Positions 1 through 41,642 of a DNA stretch of 41,642 nucleotides are shown piece after piece (position 1 is the stretch's first letter; each line of letters opens with the position of its first letter). The notes beneath the pieces were generated by a model. The model saw only the letters and a program-made list of their open reading frames with translations. It ran no database searches and was not told the DNA's origin. The DNA is from Cypionkella sp. (GTDB lineage Bacteria; Pseudomonadota; Alphaproteobacteria; Rhodobacterales; Rhodobacteraceae), in NCBI RefSeq assembly GCF_030652235.1, contig NZ_JAUSBA010000073.1, positions 1 through 41,642 of the forward strand, written 5' to 3'. A program made the translations under genes and the position numbers.

Positions 1-169
1 CGGAACCGTTGAGCTGCCAGAAGGCACCGAAATGGTGATGCCGGGCGACAACCTGAAGTTCGACGTGACCTTGATCGCGCCGATCGCCATGGAAGAAAAA
101 CTGCGCTTCGCCATCCGCGAAGGCGGCCGCACCGTCGGCGCCGGCGTGGTGTCGAAAATCATCAAGTAA
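1..169 (+). CDS. tuf: Elongation factor Tu, C-terminal end (partial)
   Basis: The window opens inside this gene; 55 codons and the TAA stop at 167-169 are visible, in the frame starting at base 2. EF-Tu is the cytosolic GTPase that brings aminoacyl-tRNA to the ribosome. The visible part is the end of beta-barrel domain 3, with the family-typical segments [20 protein letters not shown] and the ending [15 protein letters not shown]. The GTPase domain lies outside the window. A tuf gene directly upstream of rpsJ is the usual order in alphaproteobacteria. Identity is clear despite truncation. Confidence 0.95.
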
Positions 170-222
170 ATAGGTCGCGAATCCCCTTTTCAACGGGGAC
201 CGCGCACTATAAGGGACCACCA

Positions 223-248
223 GCGGCGCATCTTTCGGGGTGCGCCGC
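223..248 (+). promoter_or_regulatory. Hairpin in the tuf-rpsJ gap (possible S10 leader)
   Basis: An 8-bp perfect stem (223-230 with 241-248) encloses a 10-nt loop 85 nt before the rpsJ start. No T-run follows, so it is a poor intrinsic terminator. It could be a leader structure of the S10 operon or a processing site between tuf and rpsJ. A TATAAG hexamer at 208-213 might be a -10 box, but I see no convincing -35 at the right distance. Confidence 0.35.
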
Positions 249-332
249 AGACTTTCAAGACCATACTACTGAAAACAACGTGAACCTATGGGCCGGGCCT
301 GTTGCCCCGTCTACGTTCAGAAGGAAGAACAC

Positions 333-641
333 ATGCAAGGTCAAACCATCCGTATTCGGTTGAAAGCCTTCGATTACCGCGTGCTGGACGCCAGCACTGC
401 AGAAATCGTAAGCACCGCGAAACGCACCGGCGCCACTGTGCGCGGGCCGATTCCGCTGCCGAACAAAATTGAGAAATTCACGGTTCTCCGTGGTCCGCAC
501 ATCGACAAGAAGTCGCGCGACCAGTGGGAAATCCGCACGCACAAGCGTCTTCTCGACATCGTTGATCCGACCCCCCAGACCGTGGACGCGCTGATGAAGC
601 TCGACCTCGCCGCTGGCGTGGACGTCGAGATCAAAGTTTAA
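333..641 (+). CDS. rpsJ: 30S ribosomal protein S10
   Basis: 102-residue S10, of normal family length. It is a head-of-30S protein that also serves as NusE in transcription antitermination. The protein begins [19 protein letters not shown] and contains [19 protein letters not shown], both characteristic. An upstream in-frame start at 288 would add 15 unrelated residues. The ATG at 333 was chosen because a purine-rich site AAGGAAG lies at 321-327 and because the family begins here. First gene of the S10 cluster, 14 nt before rplC. Confidence 0.97.
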
Positions 642-655
642 GGGGGATAGATAAC

Positions 656-1384
656 ATGCGTTCTGGCGTTATCGCTAAAAAGCTGGGCATGACCCGGCTG
701 TTCCTTGAGAACGGCACCCAAGTTCCGGTGACCGTTCTGCAACTTGAAAACCTGCAAGTCGTGGCACAACGCACCGTTGACCGCGACGGCTACACCGCTG
801 TTCAGCTGGGTGCTGGCGCGGCGAAAGCCAAGCGCACCACAGCTGCCATGCGCGGCCACTTCGCCAAGGCCTCGGTTGAGCCGAAGCGTAAGATCGCCGA
901 GTTCCGCGTGTCGCCTGCCAACCTGATCGAAGTGGGCGCGGAAATCACCGCTGACCACTACCTTGCAGGTCAGTTCGTTGACATCGCTGGCACCACCAAC
1001 GGTAAAGGCTTTCAAGGTGCCATGAAGCGTCACAACTTTGGCGGTCTTCGGGCTTCCCACGGTGTGTCGGTTTCGCACCGTTCGCACGGCTCTACGGGGC
1101 AGTGTCAGGATCCGGGCAAGGTCTTCAAAGGCAAGAAAATGGCTGGTCACATGGGCGCTGTGCGCTGCACCACCCAGAACCTGCAAGTCATCCGCACGGA
1201 TGCCGAGCGTGGCTTGCTGATGATCAAAGGCGCAGTTCCCGGCACCAAAGGCGGCTGGGTCACGATCAAAGACGCAGTGAAGAAAGCGGCTCCGGCTGGT
1301 CTGCCTTTGCCTGCGGCGATCCGTATGGCGGCACAAACCACTGCTCCGGCTGTCGAAATGGCAGTTGAAGGGGGTGAAGCATGA
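656..1384 (+). CDS. rplC: 50S ribosomal protein L3
   Basis: 242-residue L3, a 23S rRNA-binding assembly initiator near the peptidyl transferase centre. It starts [16 protein letters not shown]. It carries the family segment around residues 120-170 ([52 protein letters not shown]), including the Q in the GSTGQ region that is methylated in some bacteria. A tail of about 30 residues rich in Ala and Pro extends past the core, as seen in alphaproteobacterial L3. Its stop overlaps the rplD start (ATGA at 1381-1384), which points to translational coupling. Confidence 0.97.
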
Positions 1385-2001
1385 AACTTGACGTAATCAC
1401 ACTTGATGGCGGCAAAGCTGGTACCATCGACCTCGACGAAGCTCTGTTCGGCCTCGACCCGCGCGCAGACGTTCTGCACCGTGTCGTCCGTTGGCAGCGC
1501 GCCCGGATGCAAGCAGGCACCCACTCGACGCTGACCCGCGCCGAAGTGTCCTACTCGACCAAGAAGATCTACAAGCAAAAAGGCACCGGCGGCGCACGTC
1601 ACGGTTCCAAGAAGGCTCCGATCTTCCGTCACGGTGGCGTTGTTAAAGGCCCGCAACCGCGTTCGCACGCCCATGATCTGCCGAAGAAATTCCGCGCTCT
1701 GGGTCTGCGTCACGCTTTGTCCGCGAAGGCAAAAGCTGGCGAGTTGGTGATTTTGGACATGGCGACTATGGCCGAAGCCAAAACCTCGATCCTCGCAAAA
1801 CACGTCCAGGAATTGGGCTGGAAGCGCGTTCTGATCATCGACGGTGCAAGCGTTGACGCGAATTTCGCGCTGGCTGCTCGCAACATCGAAGGTATCGACG
1901 TGCTGCCGACCATGGGCGCAAACGTCTATGATATCCTGAAGCGTGACACCTTGGTGATCACCAAAGCGGGTATCGAAGCTTTGGAGGCTCGTCTGAAATG
2001 A
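1381..2001 (+). CDS. rplD: 50S ribosomal protein L4
   Basis: 206-residue L4, which lines the exit tunnel. In E. coli it represses its own S10 operon through the leader. The tunnel loop is recognisable near residues 60-95 ([20 protein letters not shown] and [12 protein letters not shown]). The start overlaps rplC by 4 nt and the stop overlaps the rplW start by 4 nt (ATGA at 1998-2001), so rplC-rplD-rplW look tightly coupled. Whether L4 regulates this operon here cannot be told; the gap before rpsJ has only one simple hairpin. Confidence 0.97.
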
Positions 2002-2294
2002 GCATTAAACCGCAACACTACGACCTGATCAAAAAGCCAGTGATCACCGAAAAAGCCACTATGGCTCAGGAAAACAACGCGTTTGTTTTTCAGGTGTCGA
2101 TGGATGCGACCAAGCCGCAGATCAAAGAAGCGATTGAAAACATCTTCTCTGTGAAGGTGAAAGCAGTCAACACCACGATCACCAAAGGCAAGGCCAAGAA
2201 GTTCCGTGGCCGCGCTGGTGAGCGTAGCGACAAGAAGAAAGCCTATGTCACGCTGGAAGCCGGAAACTCTATCGACGTTTCGACGGGCCTCTGA
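1998..2294 (+). CDS. rplW: 50S ribosomal protein L23
   Basis: 98-residue L23, located at the tunnel exit, where it docks trigger factor and SRP. The beginning ([20 protein letters not shown]) and the segment [20 protein letters not shown] are typical. It overlaps rplD by 4 nt. It ends 12 nt before a very stable hairpin, the first clear break in the otherwise tightly packed S10 cluster. Confidence 0.97.
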
Positions 2295-2306
2295 TATTGG
2301 CAGCGA

Positions 2307-2343
2307 ATCCCACGGCCCCGGTTCTCCGGGGCCGTGGGATTTT
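2307..2343 (+). terminator. Perfect 15-bp hairpin between rplW and rplB
   Basis: Arms 2307-2321 and 2326-2340 are fully complementary (15 bp, mostly G-C) around the 4-nt loop TTCT, followed by a short T tract. This is a strong hairpin with a weak U-tail inside an operon normally read through, so partial termination, attenuation or an RNA-processing role are all possible. It lies in a 163-nt gap that holds no gene. Confidence 0.7.
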
Positions 2344-2457
2344 ACGGAATCGGTGCGATTTGGTCCGACCAGAAAGCACCTTATCTCGGGGATCTACGGA
2401 GCCCTATAACCTTGGGTCTAACCTATAAGACCCATCCAATGACGGAAGACAGAAAGC

Positions 2458-3294
2458 ATGGCACTTAAGTCGTATAAGCCGACGACGCCTGGCCAACGCG
2501 GGTTGGTTCTGATCGACCGTTCGGAATTGTGGAAAGGCCGCCCGGTCAAAGCCCTTACTGAGGGTTTGACCAAGACAGGTGGCCGGAACAACACCGGACG
2601 TATCACGATGTGGCACAAGGGCGGGGGCGCCAAGCGTCTCTACCGCGTGGTCGATTTCAGGCGCACAAAATTCGATATTGCAGCGGTCGTTGAGCGGATT
2701 GAATACGATCCGAACCGTACCGCCTTTATCGCTCTGATCCGTTACGCGGATGGCGAACTTTCGTACATTCTGGCGCCGCAGCGTTTGGCAATTGGCGATT
2801 CTGTTATCGCTGGCGCCAAGACCGACGTGAAGCCGGGCAATGCGATGCCGTTCTCGGGCATGCCCATCGGTACGATCATCCACAACGTCGAGCTTAAGGC
2901 AGGCAAGGGCGGCCAGTTGGCACGCGCTGCCGGCACCTACGCTCAGTTCGTGGGTCGTGACGGTGGTTACGCGCAGATCCGTTTGTCTTCGGGCGAATTG
3001 CGTCTGGTGCGTCAGGAATGCATGGCCACCATCGGTGCTGTGTCCAACCCCGACAACTCGAACCAGAACTTCGGTAAAGCAGGCCGTATGCGTCACAAGG
3101 GCGTTCGCCCGACTGTGCGCGGTGTTGCAATGAACCCGATCGACCACCCGCATGGTGGTGGTGAAGGTCGGACCTCGGGCGGCCGCCATCCGGTGACGCC
3201 ATGGGGCAAGGGCACCAAGGGTAACAAGACCCGTAAGGCCAAGGCTTCGGACAAGTTGATCGTCCGGTCGCGTAACGCGAAGAAAGGGCGCTGA
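2458..3294 (+). CDS. rplB: 50S ribosomal protein L2
   Basis: 278-residue L2, essential for subunit joining and peptidyl transferase function. It begins [20 protein letters not shown]. The most conserved stretch, [20 protein letters not shown], lies near residues 223-242 and includes the His implicated in peptidyl transfer. The basic tail ends [16 protein letters not shown] site (2444-2448) precedes the ATG. The gene follows the 163-nt hairpin-bearing gap after rplW and sits 3 nt before rpsS. Confidence 0.97.
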
Positions 3295-3297
3295 TAA

Positions 3298-3576
3298 ATG
3301 GCACGTTCTATTTGGAAGGGCCCGTTCGTCGACGGTTATGTCTTGAAAAAGGCAGAAACTGCGAAAGCCTCGGGCAAGAACGAAGTGATCAAGATCTGGT
3401 CGCGTCGCTCGACTATTCTGCCGCAATTCGTTGGGCTGACTTTTGCTGTGTATAACGGCAAAAAGCACATCCCGGTGAATGTGACCGAAGAGATGATTGG
3501 TCAAAAGTTTGGTGAATATTCGCCGACCCGGACCTATTATGGCCACTCGGCCGACAAAAAAGCCAAGAGGAAATAA
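3298..3576 (+). CDS. rpsS: 30S ribosomal protein S19
   Basis: 92-residue S19 of the 30S head, contacting S13 and tRNA. It begins [20 protein letters not shown] and contains [20 protein letters not shown] and [11 protein letters not shown]-like sequence (here [17 protein letters not shown]). Normal length. Three nt separate it from rplB and three from rplV. Confidence 0.97.
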
Positions 3577-3579
3577 GCC

Positions 3580-3960
3580 ATGAGCACGGAAAAGAACCCC
3601 CGTCGCGTGGCGGAAAACGAAGCGATGGCGATCAGCCGGATGCTGCGTACCTCGCCGCAAAAACTGAATCTCGTCGCCGGTCTGATCCGCGGCAAGAAAG
3701 TTGAAAAGGCTCTGGCTGATTTGACTTTCTCGAAGCGCCGCATCGCTGGTGACGTGAAGAAGTGCCTGCAGTCGGCGATTGCCAACGCGGAAAACAACCA
3801 CAACCTCGACGTGGACAGCCTGATCGTGGCTGAATCCTGGGTTGGCAAAAACCTGGTGATGAAACGTGGCCGCCCGCGTGCGCGTGGCCGTTTCGGCAAA
3901 ATCATGAAACCGTTCAGCGAGCTGACGATCATTGTGCGTCAAGTCGGGGAGTCTGCATAA
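3580..3960 (+). CDS. rplV: 50S ribosomal protein L22
   Basis: 126-residue L22, whose beta-hairpin lines the exit tunnel. The N-terminal half carries [20 protein letters not shown]. The hairpin tip lies in [19 protein letters not shown] near residues 88-106, a site of macrolide resistance changes in other species. The last base of its stop is the first base of the rpsC start (TAATG). Confidence 0.97.
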
Positions 3961-4676
3961 TGGGTCAGAAGGTCAATCCGATCGGCATGCGTCTTCAGGT
4001 CAACCGCACCTGGGATAGCCGCTGGTTCGCTGAATCGAAAGACTACGGCAACCTGCTGCTTGAAGACCTCAAAATGCGCGCGTTTGTGCATGAAGAGTGT
4101 AAGCAAGCTGGCATCAGCCGCGTGATCATCGAGCGTCCGCACAAAAAGTGCCGTGTGACCATTCACACCGCACGTCCGGGCGTGATCATCGGCAAAAAAG
4201 GCGCCGATATCGAAACCCTGCGCAAGAAACTGGCGGCATTCACCAAGTCGGATGTTCACCTGAACATCGTCGAAGTGCGCAAGCCGGAAGTCGACGCGCA
4301 ACTCGTCGCGGAATCGATCGCACAGCAAATGGAGCGCCGGGTGTCCTTCCGTCGCGCCATGAAGCGTGGCGTGCAGAACGCGATGCGGATGGGTGCCCTC
4401 GGCATCCGTGTGAACGTTGGTGGCCGTCTTGGCGGCGCCGAGATCGCGCGGACCGAATGGTATCGTGAAGGCCGTGTGCCGTTGCACACCCTGCGCGCTG
4501 ACATCGACTATGCTCTGTCCGAAGCCACGACTGCCTATGGCATCATCGGGGTGAAGGTCTGGATCTTCAAAGGCGAAATCCTTGAGCATGATCCGCAAGC
4601 CCATGATCGCCGTCTTGCCGAAGCGCAAGAAGGTGCAGCACCGCGTTCGCCTCGCCGCGACCGCGAACGCGCGTAA
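3960..4676 (+). CDS. rpsC: 30S ribosomal protein S3
   Basis: 238-residue S3, part of the mRNA entry pore with helicase activity. It starts [20 protein letters not shown]. The KH domain carries [18 protein letters not shown] at about residues 72-89. The C-terminal domain has [20 protein letters not shown]. The tail after residue 210 is Ala/Arg-rich. It overlaps rplV by 1 nt and precedes rplP by 12 nt. Confidence 0.97.
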
Positions 4677-4688
4677 GGGAGAACACAG

Positions 4689-5102
4689 ATGTTGCAACCA
4701 AAACGGACTAAGTTCCGCAAGCAGCACAAAGGCCGTATCCACGGCGAAGCGAAGGGCGGCTTTTTGCTGAACTTCGGCTCCTTTGCGCTGAAAGCCACCG
4801 AGCCAGAGCGTGTGACGGCCCGCCAGATCGAAGCGGCCCGCCGCGCGATCACCCGCCACATGAAACGCCAAGGCCGCGTCTGGATCCGGATTTTCCCGGA
4901 TGTTCCGGTCTCGTCCAAGCCTACCGAAGTGCGGATGGGTAAAGGTAAAGGCTCGACCGACTATTGGGCAGCCAAGGTCAAACCGGGCCGCATCATGTTC
5001 GAGATCGACGGCGTGTCCGAGATCATCGCCCGTGAAGCCCTGCGTCTGGGTGCGATGAAACTTCCGGTCACCACCCGCGTCGTGGCACGCGAAGACTGGT
5101 AA
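4689..5102 (+). CDS. rplP: 50S ribosomal protein L16
   Basis: 137-residue L16, which helps position tRNA in the A site. Typical segments are [20 protein letters not shown] at the start, RPWIRIFPD-like sequence (here [17 protein letters not shown]) and [20 protein letters not shown] near residues 80-99. The Arg hydroxylated by RoxA in E. coli lies in this last region. It is the last gene before the first accessory interruption; two hairpins follow within 112 nt. Confidence 0.97.
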
Positions 5103-5128
5103 GGTTTTTGCGCTAAGGCGCAAAAACC
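5103..5128 (+). terminator. Hairpin directly after rplP
   Basis: The arms 5103-5113 and 5118-5128 form 11 perfect base pairs around the loop TAAG, starting at the base after the rplP stop. The stem contains A-T runs on both arms, but no free T-run follows it. Confidence 0.6.
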
Positions 5129-5183
5129 AGTGCGGTGTAGCGGGTTTCCTCGGAAACGCGCGGGCCGTCACCCGGTTCAGAAT

Positions 5184-5213
5184 AAAACCCCCGCTGGAAA
5201 CAGCGGGGGTTTT
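5184..5213 (+). terminator. Strong bidirectional intrinsic terminator after rplP
   Basis: A 13-bp perfect stem (5184-5196 with 5201-5213) has a G-C core flanked by AAAA and TTTT and is closed by a GAAA tetraloop. This is the best intrinsic terminator in the first half of the ribosomal cluster. It should end the tuf/S10 transcript before brnT, which implies that downstream ribosomal genes need another promoter. Confidence 0.85.
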
Positions 5214-5241
5214 GCTTTTGGGGCAGGGGACTTCTCCAGCC

Positions 5242-5270
5242 TTGAAAAAGGATAATTTCTATACCATATT
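5242..5270 (+). promoter_or_regulatory. Candidate promoter of brnT, possibly leaderless
   Basis: TTGAAA (5242-5247) and CATATT (5265-5270) are separated by exactly 17 nt and fit a housekeeping sigma-70-type promoter. The start of transcription would fall at or next to the brnT ATG (5276). No Shine-Dalgarno sequence precedes that ATG, so a leaderless brnT message is plausible. BrnA proteins repress their own operons; no clear operator palindrome is visible here. Confidence 0.5.
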
Positions 5271-5275
5271 GCCTC

Positions 5276-5539
5276 ATGGAGTTTGAATATGACCGCGCCA
5301 AAAGCGCCTCCAATCTGGCCAAACACGGAATAGACTTCGTTGCAGCGCAGTCCTTGTGGCAGGACGAACGTTTGCTGCAAGCAGCGGCCACGACGAAAGA
5401 TGAAGCGCGCTTCTTTGCGATTGGTCGAATTGGCGAAAAGCACTGGACCGCGATCTGCACGCACCGGGGTGAAGCGGTGCGGATCATCTCGGTTCGAAGG
5501 GCGCGGAAAGAGGAGATTGGTTACTATGAAAGCACATGA
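5276..5539 (+). CDS. brnT: BrnT-type ribonuclease toxin of a type II toxin-antitoxin pair
   Basis: 87 residues. BrnT proteins are RelE-fold ribonucleases that block translation until bound by BrnA. The N-terminus MEFEYDRAKSASNLAKHGID is the family hallmark (F-x-D-xx-K-xx-N-xx-KHGI), and the C-terminal half carries RIISVRRARKEE, also typical. The gene starts 6 nt after a promoter -10 box and has no visible ribosome site. Its last 14 nt overlap brnA, as is usual for this pair. It lies inside the ribosomal protein cluster, between rplP and rpmC. Activity is not shown by sequence alone. Confidence 0.88.
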   Translation: MEFEYDRAKSASNLAKHGIDFVAAQSLWQDERLLQAAATTKDEARFFAIGRIGEKHWTAICTHRGEAVRIISVRRARKEEIGYYEST

Positions 5540-5741
5540 GTTGGACGAGAAATTCGACGCGGGCGAAGACATCAGCGCCCATATCGACTGGTCCAAAGCC
5601 CGCCGCCCCAATCAAGAGCCGCGCCGCGTAAACGTGGACTTCCCGGCTTGGGTGGTTGATGGCCTTGACCGCGAGGCCCGCCATCTGGGTGTTACCCGGC
5701 AATCGGTGATCAAGATGTGGATTGCTGAGAAGTTGCGGTGA
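5526..5741 (+). CDS. brnA: BrnA-type antitoxin
   Basis: 71 residues, starting MKAHELDEKFDAGEDISAHI. The C-terminal half VNVDFPAWVVDGLDREARHL followed by GVTRQSVIKMWIAEKL is the ribbon-helix-helix DNA-binding region of BrnA antitoxins, which neutralise BrnT and repress the operon. The ATG at 5526 lies inside the end of brnT (14-nt overlap). A longer in-frame reading from 5340 was rejected because it is only the shadow of brnT. A 25-nt gap separates it from the next small gene, so the three may be cotranscribed. Confidence 0.87.
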   Translation: MKAHELDEKFDAGEDISAHIDWSKARRPNQEPRRVNVDFPAWVVDGLDREARHLGVTRQSVIKMWIAEKLR

Positions 5742-5766
5742 GCCGTGGCGCGCAAATGGGATCAGC

Positions 5767-6099
5767 ATGCTAGTTCCCTTCGTCTTGGTGGCCGCAATCT
5801 TTGCCTTTCAATGCCATAGCAGGCTGTCGAAATGGATGTTTCTCGGCTTGGCCCTGATGTTGCTAGCGGTTGAAGTTGCTGGTGCCTGTTGGATGTTGAT
5901 TCAGCTTCCTGGTTGCAGCGGGAACGTCCTCAATGGAATTTACTGCCCCCCTACAGTTCAAGCGTCACGCTCATACCGCATCGCACAGTTCGCGGCGTGG
6001 GTGTGGGTCAATGGTATGATGAAGGCTGTTGTGATCGGTATCCCGCTTGGCATTTTGGCTGTTTTCATTGAGTTCCGTTCAAGACTGGTGCGGCAATAG
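5767..6099 (+). CDS. Small membrane protein of unknown function
   Basis: 110 residues if the ATG at 5767 is used, which has GGGA at 5758-5761. An upstream in-frame start at 5722 would overlap brnA and add 15 non-hydrophobic residues. I do not recognise the family. Three hydrophobic stretches are visible: about residues 2-15 (VPFVLVAAIFAF), 23-45 (WMFLGLALMLLAVEVAGACW) and 77-102 (MMKAVVIGIPLGILAVFI). Several Cys lie in the middle loop (LPGCSGNVLNGIYCPP), which could form a disulfide if periplasmic. It follows brnA closely and may be passenger cargo of the same insertion. A non-coding chance ORF is possible but less likely given the hydrophobic pattern. Confidence 0.6.
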   Translation: MLVPFVLVAAIFAFQCHSRLSKWMFLGLALMLLAVEVAGACWMLIQLPGCSGNVLNGIYCPPTVQASRSYRIAQFAAWVWVNGMMKAVVIGIPLGILAVFIEFRSRLVRQ

Positions 6100-6127
6100 C
6101 CTGCGCGCCTTTTCCTCCACAAACCGC

Positions 6128-6156
6128 TTGCCCTATCCCCCCCCATCCCCTATACG
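6128..6156 (+). promoter_or_regulatory. Candidate promoter for the rpmC-rpmD gene group
   Basis: TTGCCC (6128-6133), a 17-nt spacer, then TATACG (6151-6156). It sits just after the accessory genes and before rpmC, where a promoter would be needed because of the strong terminator at 5184-5213. A near-identical layout (TTGATC, 17 nt, TATACG) occurs at 11569-11597 before rplO. Expected RNA start is about 6163, giving a leader of about 110 nt. Confidence 0.55.
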
Positions 6157-6170
6157 CAGCCATCCACGGC

Positions 6171-6238
6171 TCCGAGGCGACTCGGAATCGGTGGTTTTAC
6201 ATTGATCCACCGGGTTCAGCGTGACCTTGCCGCAAGGT
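6171..6238 (+). promoter_or_regulatory. Two-hairpin leader upstream of rpmC
   Basis: First hairpin: 6 bp (6171-6176 with 6181-6186) closed by a GCGA tetraloop, with an outer CCAC/GTGG pairing (6164-6167 with 6191-6194) and a TTTT run right after. Second hairpin: 6 bp (6224-6229 with 6233-6238) around CCG. They occupy most of the predicted rpmC leader and could act in attenuation or in ribosomal-protein autoregulation; this role is inference. Confidence 0.4.
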
Positions 6239-6273
6239 AGGGGCGCTCTGGTGATTGAAAAAGGAACAGGCGC

Positions 6274-6477
6274 ATGACCGCCAAGGAACTATTGGGCAAA
6301 TCGCCCGAGCAGCTGCGTGAGAGCCTTGTGGCCCTCAAGAAAGAAGCGTTCAACCTGCGCTTCCAGGCAGCAACCAACCAGCTGGAAAACACCTCGCGTA
6401 TGCGCGCTGTTCGCCGCGAAGTGGCACGCATCATGACCGTGCTGAACCAGAAAGCCGCAACCGCGGCTGCGAACTGA
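6274..6477 (+). CDS. rpmC: 50S ribosomal protein L29
   Basis: 67-residue L29, a helical-hairpin protein at the tunnel exit beside L23. Visible features are the start [20 protein letters not shown] and the conserved [20 protein letters not shown] near residues 29-48. A purine-rich AAAAAGGA site precedes the ATG. In most bacteria it follows rplP within a few bases; here 1.17 kb of accessory DNA separates them. rpsQ follows after 12 nt. Confidence 0.96.
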
Positions 6478-6489
6478 GGAGTAGACACC

Positions 6490-6723
6490 ATGCCGAAACG
6501 TATCCTGCAAGGCGTCGTAACCTCGGACAAGAACGAGCAAACCATCACCGTTCTGGTGGAGCGCCGCTTCAAGCACCCGCTGTTTCACAAGACCATTCGT
6601 AAGTCTAAGAAATATCGCGCGCACGACGAGAACAACACCTACAAGACCGGGGATTCTGTCCGCATTGAAGAATGTGCACCGATCTCGAAGACCAAACGCT
6701 GGACGGTGGTCGTTGCTGCATAA
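6490..6723 (+). CDS. rpsQ: 30S ribosomal protein S17
   Basis: 77-residue S17, an early 16S rRNA-binding assembly protein with an OB fold. It begins [20 protein letters not shown] and contains [19 protein letters not shown] and [18 protein letters not shown], all family-typical. Normal length. A 69-nt gap to rplN holds no gene. Confidence 0.97.
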
Positions 6724-6792
6724 GCAACGACTTTCGTCTTTTTCTGAATACGAAACCCTGGGCAATGATGCCCAAAGGTCGGGAGAAACCAA

Positions 6793-7161
6793 ATGATCCA
6801 GATGCAGACCAATCTGGATGTTGCTGATAACTCCGGCGCTCGCCGGGTTCAGTGCATCAAGGTTCTGGGCGGCTCACACCGCCGCTATGCATCCGTGGGC
6901 GACATCATCGTGGTGTCGGTCAAGGAAGCCATTCCGAAAGGCCGTGTGAAAAAAGGCGACGTGCGTAAAGCCGTTGTTGTTCGCACCGCCAAAGAAGTTC
7001 GCCGTGAAGACGGCACCGCTATTCGTTTTGACCGCAACGCTGCTGTCATCCTGAACAATCAGGGTGAACCAGTCGGCACGCGTATCTTCGGGCCAGTGGT
7101 GCGTGAACTCCGCGCGAAGAACTTCATGAAAATCATCTCGCTGGCTCCGGAGGTGCTCTGA
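6793..7161 (+). CDS. rplN: 50S ribosomal protein L14
   Basis: 122-residue L14, forming intersubunit bridge B8 and the binding site for the silencing factor RsfS. It starts [20 protein letters not shown] and has the motif [20 protein letters not shown], with [11 protein letters not shown] near the C-terminus. The final A of its TGA is shared with the rplX start (1-nt overlap). Confidence 0.97.
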
Positions 7162-7466
7162 TGGCTGCGAAGCTTAAAAAGGGCGACACCGTCGTCATCT
7201 TGACCGGCAAGGACAAGGGCGCAAAGGGCGAGATTTCGTCTGTGAACCCGACCGCCAACAAGGCCATCGTCGATGGCGCCAATATGGCGATCCGTCACAC
7301 CAAGCAAAGCCAGACCTCGCAAGGCGGTCGCATCGCAAAGCCGATGCCGATTGATTTGTCGAATCTCGCATTGCTGGACAGCAAAGGCAAAGCAACCCGC
7401 GTTGGCTTCCGTATGGAAGGCGACAAGAAAGTGCGCTTCGCCAAGACCACTGGGGAGGCGATCTGA
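7161..7466 (+). CDS. rplX: 50S ribosomal protein L24
   Basis: 101-residue L24, an assembly-initiator protein. The KOW motif is visible as [20 protein letters not shown] (residues 5-24). The middle segment [20 protein letters not shown] and the end [20 protein letters not shown] fit the family. It overlaps both neighbours by one base, suggesting coupled translation from rplN through rplE. Confidence 0.97.
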
Positions 7467-8026
7467 TGCTCGACCAAGCCACCTACACGCCGCGTCTGAA
7501 GGCTGACTATAAGGCGCGCATCTGCGCAGCCCTTATGGAAGAGTTCGGCTACAAGAACGCGATGCAACTGCCCAAGCTCGACAAAATCGTGCTGAACATG
7601 GGCGTTGGTGAAGCCGTCAAGGACACCAAAAAGGTCAAGAAAGCCGCCGAAGAGATGACTCTCATCGCCGGTCAAAAGGCAGTCATCACTCATGCGAAAA
7701 ACAGCATTGCTGGTTTCCGTGTGCGGGAAGAAATGCCGCTTGGCTGTAAAGTGACCCTGCGCGGCGACCGGATGTACGAATTCCTCGACCGTCTGGTGAC
7801 CATTGCTTTGCCACGGGTTCGCGACTTCCGCGGGCTGAAGCCGACATCGTTCGATGGCCGTGGCAACTATGCTATGGGTCTGAAAGAGCAACTGGTGTTC
7901 CCCGAAATCGAATTCGACAAAGTCGATGAAGTGCTCGGCATGGACATCATCATCTGCACCACCGCTAAGACCGATGCGGAAGCGAAGGCACTGTTGAAGC
8001 AATTCAACATGCCCTTCACTTCTTGA
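7466..8026 (+). CDS. rplE: 50S ribosomal protein L5
   Basis: 186-residue L5, which binds 5S rRNA in the central protuberance. Typical segments are [40 protein letters not shown] and the C-terminal [19 protein letters not shown]. In E. coli, S8 represses the spc operon by binding the mRNA near the rplE start; I did not identify a matching structure here. Confidence 0.97.
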
Positions 8027-8045
8027 TCGCGCGAGGAACCTGACA

Positions 8046-8351
8046 ATGGCAAAAAAATCCATGGTGAACCGCGAAGTGAAGCGCGAGAAGCTGGTGAAGC
8101 AACATGCTTCCAAGCGCGCAGCACTGAAAGCGGTGATCAACGACCAAGCGAAACCGGTGGATGAGCGCTTCAAAGCGACCATCAAGCTGGCCGAGCTGCC
8201 CCGCAACTCGTCGGCTGTCCGTTTGCACAATCGTTGCCAACTGACCGGCCGTCCGCATGCGTATTATCGCAAGCTTAAACTCTCGCGCATCATGCTGCGT
8301 GATCTCGCCTCGTTCGGCCAGATCCCCGGCATGGTCAAGTCGAGCTGGTAA
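8046..8351 (+). CDS. rpsN: 30S ribosomal protein S14, long zinc-free form
   Basis: 101-residue S14. The length and the absence of the paired CxxC motifs place it in the long C-minus class rather than the short zinc-binding class. It starts [20 protein letters not shown]. The C-terminus has [20 protein letters not shown] and ends [12 protein letters not shown], the classic S14 tail. It lies 19 nt after rplE and 12 nt before rpsH. Confidence 0.97.
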
Positions 8352-8363
8352 GGAGGTCGCCAA

Positions 8364-8762
8364 ATGATGATGAACGATCCTATCGGCGACATGCTTACCC
8401 GTATCCGTAACGCGCAAATGCGTGGCAAATCGACAGTGTCGACCCCTGCCTCGAAACTGCGCGCCTGGGTGCTGGACGTGCTCGTAAGCGAAGGCTACAT
8501 CCGCGGTTTCGAGCGCGCCAAGACCGATAACGGTCAAGGCGAGCTGGTGATCAGCCTGAAGTACTTCGAAGGCGTGCCTGTGATCCGCGAAGTTAAGCGC
8601 GTGTCCAAGCCCGGCCGTCGTGTGTACATGTCGGTTAAGGAAATTCCGACCGTGCGTAACGGTCTCGGTATCTCCATCGTGTCCACGCCAAAAGGCGTGA
8701 TGTCAGATGCAAATGCGCGCGCAGCCAATGTTGGCGGCGAAGTGCTTTGCACCGTGTTCTGA
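8364..8762 (+). CDS. rpsH: 30S ribosomal protein S8
   Basis: 132-residue S8, a central-domain 16S rRNA binder and the spc-operon repressor in E. coli. It begins [20 protein letters not shown]. Three ATG codons in a row could serve; the first (8364) lies 7 nt after a full AGGAGG (8351-8356). The conserved C-terminal block [20 protein letters not shown] is intact. Confidence 0.97.
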
Positions 8763-8772
8763 GGAGGGTGGC

Positions 8773-9306
8773 ATGTCTCGTATCGGCAAAAAACCCGTAG
8801 AACTGATCAATGGCGTTTCGGCGTCCGTGTCAGGTCAAACCATCGAAGTGAAAGGTCCGAAAGGCACCCGCAGCTTCACCGCAACCGACGACGTGACGCT
8901 CACGATCGACGAAGGCAGCATCAAAGTGACCCCGCGTGGCACTTCGAAGCGCGCGCGTCAGCAGTGGGGCATGGCGCGGTCGATGGTTGAAAACCTCGTC
9001 ACTGGCGTCACCGCTGGTTTCAAGAAAGAGCTGGAAATTCAAGGCGTGGGTTACCGCGCTGCGATGAATGGCAACATCCTGAAACTGTCGCTTGGCTACA
9101 GCCATGAAGTCAACTTCGCCGTTCCAGACGGGGTCACCGTGACTTCGCCGAAGAACACCGAAATCATTGTGGAAGGCATTGACCAACAACTCGTTGGTCA
9201 GGTCGCTGCGAACATCCGCGAATGGCGCAAGCCCGAGCCCTACAAGGGCAAAGGCATCCGCTATAAGGGCGAGTTCGTGTTCCGCAAAGAAGGCAAGAAG
9301 AAGTAA
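8773..9306 (+). CDS. rplF: 50S ribosomal protein L6
   Basis: 177-residue L6, which supports the sarcin-ricin loop region. It starts [20 protein letters not shown] and has [20 protein letters not shown] and the C-terminal [20 protein letters not shown]. An in-frame start further upstream at 8707 lies inside rpsH and adds 22 unrelated residues. The ATG at 8773 with GAGGAGGG just before it was chosen. Confidence 0.97.
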
Positions 9307-9317
9307 GGGACACAATC

Positions 9318-9677
9318 ATGGCAAACACCAAGAGAGACCTGTTCCTCAAGCGCCGTCAGCGCGTTCGGAACAAAATCAAAGCGACATCGCATGGGCGCCT
9401 GCGCCTGTCGGTGCACCGCTCGAACAAAAACATCAGCGTGCAGCTGATCGACGATGTGAAGGGCGTCACCATCGCCTCCGCCTCCACGCTGGAGAAGGAA
9501 TTCGGTGTCGTCGGCAAGAACAACGTCCAAGCAGCGACGAAAATCGGTTCGGCAATCGCCGAGCGGGCCAAAAAGGCCGGTGTTGAAGTGTGCTACTTCG
9601 ACCGCGGCGGTTTCCTCTTTCACGGTAAGATCAAGGCTTTGGCCGAGGCTGCCCGTGAAGGTGGATTGCAGTTCTGA
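9318..9677 (+). CDS. rplR: 50S ribosomal protein L18
   Basis: 119-residue L18, a 5S rRNA-binding protein of the central protuberance. It contains [38 protein letters not shown] and the C-terminal [20 protein letters not shown] with EGGLQF at the end. Normal length, 11 nt from each neighbour. Confidence 0.97.
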
Positions 9678-9688
9678 GGAGTTGAAAA

Positions 9689-10267
9689 ATGGCAGAACGT
9701 GATAACCGTCGGGACAATCGTGGTGGCAATGATCGCCGCGATAACCGGCCGGAAGAAACCCCGGAATTCGCTGACCGCTTGGTCGCGATCAACCGGGTGT
9801 CGAAAACCGTGAAGGGCGGCAAACGCTTTGGCTTTGCAGCACTTGTGGTCGTCGGCGATCAAAAAGGCCGTGTCGGTTTCGGCAAGGGCAAGGCTAAGGA
9901 AGTTCCGGAAGCGATCCGCAAGGCGACCGAGCAGGCCAAGCGCCAGCTTATTCGCGTGCCGCTGAAAGACGCCCGCACCCTGCACCACGACATGGAAGGC
10001 CGTCATGGCGCCGGTAAAGTGGTGATGCGGACGGCTGTTGCCGGTACTGGCATCATCGCCGGTGGTCCGATGCGCGCTGTGTTTGAGATGTTGGGCCTGC
10101 AAGACGTGGTGGCAAAGTCCATCGGCTCGCAGAACCCCTACAACATGATCCGCGCCACCATCGACGGGCTGAAGTCGGAAACCTCTCCTCGTCAAGTCGC
10201 GGCACGCCGTGGCAAGAAAGTGGCAGAGATCCTGAACAAGCCCGCCGCTGAAGTTGTGGAGGCTTGA
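9689..10267 (+). CDS. rpsE: 30S ribosomal protein S5
   Basis: 192-residue S5, which acts in decoding accuracy and mRNA entry. The first 25 residues form a repetitive Arg/Asn/Asp-rich tail ([18 protein letters not shown]) that looks disordered and is longer than in E. coli. The core then shows [40 protein letters not shown] and [20 protein letters not shown]. Its TGA ends 2 nt before rpmD. Confidence 0.97.
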
Positions 10268-10269
10268 AC

Positions 10270-10470
10270 ATGACCGACGCTGTGAAAAAGACCATCGTGG
10301 TCAAGCAGGTGGCTTCGGCTGCCCGCCGCCCGGCCAAACAGACCGCGACCCTGAAAGGTCTTGGACTGAACAAAATGAACCGCACCCGCGAACTGGAAGA
10401 CACGCCTTCCATCCGTGGCATGGTCAACAAGATCTCGCATCTTGTGACGATCATCGAAGAGCGCGGTTAA
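10270..10470 (+). CDS. rpmD: 50S ribosomal protein L30
   Basis: 66-residue L30. The N-terminus [20 protein letters not shown] leads into the conserved [20 protein letters not shown] and ends with [19 protein letters not shown] at 10264 is in frame, but the ATG at 10270 sits 7 nt after GGAGG (10258-10262) and is preferred. A hairpin terminator follows 38 nt after the stop, and the next ribosomal gene is 1.2 kb away. Confidence 0.96.
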
Positions 10471-10508
10471 GCCAAGGAAACGGTGCGTGACATCACGCAC
10501 CCTACCAA

Positions 10509-10539
10509 AAAACGCCCCGCCGCAAGGTCGGGGCGTTTT
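10509..10539 (+). terminator. Intrinsic terminator after rpmD
   Basis: An 11-bp perfect stem (10509-10519 with 10529-10539) with A-run on the left and TTTT on the right surrounds a 9-nt loop. It can work in both directions, so it may end both the rpmC-rpmD transcript and the reverse-strand gene that stops at 10614. Confidence 0.8.
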
Positions 10540-10567
10540 GCATTTGCAACGCCGGGGATCATTGTAG

Positions 10568-10587
10568 GGTGCGTGCTCGCACGCACC
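10568..10587. repeat. Short palindromic element
   Basis: GGTGCGTGC and GCACGCACC (9 bp each) are separated by TC. From memory, near-identical short GC-rich palindromes recur between genes in Rhodobacteraceae genomes, so this may be a dispersed REP-like element. Only one copy is seen in this window. Confidence 0.4.
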
Positions 10588-10613
10588 GCTCACCAACGCA
10601 CCACCCCCAAACC

Positions 10614-11117
10614 CTACTGCGTAAACCGAAAAGCCTCACAAAACCGCACCAGCCGCGCATTACCCTTATCCTGCAAAGCCCAACCCCAAGCCTCATCCAA
10701 CACCACCTGAGCCGCCTCGATCCGCTCGCCGTCGCGCTCGCCATGCACCTTGGCATCGCCGTGGAACAGACTGCCCCGCACGTCCTGAACTACCAAAAAG
10801 AAATCCGAAACCGAATTCACCGCCCGCGCCTTTTTCCAAGACACCGCTTGATCCCGGTCCACCTTCAACAGCCGAGGCGGCGCGTTGAACAGCACCTGAA
10901 CCTCTGGCAACGCCCGGCAATGCGCCAGAAACCCATCGCCGAGATCGCCGGCAAACCCGGCCCAGCCCGCCTCGGCCGAAGTGCCGGGTTTTTCATATTT
11001 CAAATACCCCGCCAGCTTCAGCGCATATTCAAACCGCGCAAAGGTCGCGACCAAGCTGCCCCATTCATTCTTGAACAGCAGCTTAATCCCCGCCCGATAA
11101 TTGGTATCCACCGCCAT
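10614..11117 (-). CDS. HEPN-domain-like protein, probable ribonuclease-fold family
   Basis: 167 residues from the ATG at 11117, which follows a GGGGG ribosome-site candidate by 7 nt; a TTG 18 nt further upstream is less likely. The segment FARFEYALKLAGYLK near residues 26-40 and QDVRGSLFHGDAKV near 111-124 match the pattern of HEPN-like proteins, including R114-x4-H119 (RX4-6H), the catalytic signature of HEPN RNases. The more usual form is VRNNLFHGGK; here NN is replaced by GS. Many HEPN proteins are toxins or defence nucleases; no partner nucleotidyltransferase gene is next to it. It is encoded on the strand opposite to the ribosomal genes around it. Function is inference; family assignment is moderately confident. 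Confidence 0.65.
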   Translation of the reverse strand: MAVDTNYRAGIKLLFKNEWGSLVATFARFEYALKLAGYLKYEKPGTSAEAGWAGFAGDLGDGFLAHCRALPEVQVLFNAPPRLLKVDRDQAVSWKKARAVNSVSDFFLVVQDVRGSLFHGDAKVHGERDGERIEAAQVVLDEAWGWALQDKGNARLVRFCEAFRFTQ

Positions 11118-11251
11118 GTGATAGCCCCCGTGCAAAACAGCCCGCAGATACGCAGGATTTGCGGGGGGAGTCTATATTGACAATGTTTGCCGTTCAGCGA
11201 CTCCTCGTAGAAACCCAGCACACGGGTAGGTCGCAAACATTGGAAGCTGAA

Positions 11252-11572
11252 ATGCATTGGTATCTGAATTTGGCAAAGAGGCAGTTTGAATATGTGCTGC
11301 GCCTCCCTGCTATGGCACTGCCGATTTTCATCGTTTTGCAAATGTTCGCAGTATGCATCGCCGTCCTTTTGAGTATGGGAATTGCTAAGCTACTCTCTGC
11401 CAACGAAATGCTCATCATCATACCATTTTCTGTATTTTGGCTGCACACGCTGCCAGCCTATTGGCTGGCGATCATGCTCTTGGCGGAGAAACTTTGGATG
11501 ATGACCAGCCTATACCGAGTTCTCGGTGTCCCCGCGGATAGCATCCGTAACAGATACAGCAATAAGGCTTGA
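11252..11572 (+). CDS. Small membrane protein of unknown function, AT-richer than its surroundings
   Basis: 106 residues from the ATG at 11252, with GGAAG at 11242-11246. An earlier in-frame start at 11159 would add 31 residues of doubtful sense. Family not recognised. Two long hydrophobic segments are visible: about residues 18-48 ([20 protein letters not shown] and on) and 55-83 ([20 protein letters not shown]). The C-terminus is short and polar. Base composition and codon use are visibly more AT-rich than the ribosomal genes, which suggests recent acquisition. It is divergent from the HEPN-like gene, 134 nt apart. Confidence 0.55.
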
Positions 11573-11597
11573 TCGCGGGTCGCCTCCCCTCTATACG
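11569..11597 (+). promoter_or_regulatory. Candidate promoter for rplO-secY
   Basis: TTGATC (11569-11574), 17-nt spacer, TATACG (11592-11597), expected RNA start near 11604. It overlaps the end of the upstream small membrane gene. Its -10 and spacing match the element at 6128-6156, in the equivalent position after the other accessory insertion. Confidence 0.55.
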
Positions 11598-11691
11598 CCC
11601 GCAATGCCCCACCTATCGGCATAAGAATCAACAACAGCCGCGTTGCCCTCCCCGTCGCAGGGAGAAGCTTTCCGGCATAGGAGTATGCGAC

Positions 11692-12186
11692 ATGAAGTTG
11701 AATGAACTGCACGACAATCCGGGTGCAACCAAAAAGCAAAAGCGCGTGGCGCGTGGTCCGGGTTCGGGCTCGGGCAAGACCGCTGGTCGTGGTATCAAGG
11801 GTCAGAAATCGCGTTCGGGCGTCGCTATTGGCGGCTACGAAGGCGGCCAGATGCCTTTGTATCGCCGTCTGCCGAAGCGCGGCTTCAACAAGCCGAACCA
11901 AGATCGCTTTGCGGTGATCAACCTCGGCCTGATCGAGAAATTCATCGGTCTGGGCAAACTCGACGCGAAAGTTGAGATCACCGAGGATATGCTGGTTGAC
12001 GCGGGCCTCACCGGCCACAAGCGCGACGGCATCCGCATCCTGAACAAAGGTTCGATCACTTCGGCGGTCAAACTGAACGTCACCGGGGCCTCCGCAGCCG
12101 CTGTTGAAGCTGTTGTAGCCGCTGGCGGCACCCTGACCGTGGCGCCGACCTTGCCAGCTTTCACCAAAGCGGTCCGTAAAGCATAA
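11692..12186 (+). CDS. rplO: 50S ribosomal protein L15
   Basis: 164-residue L15, a late 50S assembly protein. It begins [20 protein letters not shown] and has the Gly/Arg-rich extension [39 protein letters not shown] and the C-terminal [14 protein letters not shown] reading frame open from 11569 is rejected because AGGAG at 11679-11683 and family homology both mark the ATG at 11692. In other species it follows rpmD directly. Confidence 0.97.
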
Positions 12187-12196
12187 CTAACGCCTT

Positions 12197-12268
12197 GTGA
12201 GCGGTTGCTAGACCGCTTACATCGGCTTATGTTTCCCGCGCCGCCGACCCGAAACGGTTTGGCGGCGC
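12197..12268 (+). promoter_or_regulatory. Two hairpins between rplO and secY
   Basis: First: 9 bp with one G-T pair (12197-12205 with 12212-12220), loop TGCTAG. Second: 8 bp all G-C (12238-12245 with 12261-12268), 15-nt loop that can pair further inside. Neither has a proper T-run. They fill the 116-nt gap and may tune secY relative to rplO. Confidence 0.5.
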
Positions 12269-12302
12269 TTCCCATATCGGGCTTACGCAGAAAGAACTGG
12301 GC

Positions 12303-13664
12303 ATGGCTTCAGCTGCCGAACAGATGGCCGCGAACCTCAGCTGGGGTACGCTAGGCAAGGCGACGGATCTCCGTAGCCGGATTTTCTTCACCATTGGCCT
12401 GCTCATGGTCTACCGTCTTGGCACTTATGTGCCGGTTCCGGGCATTGACGGCACGGCGTTGCGCAACTTCATGGATGACGCGGGGCAGGGCATTGGCGGT
12501 ATGCTGTCAATGTTCACCGGCGGCGCCATCAAGCGCATGGGCATCTTTGCCTTGGGGATTATGCCCTATATTTCCGCCTCGATCATCATTCAGCTGTTGG
12601 CGTCGATGATCCCGGCGCTGGAGCAGATGAAGAAAGAAGGCGACGCGGGCCGCAAGAAGATGAACCAGTGGACGCGCTACGGCACCGTCTGTCTGGCGAT
12701 CCTGCAAGGTTTCGGCATCGCCAAATCCATCGAAGCGGGTGGCCTTGCCCATACCCCCGGCATGTATTTCGTCGTCTCTTGCGTGATCACCCTGGTCGCG
12801 GGCACGATGTTTCTGATGTGGCTGGGTGAGCAGATCACCGCGCGCGGCATCGGCAACGGCACCTCGCTGATCATCTTTACAGGTATCGTCGCGGAAATCC
12901 CGCATGCTTTGGCGCAGTTCTTCAGCCAGGGCCGCGCAGGCGTGATCTCAACCCCGGTGATCCTTGGGGTTTTGGTGATGGTCGTCGCCGTTATCGCCTT
13001 TGTGGTGTTCATGGAACGCGCCCTGCGCAAGATCCACATCCAATACCCCCGCCGCCAAGTCGGTATGAAGGTCTATGATGGTGGGTCAAGCCATTTGCCG
13101 ATCAAGGTCAACCCGGCAGGCGTGATTCCGGCTATTTTCGCCTCGTCGCTTTTGCTGCTGCCAACCACGATTGCGACCTTCTCGGGTGAGAATACTGGGC
13201 CGATCATGTCGACGATCCTCGCGTATTTCGGGCATGGTCAGCCGCTCTATCTGTTGTTCTTTGTGTCGATGATCGTATTCTTCGCGTATTTCTACACCGC
13301 AAACGTCTCATTCAAGACCGACGAAGTGGCCGATAACCTGAAGAACCAGAATGGCTTCATCCCGGGTATTCGTCCGGGCAAAAAAACCGAGGAATATCTC
13401 GATTATGTCGTCAACCGCATCTTGGTGCTGGGGGCGGCCTATCTGGCCCTCGTCTGCTTGCTGCCCGAGATCCTGATCAGCCAGTTCTCGATTCCGTTCT
13501 ACTTCGGTGGCACCTCGGTGCTGATCGTGGTGTCGGTGACGATGGACACCATCAACCAGATCCAGTCGCATCTGCTGGCGCATCAATACGAAGGCCTGAT
13601 TGAGAAATCTCAGCTGCGCGGCAAAAAGCGCAGCACGGCCAACCGTCCGCCCGCGCGGCGTTGA
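12303..13664 (+). CDS. secY: Preprotein translocase channel subunit SecY
   Basis: 453 residues, the central pore of the SecYEG complex in the inner membrane, moving unfolded proteins out with SecA or co-translationally. Ten hydrophobic segments are expected, and many are visible, e.g. IFFTIGLLMVYRLGTYVPVP at 23-42 (TM1 and the following PVPGID) and GIFALGIMPYISASIIIQLL at about 80-99. The cytosolic loop with RKIHIQYPRRQVG near residue 240 and the C-terminal QSHLLAHQYEGLIEKSQLRG are typical. The start MASAAEQMAANLSWG agrees with relatives; the ribosome site is weak. A terminator-like hairpin lies between it and adk. Confidence 0.96.
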   Translation: MASAAEQMAANLSWGTLGKATDLRSRIFFTIGLLMVYRLGTYVPVPGIDGTALRNFMDDAGQGIGGMLSMFTGGAIKRMGIFALGIMPYISASIIIQLLASMIPALEQMKKEGDAGRKKMNQWTRYGTVCLAILQGFGIAKSIEAGGLAHTPGMYFVVSCVITLVAGTMFLMWLGEQITARGIGNGTSLIIFTGIVAEIPHALAQFFSQGRAGVISTPVILGVLVMVVAVIAFVVFMERALRKIHIQYPRRQVGMKVYDGGSSHLPIKVNPAGVIPAIFASSLLLLPTTIATFSGENTGPIMSTILAYFGHGQPLYLLFFVSMIVFFAYFYTANVSFKTDEVADNLKNQNGFIPGIRPGKKTEEYLDYVVNRILVLGAAYLALVCLLPEILISQFSIPFYFGGTSVLIVVSVTMDTINQIQSHLLAHQYEGLIEKSQLRGKKRSTANRPPARR

Positions 13665-13680
13665 ACGGGCTATGACTTTA

Positions 13681-13711
13681 GGCCCGGCGCAACCCGCCGG
13701 GCCTTTTCTTT
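13681..13711 (+). terminator. Terminator-like hairpin between secY and adk
   Basis: A 9-bp G-C-rich perfect stem (13681-13689 with 13695-13703), loop CAACC, then TTTTCTTT. It looks like a true intrinsic terminator, yet adk starts only 17 nt later, so adk is likely expressed by read-through. Confidence 0.7.
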
Positions 13712-13727
13712 GATAGAAAGGCGACCC

Positions 13728-14312
13728 ATGGCAAATATCATCCTCCTCGGGCCACCCGGTGCTGGCAAGGGCACGCAAGCCAAGCGCTTGGTGGAAGAGC
13801 GCGCCATGGTGCAGTTGTCCACCGGTGACATGCTGCGCGAGGCCAAGACCAGCGGCACCGAAATGGGCAAGCGCGTCGCCGAGGTGATGGATAAGGGGCA
13901 ACTTGTCACCGATGACATCGTGATCGGTTTGATCGCCGAGAAACTGTCTCAGCCTTCTGCAGGGGGCTTCATCTTTGACGGCTTCCCCCGCACCCTGCCG
14001 CAGGCCGACGCCTTGGCTGATCTGCTGGCCAGTCACGGCCAAAGCCTTGATGCGGTGATCGAGCTGGTGGTTGATGATGCAGCACTGATGGGCCGCATTG
14101 TCCGCCGCGCCGAGGAGATGCAGGCCAAGGGGCAGCCTGTCCGTCGTGATGACACGCCAGAGGTGTTCGAGTTGCGCCTGCGCGAGTTTTACAAGAACAC
14201 AGCACCCCTGATCGGCTACTACTGGGCGAAAAAAGACCTGCGCCAAGTCGACGGCATGGCGGAAATGGACGTGGTTGCGGCTGCGATTGCCAAAGTTCTT
14301 GACAAAGCGTAA
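13728..14312 (+). CDS. adk: Adenylate kinase, short-LID form
   Basis: 194 residues. It interconverts ATP + AMP and 2 ADP. The P-loop [11 protein letters not shown] is at residues 8-18, the AMP-site STGDMLR follows at about 30-36, and FDGFPRT lies near 84-90. The LID region ([20 protein letters not shown]) is short and lacks the four-Cys zinc site, so it resembles the short bacterial/eukaryotic cytosolic type rather than the 214-residue E. coli enzyme. The ATG at 13728 is chosen over one 18 nt upstream because of GAAAGGCGA just before it and because the family starts [11 protein letters not shown]. Its place after secY is common. Confidence 0.96.
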
Positions 14313-14330
14313 TTTAGCCACCCGCTACCC

Positions 14331-14359
14331 TTGACGCTATGATCAAAAGCCCATAAAGC
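14331..14359 (+). promoter_or_regulatory. Candidate promoter of the alpha operon (rpsM-rpsK-rpoA-rplQ)
   Basis: TTGACG (14331-14336), 17-nt spacer, TAAAGC (14354-14359), in the 185-nt gap between adk and rpsM. RNA would start near 14366, exactly where the next hairpin begins. Confidence 0.5.
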
Positions 14360-14365
14360 ACGGCG

Positions 14366-14390
14366 TCCCGCAGCGGAATCGCTTGCGGGA
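14366..14390 (+). promoter_or_regulatory. Hairpin in the rpsM leader
   Basis: TCCCGCA (14366-14372) pairs with TGCGGGA (14384-14390); three inner pairs extend it with one bulged T around the loop GAAT. It is followed by the pyrimidine-rich TTCCTTATTC. It is either a terminator for secY-adk or the first element of the alpha-operon leader, depending on whether the promoter just upstream is real. A perfect 10-nt palindrome GATTCGAATC follows at 14407-14416. Confidence 0.4.
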
Positions 14391-14497
14391 TTCCTTATTC
14401 GTTAAGGATTCGAATCGCCCTCCGGTTTCGACCAAAAGGCGGTGTTGTGAAAAAAGGTTCTGGCACTACGGAACCGCAACCATGAAGGAATACACGT

Positions 14498-14866
14498 TTG
14501 GCACGTATTGCTGGCGTTAACATCCCTACCGCGAAACGGGTTCCGATCGCGCTCACCTATATCACCGGCGTTGGCCCGCATATCGCAGAGCAAATCTGCG
14601 CATCTGTCGGCATCGACCGTGCGCGTCGCGTAAACCAGCTTTCGGATGCCGAAGTGCTGCAGATTCGCGAATTCATCGACGCAAACGTCACGGTTGAAGG
14701 CGATCTGCGCCGCGAAACCTCGATGAACATCAAGCGTCTGATGGACCTCGGCTGCTATCGTGGCCTGCGTCATCGTAAGGGCCTTCCGGTCCGCGGTCAG
14801 CGCACCCACACCAACGCTCGCACCCGCAAAGGCCCCGCTAAGGCCATTGCTGGCAAGAAGAAATAA
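14498..14866 (+). CDS. rpsM: 30S ribosomal protein S13 (TTG start)
   Basis: 122-residue S13, linking the 30S head to the 50S subunit and P-site tRNA. It begins [19 protein letters not shown] and holds [20 protein letters not shown] and the tail [20 protein letters not shown]. The start codon is TTG (14498-14500), with AAGGA at 14485-14489. The ATG at 14482 is out of frame and no in-frame ATG lies nearby. A weak start codon in a ribosomal gene is unusual and might restrain translation. Confidence 0.95.
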
Positions 14867-14881
14867 GAGGGGCGTTTAGAT

Positions 14882-15277
14882 ATGGCACGCGATACCAAAG
14901 CATCCCGCACGAAGAAAAAAGAACGCAAGAACATCGCCGCTGGCGTGGTTCACGTGAACTCTTCGTTTAACAACACCAAAATCCTGATCTCCGACGTTCA
15001 GGGCAACGCGATTTCCTGGTCGTCCTCGGGCACCATGGGCTTCAAAGGCTCGCGTAAATCCACGCCTTACGCGGCGCAAATGGCAGCAGAAGATGCTGGC
15101 CGCAAAGCGCAAGAGCATGGCATGAAGACCGTCGAAGTCGAAGTGCAAGGTCCGGGTTCGGGCCGTGAGTCCGCACTGCGCGCTCTGGCCGCAGTGGGCC
15201 TGAACGTCACCTCGATCCGTGACGTGACTCCGCTGGCACACAACGGCTGCCGTCCGCCGAAGCGCCGTCGCGTCTAA
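14882..15277 (+). CDS. rpsK: 30S ribosomal protein S11
   Basis: 131-residue S11 of the 30S platform, near the Shine-Dalgarno helix. It shows [20 protein letters not shown], the motif [15 protein letters not shown] and the C-terminal [25 protein letters not shown] precedes the ATG. In this lineage rpsD is not found between rpsK and rpoA. A 114-nt gap with a hairpin follows. Confidence 0.97.
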
Positions 15278-15291
15278 AGTATCACTACAGG

Positions 15292-15320
15292 TCGGGTCGT
15301 GCGATGTCTGCACGGCCCGA
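15292..15320 (+). terminator. Hairpin between rpsK and rpoA
   Basis: An 11-bp stem with one T-G pair (15292-15302 with 15310-15320), 7-nt loop, followed by TTTCTGCATTTCTG. Terminator-like but with an interrupted T tract, so perhaps partial read-through sets the ratio of rpoA to rpsM-rpsK. Confidence 0.5.
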
Positions 15321-15391
15321 TTTCTGCATTTCTGAACCTCGGGCGTCCTCTGCTTAGGACATGAGCAGAAGACAAGTATGGAGGCGGTCAC

Positions 15392-16408
15392 ATGATCCAC
15401 AAAAATTGGCTAGAACTGATTAAACCGACGCAACTGGTCGTGAAGCCGGGGGCCGATGCACAACGCACCGCCACCGTGTTCGCCGAACCGCTAGAGCGCG
15501 GCTTTGGCCTGACCTTGGGCAACGCGCTGCGCCGCGTGCTGATGTCGTCGCTGCAAGGCGGCGCTATCACCAGCGTGCAAATCGACAACGTTCTGCACGA
15601 GTTCTCCTCGGTCGCAGGCGTGCGCGAAGATGTCACCGACATCGTGCTGAACCTGAAGGGCGTTTCGATTAAGATGGATGTGGATGGGCCAAAACGCCTT
15701 TCGATTTCCGCCAAAGGTCCGGGCGTTGTCACCGCTGGCGACATCTCGGAAACCAATGGCATCGAAATCCTGAACAAAGACCACGTCATCTGCCACCTCG
15801 ACGACGGCGCTGATGTGTTCATGGAACTGACCGTGAACACCGGCAAAGGCTATGTCGCCGCTGACAAAAACCGCCCGGAAGATGCGCCCATCGGCCTGAT
15901 CCCGATCGACGCGATCTATTCGCCGGTGAAAAAAGTGTCCTACGAAGTAACCCCGACCCGCGAAGGTCAGGTGCTGGACTATGACAAGCTGACGATGAAA
16001 ATAGAAACCGATGGCTCGCTGACCCCGGAAGACGCTGTGGCTTATGCCGCGCGGATTCTGCAAGACCAGCTGGCCGTGTTCGTCAACTTCGACGAGCCGG
16101 AAGCTGCGGGCAAAGGCGTCGAAGATGCTGGTCTTGAATTCAACCCGCTGCTTTTGAAGAAAGTGGACGAGTTGGAATTGTCGGTGCGTTCGGCAAACTG
16201 CCTGAAGAATGACAACATCGTCTACATCGGCGATCTGATCCAGAAAACCGAAGCCGAGATGCTGCGCACCCCGAACTTTGGCCGCAAATCCTTGAACGAA
16301 ATCAAGGAAGTGCTGTCGGGCATGGGTCTGCATCTGGGCATGGAGGTCGAAGACTGGCCGCCGGAAAACATCGAAGATCTGGCCAAGCGTTTCGAAGACC
16401 AGTTTTAA
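15392..16408 (+). CDS. rpoA: RNA polymerase subunit alpha
   Basis: 338 residues. Alpha dimerises to nucleate the core enzyme and reads UP elements and activators through its C-terminal domain. The N-terminal domain has [20 protein letters not shown]-like sequence (here [20 protein letters not shown]) and [20 protein letters not shown]. The C-terminal domain (from about 250) has [20 protein letters not shown] and ends [20 protein letters not shown] then [20 protein letters not shown] precedes the ATG. Confidence 0.97.
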
Positions 16409-16414
16409 GAATAG

Positions 16415-16434
16415 GGGCGGTGGTAACACCGCCC
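16415..16434 (+). promoter_or_regulatory. GNRA-capped hairpin between rpoA and rplQ
   Basis: Eight perfect pairs (16415-16422 with 16427-16434) capped by GTAA, six bases after the rpoA stop, with no T-run. It may protect the rpoA message end or act in processing. The rest of the 137-nt gap shows no gene. Confidence 0.5.
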
Positions 16435-16545
16435 AACCACAAATGCCCGGACTGCCGGGGAATAACAGGGCGCAAGCCCCAAGGTGAGCGGGACCAATCG
16501 TAGGCCCTGCCGGACAAAGTAAAACATAGCGAATAGGAGATTCCA

Positions 16546-16965
16546 ATGCGTCACGCCAATGGTTACCGCAAGCTAAACCGCACCCACGAACACCGCAAAG
16601 CGATGTTCGCCAACATGGCAGGTTCGTTGATCGAGCACGAGCAGATCAAAACCACTCTGCCGAAAGCCAAAGAACTGCGCCCGATCATCGAAAAGCTGAT
16701 CACCTTGGCCAAGCGCGGCGATCTGCACGCCCGTCGTCAGGCGCACTCGCAGCTGAAGCAAGACATCCACACCGCGCGCCTGTTCGAAATCCTTGGCCCG
16801 CGCTACCAGGATCGTCAGGGCGGTTACGTCCGCGTGCTGAAGGCCGGTTTCCGATATGGCGACATGGCTCCTATGGCAATCATCGAATTCGTGGATCGTG
16901 ATCCGAACGCCAAAGGTGCCGCAGACCACGCCCGCACCGCTGCCGAGGATGCGTTTGAAGCGTAA
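16546..16965 (+). CDS. rplQ: 50S ribosomal protein L17
   Basis: 139-residue L17 near the tunnel exit. It begins [20 protein letters not shown] and has [20 protein letters not shown] and [21 protein letters not shown] short Ala/Asp-rich tail follows the core. It is the last gene of the ribosomal cluster, closed by a strong terminator 25 nt later. Confidence 0.97.
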
Positions 16966-16990
16966 GCTGAACCCATAGAATGTGTGAAGA

Positions 16991-17018
16991 AACCCGCCTT
17001 CTCTGGCGGGTTTTTTTT
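16991..17018 (+). terminator. Intrinsic terminator of the ribosomal cluster
   Basis: Arms 16991-16998 and 17005-17012 (8 bp) around TTCTCT are followed by a run of T up to 17018. This is a textbook rho-independent terminator separating rplQ from luxR. Confidence 0.9.
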
Positions 17019-17103
17019 GTTATCGAAAGATTGCGTGGGCTGCGTTGCCGTTGCGTTAACCACGGCAGTGTAGACTAAATCTCAAACGCCGCTTCCCTTC
17101 GCA

Positions 17104-17121
17104 ATCAATCTGCGGATTGAT
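17104..17121. promoter_or_regulatory. Inverted repeat upstream of luxR
   Basis: ATCAATC and GATTGAT (7 bp) flank TGCG, about 93 nt before the luxR start. A second small dyad, AACTG-CCTA-CAGTT, is at 17173-17186. Neither matches the classic 20-bp lux box, but either could be an operator for LuxR or another regulator. Confidence 0.3.
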
Positions 17122-17213
17122 GGTAAATTGGAAACAGCTTGTTGCTGATCCGCTTATAGTCGCCACCCGCCGAACTGCCTACAGTTGTAAATGAATCGAG
17201 AGATCGAAGAAAT

Positions 17214-17825
17214 ATGTCAGTAAAGCTAGGTATAGATGTCGAGTTGCACCAACTTTCGCTTATGGCCCCGGCGGGCTACTTTGTCGGGTTGCATATCCGT
17301 TTCACAGCGCCCTTGTTCACGTTCCAGACCTATGACCAGCGCTGGCTCGACTACTACACCGAAAAAGGCTACGTCCTGCGCGATCCAATGGTAGCCTGGG
17401 GCTTCAGTGCCACAGGCACCATCCGTTGGAGCGATAGTGCCCTGCCTGACCCGTTTGGCCTGTTCACCGAGGCCGCAAGATACGGTCTGAACTATGGCGC
17501 CACAATTGCCTGTGGCCCGGTCAAATCACGAACCATCGCCTCGTTTGCGCGGGCTGACCGCGAATTCGAGGATCACGAAATTGCAGCCATTGCCACCATT
17601 GTGCATCGGCTGCACGACGTGACAGAGCCGCCTGAAGAGCTGACCAAGGCTCAGATCGAGGCTCTGCGCTGTATCGCTGGGGGGGACCGGTTTACTGCCG
17701 CTGCGGCGAAACTGGGTATTTCAGAAAGTGCGCTCAAGGCGCGTATCACATCGGCGCGCGTGCGCCTGATGGCGCGCACCACAGCCGAAGCCATTCAGCG
17801 TGCAAAGGATTATCGGCTGATCTGA
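17214..17825 (+). CDS. luxR: LuxR-family acyl-homoserine-lactone-responsive regulator
   Basis: 203 residues, shorter than the 230-250 common in this family. The N-terminal autoinducer-binding domain keeps the six key residues by alignment to TraR: W44 and Y48 (RWLDYYTEKGY), D57-P58 (LRDPMVAWGF), W72 (TIRWSD) and G95 (YGLNYGATIAC). The C-terminal helix-turn-helix runs from about 140 (LTKAQIEALRCIAGG, KLGISESALKARITSARVRL). The shortening appears mostly at the N-terminus and linker. It lies 51 nt upstream of luxI on the same strand, so the two probably form a sense-and-synthesise pair. The ribosome site is weak. Its target genes are not evident from this window. Confidence 0.9.
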   Translation: MSVKLGIDVELHQLSLMAPAGYFVGLHIRFTAPLFTFQTYDQRWLDYYTEKGYVLRDPMVAWGFSATGTIRWSDSALPDPFGLFTEAARYGLNYGATIACGPVKSRTIASFARADREFEDHEIAAIATIVHRLHDVTEPPEELTKAQIEALRCIAGGDRFTAAAAKLGISESALKARITSARVRLMARTTAEAIQRAKDYRLI

Positions 17826-17839
17826 CAACCCCCTCCGCG

Positions 17840-17863
17840 ATGTTCTGACTGCCATCTGAACAT
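17840..17863. promoter_or_regulatory. Dyad in the luxR-luxI gap
   Basis: ATGTTC (17840-17845) and GAACAT (17858-17863) are perfect inverted repeats 12 nt apart, just before the luxI ribosome site CGGAG (17866-17870). It could be a LuxR operator or an RNA hairpin in the luxR-luxI message. It does not fit the lux-box consensus closely. Confidence 0.35.
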
Positions 17864-17876
17864 AACGGAGACCACC

Positions 17877-18467
17877 ATGCTCACCACCACACTTTCCTTT
17901 GCCAACCTCCACAACCATGGAGAGTTATTCGCGAACATGCTTCGCGCTCGGCGCGAGTTATTCATCGTTCATAACAAATGGGACCTGCCCGAGGCTTTGG
18001 GGATGGAATACGATCAGTACGACACTCCGGCCAGCCGCTGGGTTGTCGTGCATGATGATCAGGGCCGGGTTATGGCGGGCAACCGCCTGACCCCGACCAC
18101 TGCGAAATGTGGCATCTACAGCTATATGATCCGCGATGCGCAGCGCGGTCTGCTGGATACCATCCCGGCCAGTCTTTTGACCGATCAGGCCCCGGTGGCC
18201 GATCACATCTGGGAATCGAGCCGGCTGTTCGTCGCCCATGACGTGCCATCCTCGATCCGCCGCCGGGTGCATGCCCAGCTGATCGCGCAACTCGGCGACA
18301 CTGTGCGCAGCTTGGGGGCGACGCATTGCCTGACTCTGCTTGCCGCAACTTGGCCGCGTTGGGCCGACCGAGTGGGCGTGAAGATGAAAGCGATGGGCCC
18401 GGTGATGGAGATCGACGCCATCGACAACCAAGTGGTCGAGATGGATTTCAGCCTGACCAAACACTGA
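17877..18467 (+). CDS. luxI: Acyl-homoserine-lactone synthase, LuxI family
   Basis: 196 residues. The enzyme makes the quorum signal from S-adenosylmethionine and an acyl-ACP. The residues invariant in the family are present: R25, F29 and W35 (RARRELFIVHNKWDLP), E44, D46 and D49 (EYDQYD), R70 (AGNRLTPTT), and E113 and R116 (WESSRLFVAHD). CGGAG lies 6 nt before the ATG. The acyl chain length cannot be read from sequence. A run of 130 nt with GC-rich hairpins separates it from rarA. Confidence 0.94.
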   Translation: MLTTTLSFANLHNHGELFANMLRARRELFIVHNKWDLPEALGMEYDQYDTPASRWVVVHDDQGRVMAGNRLTPTTAKCGIYSYMIRDAQRGLLDTIPASLLTDQAPVADHIWESSRLFVAHDVPSSIRRRVHAQLIAQLGDTVRSLGATHCLTLLAATWPRWADRVGVKMKAMGPVMEIDAIDNQVVEMDFSLTKH

Positions 18468-18494
18468 CCAAACACCAAGCCAACCTGCGGCGGC

Positions 18495-18576
18495 CTGTGG
18501 GGAGCAGGGCCGCCCACAGACCTGCCATCGCAGTCTGGCAGCAGGGCAGGGCGCAATTCGCCTTCCCCCGCCCTGC
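18495..18576 (+). terminator. GC-rich hairpins after luxI
   Basis: CTGTGGG (18495-18501) pairs with CCCACAG (18513-18519). Further on, GCAGGGC (18541-18547) pairs with GCCCTGC (18570-18576), followed by TTT. The second is the more terminator-like. Both lie in the gap before rarA, which holds no gene. Confidence 0.35.
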
Positions 18577-18597
18577 TTTGCCGCGTAAACTAAGACG

Positions 18598-19908
18598 ATG
18601 TCAGACCTTTTCGACACCCCCGGAAAACCACAGCCCGCGGCCCCGCGCCCTTTGGCGGATCGGCTGCGTCCGCGCACCCTGTCCGAGGTGATTGGTCAAG
18701 GCCATGTCCTCGGCCCCGATGGACCGCTTGGTGCTATGTTGAACGCGCACAGCCTGTCCTCATTGATCCTCTGGGGCCCGCCCGGTGTGGGAAAGACCAC
18801 CATCGCTCGGCTTCTCGCACACCAATCCGACCTCGCCTTCGTGCAAATCTCAGCGATCTTCACCGGTGTGCCCGATCTGCGCAAAATGTTCGAATCCGCC
18901 AAAATTCGCCGCCAAAACGGCCAAGGAACACTGCTGTTTGTTGATGAAATCCATCGCTTTAACAAAGCCCAGCAAGACGGCTTCCTGCCCTATATGGAAG
19001 ACGGCACCATCCTTCTGGTCGGGGCCACCACCGAAAACCCCAGCTTCGAGCTCAACGCCGCTCTGTTGTCCCGCGCCCAAGTGATCATCCTTGAACGCCT
19101 CAATCTGATTGATCTGGAACTGCTCGCCCAACGCGCCGAGAAAGACCTGAACCGCGCCCTCCCCCTGAACGGCGATGCGCGTGAGGCGCTGATCGAGATG
19201 GCCGACGGCGATGGCCGCGCGCTTCTGAACCTGATCGAACAGGTCACCGCGTGGAAACTTGACAAACCGCTGACCCGCGACACCCTCGCCACCCGCCTGA
19301 TGCGGCGTGCGTCGAAATACGACAAATCCGGCGAAGAGCATTATAACCTGATCTCGGCCTTGCACAAATCGGTGCGCGGCTCTGATCCCGACGCTGCGCT
19401 TTATTGGTTCGCAAGGATGCTGGAAGGCGGCGAAGACCCGCGGTTCCTCGCCCGCCGCATCACCCGCATGGCTGTTGAGGACATCGGCCTCGCCGACCCG
19501 CAAGCCCAGCAAATCTGCCTCGAATCGTGGAACACTTTTGAGCGCCTCGGGTCGCCCGAAGGCGAACTGGCCCTTGCGCAAGCCCTTGTCTACCTCGCTC
19601 TCGCGCCCAAATCCAATGCGGTTTACCTAGCTTACAAAGCCGCCCGCGCGAGCGCCCGTGAAACCGGCAGCCAACCGCCGCCGCTGCACATCCGCAACGC
19701 ACCCACCAAACTGATGAAAGACATCGGCTACGGTGCGGGCTATGCCTATGACCACGACGCCGAAGACAGCTTCTCGGGTCAAAACTACTTCCCTGACGAT
19801 ATGAAGCGCCCAATCTACTACACCCCGCCCGAACGCGGCTTCGAGCGTGAACTCAAAAAACGCATCGACTATTTCGTCAAACTTCGCGCCAAGCGAAACA
19901 CCGACTAG
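18598..19908 (+). CDS. rarA: Replication-associated recombination ATPase RarA (MgsA)
   Basis: 436 residues, the AAA+ ATPase related to clamp loaders that acts at stalled replication forks. The Walker A motif GPPGVGKTT is near residues 60-68 and Walker B LLFVDEIHRF near 112-121. GATTENPSFELNAALLSRAQ carries the sensor 1 and arginine-finger region. The C-terminal half has LIMSALHKSVRGSDPDAALY-type sequence (here LISALHKSVRGSDPDAALYW) and the ending GYAYDHDAEDSFSGQNYFPD, characteristic of RarA. Length is typical. Not obviously cotranscribed with luxI. Confidence 0.95.
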   Translation: MSDLFDTPGKPQPAAPRPLADRLRPRTLSEVIGQGHVLGPDGPLGAMLNAHSLSSLILWGPPGVGKTTIARLLAHQSDLAFVQISAIFTGVPDLRKMFESAKIRRQNGQGTLLFVDEIHRFNKAQQDGFLPYMEDGTILLVGATTENPSFELNAALLSRAQVIILERLNLIDLELLAQRAEKDLNRALPLNGDAREALIEMADGDGRALLNLIEQVTAWKLDKPLTRDTLATRLMRRASKYDKSGEEHYNLISALHKSVRGSDPDAALYWFARMLEGGEDPRFLARRITRMAVEDIGLADPQAQQICLESWNTFERLGSPEGELALAQALVYLALAPKSNAVYLAYKAARASARETGSQPPPLHIRNAPTKLMKDIGYGAGYAYDHDAEDSFSGQNYFPDDMKRPIYYTPPERGFERELKKRIDYFVKLRAKRNTD

Positions 19909-20032
19909 CCCGCCGCTCCTCAGCCCTCTCAGGCTTCCACGCTTGTCACCTGCGCGACGTCAGCGAACAGCGCGCGTAAGCAAGCGATGAGCGGCAGTTG
20001 ACAAATCCCCCGCCTGCGCCCAATGAAACCTG

Positions 20033-20383
20033 ATGTTCTACACACTTTCCCAAGTCGCCCTCGGCGGCGCCATTGGCTCGGTTTTGCGCCACCTGTGCAT
20101 CTCCAGCCTCGGCGCACCCTGGGCCACCGCCCTCGTCAATATCGCGGGCAGCTTTGTCATGGGCATCTGCTTTGTTACCTTGGCGCGCACCAACCTGTCC
20201 CCCCTTCTGATGGCTGGCGTTCTAGGCGGCTTCACCACCTTCTCCGCCTTCAGCCTCGACAGCCTCAAACTCTGGCAATCCGGCCAAATCCCGCAGGCCG
20301 CAGTCTACACGCTGGCCTCCGTCACCCTCTCTCTCATAGCCGTCGCCCTTGGCGCAGCCCTAGCCCGTGGAGCCCTCGTATGA
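20033..20383 (+). CDS. crcB: Fluoride channel CrcB/Fluc
   Basis: 116 residues, four hydrophobic segments. Fluc channels export fluoride as antiparallel dimers in the inner membrane. Family marks are GGAIGSVLRHL near the N-terminus, the Asn of ALVNIAGSFVMG in TM2 and GGFTTFSAFSLD in TM3 with the paired Phe of the pore. I looked for the fluoride riboswitch upstream and did not see it. A TTGACA at 19998-20003 could be a -35 but lacks a good -10. It overlaps the next gene by 4 nt (ATGA). Confidence 0.94.
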   Translation: MFYTLSQVALGGAIGSVLRHLCISSLGAPWATALVNIAGSFVMGICFVTLARTNLSPLLMAGVLGGFTTFSAFSLDSLKLWQSGQIPQAAVYTLASVTLSLIAVALGAALARGALV

Positions 20384-21420
20384 GCGACGTTCAACTGATC
20401 ACTGTCACCGAAAATGAAGGCGAACAGCGCCTTGACCGCTGGTTCAAAAAGCGCTTTCCGCAAGTCACCCAAGGCCATGTCGAAAAGATGTGCCGCACGG
20501 GCCAAGTCCGCGTCGATTCTGCGCGGGCCAAGGCATCCGATCACATATCCCCCGGCCAAACTGTCCGCATTCCGCCGCTGCCCGATGCCGCAGCCCCGGT
20601 CCAACGCCGCGCTGGCAGCTATTCGGCGGCCGATGAAAAGATGATCCAGAACGCCGTGCTGTGGAAGGATGAGCATATCATCATCCTCAACAAGCCCCCC
20701 GGCCTGCCCAGCCAAGGCGGTTCCGGCCAAGGCGATCGCCATGTCGATGGCCTGACTGAAGCTTTGAAATTCGGCTATAAAGAGCGCCCCAAGTTGGTAC
20801 ACCGCTTGGATAAAGACACTTCGGGCTTGTTGATGCTCGCCCGCACCGACCGCGTGGCGCGCGCGCTGTCAGAAGCCCTGCGCCACCGCCTGACCCGAAA
20901 AATCTACTGGGCCGCCGTCGCAGGTGTGCCGCACCCCCGTCAGGGCTCGATCAAATACGGCTTGCAAAAATCCGGCGGCGGTCGTCACGGCGACGAAAAG
21001 ATGATCTGTATCCATCCCGCCAAAATGGCCGAACACCCCGACGCCAAGCGCGCCCAGACCGATTATTTCACGCTGTGGTTCCTCGGTTCCCGCCTGTCGT
21101 GGATGGCGTTGGAACCGGTGACTGGTCGTACCCACCAACTTCGCGCCCATATGGCCGAGATGGGGCATCCAATTTTGGGCGACAGCAAATACGGCGTCTC
21201 TGGCACCGAGAACATGGGCGACGGCTGGGGCGCCAGCATTGGCGGCGACATCAGCCGCAAGCTGCACCTGCACGCTCGCATGCTGACCATCGAACACCCG
21301 ATCCTGAAGAAAATGATGACCTTCACCGCGCCTCTGCCCGAACATATGGCCCGCACGTGGAAGACGCTCGACTGGGGCGAAAATCAAGTACCCGCCGATC
21401 CGTTCTCGGGCTTTGAATAA
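20380..21420 (+). CDS. rluC: RluC-type 23S rRNA pseudouridine synthase
   Basis: 346 residues. The N-terminal S4 RNA-binding domain (QRLDRWFKKRFPQVTQGHVE, about residues 15-75) is followed by the RluA-family catalytic domain. The catalytic Asp is in LVHRLDKDTSGLLMLART. Downstream TGRTHQLRAHMAEMGHPILG is typical. E. coli RluC modifies 23S positions 955, 2504 and 2580; which uridines are targeted here is not visible. The start is the ATG overlapping the crcB stop. The same frame is open from 20023, but that part is only the crcB shadow. Confidence 0.92.
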   Translation: MSDVQLITVTENEGEQRLDRWFKKRFPQVTQGHVEKMCRTGQVRVDSARAKASDHISPGQTVRIPPLPDAAAPVQRRAGSYSAADEKMIQNAVLWKDEHIIILNKPPGLPSQGGSGQGDRHVDGLTEALKFGYKERPKLVHRLDKDTSGLLMLARTDRVARALSEALRHRLTRKIYWAAVAGVPHPRQGSIKYGLQKSGGGRHGDEKMICIHPAKMAEHPDAKRAQTDYFTLWFLGSRLSWMALEPVTGRTHQLRAHMAEMGHPILGDSKYGVSGTENMGDGWGASIGGDISRKLHLHARMLTIEHPILKKMMTFTAPLPEHMARTWKTLDWGENQVPADPFSGFE

Positions 21421-21433
21421 GCGGAGCGGGCAG

Positions 21434-22141
21434 GTGAGCGCGTGGACCGCGAAACGCTTTTGGAAACAAGCCGTGGCTAGCCCTTGCGACGGCGGTTTCA
21501 CCGTAACCCTTGACGGGCGCGCGGTGAAAACGCCGGCCAAGCGCCTGCTGGTTTTGCCGACCATGGCGATGGCCGAAGTCATCGCCACCGAGTGGGATGC
21601 CCAACAAGGCCGGGTGAAGCCTGAAACCATGCCCGCCACCCGCGCCGCCAATTCCGCCATCGACAATGTGGCCATCCAATTCGCCGCCGTGGCGCAGGAC
21701 CTCGCCCGCTACGGCGAAACCGATCTGCTTTGCTACCGCGCCACCGGCCCGCAAGAACTGATCGACCTTCAAGCCGATGCCTGGGATCCGCTGTTGGACT
21801 GGTCCACCGCCGCCCTGCGCGCGCCCTTGATCGCCACCGCAGGCGTGATGCACATCCGACAGCCGGAAACCTCCATTGCCAAGCTGACGGCGCAGGTCCA
21901 CGCTTTCACGCCGTTCCAACTTGCTGCCGTGCATGACTTGATCGCGATTTCCGGCTCGTTGATCCTCGCCCTTGCTGTCACCCGAGGCCGCTTGTCGCTG
22001 GACGAAGCCTGGCGTTTAAGCCGAATCGACGAGACCTGGCAGAACGAGCTTTGGGGCGTCGATGAAGACGCAGCCGCGCTAGAATCGCTTAAACGGCAGG
22101 CATTGGTCGAGGCGGCACGATTCTTCGCTTTGTGCGGGTAA
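21434..22141 (+). CDS. ATP12-family F1-ATPase assembly chaperone
   Basis: 235 residues from the GTG at 21434. In mitochondria ATP12 binds the F1 alpha subunit before assembly; alphaproteobacteria have homologs. Visible: the N-terminal KRFWKQAVASPCDGGFTVTL with DGRAVKTPAKRLLVLPT, TEWDAQQGRVKPETMPATR and the C-terminal DEAWRLSRIDETWQNELWG, all typical. A TTG at 21413 is in frame inside rluC, but the GTG with GGAGCGGGCAG before it is favoured. It follows rluC by 13 nt, likely in the same operon. Confidence 0.9.
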   Translation: MSAWTAKRFWKQAVASPCDGGFTVTLDGRAVKTPAKRLLVLPTMAMAEVIATEWDAQQGRVKPETMPATRAANSAIDNVAIQFAAVAQDLARYGETDLLCYRATGPQELIDLQADAWDPLLDWSTAALRAPLIATAGVMHIRQPETSIAKLTAQVHAFTPFQLAAVHDLIAISGSLILALAVTRGRLSLDEAWRLSRIDETWQNELWGVDEDAAALESLKRQALVEAARFFALCG

Positions 22142-22201
22142 CAATCTTCTCCCATCTTGCCGCTTCTTTGCACATTCTGTCGGTCTGACTGCCCCAAAGC
22201 G

Positions 22202-22229
22202 TTATGATCGCGGCAAAATCCGTTATATT
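22202..22229 (+). promoter_or_regulatory. Candidate promoter of the amino acid transporter operon
   Basis: TTATGA (22202-22207), a 16-nt spacer and TATATT (22224-22229), in the 231-nt gap before the binding-protein gene. The -10 is good and the -35 weak, which would suit an activated promoter. No GG-N10-GC sigma-54 site was found nearby. Confidence 0.35.
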
Positions 22230-22307
22230 GGCAGTTTTGCTTGACCGATTGCGCAGCTATGCCAAGTATGGACGACACTGGCGGCTCCGTTCGTCATAGG
22301 GAGCGTA

Positions 22308-22353
22308 CCCGCATATCATGCGGGACATATAACCTTCGCCCGAAAAACGGGCG
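22308..22353 (+). promoter_or_regulatory. Two hairpins in the transporter-operon leader
   Basis: CCCGCA/TGCGGG (22308-22313 with 22319-22324) around TATCA, and CGCCCG/CGGGCG (22337-22342 with 22348-22353) around AAAAA. The second is 19 nt before the aapJ ATG and just upstream of its ribosome site AGAGG. Confidence 0.4.
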
Positions 22354-22372
22354 GAAACAGCAAGAGGTAAGA

Positions 22373-23389
22373 ATGAAAAAATCCGTATTCTTCGGCGCAC
22401 TCGCGGCCACCACAGTCTTGGCAGGGTCGGCATTTGCCGGCACACTGGATGACGTGAAAGCCCGTGGCGAGCTGATCTGCGGCGCAAACGTCGGTCTGAC
22501 CGGCTTTGGCGCACCGGATGCAACCGGCGCTTACGTCGGCTTCGACGTTGATCTGTGCAAAGCCATCGCTGCCGCCGTTCTCGGCGACGCGTCGAAAGTC
22601 AAATACGTCCCCACCACCGGCGAGACTCGCTTCACCGCACTGGCTTCTGGCGAAGTTGACGTGCTGATCCGCAACTCGACCTGGACCTTCTCGCGCGATA
22701 CCGACCTCAAGTTCGATTTTGTCGCGGTGAACTACTATGACGGCCAAGGCTTCATGGTGAAAAAAGAGCTGGGCGTGTCCTCGGCCAAAGAACTCGACGG
22801 CGCGACTGTCTGTATCCAGACTGGCACGACCACCGAACTGAACTTGGCCGACTTCTTCAAGTCGAACAACATCAGCTACACCCCGGTCACCGTCGGCGAC
22901 GACTCGGAAGCTTTGCGTCAGTACGATGCCGGTGCTTGCGACGCCTACACCACCGACGCATCTGGTCTGGCTGCATCGCGCGCTTCGCTCGCAAACCCGG
23001 CTGATCACATCATCCTGCCGGAAATCATCTCGAAAGAGCCGCTCGGCCCGGTCGTGCGTCACGGCGACAACAACTGGGGCGATATCGTCCGTTGGACCTA
23101 TTACGCTTTGCTCGAAGCTGAAGAAAAAGGCATCACCAAAGCCAATATCGACACCGTTGGCACCTCGACCACCGACCCAGAAGTCAAGCGTCTGCTTGGC
23201 CTTGAAGGCGACATGGGTGCTATGATGGGGCTTGATAAAGAATGGGCCAAGCGCGCCATCGCTGCATCCGGCAACTATGGCGAGATCTTTGAAACCAACA
23301 TCGGCACCTCGACCCCAATCGGTCTGGCACGCGGCCTGAACGCATTGTGGACCCAAGGTGGGCTGCAATACGCGCCGCCGTTCCGGTAG
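22373..23389 (+). CDS. aapJ: Periplasmic amino-acid-binding protein (AapJ/BztA type)
   Basis: 338 residues, with a signal peptide MKKSVFFGALAATTVLAGSA cleaved after about residue 22 (AFA-GT). It binds L-amino acids for the ABC transporter encoded next; the R. capsulatus homolog BztA serves Glu, Gln, Asp and Asn. The mature start TLDDVKARGELICGANVGL and the segments GFDVDLCKAIAAAVLGD and LIRNSTWTFSRDTDLKFDF are typical of the family. A longer frame from 22241 was rejected for lack of a signal-like start. Followed by a hairpin that could stabilise its message and lower permease expression. Confidence 0.94.
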   Translation: MKKSVFFGALAATTVLAGSAFAGTLDDVKARGELICGANVGLTGFGAPDATGAYVGFDVDLCKAIAAAVLGDASKVKYVPTTGETRFTALASGEVDVLIRNSTWTFSRDTDLKFDFVAVNYYDGQGFMVKKELGVSSAKELDGATVCIQTGTTTELNLADFFKSNNISYTPVTVGDDSEALRQYDAGACDAYTTDASGLAASRASLANPADHIILPEIISKEPLGPVVRHGDNNWGDIVRWTYYALLEAEEKGITKANIDTVGTSTTDPEVKRLLGLEGDMGAMMGLDKEWAKRAIAASGNYGEIFETNIGTSTPIGLARGLNALWTQGGLQYAPPFR

Positions 23390-23401
23390 TATCTGACCAT
23401 C

Positions 23402-23425
23402 AGGGCGCGGGTGAAACCGCGCCCT
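23402..23425 (+). terminator. Hairpin between aapJ and aapQ
   Basis: Nine perfect pairs (23402-23410 with 23417-23425), loop GTGAAA, followed by ACTCTTAACC without a clean T-run. Such structures after binding-protein genes commonly give partial termination, so that the binding protein outnumbers the membrane parts. Confidence 0.65.
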
Positions 23426-23533
23426 ACTCTTAACCAAGATCACTTCATCTTGATCCGGCACATCACCTGACCGCAGGGAACCACCCCAAACGACTGGCAA
23501 AAGTCCGGCAGCGGTAGGGCAGGGGGAATACAT

Positions 23534-24796
23534 ATGACGCTCGTGACCGAGCCACCGAAAGCAAACTTTCGGTTGGGCATGTTGATTTACGACACCCGCT
23601 ACCGCAGCTACACCATCCAGGTGATCGTTCTGATCCTGTTCCTGATGGGTGTCGCGTGGCTGGCCAACAACACCATCGAGAATCTCGCCGCCAAGGACAA
23701 AGACATCAACTTTGGCTTCCTGTGGAACCGTGCGGGCTACGATATTGATCAGCACTTAATCCCGTACACCAATGATGACACCCACTTCCGCGCCCTTCTG
23801 GTGGGCTTGGGCAATACGCTCGTCGTCGCCTTGGTCGGCTGTTTCTTCTCGACGATCCTCGGCGTGATCATCGGCGTGCTGCGGCTGTCGAAAAACTGGC
23901 TCGTCGCCCGCCTGATGACGATTTACATCGAGATCTTCCGCAACATCCCCCTGCTGCTTTGGATCATCCTTGTCTATGTGGTGTTCTCAGAAACCCGGCC
24001 CGCGCCGCGAGACTTCAAAATCGTCGAAGGCCAAACCTCTGCCGCGCATATGAATTTCTTCGACACCATCGCTGTCACCAACCGCGGAACCAACGTGCCC
24101 GCACCGTTGCTGACCAATCCGCTGCCGACCGTGCATCTGGGCTTCCTGCCGATCAGCCTGTCGCTGATCGCCGTCATCGTGGTGATAGCAGCCTCGATCT
24201 ACGCCAATATCCTGTTGCGCCGCCGCACCAAAGTCGTCCAGGAAGCCACCGGTATCCGCCCCACGATCTGGTGGAAATCCCTGCTGATCCTGTGCGTGCC
24301 GGTTGTGGCCCTACTGTTCGCCATGGGCCTGCATTGGGAATATCCGGTGTTCAAGGGCTTCAACTTTAACGGCGGCATCAACATCGCCCATTCATTTACC
24401 GCTCTGACCATCGCCCTCACCCTTTACTACGCCTCGGTGATCGCAGAAACCGTCCGCGCCGGCATTCAAGCCATCAGTCGCGGCCAGTCCGAGGCCTCTG
24501 CCGCCCTCGGCATCCGCCCCGGTCGCATCATGAGCCTCGTGATCCTGCCGCAAGCCCTGCGGGTGATCATCCCGCCGCTGATCTCGCAATATCTGTCGCT
24601 GACCAAGGACACCTCGCTGGGCATCGCCGTCAGCTACCTTGATCTGCGCGGCACTCTGGGCGGCATCACCCTGAACCAAACCGGGCGCGAGTTGGAATGT
24701 ATGACCTTGATGATGTTGATCTATTTGATCATCAGCCTGATCATCTCTGCGGTGATGAACGCCTATAACGCCTCTGTCAAACTGAAGGAGCGTTAG
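23534..24796 (+). CDS. aapQ: Amino acid ABC transporter permease AapQ/BztB
   Basis: 420 residues, inner-membrane subunit. The permease fold with the EAA loop (GQSEASAALGIRPGRIMSLV near residue 316, then LPQALRVIIPPL) binds the ATPase. A large segment between the first helices (about residues 65-200) is inserted relative to short HisM-type permeases, as in AapQ and BztB. GGGGGAAT precedes the ATG. One base separates the stop from the start of aapM. Confidence 0.92.
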   Translation: MTLVTEPPKANFRLGMLIYDTRYRSYTIQVIVLILFLMGVAWLANNTIENLAAKDKDINFGFLWNRAGYDIDQHLIPYTNDDTHFRALLVGLGNTLVVALVGCFFSTILGVIIGVLRLSKNWLVARLMTIYIEIFRNIPLLLWIILVYVVFSETRPAPRDFKIVEGQTSAAHMNFFDTIAVTNRGTNVPAPLLTNPLPTVHLGFLPISLSLIAVIVVIAASIYANILLRRRTKVVQEATGIRPTIWWKSLLILCVPVVALLFAMGLHWEYPVFKGFNFNGGINIAHSFTALTIALTLYYASVIAETVRAGIQAISRGQSEASAALGIRPGRIMSLVILPQALRVIIPPLISQYLSLTKDTSLGIAVSYLDLRGTLGGITLNQTGRELECMTLMMLIYLIISLIISAVMNAYNASVKLKER

Positions 24797-24797
24797 G

Positions 24798-26240
24798 ATG
24801 TCCCTGCTCTACGTCCGCCGCGACATGCTTGCCCCGCAAGCCCCGCCCGCCTCGCAAACCGGCGCAATCCGCTGGATACGCGAGAACCTGTTCTCCGGCC
24901 CGTTCAACACCATCCTGACGCTGCTGGCGATCTGGACCCTCTACCAACTCATCGCCCTGTCATGGCCGTGGCTGGCCAATGGCGTGTGGAGCGATGCCAA
25001 CTCAATGGCCGATTGCCGCGCCGTTGTCGCCGCAAATGCTGGCCCCGACGCTTCGGGTGCTTGCTGGGCGATGATCCGCGAGCGGTGGCATCAGTTCATC
25101 TTCGGCTTTTACCCGCCAGAGCTGTGGTGGCGTCCGATCTTGACCTTCGCGTTGCTGTTCGTCGCATTGGCCCCGGTGCTTTATTCTGACAACAAAGGCG
25201 CTGTGGCAAAAATGTGCGGCGTGGTTGGCGTGCTGATGGTGCTGTGCCTGATCGGCGCAGACGGATTTTCGGCCCACACCGTTTTCGCGGCTGCTGTCAT
25301 GGCCGCGCTGACCGCCATCGCCGCAACCAAGCCACGCCTACTGCTGATCGTTACCCTGCTGTTCCCGTTCGTGGCCCTTTGGCTACTTTGGGGCGGCGCG
25401 GTCTGGGGGCCAATCGTGGCGCTGATCGGCTTCATGGTTCTGGCTGTGGTCTACGGGTTTGTCGCACCAAAACTTGGCCCGGTGATGGGGGCCAGTATCG
25501 GCTTTATCGCCGCCTGCTTGTGGTGGTTGTTGCTGCAATCCTATGTCTCTGAGGCGTGGCAAGCCCTGCTGCCGTTTGAACTTATCGAAGTCGACTCCGA
25601 CAAATTCGGCGGTTTCCTGTTGGCCTTCGTGATCGGTGTGGCCTCGATATCGATCTCGCTGCCGCTGGGCATCCTGCTGGCGCTTGGTCGGCGGTCTGAC
25701 ATGTTGTTGATCAAAACCCTCTCGGTTGGTTTCATCGAGTTCGTGCGGGGCGTGCCGCTGATCACCATGCTGTTCACCGCGTCTTTGCTGCTGCAATACT
25801 TCCTGCCACCGCAGACCAATTTCGATTTGATCCTGCGCGTCGTGATCCTCGTCACCATCTTCTCGGCCGCCTATAATGCCGAAGTGGTGCGTGGCGGCCT
25901 CGCAGCCCTACCGCGTGGTCAGTATGAAGCCGCCGACGCTTTGGGGCTGGATTACTGGCAGGCGCAGCGGCTGATCATCATGCCGCAAGCGTTGAAAATC
26001 TCGATCCCCGGCATTGTGTCCACCTTCATCGGTCTGTTCAAAGACACCACGCTGGTGTCCTTTGTCGGCCTTGCCGATCCGCTGCGCGGCATCACCACCA
26101 TCGTGCGCGCCGACATCGCGTGGAAAGGCATCTACTGGGAGCCTTACATTTTCGTCGGCGGCATCTTCTTCATCGTCTGCTTCGGCATGTCCCGATACTC
26201 GATGTATCTGGAGAACAAGCTGAAGACCGATCACAGTTAA
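24798..26240 (+). CDS. aapM: Amino acid ABC transporter permease AapM/BztC, enlarged
   Basis: 480 residues, about 100 longer than the AapM I recall from Rhizobium. The C-terminal third is a normal permease domain with its EAA loop (GQYEAADALGLDYWQAQRLI near residue 374). Between about residues 115 and 250 runs an extra block of hydrophobic segments (e.g. VGVLMVLCLIGADGFSAHTV, LLLIVTLLFPFVALWLLWGG, MGASIGFIAACLWWLLL), so the protein may cross the membrane about ten times or more. AAGGAG lies 7 nt before the ATG. The extra helices have no known role. Confidence 0.9.
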   Translation: MSLLYVRRDMLAPQAPPASQTGAIRWIRENLFSGPFNTILTLLAIWTLYQLIALSWPWLANGVWSDANSMADCRAVVAANAGPDASGACWAMIRERWHQFIFGFYPPELWWRPILTFALLFVALAPVLYSDNKGAVAKMCGVVGVLMVLCLIGADGFSAHTVFAAAVMAALTAIAATKPRLLLIVTLLFPFVALWLLWGGAVWGPIVALIGFMVLAVVYGFVAPKLGPVMGASIGFIAACLWWLLLQSYVSEAWQALLPFELIEVDSDKFGGFLLAFVIGVASISISLPLGILLALGRRSDMLLIKTLSVGFIEFVRGVPLITMLFTASLLLQYFLPPQTNFDLILRVVILVTIFSAAYNAEVVRGGLAALPRGQYEAADALGLDYWQAQRLIIMPQALKISIPGIVSTFIGLFKDTTLVSFVGLADPLRGITTIVRADIAWKGIYWEPYIFVGGIFFIVCFGMSRYSMYLENKLKTDHS

Positions 26241-26255
26241 TAAGGGACTTACATC

Positions 26256-27035
26256 ATGGCAGAACCCGCAATCGACCGCAGCAAAATGCAAGTCTCGGAT
26301 GAAATCGCCATCCAGATCACCAATATGAACAAGTGGTACGGCACCTTCCACGTGCTGCGCGACATCAACATGACGGTGAACAAGGGCGAACGTATCGTCA
26401 TCTGCGGCCCTTCTGGCTCGGGCAAATCCACCCTGATCCGCTGCATCAATCGGCTGGAAGAACACCAGCAGGGCCAGATCATCGTCGACGGCACCGAGCT
26501 GACCTCAGACCTCAAGAACATCGACAAGGTGCGCTCGGAAGTTGGCATGGTGTTCCAGCACTTCAACCTGTTCCCGCATCTGACGATCCTTGAAAACCTG
26601 ACGCTGGCCCCGATCTGGGTCCGTAAGGTGCCCAAGCGCGAGGCTGAAGAAACCGCGATGTATTTCCTGCACAAGGTGAAAATCCCCGAGCAGGCGCACA
26701 AATACCCCGGCCAGCTCTCCGGCGGCCAACAACAGCGCGTCGCCATCGCGCGGTCTTTGTGCATGAAACCCCGCATCATGCTGTTTGACGAGCCAACCTC
26801 GGCCCTGGACCCCGAGATGATCAAAGAGGTGCTCGACACCATGATTTCGCTGGCCGAAGAAGGCATGACCATGCTCTGCGTCACCCACGAAATGGGCTTT
26901 GCGCAAGCTGTCGCCAACCGGGTGATCTTCATGGACCAAGGTCAGATCGTCGAGCAAAATGAGCCGCGCGAGTTCTTCAACAACCCGCAATCGGAACGGA
27001 CCAAGCTGTTCCTCAGCCAAATCCTCGGGCATTGA
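26256..27035 (+). CDS. aapP: Amino acid ABC transporter ATP-binding protein AapP/BztD
   Basis: 259 residues, the cytoplasmic ATPase that powers the transporter. Walker [10 protein letters not shown] is near residues 51-59, the Q-loop in [13 protein letters not shown] near 98-110, the signature [15 protein letters not shown] near 155-169, Walker [13 protein letters not shown] near 175-186, and the H-loop in CVTHEMGFA near 210. All catalytic motifs are intact. Last gene of the operon, followed by two hairpins. Confidence 0.96.
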
Positions 27036-27037
27036 AG

Positions 27038-27056
27038 GGTGGGGTGAAACCCCACC
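27038..27056 (+). terminator. First hairpin after aapP
   Basis: GGTGGGGT (27038-27045) pairs perfectly with ACCCCACC (27049-27056) around GAA, three bases after the stop. No T-run; it may act with the terminator that follows. Confidence 0.5.
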
Positions 27057-27080
27057 ACGCCACCCCCAAAAACAAAAAAA

Positions 27081-27105
27081 GGCGCCCCTCGCTGGGCGCC
27101 TTTTT
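27081..27105 (+). terminator. Terminator of the amino acid transporter operon
   Basis: Seven G-C pairs (27081-27087 with 27094-27100) with seven A on the left and five T on the right. It can terminate in both directions, serving aapP on one side and the reverse-strand histidine phosphatase gene on the other. Confidence 0.85.
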
Positions 27106-27184
27106 CATTAACAATTCCTTACTACTAAAATCTAACATATTGATCTAATGGCATTCCTCAGGCAGCCCCAGCGCGGGACCGCCC

Positions 27185-27688
27185 CTAAACCGCCATCTCA
27201 CGCGGGATGACAAAATCCACCGTCACACCCTGCCCAAATCCAACCTCATCCCAAGCATCGATCGCGAAATCGACCACCAAAGTCGCACCCGTAGGATAGC
27301 GCCCAAACTCCGCATTCAGCGGCGCTGTCGCTACCAATTTTTCGGCAAACTCGGCGATGCCCGGATTGTGCCCGATCATCATCACCACATCCGCCTGCGC
27401 ATGCCGCAAAACCGCCAGCATCACATCGACTCCGGCATGATACAAAGCGGGCTTCAACTCCATCAACGGCGTTGCAGGCAATGCAGGCGCAATCCCCGAC
27501 CAAGTTTGCCGAGTCCTGACCGCATCAGAACACAACACCTTCTGCGGCACATACCCGCGCGAGGCTAGCCACTGCCCCAGATCCGCCGCCGCAGCACGGC
27601 CTCGGTCATTCAAAGGTCGGTCATGGTCAGGGCTAAGCGGATCGTCCCAAGCAGACTTGGCGTGGCGGGTCAAAATAAGGCGTTTCAT
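27185..27688 (-). CDS. SixA-type histidine phosphatase
   Basis: 167 residues. The catalytic R-H pair is in the start MKRLILTRHAKSAW (R8-H9), and the second His is in MMIGHNPGIAEFAEKL. SixA-like proteins remove phosphate from His in signalling or PTS proteins; the target here is unknown. An in-frame extension to 27790 belongs to the preceding gene region and is rejected. Its ATG overlaps the stop of the ferredoxin-like gene (ATGA), so the two are coupled. Confidence 0.9.
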   Translation of the reverse strand: MKRLILTRHAKSAWDDPLSPDHDRPLNDRGRAAAADLGQWLASRGYVPQKVLCSDAVRTRQTWSGIAPALPATPLMELKPALYHAGVDVMLAVLRHAQADVVMMIGHNPGIAEFAEKLVATAPLNAEFGRYPTGATLVVDFAIDAWDEVGFGQGVTVDFVIPREMAV

Positions 27689-28389
27689 GTGTGGAATGTT
27701 CCCATGTGATAGGCCGAGTGTTCCGCCAGTCTTGCATAGCCTTGCGACACCGGGCAAGCCCGTCTCACAGCGCAACCAAAATTCAGACAATCCCCGCCAC
27801 TTGGCCCGCTCAAATAGCCGCGACAGGCAGGCACATCATAGCCCGATTCCCCTAACGCCCCCACCGGACAGGCCGCCAAACAAGGCCGCGCGCAACCCTC
27901 GCAAGGCGACACCGCAACCGGAACCTCCACCCGTTGCTTCATCGCCAGCGCCCCGCGAAACGACACCATCAACCCCTGTTCCGCCTGCACCAACAACCGC
28001 ACCGGGCTGTCCCAAACCCGCCCGGTTCGCAAAGCCCATTGATAAAACGGATGATAAGGTGCTCCGCCAAACGGAAACAGCGCCTTCGCGCCCAAGTCAC
28101 ACGCCATCCCGCCAATCACCCGCCGCGACCAGCGATCAATCGGATCGGTCTTACCTGCAACAATATATTCCAACCATTCCGCCTGGCCCTTCACATGCGC
28201 CCAATACCCCGGCTCTAAAGGCCCAAGCAGCAAAACCGAGCGTGTGCCCGCAGGCAACCCAACCTCATCCTCACAACAAAACCCGCCCAACACTGCCAGA
28301 TGATGCCGCGCCGCCAAGCCCTCAATCGCGCCTAACGAAACGGCAGCCACAGGCTCCACCCCAATCGCGCCGGTTTCTCGTCTTGCCAT
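27685..28389 (-). CDS. 4Fe-4S ferredoxin-like protein
   Basis: 234 residues from the ATG at 28389; a GTG at 28350 would give 221 and less overlap with the upstream gene, and I cannot decide between them. The C-terminal third has a Cys cluster, CEGCARPCLAACPVGAL, then later a Cys in VPACRGYL and the group NFGCAVRRACPVSQGY, enough for two [4Fe-4S] clusters. The layout resembles the ferredoxin part of QueG-type proteins, but the N-terminal cobalamin domain of QueG is not evident. Its function and redox partner are unknown. It overlaps the neighbours at both ends. Confidence 0.8.
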   Translation of the reverse strand: MARRETGAIGVEPVAAVSLGAIEGLAARHHLAVLGGFCCEDEVGLPAGTRSVLLLGPLEPGYWAHVKGQAEWLEYIVAGKTDPIDRWSRRVIGGMACDLGAKALFPFGGAPYHPFYQWALRTGRVWDSPVRLLVQAEQGLMVSFRGALAMKQRVEVPVAVSPCEGCARPCLAACPVGALGESGYDVPACRGYLSGPSGGDCLNFGCAVRRACPVSQGYARLAEHSAYHMGTFHT

Positions 28390-29120
28390 TGCAGCCCCAC
28401 CACCATGTCCTGATGCCCCGCCGCAGGTTGCGCGCAATAGGTGCGAAAAATCCGGTCCCAGACCGACAAGGCAAAGCCAAAATTACTGTCATGCTCGGCG
28501 CGCACAACCGAATGATGCACCCGGTGCATGTCTGGCGTCACCAAAACCAACCGCAACACCCGATCCAGCCAAAGCGGCAATCGCAAATTGGCATGGTTGA
28601 ACAAAGCCGTCCCATTGAGCAAAATCTCAAACAAAACCACCGCCACTGCCTGCGGCCCCAAAGCGTAAATCAGCCCAATCTTCAGGCCCATCGAGGCCAA
28701 AATCTCCACCGGATGAAACCGCAAAGCCGTTGTCACATCCATATCGCGGTCGGCGTGGTGCATCCGGTGAAACCGCCAGAACAGCGGCACCTTATGCGTC
28801 AACCAATGCTGCGCCCAGATCGCAAAATCCAAAACCAGCAGCGCGATCAACACCTCAACCCACAGCGGCCACGCCACCCGATTCAGCACGCCCCAGCCCA
28901 TTGACCACGCATCCACCGCCGCGCCAACCGCCAGAAATGGCAACACAATCGCCAGCGCCCGCAAAGCCAGCGTGTTCAACACCGTTATCGACAGATTGGT
29001 AAACCAGCGCCGCCCGCGCCCCAGCACCCGCGTGCGTTTTGGCGCCAAACCCTCCAGCCCCGCAAACACCACAAACAGGCTCAAAAACACCGACAAGCGC
29101 AGCAAAACTTCATATTTCAT
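28332..29120 (-). CDS. Sterol desaturase / fatty acid hydroxylase family membrane protein
   Basis: 262 residues. Several hydrophobic segments in the first 100 residues are followed by the di-iron His motifs HWLTH (H105, H109), HRMHH (H118, H121, H122) and, near the C-terminus, HRVHHS. These define the membrane-bound hydroxylase superfamily, which acts on sterols, carotenoids or lipids; the substrate here is unknown. The ATG at 29120 has GGAGG just upstream; a GTG 12 nt earlier is possible. Its end overlaps the ferredoxin-like gene, so a ferredoxin-like protein could supply electrons, which is inference. Confidence 0.87.
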   Translation of the reverse strand: MKYEVLLRLSVFLSLFVVFAGLEGLAPKRTRVLGRGRRWFTNLSITVLNTLALRALAIVLPFLAVGAAVDAWSMGWGVLNRVAWPLWVEVLIALLVLDFAIWAQHWLTHKVPLFWRFHRMHHADRDMDVTTALRFHPVEILASMGLKIGLIYALGPQAVAVVLFEILLNGTALFNHANLRLPLWLDRVLRLVLVTPDMHRVHHSVVRAEHDSNFGFALSVWDRIFRTYCAQPAAGHQDMVVGLQWQDEKPARLGWSLWLPFR

Positions 29121-29185
29121 CGCAGCCTCCACGCATCAGCTTAAGTCGACAAATCATGAAGACAAGCAATTTCATCTTGGTTGAA

Positions 29186-29239
29186 ATGCTCCCGCCGGAG
29201 GCTCCTTTGGCTGGCAACAGATGCCCCCGGCGGGAGTAT
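29186..29239. repeat. Palindromic intergenic element
   Basis: CTCCCGCCGG (29189-29198) pairs with CCGGCGGGAG (29227-29236), extended by three outer pairs, around a 28-nt centre. It lies downstream of argB and upstream of the desaturase. From memory, the sequence CCGGCGGGAGTATTT recurs often in Rhodobacteraceae genomes, so this is probably a dispersed terminator-like repeat. Confidence 0.5.
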
Positions 29240-29259
29240 TTAAGCCAGTATGAAATGCC

Positions 29260-30159
29260 TTAGCGCTTTACATGCGGCTTGACGCGCGGCGTGCTGGATC
29301 GAATTTGCGAGCCCGCGCCGTGATCGGTGAACAGTTCCAACAGACAGGCATTCGGAATCCGCCCATCCAGAATCGTCACCGCCCGTGTCCCCGCCTCAAT
29401 CGCCATCAGCGCCGTCTCGGTCTTCGGAATCATCCCGCCCGAGATCACCCCATCCGCCGTCATCTGCCGAATTTCTTCCGGAGTGATCTGCGTCATCACC
29501 TCTCCAGCCGCGTTTTTCACCCCCGGCACGTCGGTCAACAACAGCAAACGATCCGCCTGCAACGCCCCCGCAATCGCGCCCGCTGCGGTGTCGCCATTGA
29601 CGTTGAACGTCTCATTATCGGCCATGCCGGTCGCCACTGGCGCGACCACCGGAATGATCCCGGCGTTGTACAAATCGCGCAAAACCTGCACATTCATCTC
29701 CACCGGGCGGCCGACAAATCCCAATTCCGGGTCATCAGCGACGCAGACCATCAGGTCATCATCCTTGCCGGAAATCCCCACCGCGCGGCCACCGGCATCC
29801 ATGATCGCCTGCACGATGCGCTTGTTGACCAGGCCCGACAGCACCATTTCGACAACCTGCACCGTTGCCTTGTCGGTCACCCGTTTGCCGCTCACGAATT
29901 CCGATTTGATGCCCAGTTTGGCCAGCATTTCGTTGATCATCGGCCCGCCGCCATGCACCACCACCGGATTCACCCCGACCTGCCGCATCAGCACCACATC
30001 GCGGGCAAATTCCGCCATCGCGGCATCGTCGCCCATCGCATTGCCACCGAATTTCACCACCACCACTGCGCCTTCAAAGCGTTGCAGATAGGGCAGGGCC
30101 TCGGACAGCATCTTTGCGGTGTTGATCGCATCACTCATGGTCAGGGTCTGCTTTTGCAT
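29260..30159 (-). CDS. argB: Acetylglutamate kinase
   Basis: 299 residues. It phosphorylates N-acetylglutamate in the second step of arginine synthesis. The start [18 protein letters not shown] is followed by [12 protein letters not shown] (phosphate binding), [13 protein letters not shown] and the C-terminal [20 protein letters not shown], all typical of the arginine-sensitive long form. The frame is open to 30969 by chance across the divergent SDR gene. The ATG at 30159 with GGAG upstream matches the family. Confidence 0.95.
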
Positions 30160-30290
30160 GGGGAAGACTCCAGGATTTTTTGCCTGATAGCCCCTTTGCC
30201 CCCCCCTGCCAAGCAAAGCTTTTGTGTCGGGGCAGAGCTTAATTTTCGGCAAATCACCGCAAGCTAAGTGCTTGAAATCCCTAAGACGCT

Positions 30291-30318
30291 GCAAGGTGCC
30301 ACGCGTGGACACCCTTGC
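30291..30318. promoter_or_regulatory. Imperfect palindrome in the argB/SDR divergent gap
   Basis: A 28-nt palindrome with one bulged C: outer arms GCAAGGTG and CACCCTTGC around the perfect centre CCACGCGTGG. It lies about 47 nt before the SDR start and 132 nt before argB. It could bind a dimeric regulator of one or both genes. Confidence 0.35.
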
Positions 30319-30364
30319 ATTCGTCCCCCAATGCCGTAGCTTGACCCCAAAGCAGGAGTTCACG

Positions 30365-31096
30365 ATGTCCGAGCAGAAAACCCTCGTCCTGACCGGAGCA
30401 AGCCGGGGAATCGGCCACGCCACCGTCAAACGGTTCGGGGGCGAAGGCTGGCGCGTGCTGACCTGCTCGCGCCACCCCTTTGATCCGCGCTGCCCGTGGC
30501 CCGGGGGCGAGGAAAACCACATCCAGATCGATCTGGCTGACCCCAACAAAACCATCGCTGCGATGGAGACAATCAAGGCCAAGTTGAACGGAAAACTCCA
30601 CGCTTTGGTCAACAACGCCGGAATCTCTCCGAAGGGCGAGGGCGGCAAGCGGCTGAACACGCTAGAGACCGACTTGCGGACCTGGGGGCAGGTGTTCCAC
30701 GTCAACTTCTTCGCGTCAGTCATCCTCGCCCGCGGCCTGCAAACCGAACTTGTCGCCGCAAGGGGCTCGGTCGTCAACGTCACCTCGATCGCTGGAAGCC
30801 GGGTGCATCCCTTCGCCGGGGCCGCGTATTCGACCTCAAAAGCTGCGTTAGCGGCGCTGACCCGTGAGATGGCGCATGATTTCGGCCCGCTCGGCGTGCG
30901 GGTGAACGCGATAGCGCCTGGAGAGGTGGAAACCGCGATCCTGTCGCCGGGCACCGATAAGATCGTCAATCAACTGCCAATGCGCCGCTTGGGCCAGCCG
31001 AAAGAGGTTGCCGACGCGATCTGGTTTCTGTGTTCCGAACAGTCGAGCTATATCTCTGGCACCGAGATTCAAATCAACGGCGGCCAGCACGTCTGA
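30365..31096 (+). CDS. Short-chain dehydrogenase/reductase
   Basis: 243 residues, NAD(P)-dependent oxidoreductase of the classical SDR type. The cofactor motif TGASRGIG is at residues 10-17, NNAG near 80, the catalytic Ser in VTSIAGS, and the catalytic pair Y155-x3-K159 in YSTSKAAL. The C-terminus ends [13 protein letters not shown]. Substrate not known. GGAG lies 7 nt before the ATG; an earlier start at 30224 lacks support. Convergent with engB and divergent from argB. Confidence 0.9.
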
Positions 31097-31098
31097 AA

Positions 31099-31120
31099 CC
31101 GGAGTTCGCGCGAATTCCGG
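31099..31120. terminator. Hairpin between the SDR gene and engB
   Basis: Ten pairs including one G-T (31099-31108 with 31111-31120), with a 2-nt centre, in the 50-nt convergent gap. There is no long T-run on either side, so terminator strength is uncertain. Confidence 0.45.
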
Positions 31121-31146
31121 CACGATTTCTTCGCAGAAACCGCTTG

Positions 31147-31803
31147 TTAGACCAAGGTTGCGATAATCGCCCGCAAAGTCTCAATGCCATCGCCCTTTTC
31201 CGAACTGGTCACCACCAACTCAGGATAGGCCGCCGGGTGCTTAGCCAATGCGCCTTTGACCTGCTCGATATTGGCGTCGCGCTCGGCAGCCGAGACTTTG
31301 TCCATCTTCGTCATCACGACCTGAAACGTTACAGCCGAGCGGTCGAGCAGATCCATGATCTCCTCATCCACAGCCTTCACGCCATGCCTTGTGTCGATCA
31401 AAACAAACGCCCTGCGCAGGGTTTGCCGTCCTGCCAGATAGGCCTTCAGCAGCGCCTGCCACTTCGCAACAATGGGCTTCGGCGCTTCAGCATAGCCATA
31501 GCCGGGCAAATCGACGAGGAAACGGTTCATCTCGCCCAAGGCGAAATAGTTAATCTCTTGCGTCCGTCCCGGCGTGTTTGAGGCGCGGGCGAGGTTTTTA
31601 CGCCCCGTCAGAGCATTGATCAGGCTGGATTTTCCGACATTCGAGCGGCCTGCAAAGCAAACCTCCAACCGATCCGGTTCGGGCAGACCCGACATTGCGA
31701 CCACGCCTTTGACGAAATCAACCGGGCCTGCGAACAGCAAGCGGCCGGCCTCACGCGAGGAAAATTCCGGCTCGGGGGCCAAGGTGAACTCTAGGCTCGT
31801 CAT
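31147..31803 (-). CDS. engB: Ribosome-assembly GTPase EngB (YihA)
   Basis: 218 residues, essential in many bacteria for late 50S assembly. GTPase motifs are G1 AGRSNVGKSSL (about residues 55-65), G2 in ARASNTPGRTQ, G3 DLPGYGYAE, G4 TKMDK and G5 SSEKGDG. The ATG at 31803 overlaps the MOSC-gene stop (ATGA) and is chosen over one 12 nt upstream. It belongs to the reverse-strand block that runs from rpmH. Confidence 0.94.
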   Translation of the reverse strand: MTSLEFTLAPEPEFSSREAGRLLFAGPVDFVKGVVAMSGLPEPDRLEVCFAGRSNVGKSSLINALTGRKNLARASNTPGRTQEINYFALGEMNRFLVDLPGYGYAEAPKPIVAKWQALLKAYLAGRQTLRRAFVLIDTRHGVKAVDEEIMDLLDRSAVTFQVVMTKMDKVSAAERDANIEQVKGALAKHPAAYPELVVTSSEKGDGIETLRAIIATLV

Positions 31804-32546
31804 GCCAATCTCCATTCATCGCCGACCGCAATCGGCCCGCTTTCCACAACCACGGCATAGACGCCGAAATCCTGATGGCCGAAATGCTGGTTCAACGCCA
31901 CCAGCGTCGGTGCGTTCGGGCGGCCAGTTTCAGGATCAACGGTGGTGGCGCTGCACCGCTCTATGCGTTCTTCAATCTTCAAAACCGCGCCGCCGATGGC
32001 TAAGTGTTTGCCGATCCAGTTCAATTCGGCCCAAGGTTCCGCCCCATCCAGCCAAAGATTGCCACGCCAGCGATCTTTCGACATTGCAATCCCCATCCGC
32101 GCTGACAGATCGGCCAGCGATGCGGTGGATAGGATCGACAACGCGGGCAGGGCGGTATCCGTCATGCCGCGCCCTGCTGTGACAATCGCCACGGGCTGCG
32201 CGCGGCCGGCTGGGTTCAGCGGCGTCACCCAGTCTAGAAACCGAGGCAGATCGGCGGGTTCATCCGGGCGAAAGCTGATCTCCCCGCGCTCTGGATGGTT
32301 TAGGGTGACAGTGGCGGTCGTCTCATCTAAGCAAGAGGTGATCGCCATCAGCGCTGGAGCCTTGGCCCCACGCGCGAAATTCACGCAGCGATTCCAGCCG
32401 GGTACGAGTTGCGCCGCTTCATGCGCCACCGCCCAATGCCGATCCCACGCCAGACACTCTCCTGCCAAAAGACGAACGGACGCGAGGGCTTCGCGTCCGT
32501 GTCCCTTAATTGGGTGGCGGCAAATTTGCGCCAGCCGCTTGGTCAT
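31800..32546 (-). CDS. MOSC-domain protein
   Basis: 248 residues. It has an N-terminal beta-barrel (MTKRLAQICRHPIKGHGREA) and a C-terminal MOSC domain with the conserved Cys in ERCSATTVDPETGRPN. MOSC proteins handle sulfur from the molybdenum cofactor sulfurase or act as molybdenum-dependent reductases for N-hydroxylated compounds, as in YcbX/YiiM. Which applies here is unknown. Four-nt overlaps with yidC (upstream) and engB (downstream) show it is embedded in their operon. Confidence 0.88.
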   Translation of the reverse strand: MTKRLAQICRHPIKGHGREALASVRLLAGECLAWDRHWAVAHEAAQLVPGWNRCVNFARGAKAPALMAITSCLDETTATVTLNHPERGEISFRPDEPADLPRFLDWVTPLNPAGRAQPVAIVTAGRGMTDTALPALSILSTASLADLSARMGIAMSKDRWRGNLWLDGAEPWAELNWIGKHLAIGGAVLKIEERIERCSATTVDPETGRPNAPTLVALNQHFGHQDFGVYAVVVESGPIAVGDEWRLA

Positions 32547-34348
32547 TTTTTGCCGACCTCGACGGGTTTTTTCTTGCTGAAGCCTGATTTGATATTGCCG
32601 AACAGATCCGGTTTATGGCCGTGGCTGCGCATGATCAGATATTGCTGTGCGAAAGTGATCGTGTTGTTGGTGATCCAGTAAATCACCAGACCACTGGCGA
32701 AGCCGCCCAGCATAAACATGAACACGAACGGCATCCAAGCGAACAGTTGTTGCTGCACCGGATCGGCGGGAGCCGGGTTCAGTTTTTGCTGAAGCCACAT
32801 GGTGATGCCCAACAGAATCGGCAACACACCGATGAAGATCGTGGCGAGCAGGGTGTGCGGCTCGGGGGAGGACCAAGGCAGTAGGCCGAACAGGTTGTAG
32901 ATCGACGAGGTGTCCGGCGCGGAAAGGTCGCGAATCCAGCCGAAGAACGGCGATTGCCGCAACTCAATCGTGACGAAAATCACTTTATAAAGCGAGAAAA
33001 AGATCGGGATCTGGATCAGGATTGGCAAACAGCCCGCTGCCGGATTGACTTTGCGCTCTTTGTATAGCGCCATCATTTCCTTTTGCAGCTTTTGCTTATC
33101 GTCGCCGGCGCGCTCTTTCAGCGCCTCCATCTCGGGCTGCAATTCCTTCATCCGTGCCATTGAGACATAGGATTTATAGGCCAGCGGCAGCACCAGAAGT
33201 TTCAAAAAGAAGGTCAGGCCGATGATCGCAAGACCCATGTTGCCGATCAGCCCATGCAGCCAGTGCAGTACGGCGAAAATCGGTTTGGTCAGAAAGTAGA
33301 ACCAGCCCCAGTCGATCGAGTCAATGAATCCGGGGATACCCGCTTTGTCCTGATAGCCGCGAATGGCTTCCCATTCTTTGGCACCGGCGAACATCCGGGT
33401 GGTGGTTTCCATCGTCGCACCGGGGGCGACGGTCATCAGCGGCTGCCGCACTTCGGCCTGATAGATGTCCGATCCGGGCAGATACTTTGCAACAGCCGTG
33501 TAGGGCTTGCCTTGCTCGGGGACGAGAGTGGTCATCCAGTAGTGATCGGTGAAGCCGATCCAACCATCCTGCGTGGCCTCGGTCACTTGCGCCGGGTAGC
33601 CCTCGCGTTCATTCGGCGTCATCGACGCAAACTTGGAGTAGTTAAGTTCTTCAAGGCCACCGTCTGTGCGCCGCACCAAGCCTTCATGCACGACATAGAT
33701 GCCTTGCAACGCAGGCAGGCCTTGACGGATGATCTGACCGTAAGAGTAGAGGTTTGCCGCAGAAGTTCCGGTATTTTGCACCGAATCTGTCACGGTGAAC
33801 ATGAAATCCTCGTCCACCGCGATAGTGCGCAGGAACTTCAGGCCCTTGGTGTTTTCCCATTGCAATGCCACAGGCTTGCCTGCGGAAAGGGTCCCGCCCG
33901 AAGCGATTTTCCACTCAGTCGTAGCACCCGGCACGTCTTCGGCGGTCAAACCCACACCCGGAGCCCAGCCAAACACCGCGTAATAGGGCGTGGTCTGGCC
34001 GACAGGGGAGAGCAATTTGACGGTCGGCGAGTTCGGCTCGATCGTCTCATGGTAGGTTTTCAACGACAGATCGTCGAACCGACCACCCAGCATCGAGATC
34101 GAGCCCGAGAGTTTCGGGGTGTCGATGGTGAGGCGCGGCGCTTCCGGCAAAGGCTGGGTTGAGGCGACAGCGCCAGCCGGGGCCGCAGTGGCCGGAGCGT
34201 CGGGCGTGACTGCAACCGGGGTCAGCGGTGCTTGGGTTTCGGCGGGAAACCATTGCGGAAAAAGCATCGGGCCTGCGACGAACCAGCCAAGGATCACCAG
34301 AAAGCTAAGCACGGTTGCGAGGATGAGATTCTTGTTTTGATCGTCCAT
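32543..34348 (-). CDS. yidC: Membrane protein insertase YidC
   Basis: 601 residues. It inserts proteins in the inner membrane with or without SecYEG. TM1 is at MDDQNKNLILATVLSFLVIL, followed by a Pro/Ala/Thr-rich linker and the large periplasmic P1 domain (about 60-350). The conserved core has GNMGLAIIGLTFFLKLLVLP, KSYVSMARMKELQPEMEALK with its cytoplasmic coiled hairpin, and PAAGCLPILIQIPIFFSLYK. The ATG at 34348 fits relatives; an ATG 15 nt upstream is possible. Confidence 0.96.
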   Translation of the reverse strand: MDDQNKNLILATVLSFLVILGWFVAGPMLFPQWFPAETQAPLTPVAVTPDAPATAAPAGAVASTQPLPEAPRLTIDTPKLSGSISMLGGRFDDLSLKTYHETIEPNSPTVKLLSPVGQTTPYYAVFGWAPGVGLTAEDVPGATTEWKIASGGTLSAGKPVALQWENTKGLKFLRTIAVDEDFMFTVTDSVQNTGTSAANLYSYGQIIRQGLPALQGIYVVHEGLVRRTDGGLEELNYSKFASMTPNEREGYPAQVTEATQDGWIGFTDHYWMTTLVPEQGKPYTAVAKYLPGSDIYQAEVRQPLMTVAPGATMETTTRMFAGAKEWEAIRGYQDKAGIPGFIDSIDWGWFYFLTKPIFAVLHWLHGLIGNMGLAIIGLTFFLKLLVLPLAYKSYVSMARMKELQPEMEALKERAGDDKQKLQKEMMALYKERKVNPAAGCLPILIQIPIFFSLYKVIFVTIELRQSPFFGWIRDLSAPDTSSIYNLFGLLPWSSPEPHTLLATIFIGVLPILLGITMWLQQKLNPAPADPVQQQLFAWMPFVFMFMLGGFASGLVIYWITNNTITFAQQYLIMRSHGHKPDLFGNIKSGFSKKKPVEVGKK

Positions 34349-34485
34349 CGGGACAAGCACCATTCCTGTTCAGGGTCAGGCGTGGTTCAACGATAGGGGG
34401 GCGCAAAGGTCAAGCGGTTTTCCCCTTTTCGCAGGGCTCGCACGGGGATTGCCGCGCAATTCGCGGTGTGCGCATCGATTCACCC

Positions 34486-36030
34486 CTATCGGCCGCGTGA
34501 GCCGATTCGCGGAATCGCCCCGACCTTGGCGCGATGACGGTCGATCCAGTCCATCGTCTCATCCACCGGCATAGGCCGGGAGATGCCGAACCCTTGCACA
34601 TCTCCGCAACCCAATTGTGACAGCATGGCGTGTTCACCGGGTGTCTCAACCCCTTCAGCCAAGGTTTCCAGCCCCAACCGCTCGGCCATCGACAAGATCG
34701 CGGCCACCATCTTTTGCTGTTCGCGGTCCTCATCCAGCCGAGTGACAAAGCTGCGGTCGATTTTGATACGCCGCACCGCAAAGCGGCGGATCGAAGTGAT
34801 CGAGGCGTTGCCGGTGCCGAAATCGTCCAGATCAATGCCGCAGCCCAAGGCCGCCAGTGCCGCGATGTTTGAGACGATGATGTCATTGTCGGTTTGGGCT
34901 ACGACGTTTTCCAGCACCTCAACCGACAGCCGCTTGGGGTCTAGATCAAAGCGGTCGAGCTCCCATTTTAACTTTTCGGCCAGACGCGGGTTGCGCAGTT
35001 CTGGTGAGGAGAAATTCACCGCCACCGTTGGCACATTCAGCCCGGCGCGATCCCAGCGGGCGAGGGCCGAGAGGGCGTGGTACAAAATCACCTCACCGAG
35101 ACGCTCGCTTAACCCCGCATCCTCGATCATCGGCAGGAATTCAGCAGGCGGAATCAATCCCTTATCGGGGTGATACCAGCGCGCCAAAGCCTCAAACCCG
35201 GTGATTGCCCCGGTATGGGTCGAGATTTGCGGCTGAAAATGCGGGCGGATCTGGCCTTCGTCGAGTGCATGTTCCAACTCATCACGCAGCGCGTCACGGT
35301 CGGCGCGGGTGGCGGCCATATCTTCGGAAAAGCTGCGAATGGCGCTGGGACCGTGGCGCAAAGCATCGTCGGCGGCAATCTGTGCTGCGTTCAGCAGGCT
35401 TGCCCCGCTGGGTTCTGGCGCGCGGCTGCCGAGACAAAAGCCGATCGAGCATGTGGCATAAATGCGCGCCGCGTTCAGGCTGATCGGCGCCGACAGCGCT
35501 GACTGCAGTCGGGCCGCCACCTGCACCACCGTTTCAATATCCAGCCGCCGCACCGGGGCCAGCGCCACCGCAAAGCCACCGCCTTCCAAACGTGCCACCA
35601 CATCTCCCGCGCGCAACGCAGCGCAAATCCGTTCTGCCGAGCGCGCCAACACCTCGGTCTGGGCCGCGCGACCGTGTTGTTCGACCATCCGCTCTGCCAG
35701 ATCGAATTGCAGCACCAGACATGCAGTTGAGCGCCCGCTAAGATGTGATTCGCTTAAAGTCGCGTCCAAAGTGCCGACGATCTGGGCGCGCAGCGACAGA
35801 CCTTCCAGCACCAGCGATGGATCGGGCGGGGTTTTTTGGTGCCGCACTGCGCCCGAGATTGCAAACAGCAGCGGCGCGCCAAGGGCGGTCAGGATCAAAT
35901 CCCGCTCACCGCCCAGCCAGAATGCGGCGAGGGTCAGAGCGGGCAGGAACACGAACGCCTCTGGCCTGCGCATCAGCGCGCCGATGTGGGAGAACGCGGC
36001 GGAGACTGCGGTGAAAAAACGTGAAACCAT
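34486..36030 (-). CDS. EAL-domain cyclic-di-GMP phosphodiesterase with degenerate GGDEF
   Basis: 514 residues. Two hydrophobic segments in the first 60 residues suggest membrane anchoring. The GGDEF domain is degenerate: the site reads EGGGF (about residue 147), so no cyclase activity is expected. The EAL domain keeps the catalytic set: FEALARW (about 278), the Asn of AVNFSSPEL, the Glu of SVEVLENV, DLDDFGTGN (about 400), RIKIDRSFV, AEGVET and the Gln of DVQGFGIS. It should therefore hydrolyse cyclic-di-GMP. It lies between yidD and yidC, inside a block that is usually uninterrupted. Start at 36030 is preferred over 36087. Confidence 0.9.
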   Translation of the reverse strand: MVSRFFTAVSAAFSHIGALMRRPEAFVFLPALTLAAFWLGGERDLILTALGAPLLFAISGAVRHQKTPPDPSLVLEGLSLRAQIVGTLDATLSESHLSGRSTACLVLQFDLAERMVEQHGRAAQTEVLARSAERICAALRAGDVVARLEGGGFAVALAPVRRLDIETVVQVAARLQSALSAPISLNAARIYATCSIGFCLGSRAPEPSGASLLNAAQIAADDALRHGPSAIRSFSEDMAATRADRDALRDELEHALDEGQIRPHFQPQISTHTGAITGFEALARWYHPDKGLIPPAEFLPMIEDAGLSERLGEVILYHALSALARWDRAGLNVPTVAVNFSSPELRNPRLAEKLKWELDRFDLDPKRLSVEVLENVVAQTDNDIIVSNIAALAALGCGIDLDDFGTGNASITSIRRFAVRRIKIDRSFVTRLDEDREQQKMVAAILSMAERLGLETLAEGVETPGEHAMLSQLGCGDVQGFGISRPMPVDETMDWIDRHRAKVGAIPRIGSRGR

Positions 36031-36193
36031 CGGATCAGCCTTATCTGCTGCGGGGCAACGCGACCCCGATGCGACAAGACTAGGCAAACACTCTGATCGG
36101 AAAGTTAATTCTCACGCCAAAGTTGCAGAGGATTTTCATGATTTGTTCCATGGTTTGTTAACCATCCGATGCCAAAGCGGCCAGCGCCATGCT

Positions 36194-36442
36194 CTAGAGC
36201 TTGGCGTCAAAATCAGGGTCAGCACCCGGCACCGGATCATAGCCTTGCCCCCCCCAAGGGTGGCAGCGGCAAATCCGATGCACCATCAAATAGCCCCCTT
36301 TCGCAGCCCCATGCCGCTCTAACGCCTCCATTGCGTAGGCCGAGCAGGTGGGTTGAAAGCGGCAGCCGTGGCCAAGCCACGGCGACAGCACCAACCGATA
36401 GGCGCGCACGGGCAGGGCCACGATGCGCGCCAGCGGTGTCAC
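36194..36442 (-). CDS. yidD: Membrane protein insertion efficiency factor YidD
   Basis: 82 residues from the GTG at 36442, which overlaps the rnpA stop as GTGA. YidD is a small peripheral membrane protein helping YidC-dependent insertion. The family core is clear: VRAYRLVLSPWLGHGCRFQP, TCSAYAMEALERHGAAKGG and RICRCHPWGGQGYDPVP. An open frame to 36550 is only the rnpA shadow. Confidence 0.93.
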   Translation of the reverse strand: MTPLARIVALPVRAYRLVLSPWLGHGCRFQPTCSAYAMEALERHGAAKGGYLMVHRICRCHPWGGQGYDPVPGADPDFDAKL

Positions 36443-36852
36443 GGTCGCGCCTTGTGTACCGAGGCCAAAGCGGTGGCGAGATCGGCCAGCATATCTTTGT
36501 AATCGCGCGCTATTGTGGCCTCTGGCTTGGCGACCAGCACATAATCCCAACCGGGCCGCGCCAGTTCCGGCAGCACCTCGCGCGCCAAGGCCCGCATCCG
36601 CCGTTTGGCCCGATTGCGCGCCACTGCGTTGCCGATTTTCTTTGAGGCGGTAAAGCCGATCCGCACCAGGGCCTGTTCATCGCCGCGTGCACGGCCCTGC
36701 AACAAAAAGCTGCCGGTGCCCTGCCTACGACCCTGCGCGGTTCGCAGATAATCCGGGCGGTTCTTCATGGTCTCAACACAAACACAAACCGCCGGAGGCG
36801 TTTCGGGCGCTTCGGCGGTGGTGCCAACGTCCGATCCCTTCGGCGGTGTCAT
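36439..36852 (-). CDS. rnpA: Ribonuclease P protein component
   Basis: 137 residues. It binds RNase P RNA to mature tRNA 5' ends. The signature RNRAKRRMRALAREVLPEL and the preceding IGFTASKKIGNAVA are intact. The ATG at 36852 has GGAG 7 nt before it; an internal ATG at 36768 would begin at MKNRPDYLRTAQGRR, closer to E. coli length. The upstream start is preferred because of its ribosome site and because related alphaproteobacterial proteins carry N-terminal extensions. Confidence 0.92.
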   Translation of the reverse strand: MTPPKGSDVGTTAEAPETPPAVCVCVETMKNRPDYLRTAQGRRQGTGSFLLQGRARGDEQALVRIGFTASKKIGNAVARNRAKRRMRALAREVLPELARPGWDYVLVAKPEATIARDYKDMLADLATALASVHKARP

Positions 36853-36892
36853 AGTCTACTCCTGCATCCGACCCCGCAGGGTCAGTCAGAAA

Positions 36893-37027
36893 TTAAGCCG
36901 ACAACTTCTTGCGGCCCTTGGCGCGGCGGGCTGCCAGCACAAGACGGCCACCCTTGGTTGCCATACGAGCGCGGAAGCCGTGGCGGCGGGCGCGAACCAG
37001 GTTCGACGGTTGAAAAGTGCGCTTCAT
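36893..37027 (-). CDS. rpmH: 50S ribosomal protein L34
   Basis: 44 residues: [20 protein letters not shown], then [20 protein letters not shown] and KLSA. This is the standard bacterial L34. It is the first gene of the reverse-strand block rpmH-rnpA-yidD, 40 nt before rnpA, with a well-placed promoter candidate upstream. dnaA is not next to it within the window. Confidence 0.97.
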
Positions 37028-37091
37028 CGCGGTCTCCATCAGACGGGCACGGCGAACCCTAAAGATTCGACGGCGTAAACTTGAAGCCCGG

Positions 37092-37120
37092 TCTTTAGGG
37101 GCGGATCAGCGGTAAGTCAA
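37092..37120 (-). promoter_or_regulatory. Candidate promoter of rpmH-rnpA-yidD
   Basis: On the reverse strand TTGACT (37120-37115), 17-nt spacer, TAAAGA (37097-37092). The RNA would start near 37085, about 58 nt before the rpmH ATG. This is one of the best sigma-70-type matches in the window. Confidence 0.65.
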
Positions 37121-37289
37121 CGCGGGTCCTGCGCGATTTCTGCAACATTTGCCGATCATCGCGCGTCGGACAGGGCAAACTGTTACAAATCCGCGCCTTT
37201 AGATCGCCGATTTGCCGAACCTGATCAAGCTGGCGTGAGACGGCTGGCATGGCCGGGCCAATCCGACCATCATGGCGTAAAGGAAGACA

Positions 37290-37985
37290 ATGACACGATG
37301 CGCCCGCCTGATCCCGATTGTGCTGATTCTCTGCGCCGCGATTGCCGGGGCGATGTTTCTGCGTGAGCGGTTGTCGTTTGAGACGTTGGCCGAGAACCGC
37401 GAGGCGCTGCTGGCCTACCGCGACGCGCATTTCCTGTGGGCAAGCCTTGGTTTTATCGCGGTCTATATTGTGATTGTCGGCCTCAGCCTGCCCGGTGCGA
37501 CGATCGCCTCGCTGACGGGCGGCTTCTTGTTCGGCATGTTCCCCGGCACATTCTATAACGTACTGGCGGCGAGCATCGGTGCGGTGTGCATCTTTCTGGC
37601 GGCCCGGGCGGGTTTTGGCGCGAGCTTGGCCGAGCGTCTGCAAAGCGGGTCAGCCTCGCGTCTGCAAACCGCGTTGCGCGAAAACCAATGGTCGGCTTTG
37701 TTGATCATGCGGCTGGTGCCTGCGCTGCCCTTCGTGCTGGCCAATTTGCTGCCCGCGATGGTGGGGGTGCGGCTTTTGCCGTTTGCAGTGACGACATTTT
37801 TCGGCATTATTCCGGCGGCCTTGGTGTTCACCTCGGTCGGAGCAGGGCTGAGTGAGGTGTTTGAGCGCGGCGAGCGGCCCGATTTGGGGGTGATTTTCTC
37901 TGCCCCCGTGCTGCTGCCCTTGCTGGGGCTTGCGGCTTTGTCGGCTTTGCCTATCCTGTTGAAAAAACGCAAGAAAGGCGGTTGA
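37290..37985 (+). CDS. VTT/TVP38 (TMEM64, DedA-like) membrane protein
   Basis: 231 residues with about six hydrophobic segments. The family core is visible: VIVGLSLPGATIASLTGGFL, FGMFPGTFYNVLAASIGAVC and RLVPALPFVLANLLPAMVGV. Such proteins are linked to lipid movement or membrane homeostasis; the precise function is unknown. GGAAG precedes the ATG. The stop abuts the start of the flavoprotein gene with no gap, so the two are coupled. Confidence 0.88.
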   Translation: MTRCARLIPIVLILCAAIAGAMFLRERLSFETLAENREALLAYRDAHFLWASLGFIAVYIVIVGLSLPGATIASLTGGFLFGMFPGTFYNVLAASIGAVCIFLAARAGFGASLAERLQSGSASRLQTALRENQWSALLIMRLVPALPFVLANLLPAMVGVRLLPFAVTTFFGIIPAALVFTSVGAGLSEVFERGERPDLGVIFSAPVLLPLLGLAALSALPILLKKRKKGG

Positions 37986-39395
37986 ATGCAGCGGATTTCG
38001 ACGGATATCTGCATTATTGGTGCAGGTTCGGGCGGGCTTTCTGTCGCGGCAGGGGCGGCGCAGATGGGCGCGCGCGTGGTGCTGATCGAGGGCGCCGCGA
38101 TGGGCGGCGATTGTCTGAACTATGGCTGCGTGCCGTCAAAGGCGCTGCTGGCGGCGGGCCGCGCGGCGCAGGTGATCCGTATGGGCGCACCGGGCGTGCA
38201 GGGCGCCGCGCCGCAGATCGACTTCGCCGCCGTCAAAGCACAGGTTGCCGTCGTGATCGCGCAGATTGCTCCGTTGGACAGTCAGGAACGCTTTGAGGGT
38301 TTTGGCGTGCAAGTGATCCGCGCTTATGCCCGCTTTACCTCTCCGCGCGAGGTGGAGGCGGGCGGTAAGGTCATCCGCGCCCGGCGGTTTGTGATCGCCA
38401 CCGGTTCGCATCCGACGATCCCACAGCTGCCGGGGCTAGAGGCGATCCCCTACCTGACCAATGAGACGATTTTTGCGCAGACCGAGCGGCCGGATCATCT
38501 GTTGATCCTCGGCGGCGGCCCGATTGCGATCGAAATGGCGCAGGCGCATCGGCGCTTGGGTTGCGCTGTGACGGTGATCGCGCGCAGCCGTGTGCTCAGC
38601 CGTGCCGACCCCGAGGCGGTTGCGGTCGTCCTCACCACCCTGCGCGCCGAGGGCGTCGAGGTGCTGGAGGGCCGCGACATCGCCCGTCTGCTGCCCACGC
38701 CGCAGGGGCTGGAAGCGGTTCTGAATGATGGCACCACGCTGACCGGATCGCATCTGCTGATTGCCACCGGGCGCACGCCTGCCATCGCAAAGCTGAATTT
38801 GCCTGCCGCAGGCGTGGCTTACAGCGATAAGGGGGTGACGGTGGGCGCCAATCTGCGCAGCAGCAACCGCCGGATTTATGCGGTGGGCGATGTCGCAGGC
38901 GGCCTGCAATTCACCCATGTTGCCGGGGCTCATGCGGGGGTGGTGATCAAGCAAATGCTGTTCTGTCTGCCCGCAAAGCAGGCTTCTGTGGTACCAATGG
39001 TCACCTACACAGACCCCGAACTGGCGCAGATCGGGCTGACCGAGGCAGAAGCGCGCGCCAAATATCCGGGCGTTCAGGTGATCCGGCAAGAATTTTCGCA
39101 CAACGACCGCGCAGTAACCGATGGCAAAACCGCAGGCTTTCTCAAGCTGATGCTGCTGAAAGACCGTCCGGTGGGCGTTACCCTTGTTGGTGCTGGGGCG
39201 GGCGAGTTGATCGGGCTTTGGGCACTGGCCATGACCTCGGGCCTGAAGGTCGGCGCGCTGGCTGGGATGATTGCGCCTTATCCGACGCGTGGCGAGATTT
39301 CCAAGCGTGCAGCTGGGGCCTATTTCTCACCGAAACTCTTTGATAACATGGTCGTGAAGCGGGTGGTGCGGCTGGTGCAGCGCCTCCTGCCTTAA
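37986..39395 (+). CDS. Mercuric-reductase-like FAD-dependent disulfide oxidoreductase
   Basis: 469 residues of the dihydrolipoamide dehydrogenase/mercuric reductase superfamily. The FAD motif GAGSGG is at 12-17, the redox disulfide C43-x4-C48 in GGDCLNYGCVPSK, the NAD(P) motif in ILGGGPIAIEMAQ, and the second FAD motif in IYAVGDVAGG. At the C-terminus the His-x-His-Pro seen in lipoamide dehydrogenases is replaced by IAPYPTRGE, so the catalytic base differs. No N-terminal heavy-metal domain and no merR/merT neighbours, so mercury reduction is doubtful. It starts on the base after the VTT gene stop; this pairing recurs in other bacteria by memory. Confidence 0.87.
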   Translation: MQRISTDICIIGAGSGGLSVAAGAAQMGARVVLIEGAAMGGDCLNYGCVPSKALLAAGRAAQVIRMGAPGVQGAAPQIDFAAVKAQVAVVIAQIAPLDSQERFEGFGVQVIRAYARFTSPREVEAGGKVIRARRFVIATGSHPTIPQLPGLEAIPYLTNETIFAQTERPDHLLILGGGPIAIEMAQAHRRLGCAVTVIARSRVLSRADPEAVAVVLTTLRAEGVEVLEGRDIARLLPTPQGLEAVLNDGTTLTGSHLLIATGRTPAIAKLNLPAAGVAYSDKGVTVGANLRSSNRRIYAVGDVAGGLQFTHVAGAHAGVVIKQMLFCLPAKQASVVPMVTYTDPELAQIGLTEAEARAKYPGVQVIRQEFSHNDRAVTDGKTAGFLKLMLLKDRPVGVTLVGAGAGELIGLWALAMTSGLKVGALAGMIAPYPTRGEISKRAAGAYFSPKLFDNMVVKRVVRLVQRLLP

Positions 39396-39463
39396 GGCGT
39401 CTGCGGCATGACACGCCGGGGGTTTTGCACCGCTGGACCCCGCAGAGTATTTCTACACAGAGG

Positions 39464-40885
39464 ATGACCAAAAGCGTGGCAGCAAGGCGGGGCGGATTCA
39501 TAAACACCCTGTCGGGGCGGTTTCTGCTACTGACCGTGGCTTTTGTCATGCTGGCCGAAGTGTTGATCTTTGTGCCTTCCATCGCCCGATTCCGCGCCGA
39601 TTTCCTGACCCTGCGGTTGGAGAAAGCTCAGATCGCCTCGCTAGCGCAGTTGGCCGCCGAAGATATGGTGACGCCCGCTCTGGAAAAAGAACTGCTGGCC
39701 AATGCCGAGGTCTATAACGTCGTGCTGCGCCGCAATGAGGTGCGCCAACTGGTGCTGTCCTCGCCGCTGCCAACGCCGATTTCGGACACTTTCGATCTGC
39801 GTGAGGCCGGGCCTTGGACGCTTATTCGTGATGCCTTTGCCTGCCTTTTCGATCCCGATGACCAGATCATCCGGGTGATCGGGTATCCGGTGCAATCGGC
39901 GGGGCTTCTGATTGAAATCACAATGGATTCCGCGCCAATGCGCGACGCTATGCTGGATTACGGTGGGCGGATTTTGCTGCTGTCGGCGCTGATCTCGGGC
40001 GTCACCGCATTCTTTCTGTTCCTCGCGGTGCAGCGTTTGATCGTGTTGCCGATCCGCCGGGTGGTCAACCATATGACCGCCTATGCCGAAGCACCCGAGG
40101 ATGCCCGCCGGGTGATCGAGCCCACCGCCTCGGTGGTGGAGCTGCGCGATGCCGAGGAAGCCATGCATGCGATGCAAACCCAGCTGACGGGTTCGTTGCG
40201 GCAAAAGGAACGCCTTGCACAGCTGGGTGGGGCAGTCGCCAAAATCAGCCACGATCTGCGCAACATTCTGACCACGGCGCAGCTGTTTGCCGACCGGATC
40301 GAGGGCAGCACCGATCCGATGGTGGCGCGCGCGGCGCCCAAACTGGTCGGCTCCATCGCCCGCGCCGTGGCGTTGTGCGAATCGACTTTGGCGTTTGGCA
40401 AGGCCGAGGAACCTGCGCCGCAGTTGCGCGAGGTGGCCTTGGCGACCTTGGCCGAGGATGTCGCCGAGGGTGAGGGCTTGGCCGGCGAAGGCCCGGTGAC
40501 CTGCCTGATCGAAGTGCCCGAGGCGCTGGTGATCCATGCCGATTATGACCAGTTGTTCCGCGTGCTGTCCAACCTTGTGCGCAACGCGCGGCAAGCGATC
40601 GAGGCGACGGGGGCCGAGGGCAGCATCGAAATCTCCGCCGGGGAAAGTGCTTCGGAATGGTGGATCAGGGTGGGTGACACCGGACCCGGCCTGCCAGAAA
40701 AGGCCCGTGAGCATCTGTTTGAGGCGTTTCAGGGTGGCGCGCGCAAAGGCGGCATCGGCTTGGGTCTGGCGATTGCCGCCGAGCTGATCCGCGGTCATGG
40801 CGGGCGGCTGGAACTGGCACGCAGTGATGCCGATGGCACCGAGTTTCTGGTGCATTTGCCGAAAACCATCGGCTCTGCGGTCTGA
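39464..40885 (+). CDS. Sensor histidine kinase
   Basis: 473 residues from the ATG at 39464; an in-frame TTG at 39425 would add 13. TM1 (LLLTVAFVMLAEVLIFVPSI) and TM2 (near 185, ILLLSALISGVTAFFLFLAV) enclose a periplasmic sensor of about 130 residues, followed by a HAMP-like linker. The phospho-acceptor His is in AKISHDLRNILTTAQ (about 262). ATP-binding boxes are N (LVRNARQAIEATG), G1 (GDTGPGLP) and G2 (GIGLGLAIAAELIRGHGG). No response-regulator gene is adjacent, so the partner lies elsewhere. The signal is unknown. Confidence 0.9.
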   Translation: MTKSVAARRGGFINTLSGRFLLLTVAFVMLAEVLIFVPSIARFRADFLTLRLEKAQIASLAQLAAEDMVTPALEKELLANAEVYNVVLRRNEVRQLVLSSPLPTPISDTFDLREAGPWTLIRDAFACLFDPDDQIIRVIGYPVQSAGLLIEITMDSAPMRDAMLDYGGRILLLSALISGVTAFFLFLAVQRLIVLPIRRVVNHMTAYAEAPEDARRVIEPTASVVELRDAEEAMHAMQTQLTGSLRQKERLAQLGGAVAKISHDLRNILTTAQLFADRIEGSTDPMVARAAPKLVGSIARAVALCESTLAFGKAEEPAPQLREVALATLAEDVAEGEGLAGEGPVTCLIEVPEALVIHADYDQLFRVLSNLVRNARQAIEATGAEGSIEISAGESASEWWIRVGDTGPGLPEKAREHLFEAFQGGARKGGIGLGLAIAAELIRGHGGRLELARSDADGTEFLVHLPKTIGSAV

Positions 40886-40992
40886 TCCCGCTCTGCTCAG
40901 AGGAATACAGGGGATTGTGCATCAAGTTGCATTTCGCTGCGTATTCGCCCTTGCAATGCCCGGCAGGGGAGGCTAAATCCAGCCGCAAGAGT

Positions 40993-41069
40993 GGATCCAT
41001 AGCTCAGCTGGATAGAGCATCAGACTACGAATCTGAGGGTCGGGCGTTCGAATCGCTCTGGGTCCACCA
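40993..41069 (+). tRNA. tRNA-Arg(ACG)
   Basis: 77 nt including an encoded CCA. Acceptor GGATCCA (40993-40999) pairs with TGGGTCC (41059-41065), with one T-G pair. The D arm starts TAGCTCAGCTGGATAGAGC. The anticodon stem TCAGA/TCTGA holds the loop CTACGAA with anticodon ACG, read as ICG for CGU/CGC/CGA. The T loop is TTCGAAT. The gene's 3' end is 28 nt from an integrase remnant, indicating use as an attachment site. Confidence 0.95.
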
Positions 41070-41097
41070 CTTAACATCCTGTTATCCTTTCATTATC

Positions 41098-41504
41098 TTA
41101 GTGACGCCGCCTGCGGGCACAGGTGTGGTTTGCAAAAGCTGTTTCCGGTGCGTTCTCAAATAGCCGAATTGCAGCCACCGAAAGCGCCTCCGTCATTGCC
41201 ATATCTTGGTCAAAATGCGGGTTGCCGATTGCAGGGTATGGCCCGTGATCGAGCAAATCTGTGGAATAGTTGCACCGGCATCAGACAAGAGCGTTACCGC
41301 AGTGCCGCGCTGATCATTGAACCGCAGGCACTCTTTCTTCTCCTCTTTGGTCATGTTTTCCGATCCAGCGGGGTAGAAGCCAGCGGATGCCATGCGGCGA
41401 TGCCATTCCTTCGCCAACTGTTTATTATCCTTGTCTGTGTGCCACGGTCGGCCATCTGCACGGGTCAGGATAAACGGCCCTACGCGCGGCGTCGCATCGA
41501 GCAT
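41098..41504 (-). pseudogene. Tyrosine recombinase (integrase), truncated and frameshifted remnant
   Basis: The C-terminal catalytic part of a phage-type integrase, oriented towards the tRNA. Recognisable: GPFILTRADGRPWHTD, FNDQRGTAVTLLSDAGATIP and QICSITGHTLQSATRILTK. The usual HDLRGTA reads NDQRGTA, so a catalytic His is lost. The frame stops at 41193. Two bases' worth of frame change at about 41202-41204 would continue it as MAMTEALSVAAIRLFENAPE to a TAA at 41098, and one extra T there would restore the catalytic Tyr codon. The 5' two thirds are missing, replaced by istB sequence from about 41505. It cannot be functional. Confidence 0.85.
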
Positions 41505-41642
41505 GGGTCTTGCCGGTTCCGGGACCGCCGATGAGGACCACGTTCTGCGCTCCGTCCATGAACTCGCAGCGGTGCAGGGTCCGGACGGTGGCCTCATTGA
41601 TCTCGCTGGCGGCGAAGTCAAAACCCGAAAGATCCTTGTAGG
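41505..41642 (-). pseudogene. istB: IS21-type istB ATPase fragment
   Basis: On the reverse strand the edge of the window reads YKDLSGFDFAASEINEATVR, then LHRCEFMDGAQNVVLIGGPG and TGKTHA, which matches the helper ATPase IstB up to its Walker A motif (GGPGTGKTH). Homology stops right after the Thr-His-Ala at about 41505 and integrase sequence begins, so the gene is cut there. The 5' part continues outside the window. It is evidence of a past IS21-family insertion next to the integrase. Confidence 0.85.

Follow-up and report, generated by a model that had tools for sequence, protein, structure and literature searches.

Organization of the rpmD-rplO interval

The window, a stretch of 41,642 nucleotides from Cypionkella sp. 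(contig NZ_JAUSBA010000073.1), carries a ribosomal protein gene cluster in which rpmD (L30; 10270..10470, forward strand; Pfam PF00327, E 5e-20) and rplO (L15; 11692..12186, forward strand; PF00828, E 2e-14) are separated by additional DNA. rpmD appears to close an upstream transcription unit and rplO to open a downstream one. The left edge of the interval is marked by a terminator hairpin at 10509..10539. This hairpin is a perfect 11-bp inverted repeat (10509-10519/10529-10539) with a 9-base loop, and could be used on both strands given the A run before it and the T run after it. It is unlisted on the forward strand in the terminator scan, whose limit the 9-base loop exceeds; similar hairpins lie 3' of rpmD in all 13 aligned rows listed. 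Two palindrome copies (GGTGCGTG..CACGCACC, 10481..10588), which we take to be REP-like, are located on both sides of the terminator, and similar copies occur near the same place in some relatives. In an Rfam scan of 4500-13000 every match fell under the gathering score and none touched the rplO leader; a mir-4018 match inside the slot (10555-10603) was taken as chance.

A reverse-strand ORF (10614..11117, ATG at 11117) encodes a HEPN-like protein of 167 residues (P0001). It is preceded on its own strand by a conserved block of 57 b (11118..11174), which shares 93-98% identity with three relatives (G298, G302 and G247) and 95% over 41 b with G300. This block is probably the promoter and translation start region of the HEPN-like gene. 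A strain-specific insert (11175..11567) extends from the 5' block to the rplO promoter and leader. At E<=1, the corresponding interval of 10 relatives contained nothing similar to it, and the window's own copies were the sole matches to 11176-11566 in the loci compared.

This region holds an orphan forward-strand membrane ORF of 129 aa (11183..11572); its product has two hydrophobic segments, one strong and the other weaker. Its stretch has 48-50% GC compared with about 58-62% around it, and an ORF of this length appeared in 7 of 1000 shuffles. No relative was found in the 294 other genomes of 295 in the family, in plasmids or in viral contigs, nor in the loci of 18 relatives, most of which carry the HEPN-like gene. 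Pfam, NCBIfam and PADLOC (the last at E<=10) gave no match. This ORF is possibly a real gene, yet it belongs to no conserved system and was rejected as a conserved partner of its neighbour.

The right edge of the interval is the rplO promoter (TTGATC-17-TATACG, 11569..11597, forward strand), whose -35 element, starting at 11569, overlaps the stop of the membrane ORF. Its score of 8 out of 12 lies under the scan threshold of 9. Of the 13 aligned rows, 12 retain TATA[C/T]G, the exception being G303, which has no slot. The promoter is followed by a structured leader RNA (11622..11694) that runs into rplO. A preliminary description of this DNA had proposed the reverse-strand RX4H protein, the divergent and AT-richer small membrane protein, the terminator and the promoter, and all four are borne out at the positions given here, the membrane ORF less strongly than the HEPN-like gene.

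The rpmD-rplO gap is an insertion slot in Rhodobacteraceae

The gap between the two genes was surveyed in 78 of 93 family genomes, in which both lie on one contig and strand (one genome per genus except G000 and G247). Fifteen genomes were excluded, 12 with the genes on different contigs, possibly through assembly breaks, and 3 with the genes on different strands. The sample was drawn from 150 rpmD rows and 93 rplO rows with a partner, and leans to well-matching genomes; the rplO places of G006, G007 and G229 come from separate searches, that of G229 being one base off. The median gap is 933 b. The gap reaches 400 b or more in 53 genomes and 1000 b or more in 37, and it is below 250 b in 16. 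Outside Rhodobacteraceae, the gap is 27-72 b in all eight other alphaproteobacterial families with a locus. The rplO-secY junction spans 35-219 b in all 30 loci of this comparison. In G034, G200 and G043, rpmD and rplO are on opposite strands, which splits the operon completely at this junction; each of the three retains the leader in front of rplO.

Terminator and promoter signals were scored in 76 of the 78 genomes (all except G000 and G247). Where the gap measures at least 300 b, 51 of 56 genomes have a terminator after rpmD, as do 5 of 9 at 150-300 b and 2 of 11 below 150 b; shuffled sequence yields terminators at 1-6%. A promoter of the form TTG-N16-18-TA precedes rplO in 53/56, 7/9 and 0/11 genomes of the same classes, with less sequence scannable in gaps below 150 b. 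The family promoter sits 119-133 b ahead of the first rplO base in the alignment and reads TATACG in 41 of 56 genomes; scores of at least 8 were obtained in 36 of 56, compared with 1.2 expected.

The cargo of the slot is diverse. Of 103 ORFs of at least 100 aa, 93 were scanned (the 10 ORFs of G196 were left out); these are longest-ORF calls, some of them spurious. Among the 25 listed of 53 Pfam families, GFA was matched by 6 ORFs and P450, RraB and VWA by 2 each, with aldehyde dehydrogenase, TctA, ectoine synthase, the Imm7 immunity protein and the Hint domain as singletons. The 25 listed of 50 PADLOC entries are mostly helicase, cyclase and PD-T4-3, judged by family names, and each listed family was matched by a single ORF. 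ORFs in the gaps of G295, G296 and G297 presumably also resemble GFA proteins. The gap is a general accessory-gene slot in Rhodobacteraceae, with a terminator at one edge and a fixed rplO promoter at the other. The preliminary description had suggested that the ribosomal operon is a recurrent niche for translation-targeting toxins or defence genes. The recurrent insertion holds, but a niche mainly for toxins was rejected: GFA is the commonest listed cargo (6 of 93 ORFs), followed by P450, RraB, VWA and various enzymes, and Imm7, Hint and PD-T4-3 are represented by one ORF each. Conflict genes land in the slot but do not dominate its listed cargo. The result listings of a literature search contained no paper on this slot.

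The HEPN-like protein

The protein contains the sequence V-R114-G-S-L-F-H119-G, an Rx4-6H motif (R114-GSLF-H119). In the family alignment A2, E30 is invariant and K34 nearly so, which supplies the acidic residue of helix 2 in an Ex3[KR] context. In the AlphaFold model (mean pLDDT 88.6, with a lower value of 62 around residues 121-130), R114 and H119 are predicted at the end of helix 103-119, followed by a loop (120-126) and a further helix (127-149), and E30xxxK34 lies within helix 17-35. The predicted placement of motif and acidic residue is that of HEPN domains, in which Rx4-6H stands at a helix end or loop start and an acidic residue in helix 2, according to the passages on these motifs in PMC3710099. 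A polar residue directly after the R is typical of HEPN but not strict. This residue is absent from the window's protein, which, with its closest relatives, has G115, compared with N in at least 90% of A2.

Profile comparisons did not give a significant match to HEPN families. The protein matched no family in Pfam, NCBIfam or PADLOC (PADLOC at E<=10). The HEPN_Apea profile matched 3 of 66 family rows with a best E of 0.03, the PADLOC CARF-HEPN/Csx1 models reached a best E of 0.005, counted as non-significant, and the PDB search gave 8y7f at a non-significant E of 0.036. Alignment with hhalign to small DUF4145 and Apea sets gave probabilities below 1%, yet placed the motif in register; stop-bearing rows had been dropped from these sets, some of those retained probably represent wrong-strand noise, and the Apea set had one usable row. 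A PDB profile search with alignment A1 returned the tag region of lignin peroxidase as top matches, which was judged a chance motif and rejected. In a second-look fold comparison, unrelated bundles ranked above Csm6 and IRE1. The family assignment is given here as HEPN-like because no profile or fold match to described HEPN families was significant.

Distribution, selection and motif loss in the slot

In 14 genomes (G000, G298, G300, G302, G247, G299, G297, G307, G295, G305, G155, L071, L072 and Maritimibacter) the gene is next to rpmD, rplO or both, always in one orientation, with both flanks visible in 10. The proteins of Cypionkella psychrotolerans and C. aquatica are 98% and 96% identical to that of the window. 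Within the genus, 10 of 15 genomes carry the gene, including the window's own and one broken copy, a presence beyond chance. Two lack it where the place could be judged, G296 with the slot kept and G303 without a slot, and the place is not visible in G301, G304 and G306. In the family, the gene was found in 5 of 295 genomes. Relatives hence do not all carry the gene here.

In the tree, 12 of the 13 full-length proteins from the slot group on a single branch (support 98/98). The Maritimibacter relative (G229/L075; also L063/L202) is 34% identical and has the same place and orientation beside rpmD; it may join the slot branch (support 46/91), and its position may reflect shared descent or a second arrival. 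In the compact arrangement of G307 and L071, the gene start is about 157 b from the rplO start, which suggests that the gene's 5' block overlaps the rplO promoter. In several species, unrelated DNA now separates the gene from this promoter.

Full-length frames are present in 13 of the 14 slot genomes, that of G305 being broken. RX4H is intact in eight full-length copies including the window's (G000, G298, G300, G302, G307, L071, L072 and G229), and R or H is replaced in the other five. R114 is replaced in four, by H in G247 and by Q in G299, G297 and G155, with an R one place further on in G297; H119 is replaced by Q in G295. These substitutions fall on at least three separate branches. Several genomes are drafts, in which single substitutions could be errors, but the change of R to Q is common to three genomes. 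The catalytic pair, altered in five of the 13 copies, has not been held by selection throughout the slot lineage.

Rates of substitution were compared for 14 chosen pairs of slot copies. Six pairs among the five closest species gave dN/dS values of 0.05-0.13. One of these six, G300-G247 (R kept and lost, respectively), gave 0.06. The value was 0.10 for G307-G295 (H kept and lost), 0.10 for G299-G155 (dS saturated) and 0.11 for G307-L072. Larger values were obtained for G000-G299 (0.20), G000-G297 (0.24) and G000-G307 (0.28), G000-L071 was not computable, and the maximum of 0.31 belongs to G299-G297, both of which lack R. Deep pairs other than G299-G297 span 0.10-0.28 with dS of at least 0.9, one being not computable. 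Constraint thus persists where the catalytic pair has changed, and is perhaps weaker in the G299/G297 group.

The wider family and its neighbours

Relatives of the HEPN-like protein are widespread and often lie next to defence genes. All 58 non-slot rows of A2 retain R and H; H was fixed by the scan pattern in this set and R allowed only as R or Q, so the contrast with the slot copies is partly built in. Of five plasmid copies opened, one adjoins Qat and SIR2 genes, a second has a BsuBI-type restriction system and DUF262 genes close by, and a third adjoins an abortive-infection gene. The fourth (L045) is on a 4.9-kb Citrobacter freundii plasmid with mob genes, CcdA/CcdB family genes and a replication gene, and the genes surrounding the fifth bear no defence label.

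The neighbour scan covered the first 80 of 128 ORFs, after 16 loci were dropped as slot copies, near-duplicates, or cut or short. Among the Pfam families listed (25 of 104) are Hypoth_Ymh (3), ResIII (3), SWI2_SNF2 (2) and HerA (2), together with ordinary enzymes; none is of MNT type. At E<=1e-5, 340 PADLOC families were matched by the 80 neighbour ORFs compared with 50 by the 93 cargo ORFs of the slot; family counts differ from protein counts, and the contrast is one of kind and gives no exact enrichment. The HEPN-like gene is a solo gene, since no neighbour cluster exceeds 4 loci. No MNT nucleotidyltransferase lies beside the window's copy, which is flanked by rpmD and the orphan membrane ORF without a Pfam match.

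A structured leader RNA before rplO

The 73 b through the rplO start codon (11622-11694) can form a helix P1 (GCCG/CGGC), a helix P2 and a pseudoknot that joins a loop to the bases ahead of the start codon. In 46 sequences, 93.9% of cells pair, compared with 80.8% after shuffling and 32-47% after sliding, and the covariation score is 0.342 compared with 0.100 shuffled and 0.034-0.082 slid. Compensatory changes are found at all five pairs of P2; P1 hardly varies and is little informative, and the pseudoknot columns are partly misaligned (85.8%). In an alignment-free scoring, the loop-start helix has a mean of 6.4 bp in 80 of 81 sequences (G008 is without an anchor, and one of the 80 is without a helix), compared with 5.6 bp for swapped partners (maximum 5.9 in 200 rounds) and 4.0 for shuffled loops. 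In G001 and G004, GTCGC/GCGAC is exchanged for GACGC/GCGTC in this helix.

The leader model R1 matched 39 of 48 sources, of which the window alone had been part of the training set and two genomes are counted twice, and missed all 8 outgroup loci as well as G008. R1 was found in 261 of 295 family genomes, and the 34 genomes without it include carriers of rplO such as G008, G014 and G017. Across the class, under stricter filters, it was found in 2 of 142 genomes, both Rhodobacteraceae. The R1 places that were listed and compared by eye end at the rplO start. The leader is also present in compact operons and is therefore independent of the slot. It has no Rfam match. A conserved covarying structure directly before a ribosomal protein gene, here with pairing to the start-codon region, is also the mark of r-leaders (PMC7247131). 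The passage of that paper around its Table 1 includes no bacterial L15/rplO leader (PMC7247131), and none appeared in the result listings of a literature search. The rplO leader is probably an undescribed ribosomal-protein autoregulatory leader, and as such would probably be a new control element for ribosomal-protein synthesis throughout a large family of bacteria.

Interpretation of the slot and its resident

The reading that we favour, at a little under an even chance for the whole, is that of a split operon slot with a retained HEPN-like resident of defence origin, whose RX4H site is no longer needed. In most Rhodobacteraceae surveyed, the spc operon would be split: one unit would stop at the terminator after rpmD, and a second would start at a promoter dedicated to rplO and carry a structured leader. 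The gap would collect unrelated genes because DNA inserted there disturbs neither transcription unit, which suggests an entry rule for foreign genes into a highly conserved operon, namely between a terminator and a dedicated promoter. A solo HEPN-like gene would have settled there, reversed, next to the rpmD terminator, in an ancestor that Cypionkella shares with its relatives, and we infer the gene's source to be a family that elsewhere often lies beside defence genes and on plasmids. Purifying selection has kept the gene since then. Its present function would not need RX4H, because orthologues that lost the motif remain constrained. The protein would most likely be a dimeric RNA-binding descendant of an RNase effector in which catalysis is optional; in the window's strain, R and H are retained and the polar residue after R is lost. 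Against this reading stand the non-significant HEPN homology and the fold comparison, in which Csm6 and IRE1 ranked below unrelated bundles.

Further points against it are that a lost R need not abolish cleavage, that 4 of the 5 altered copies keep H, and that the dN/dS of 0.31 for G299-G297 fits weaker constraint after loss of R. This highest value, in a pair that lost R, also fits an active HEPN ribonuclease for phage defence of the abortive-infection type, silent until infection and cutting RNA via R114/H119, in which case copies without R or H would be local losses where the enzyme was no longer needed. The intact pair in 8 of 13 slot copies and in all 58 non-slot rows agrees with such an enzyme, as do family neighbours that include restriction, SNF2/ResIII, HerA and candidate defence genes, and plasmid copies that adjoin Qat and SIR2, restriction-modification or abortive-infection genes. 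We nevertheless consider it the less likely account, a possibility of clearly lower weight: close pairs that differ in R or H stay constrained (0.06 and 0.10), no conserved partner, sensor or antitoxin accompanies the gene (the largest neighbour cluster has 4 loci), the listed cargo of the slot is not mainly defence genes, and G replaces the polar residue after R in the window's group. The absence of a partner also bears on the idea of a toxin from a two-part toxin-antitoxin module, with an unseen antitoxin (a small protein or RNA) nearby or the membrane ORF as partner. HEPN toxins of HEPN/MNT modules are known from passages in PMC3710099 and PMC7641770, and the membrane ORF adjoins the gene divergently, but that ORF is missing from 294 of 295 family genomes and from the loci of 18 relatives, the neighbour Pfam families listed (25 of 104) include none of MNT type, and no neighbour recurs in more than 4 loci. 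A module of this kind is improbable.

A decaying relic, that is, a former toxin gene trapped and drifting in a neutral slot, would account for active-site substitutions on three branches, for the broken copy and for the 0.31 of G299-G297. The values of 0.05-0.13 between the closest species and the full-length frames in 13 of 14 genomes argue otherwise, and we rate drift as a shade less probable still than a two-part module. A regulator of the ribosomal operon, acting for example on the rplO promoter or leader, is the least probable of the readings considered and has very little weight. The gene's 5' region meets the promoter and leader in the compact species (G307, L071), and HEPN folds can bind RNA without catalysis, as noted in part of PMC3710099; but the leader occurs in 261 of 295 family genomes and the gene in 5 of 295, and unrelated DNA lies between gene and promoter in several species. 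A combined version, in which a defence-type effector was domesticated as a catalysis-independent RNA binder and coupled to ribosome synthesis via its 5' region, which in compact species meets the rplO promoter and leader, is unlikely, though marginally less so than the two-part module.

Relation to known systems and the first insertion site

The favoured resident shares with the HEPN superfamily (HepT, Csm6/Csx1, Apea, Ymh, AbiF) the Rx4H at the end of a long helix and the start of the next loop, the Ex3K in an earlier helix, a long insert between Ex3K and Rx4H and the defence neighbourhoods of its wider family. It differs in being solo, with no MNT, CARF or other fusion, in the loss of R or H in 5 of 13 slot copies, in the G after R in the window's group, and in having no significant profile or fold match to described families. 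Retention of the domain after loss of Rx4-6H is likewise described for MtlR and other motif-less HEPN domains, which are thought to act by RNA binding, according to a passage in PMC3710099. No mannitol genes lie beside the window's copy, and kept and lost motifs occur side by side within one orthologous group of the slot. Slot orthologues with and without RX4H in one place would form a natural series on HEPN-type function without catalysis.

Another gap of the same ribosomal cluster likewise holds a small RNase-type gene. At 5276-5741, between rplP and rpmC, lie BrnT (PF04365, E 8e-24) and BrnA (NF047399, E 1.6e-38), a genuine toxin-antitoxin pair that differs from the HEPN-like gene in being a known two-gene system in forward direction. 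The preliminary description had placed candidate RNase genes at both sites; this stands for BrnT/BrnA, and in the rpmD-rplO gap the RX4H motif is present while the HEPN match is non-significant. BrnT/BrnA had no match in the loci of 18 relatives, five of which span the rplP-rpmC gap. This gap (5103-6273 in the window) is variable too, with 665-2014 b in five measurable genus genomes including the window, and 105 b in another genus.
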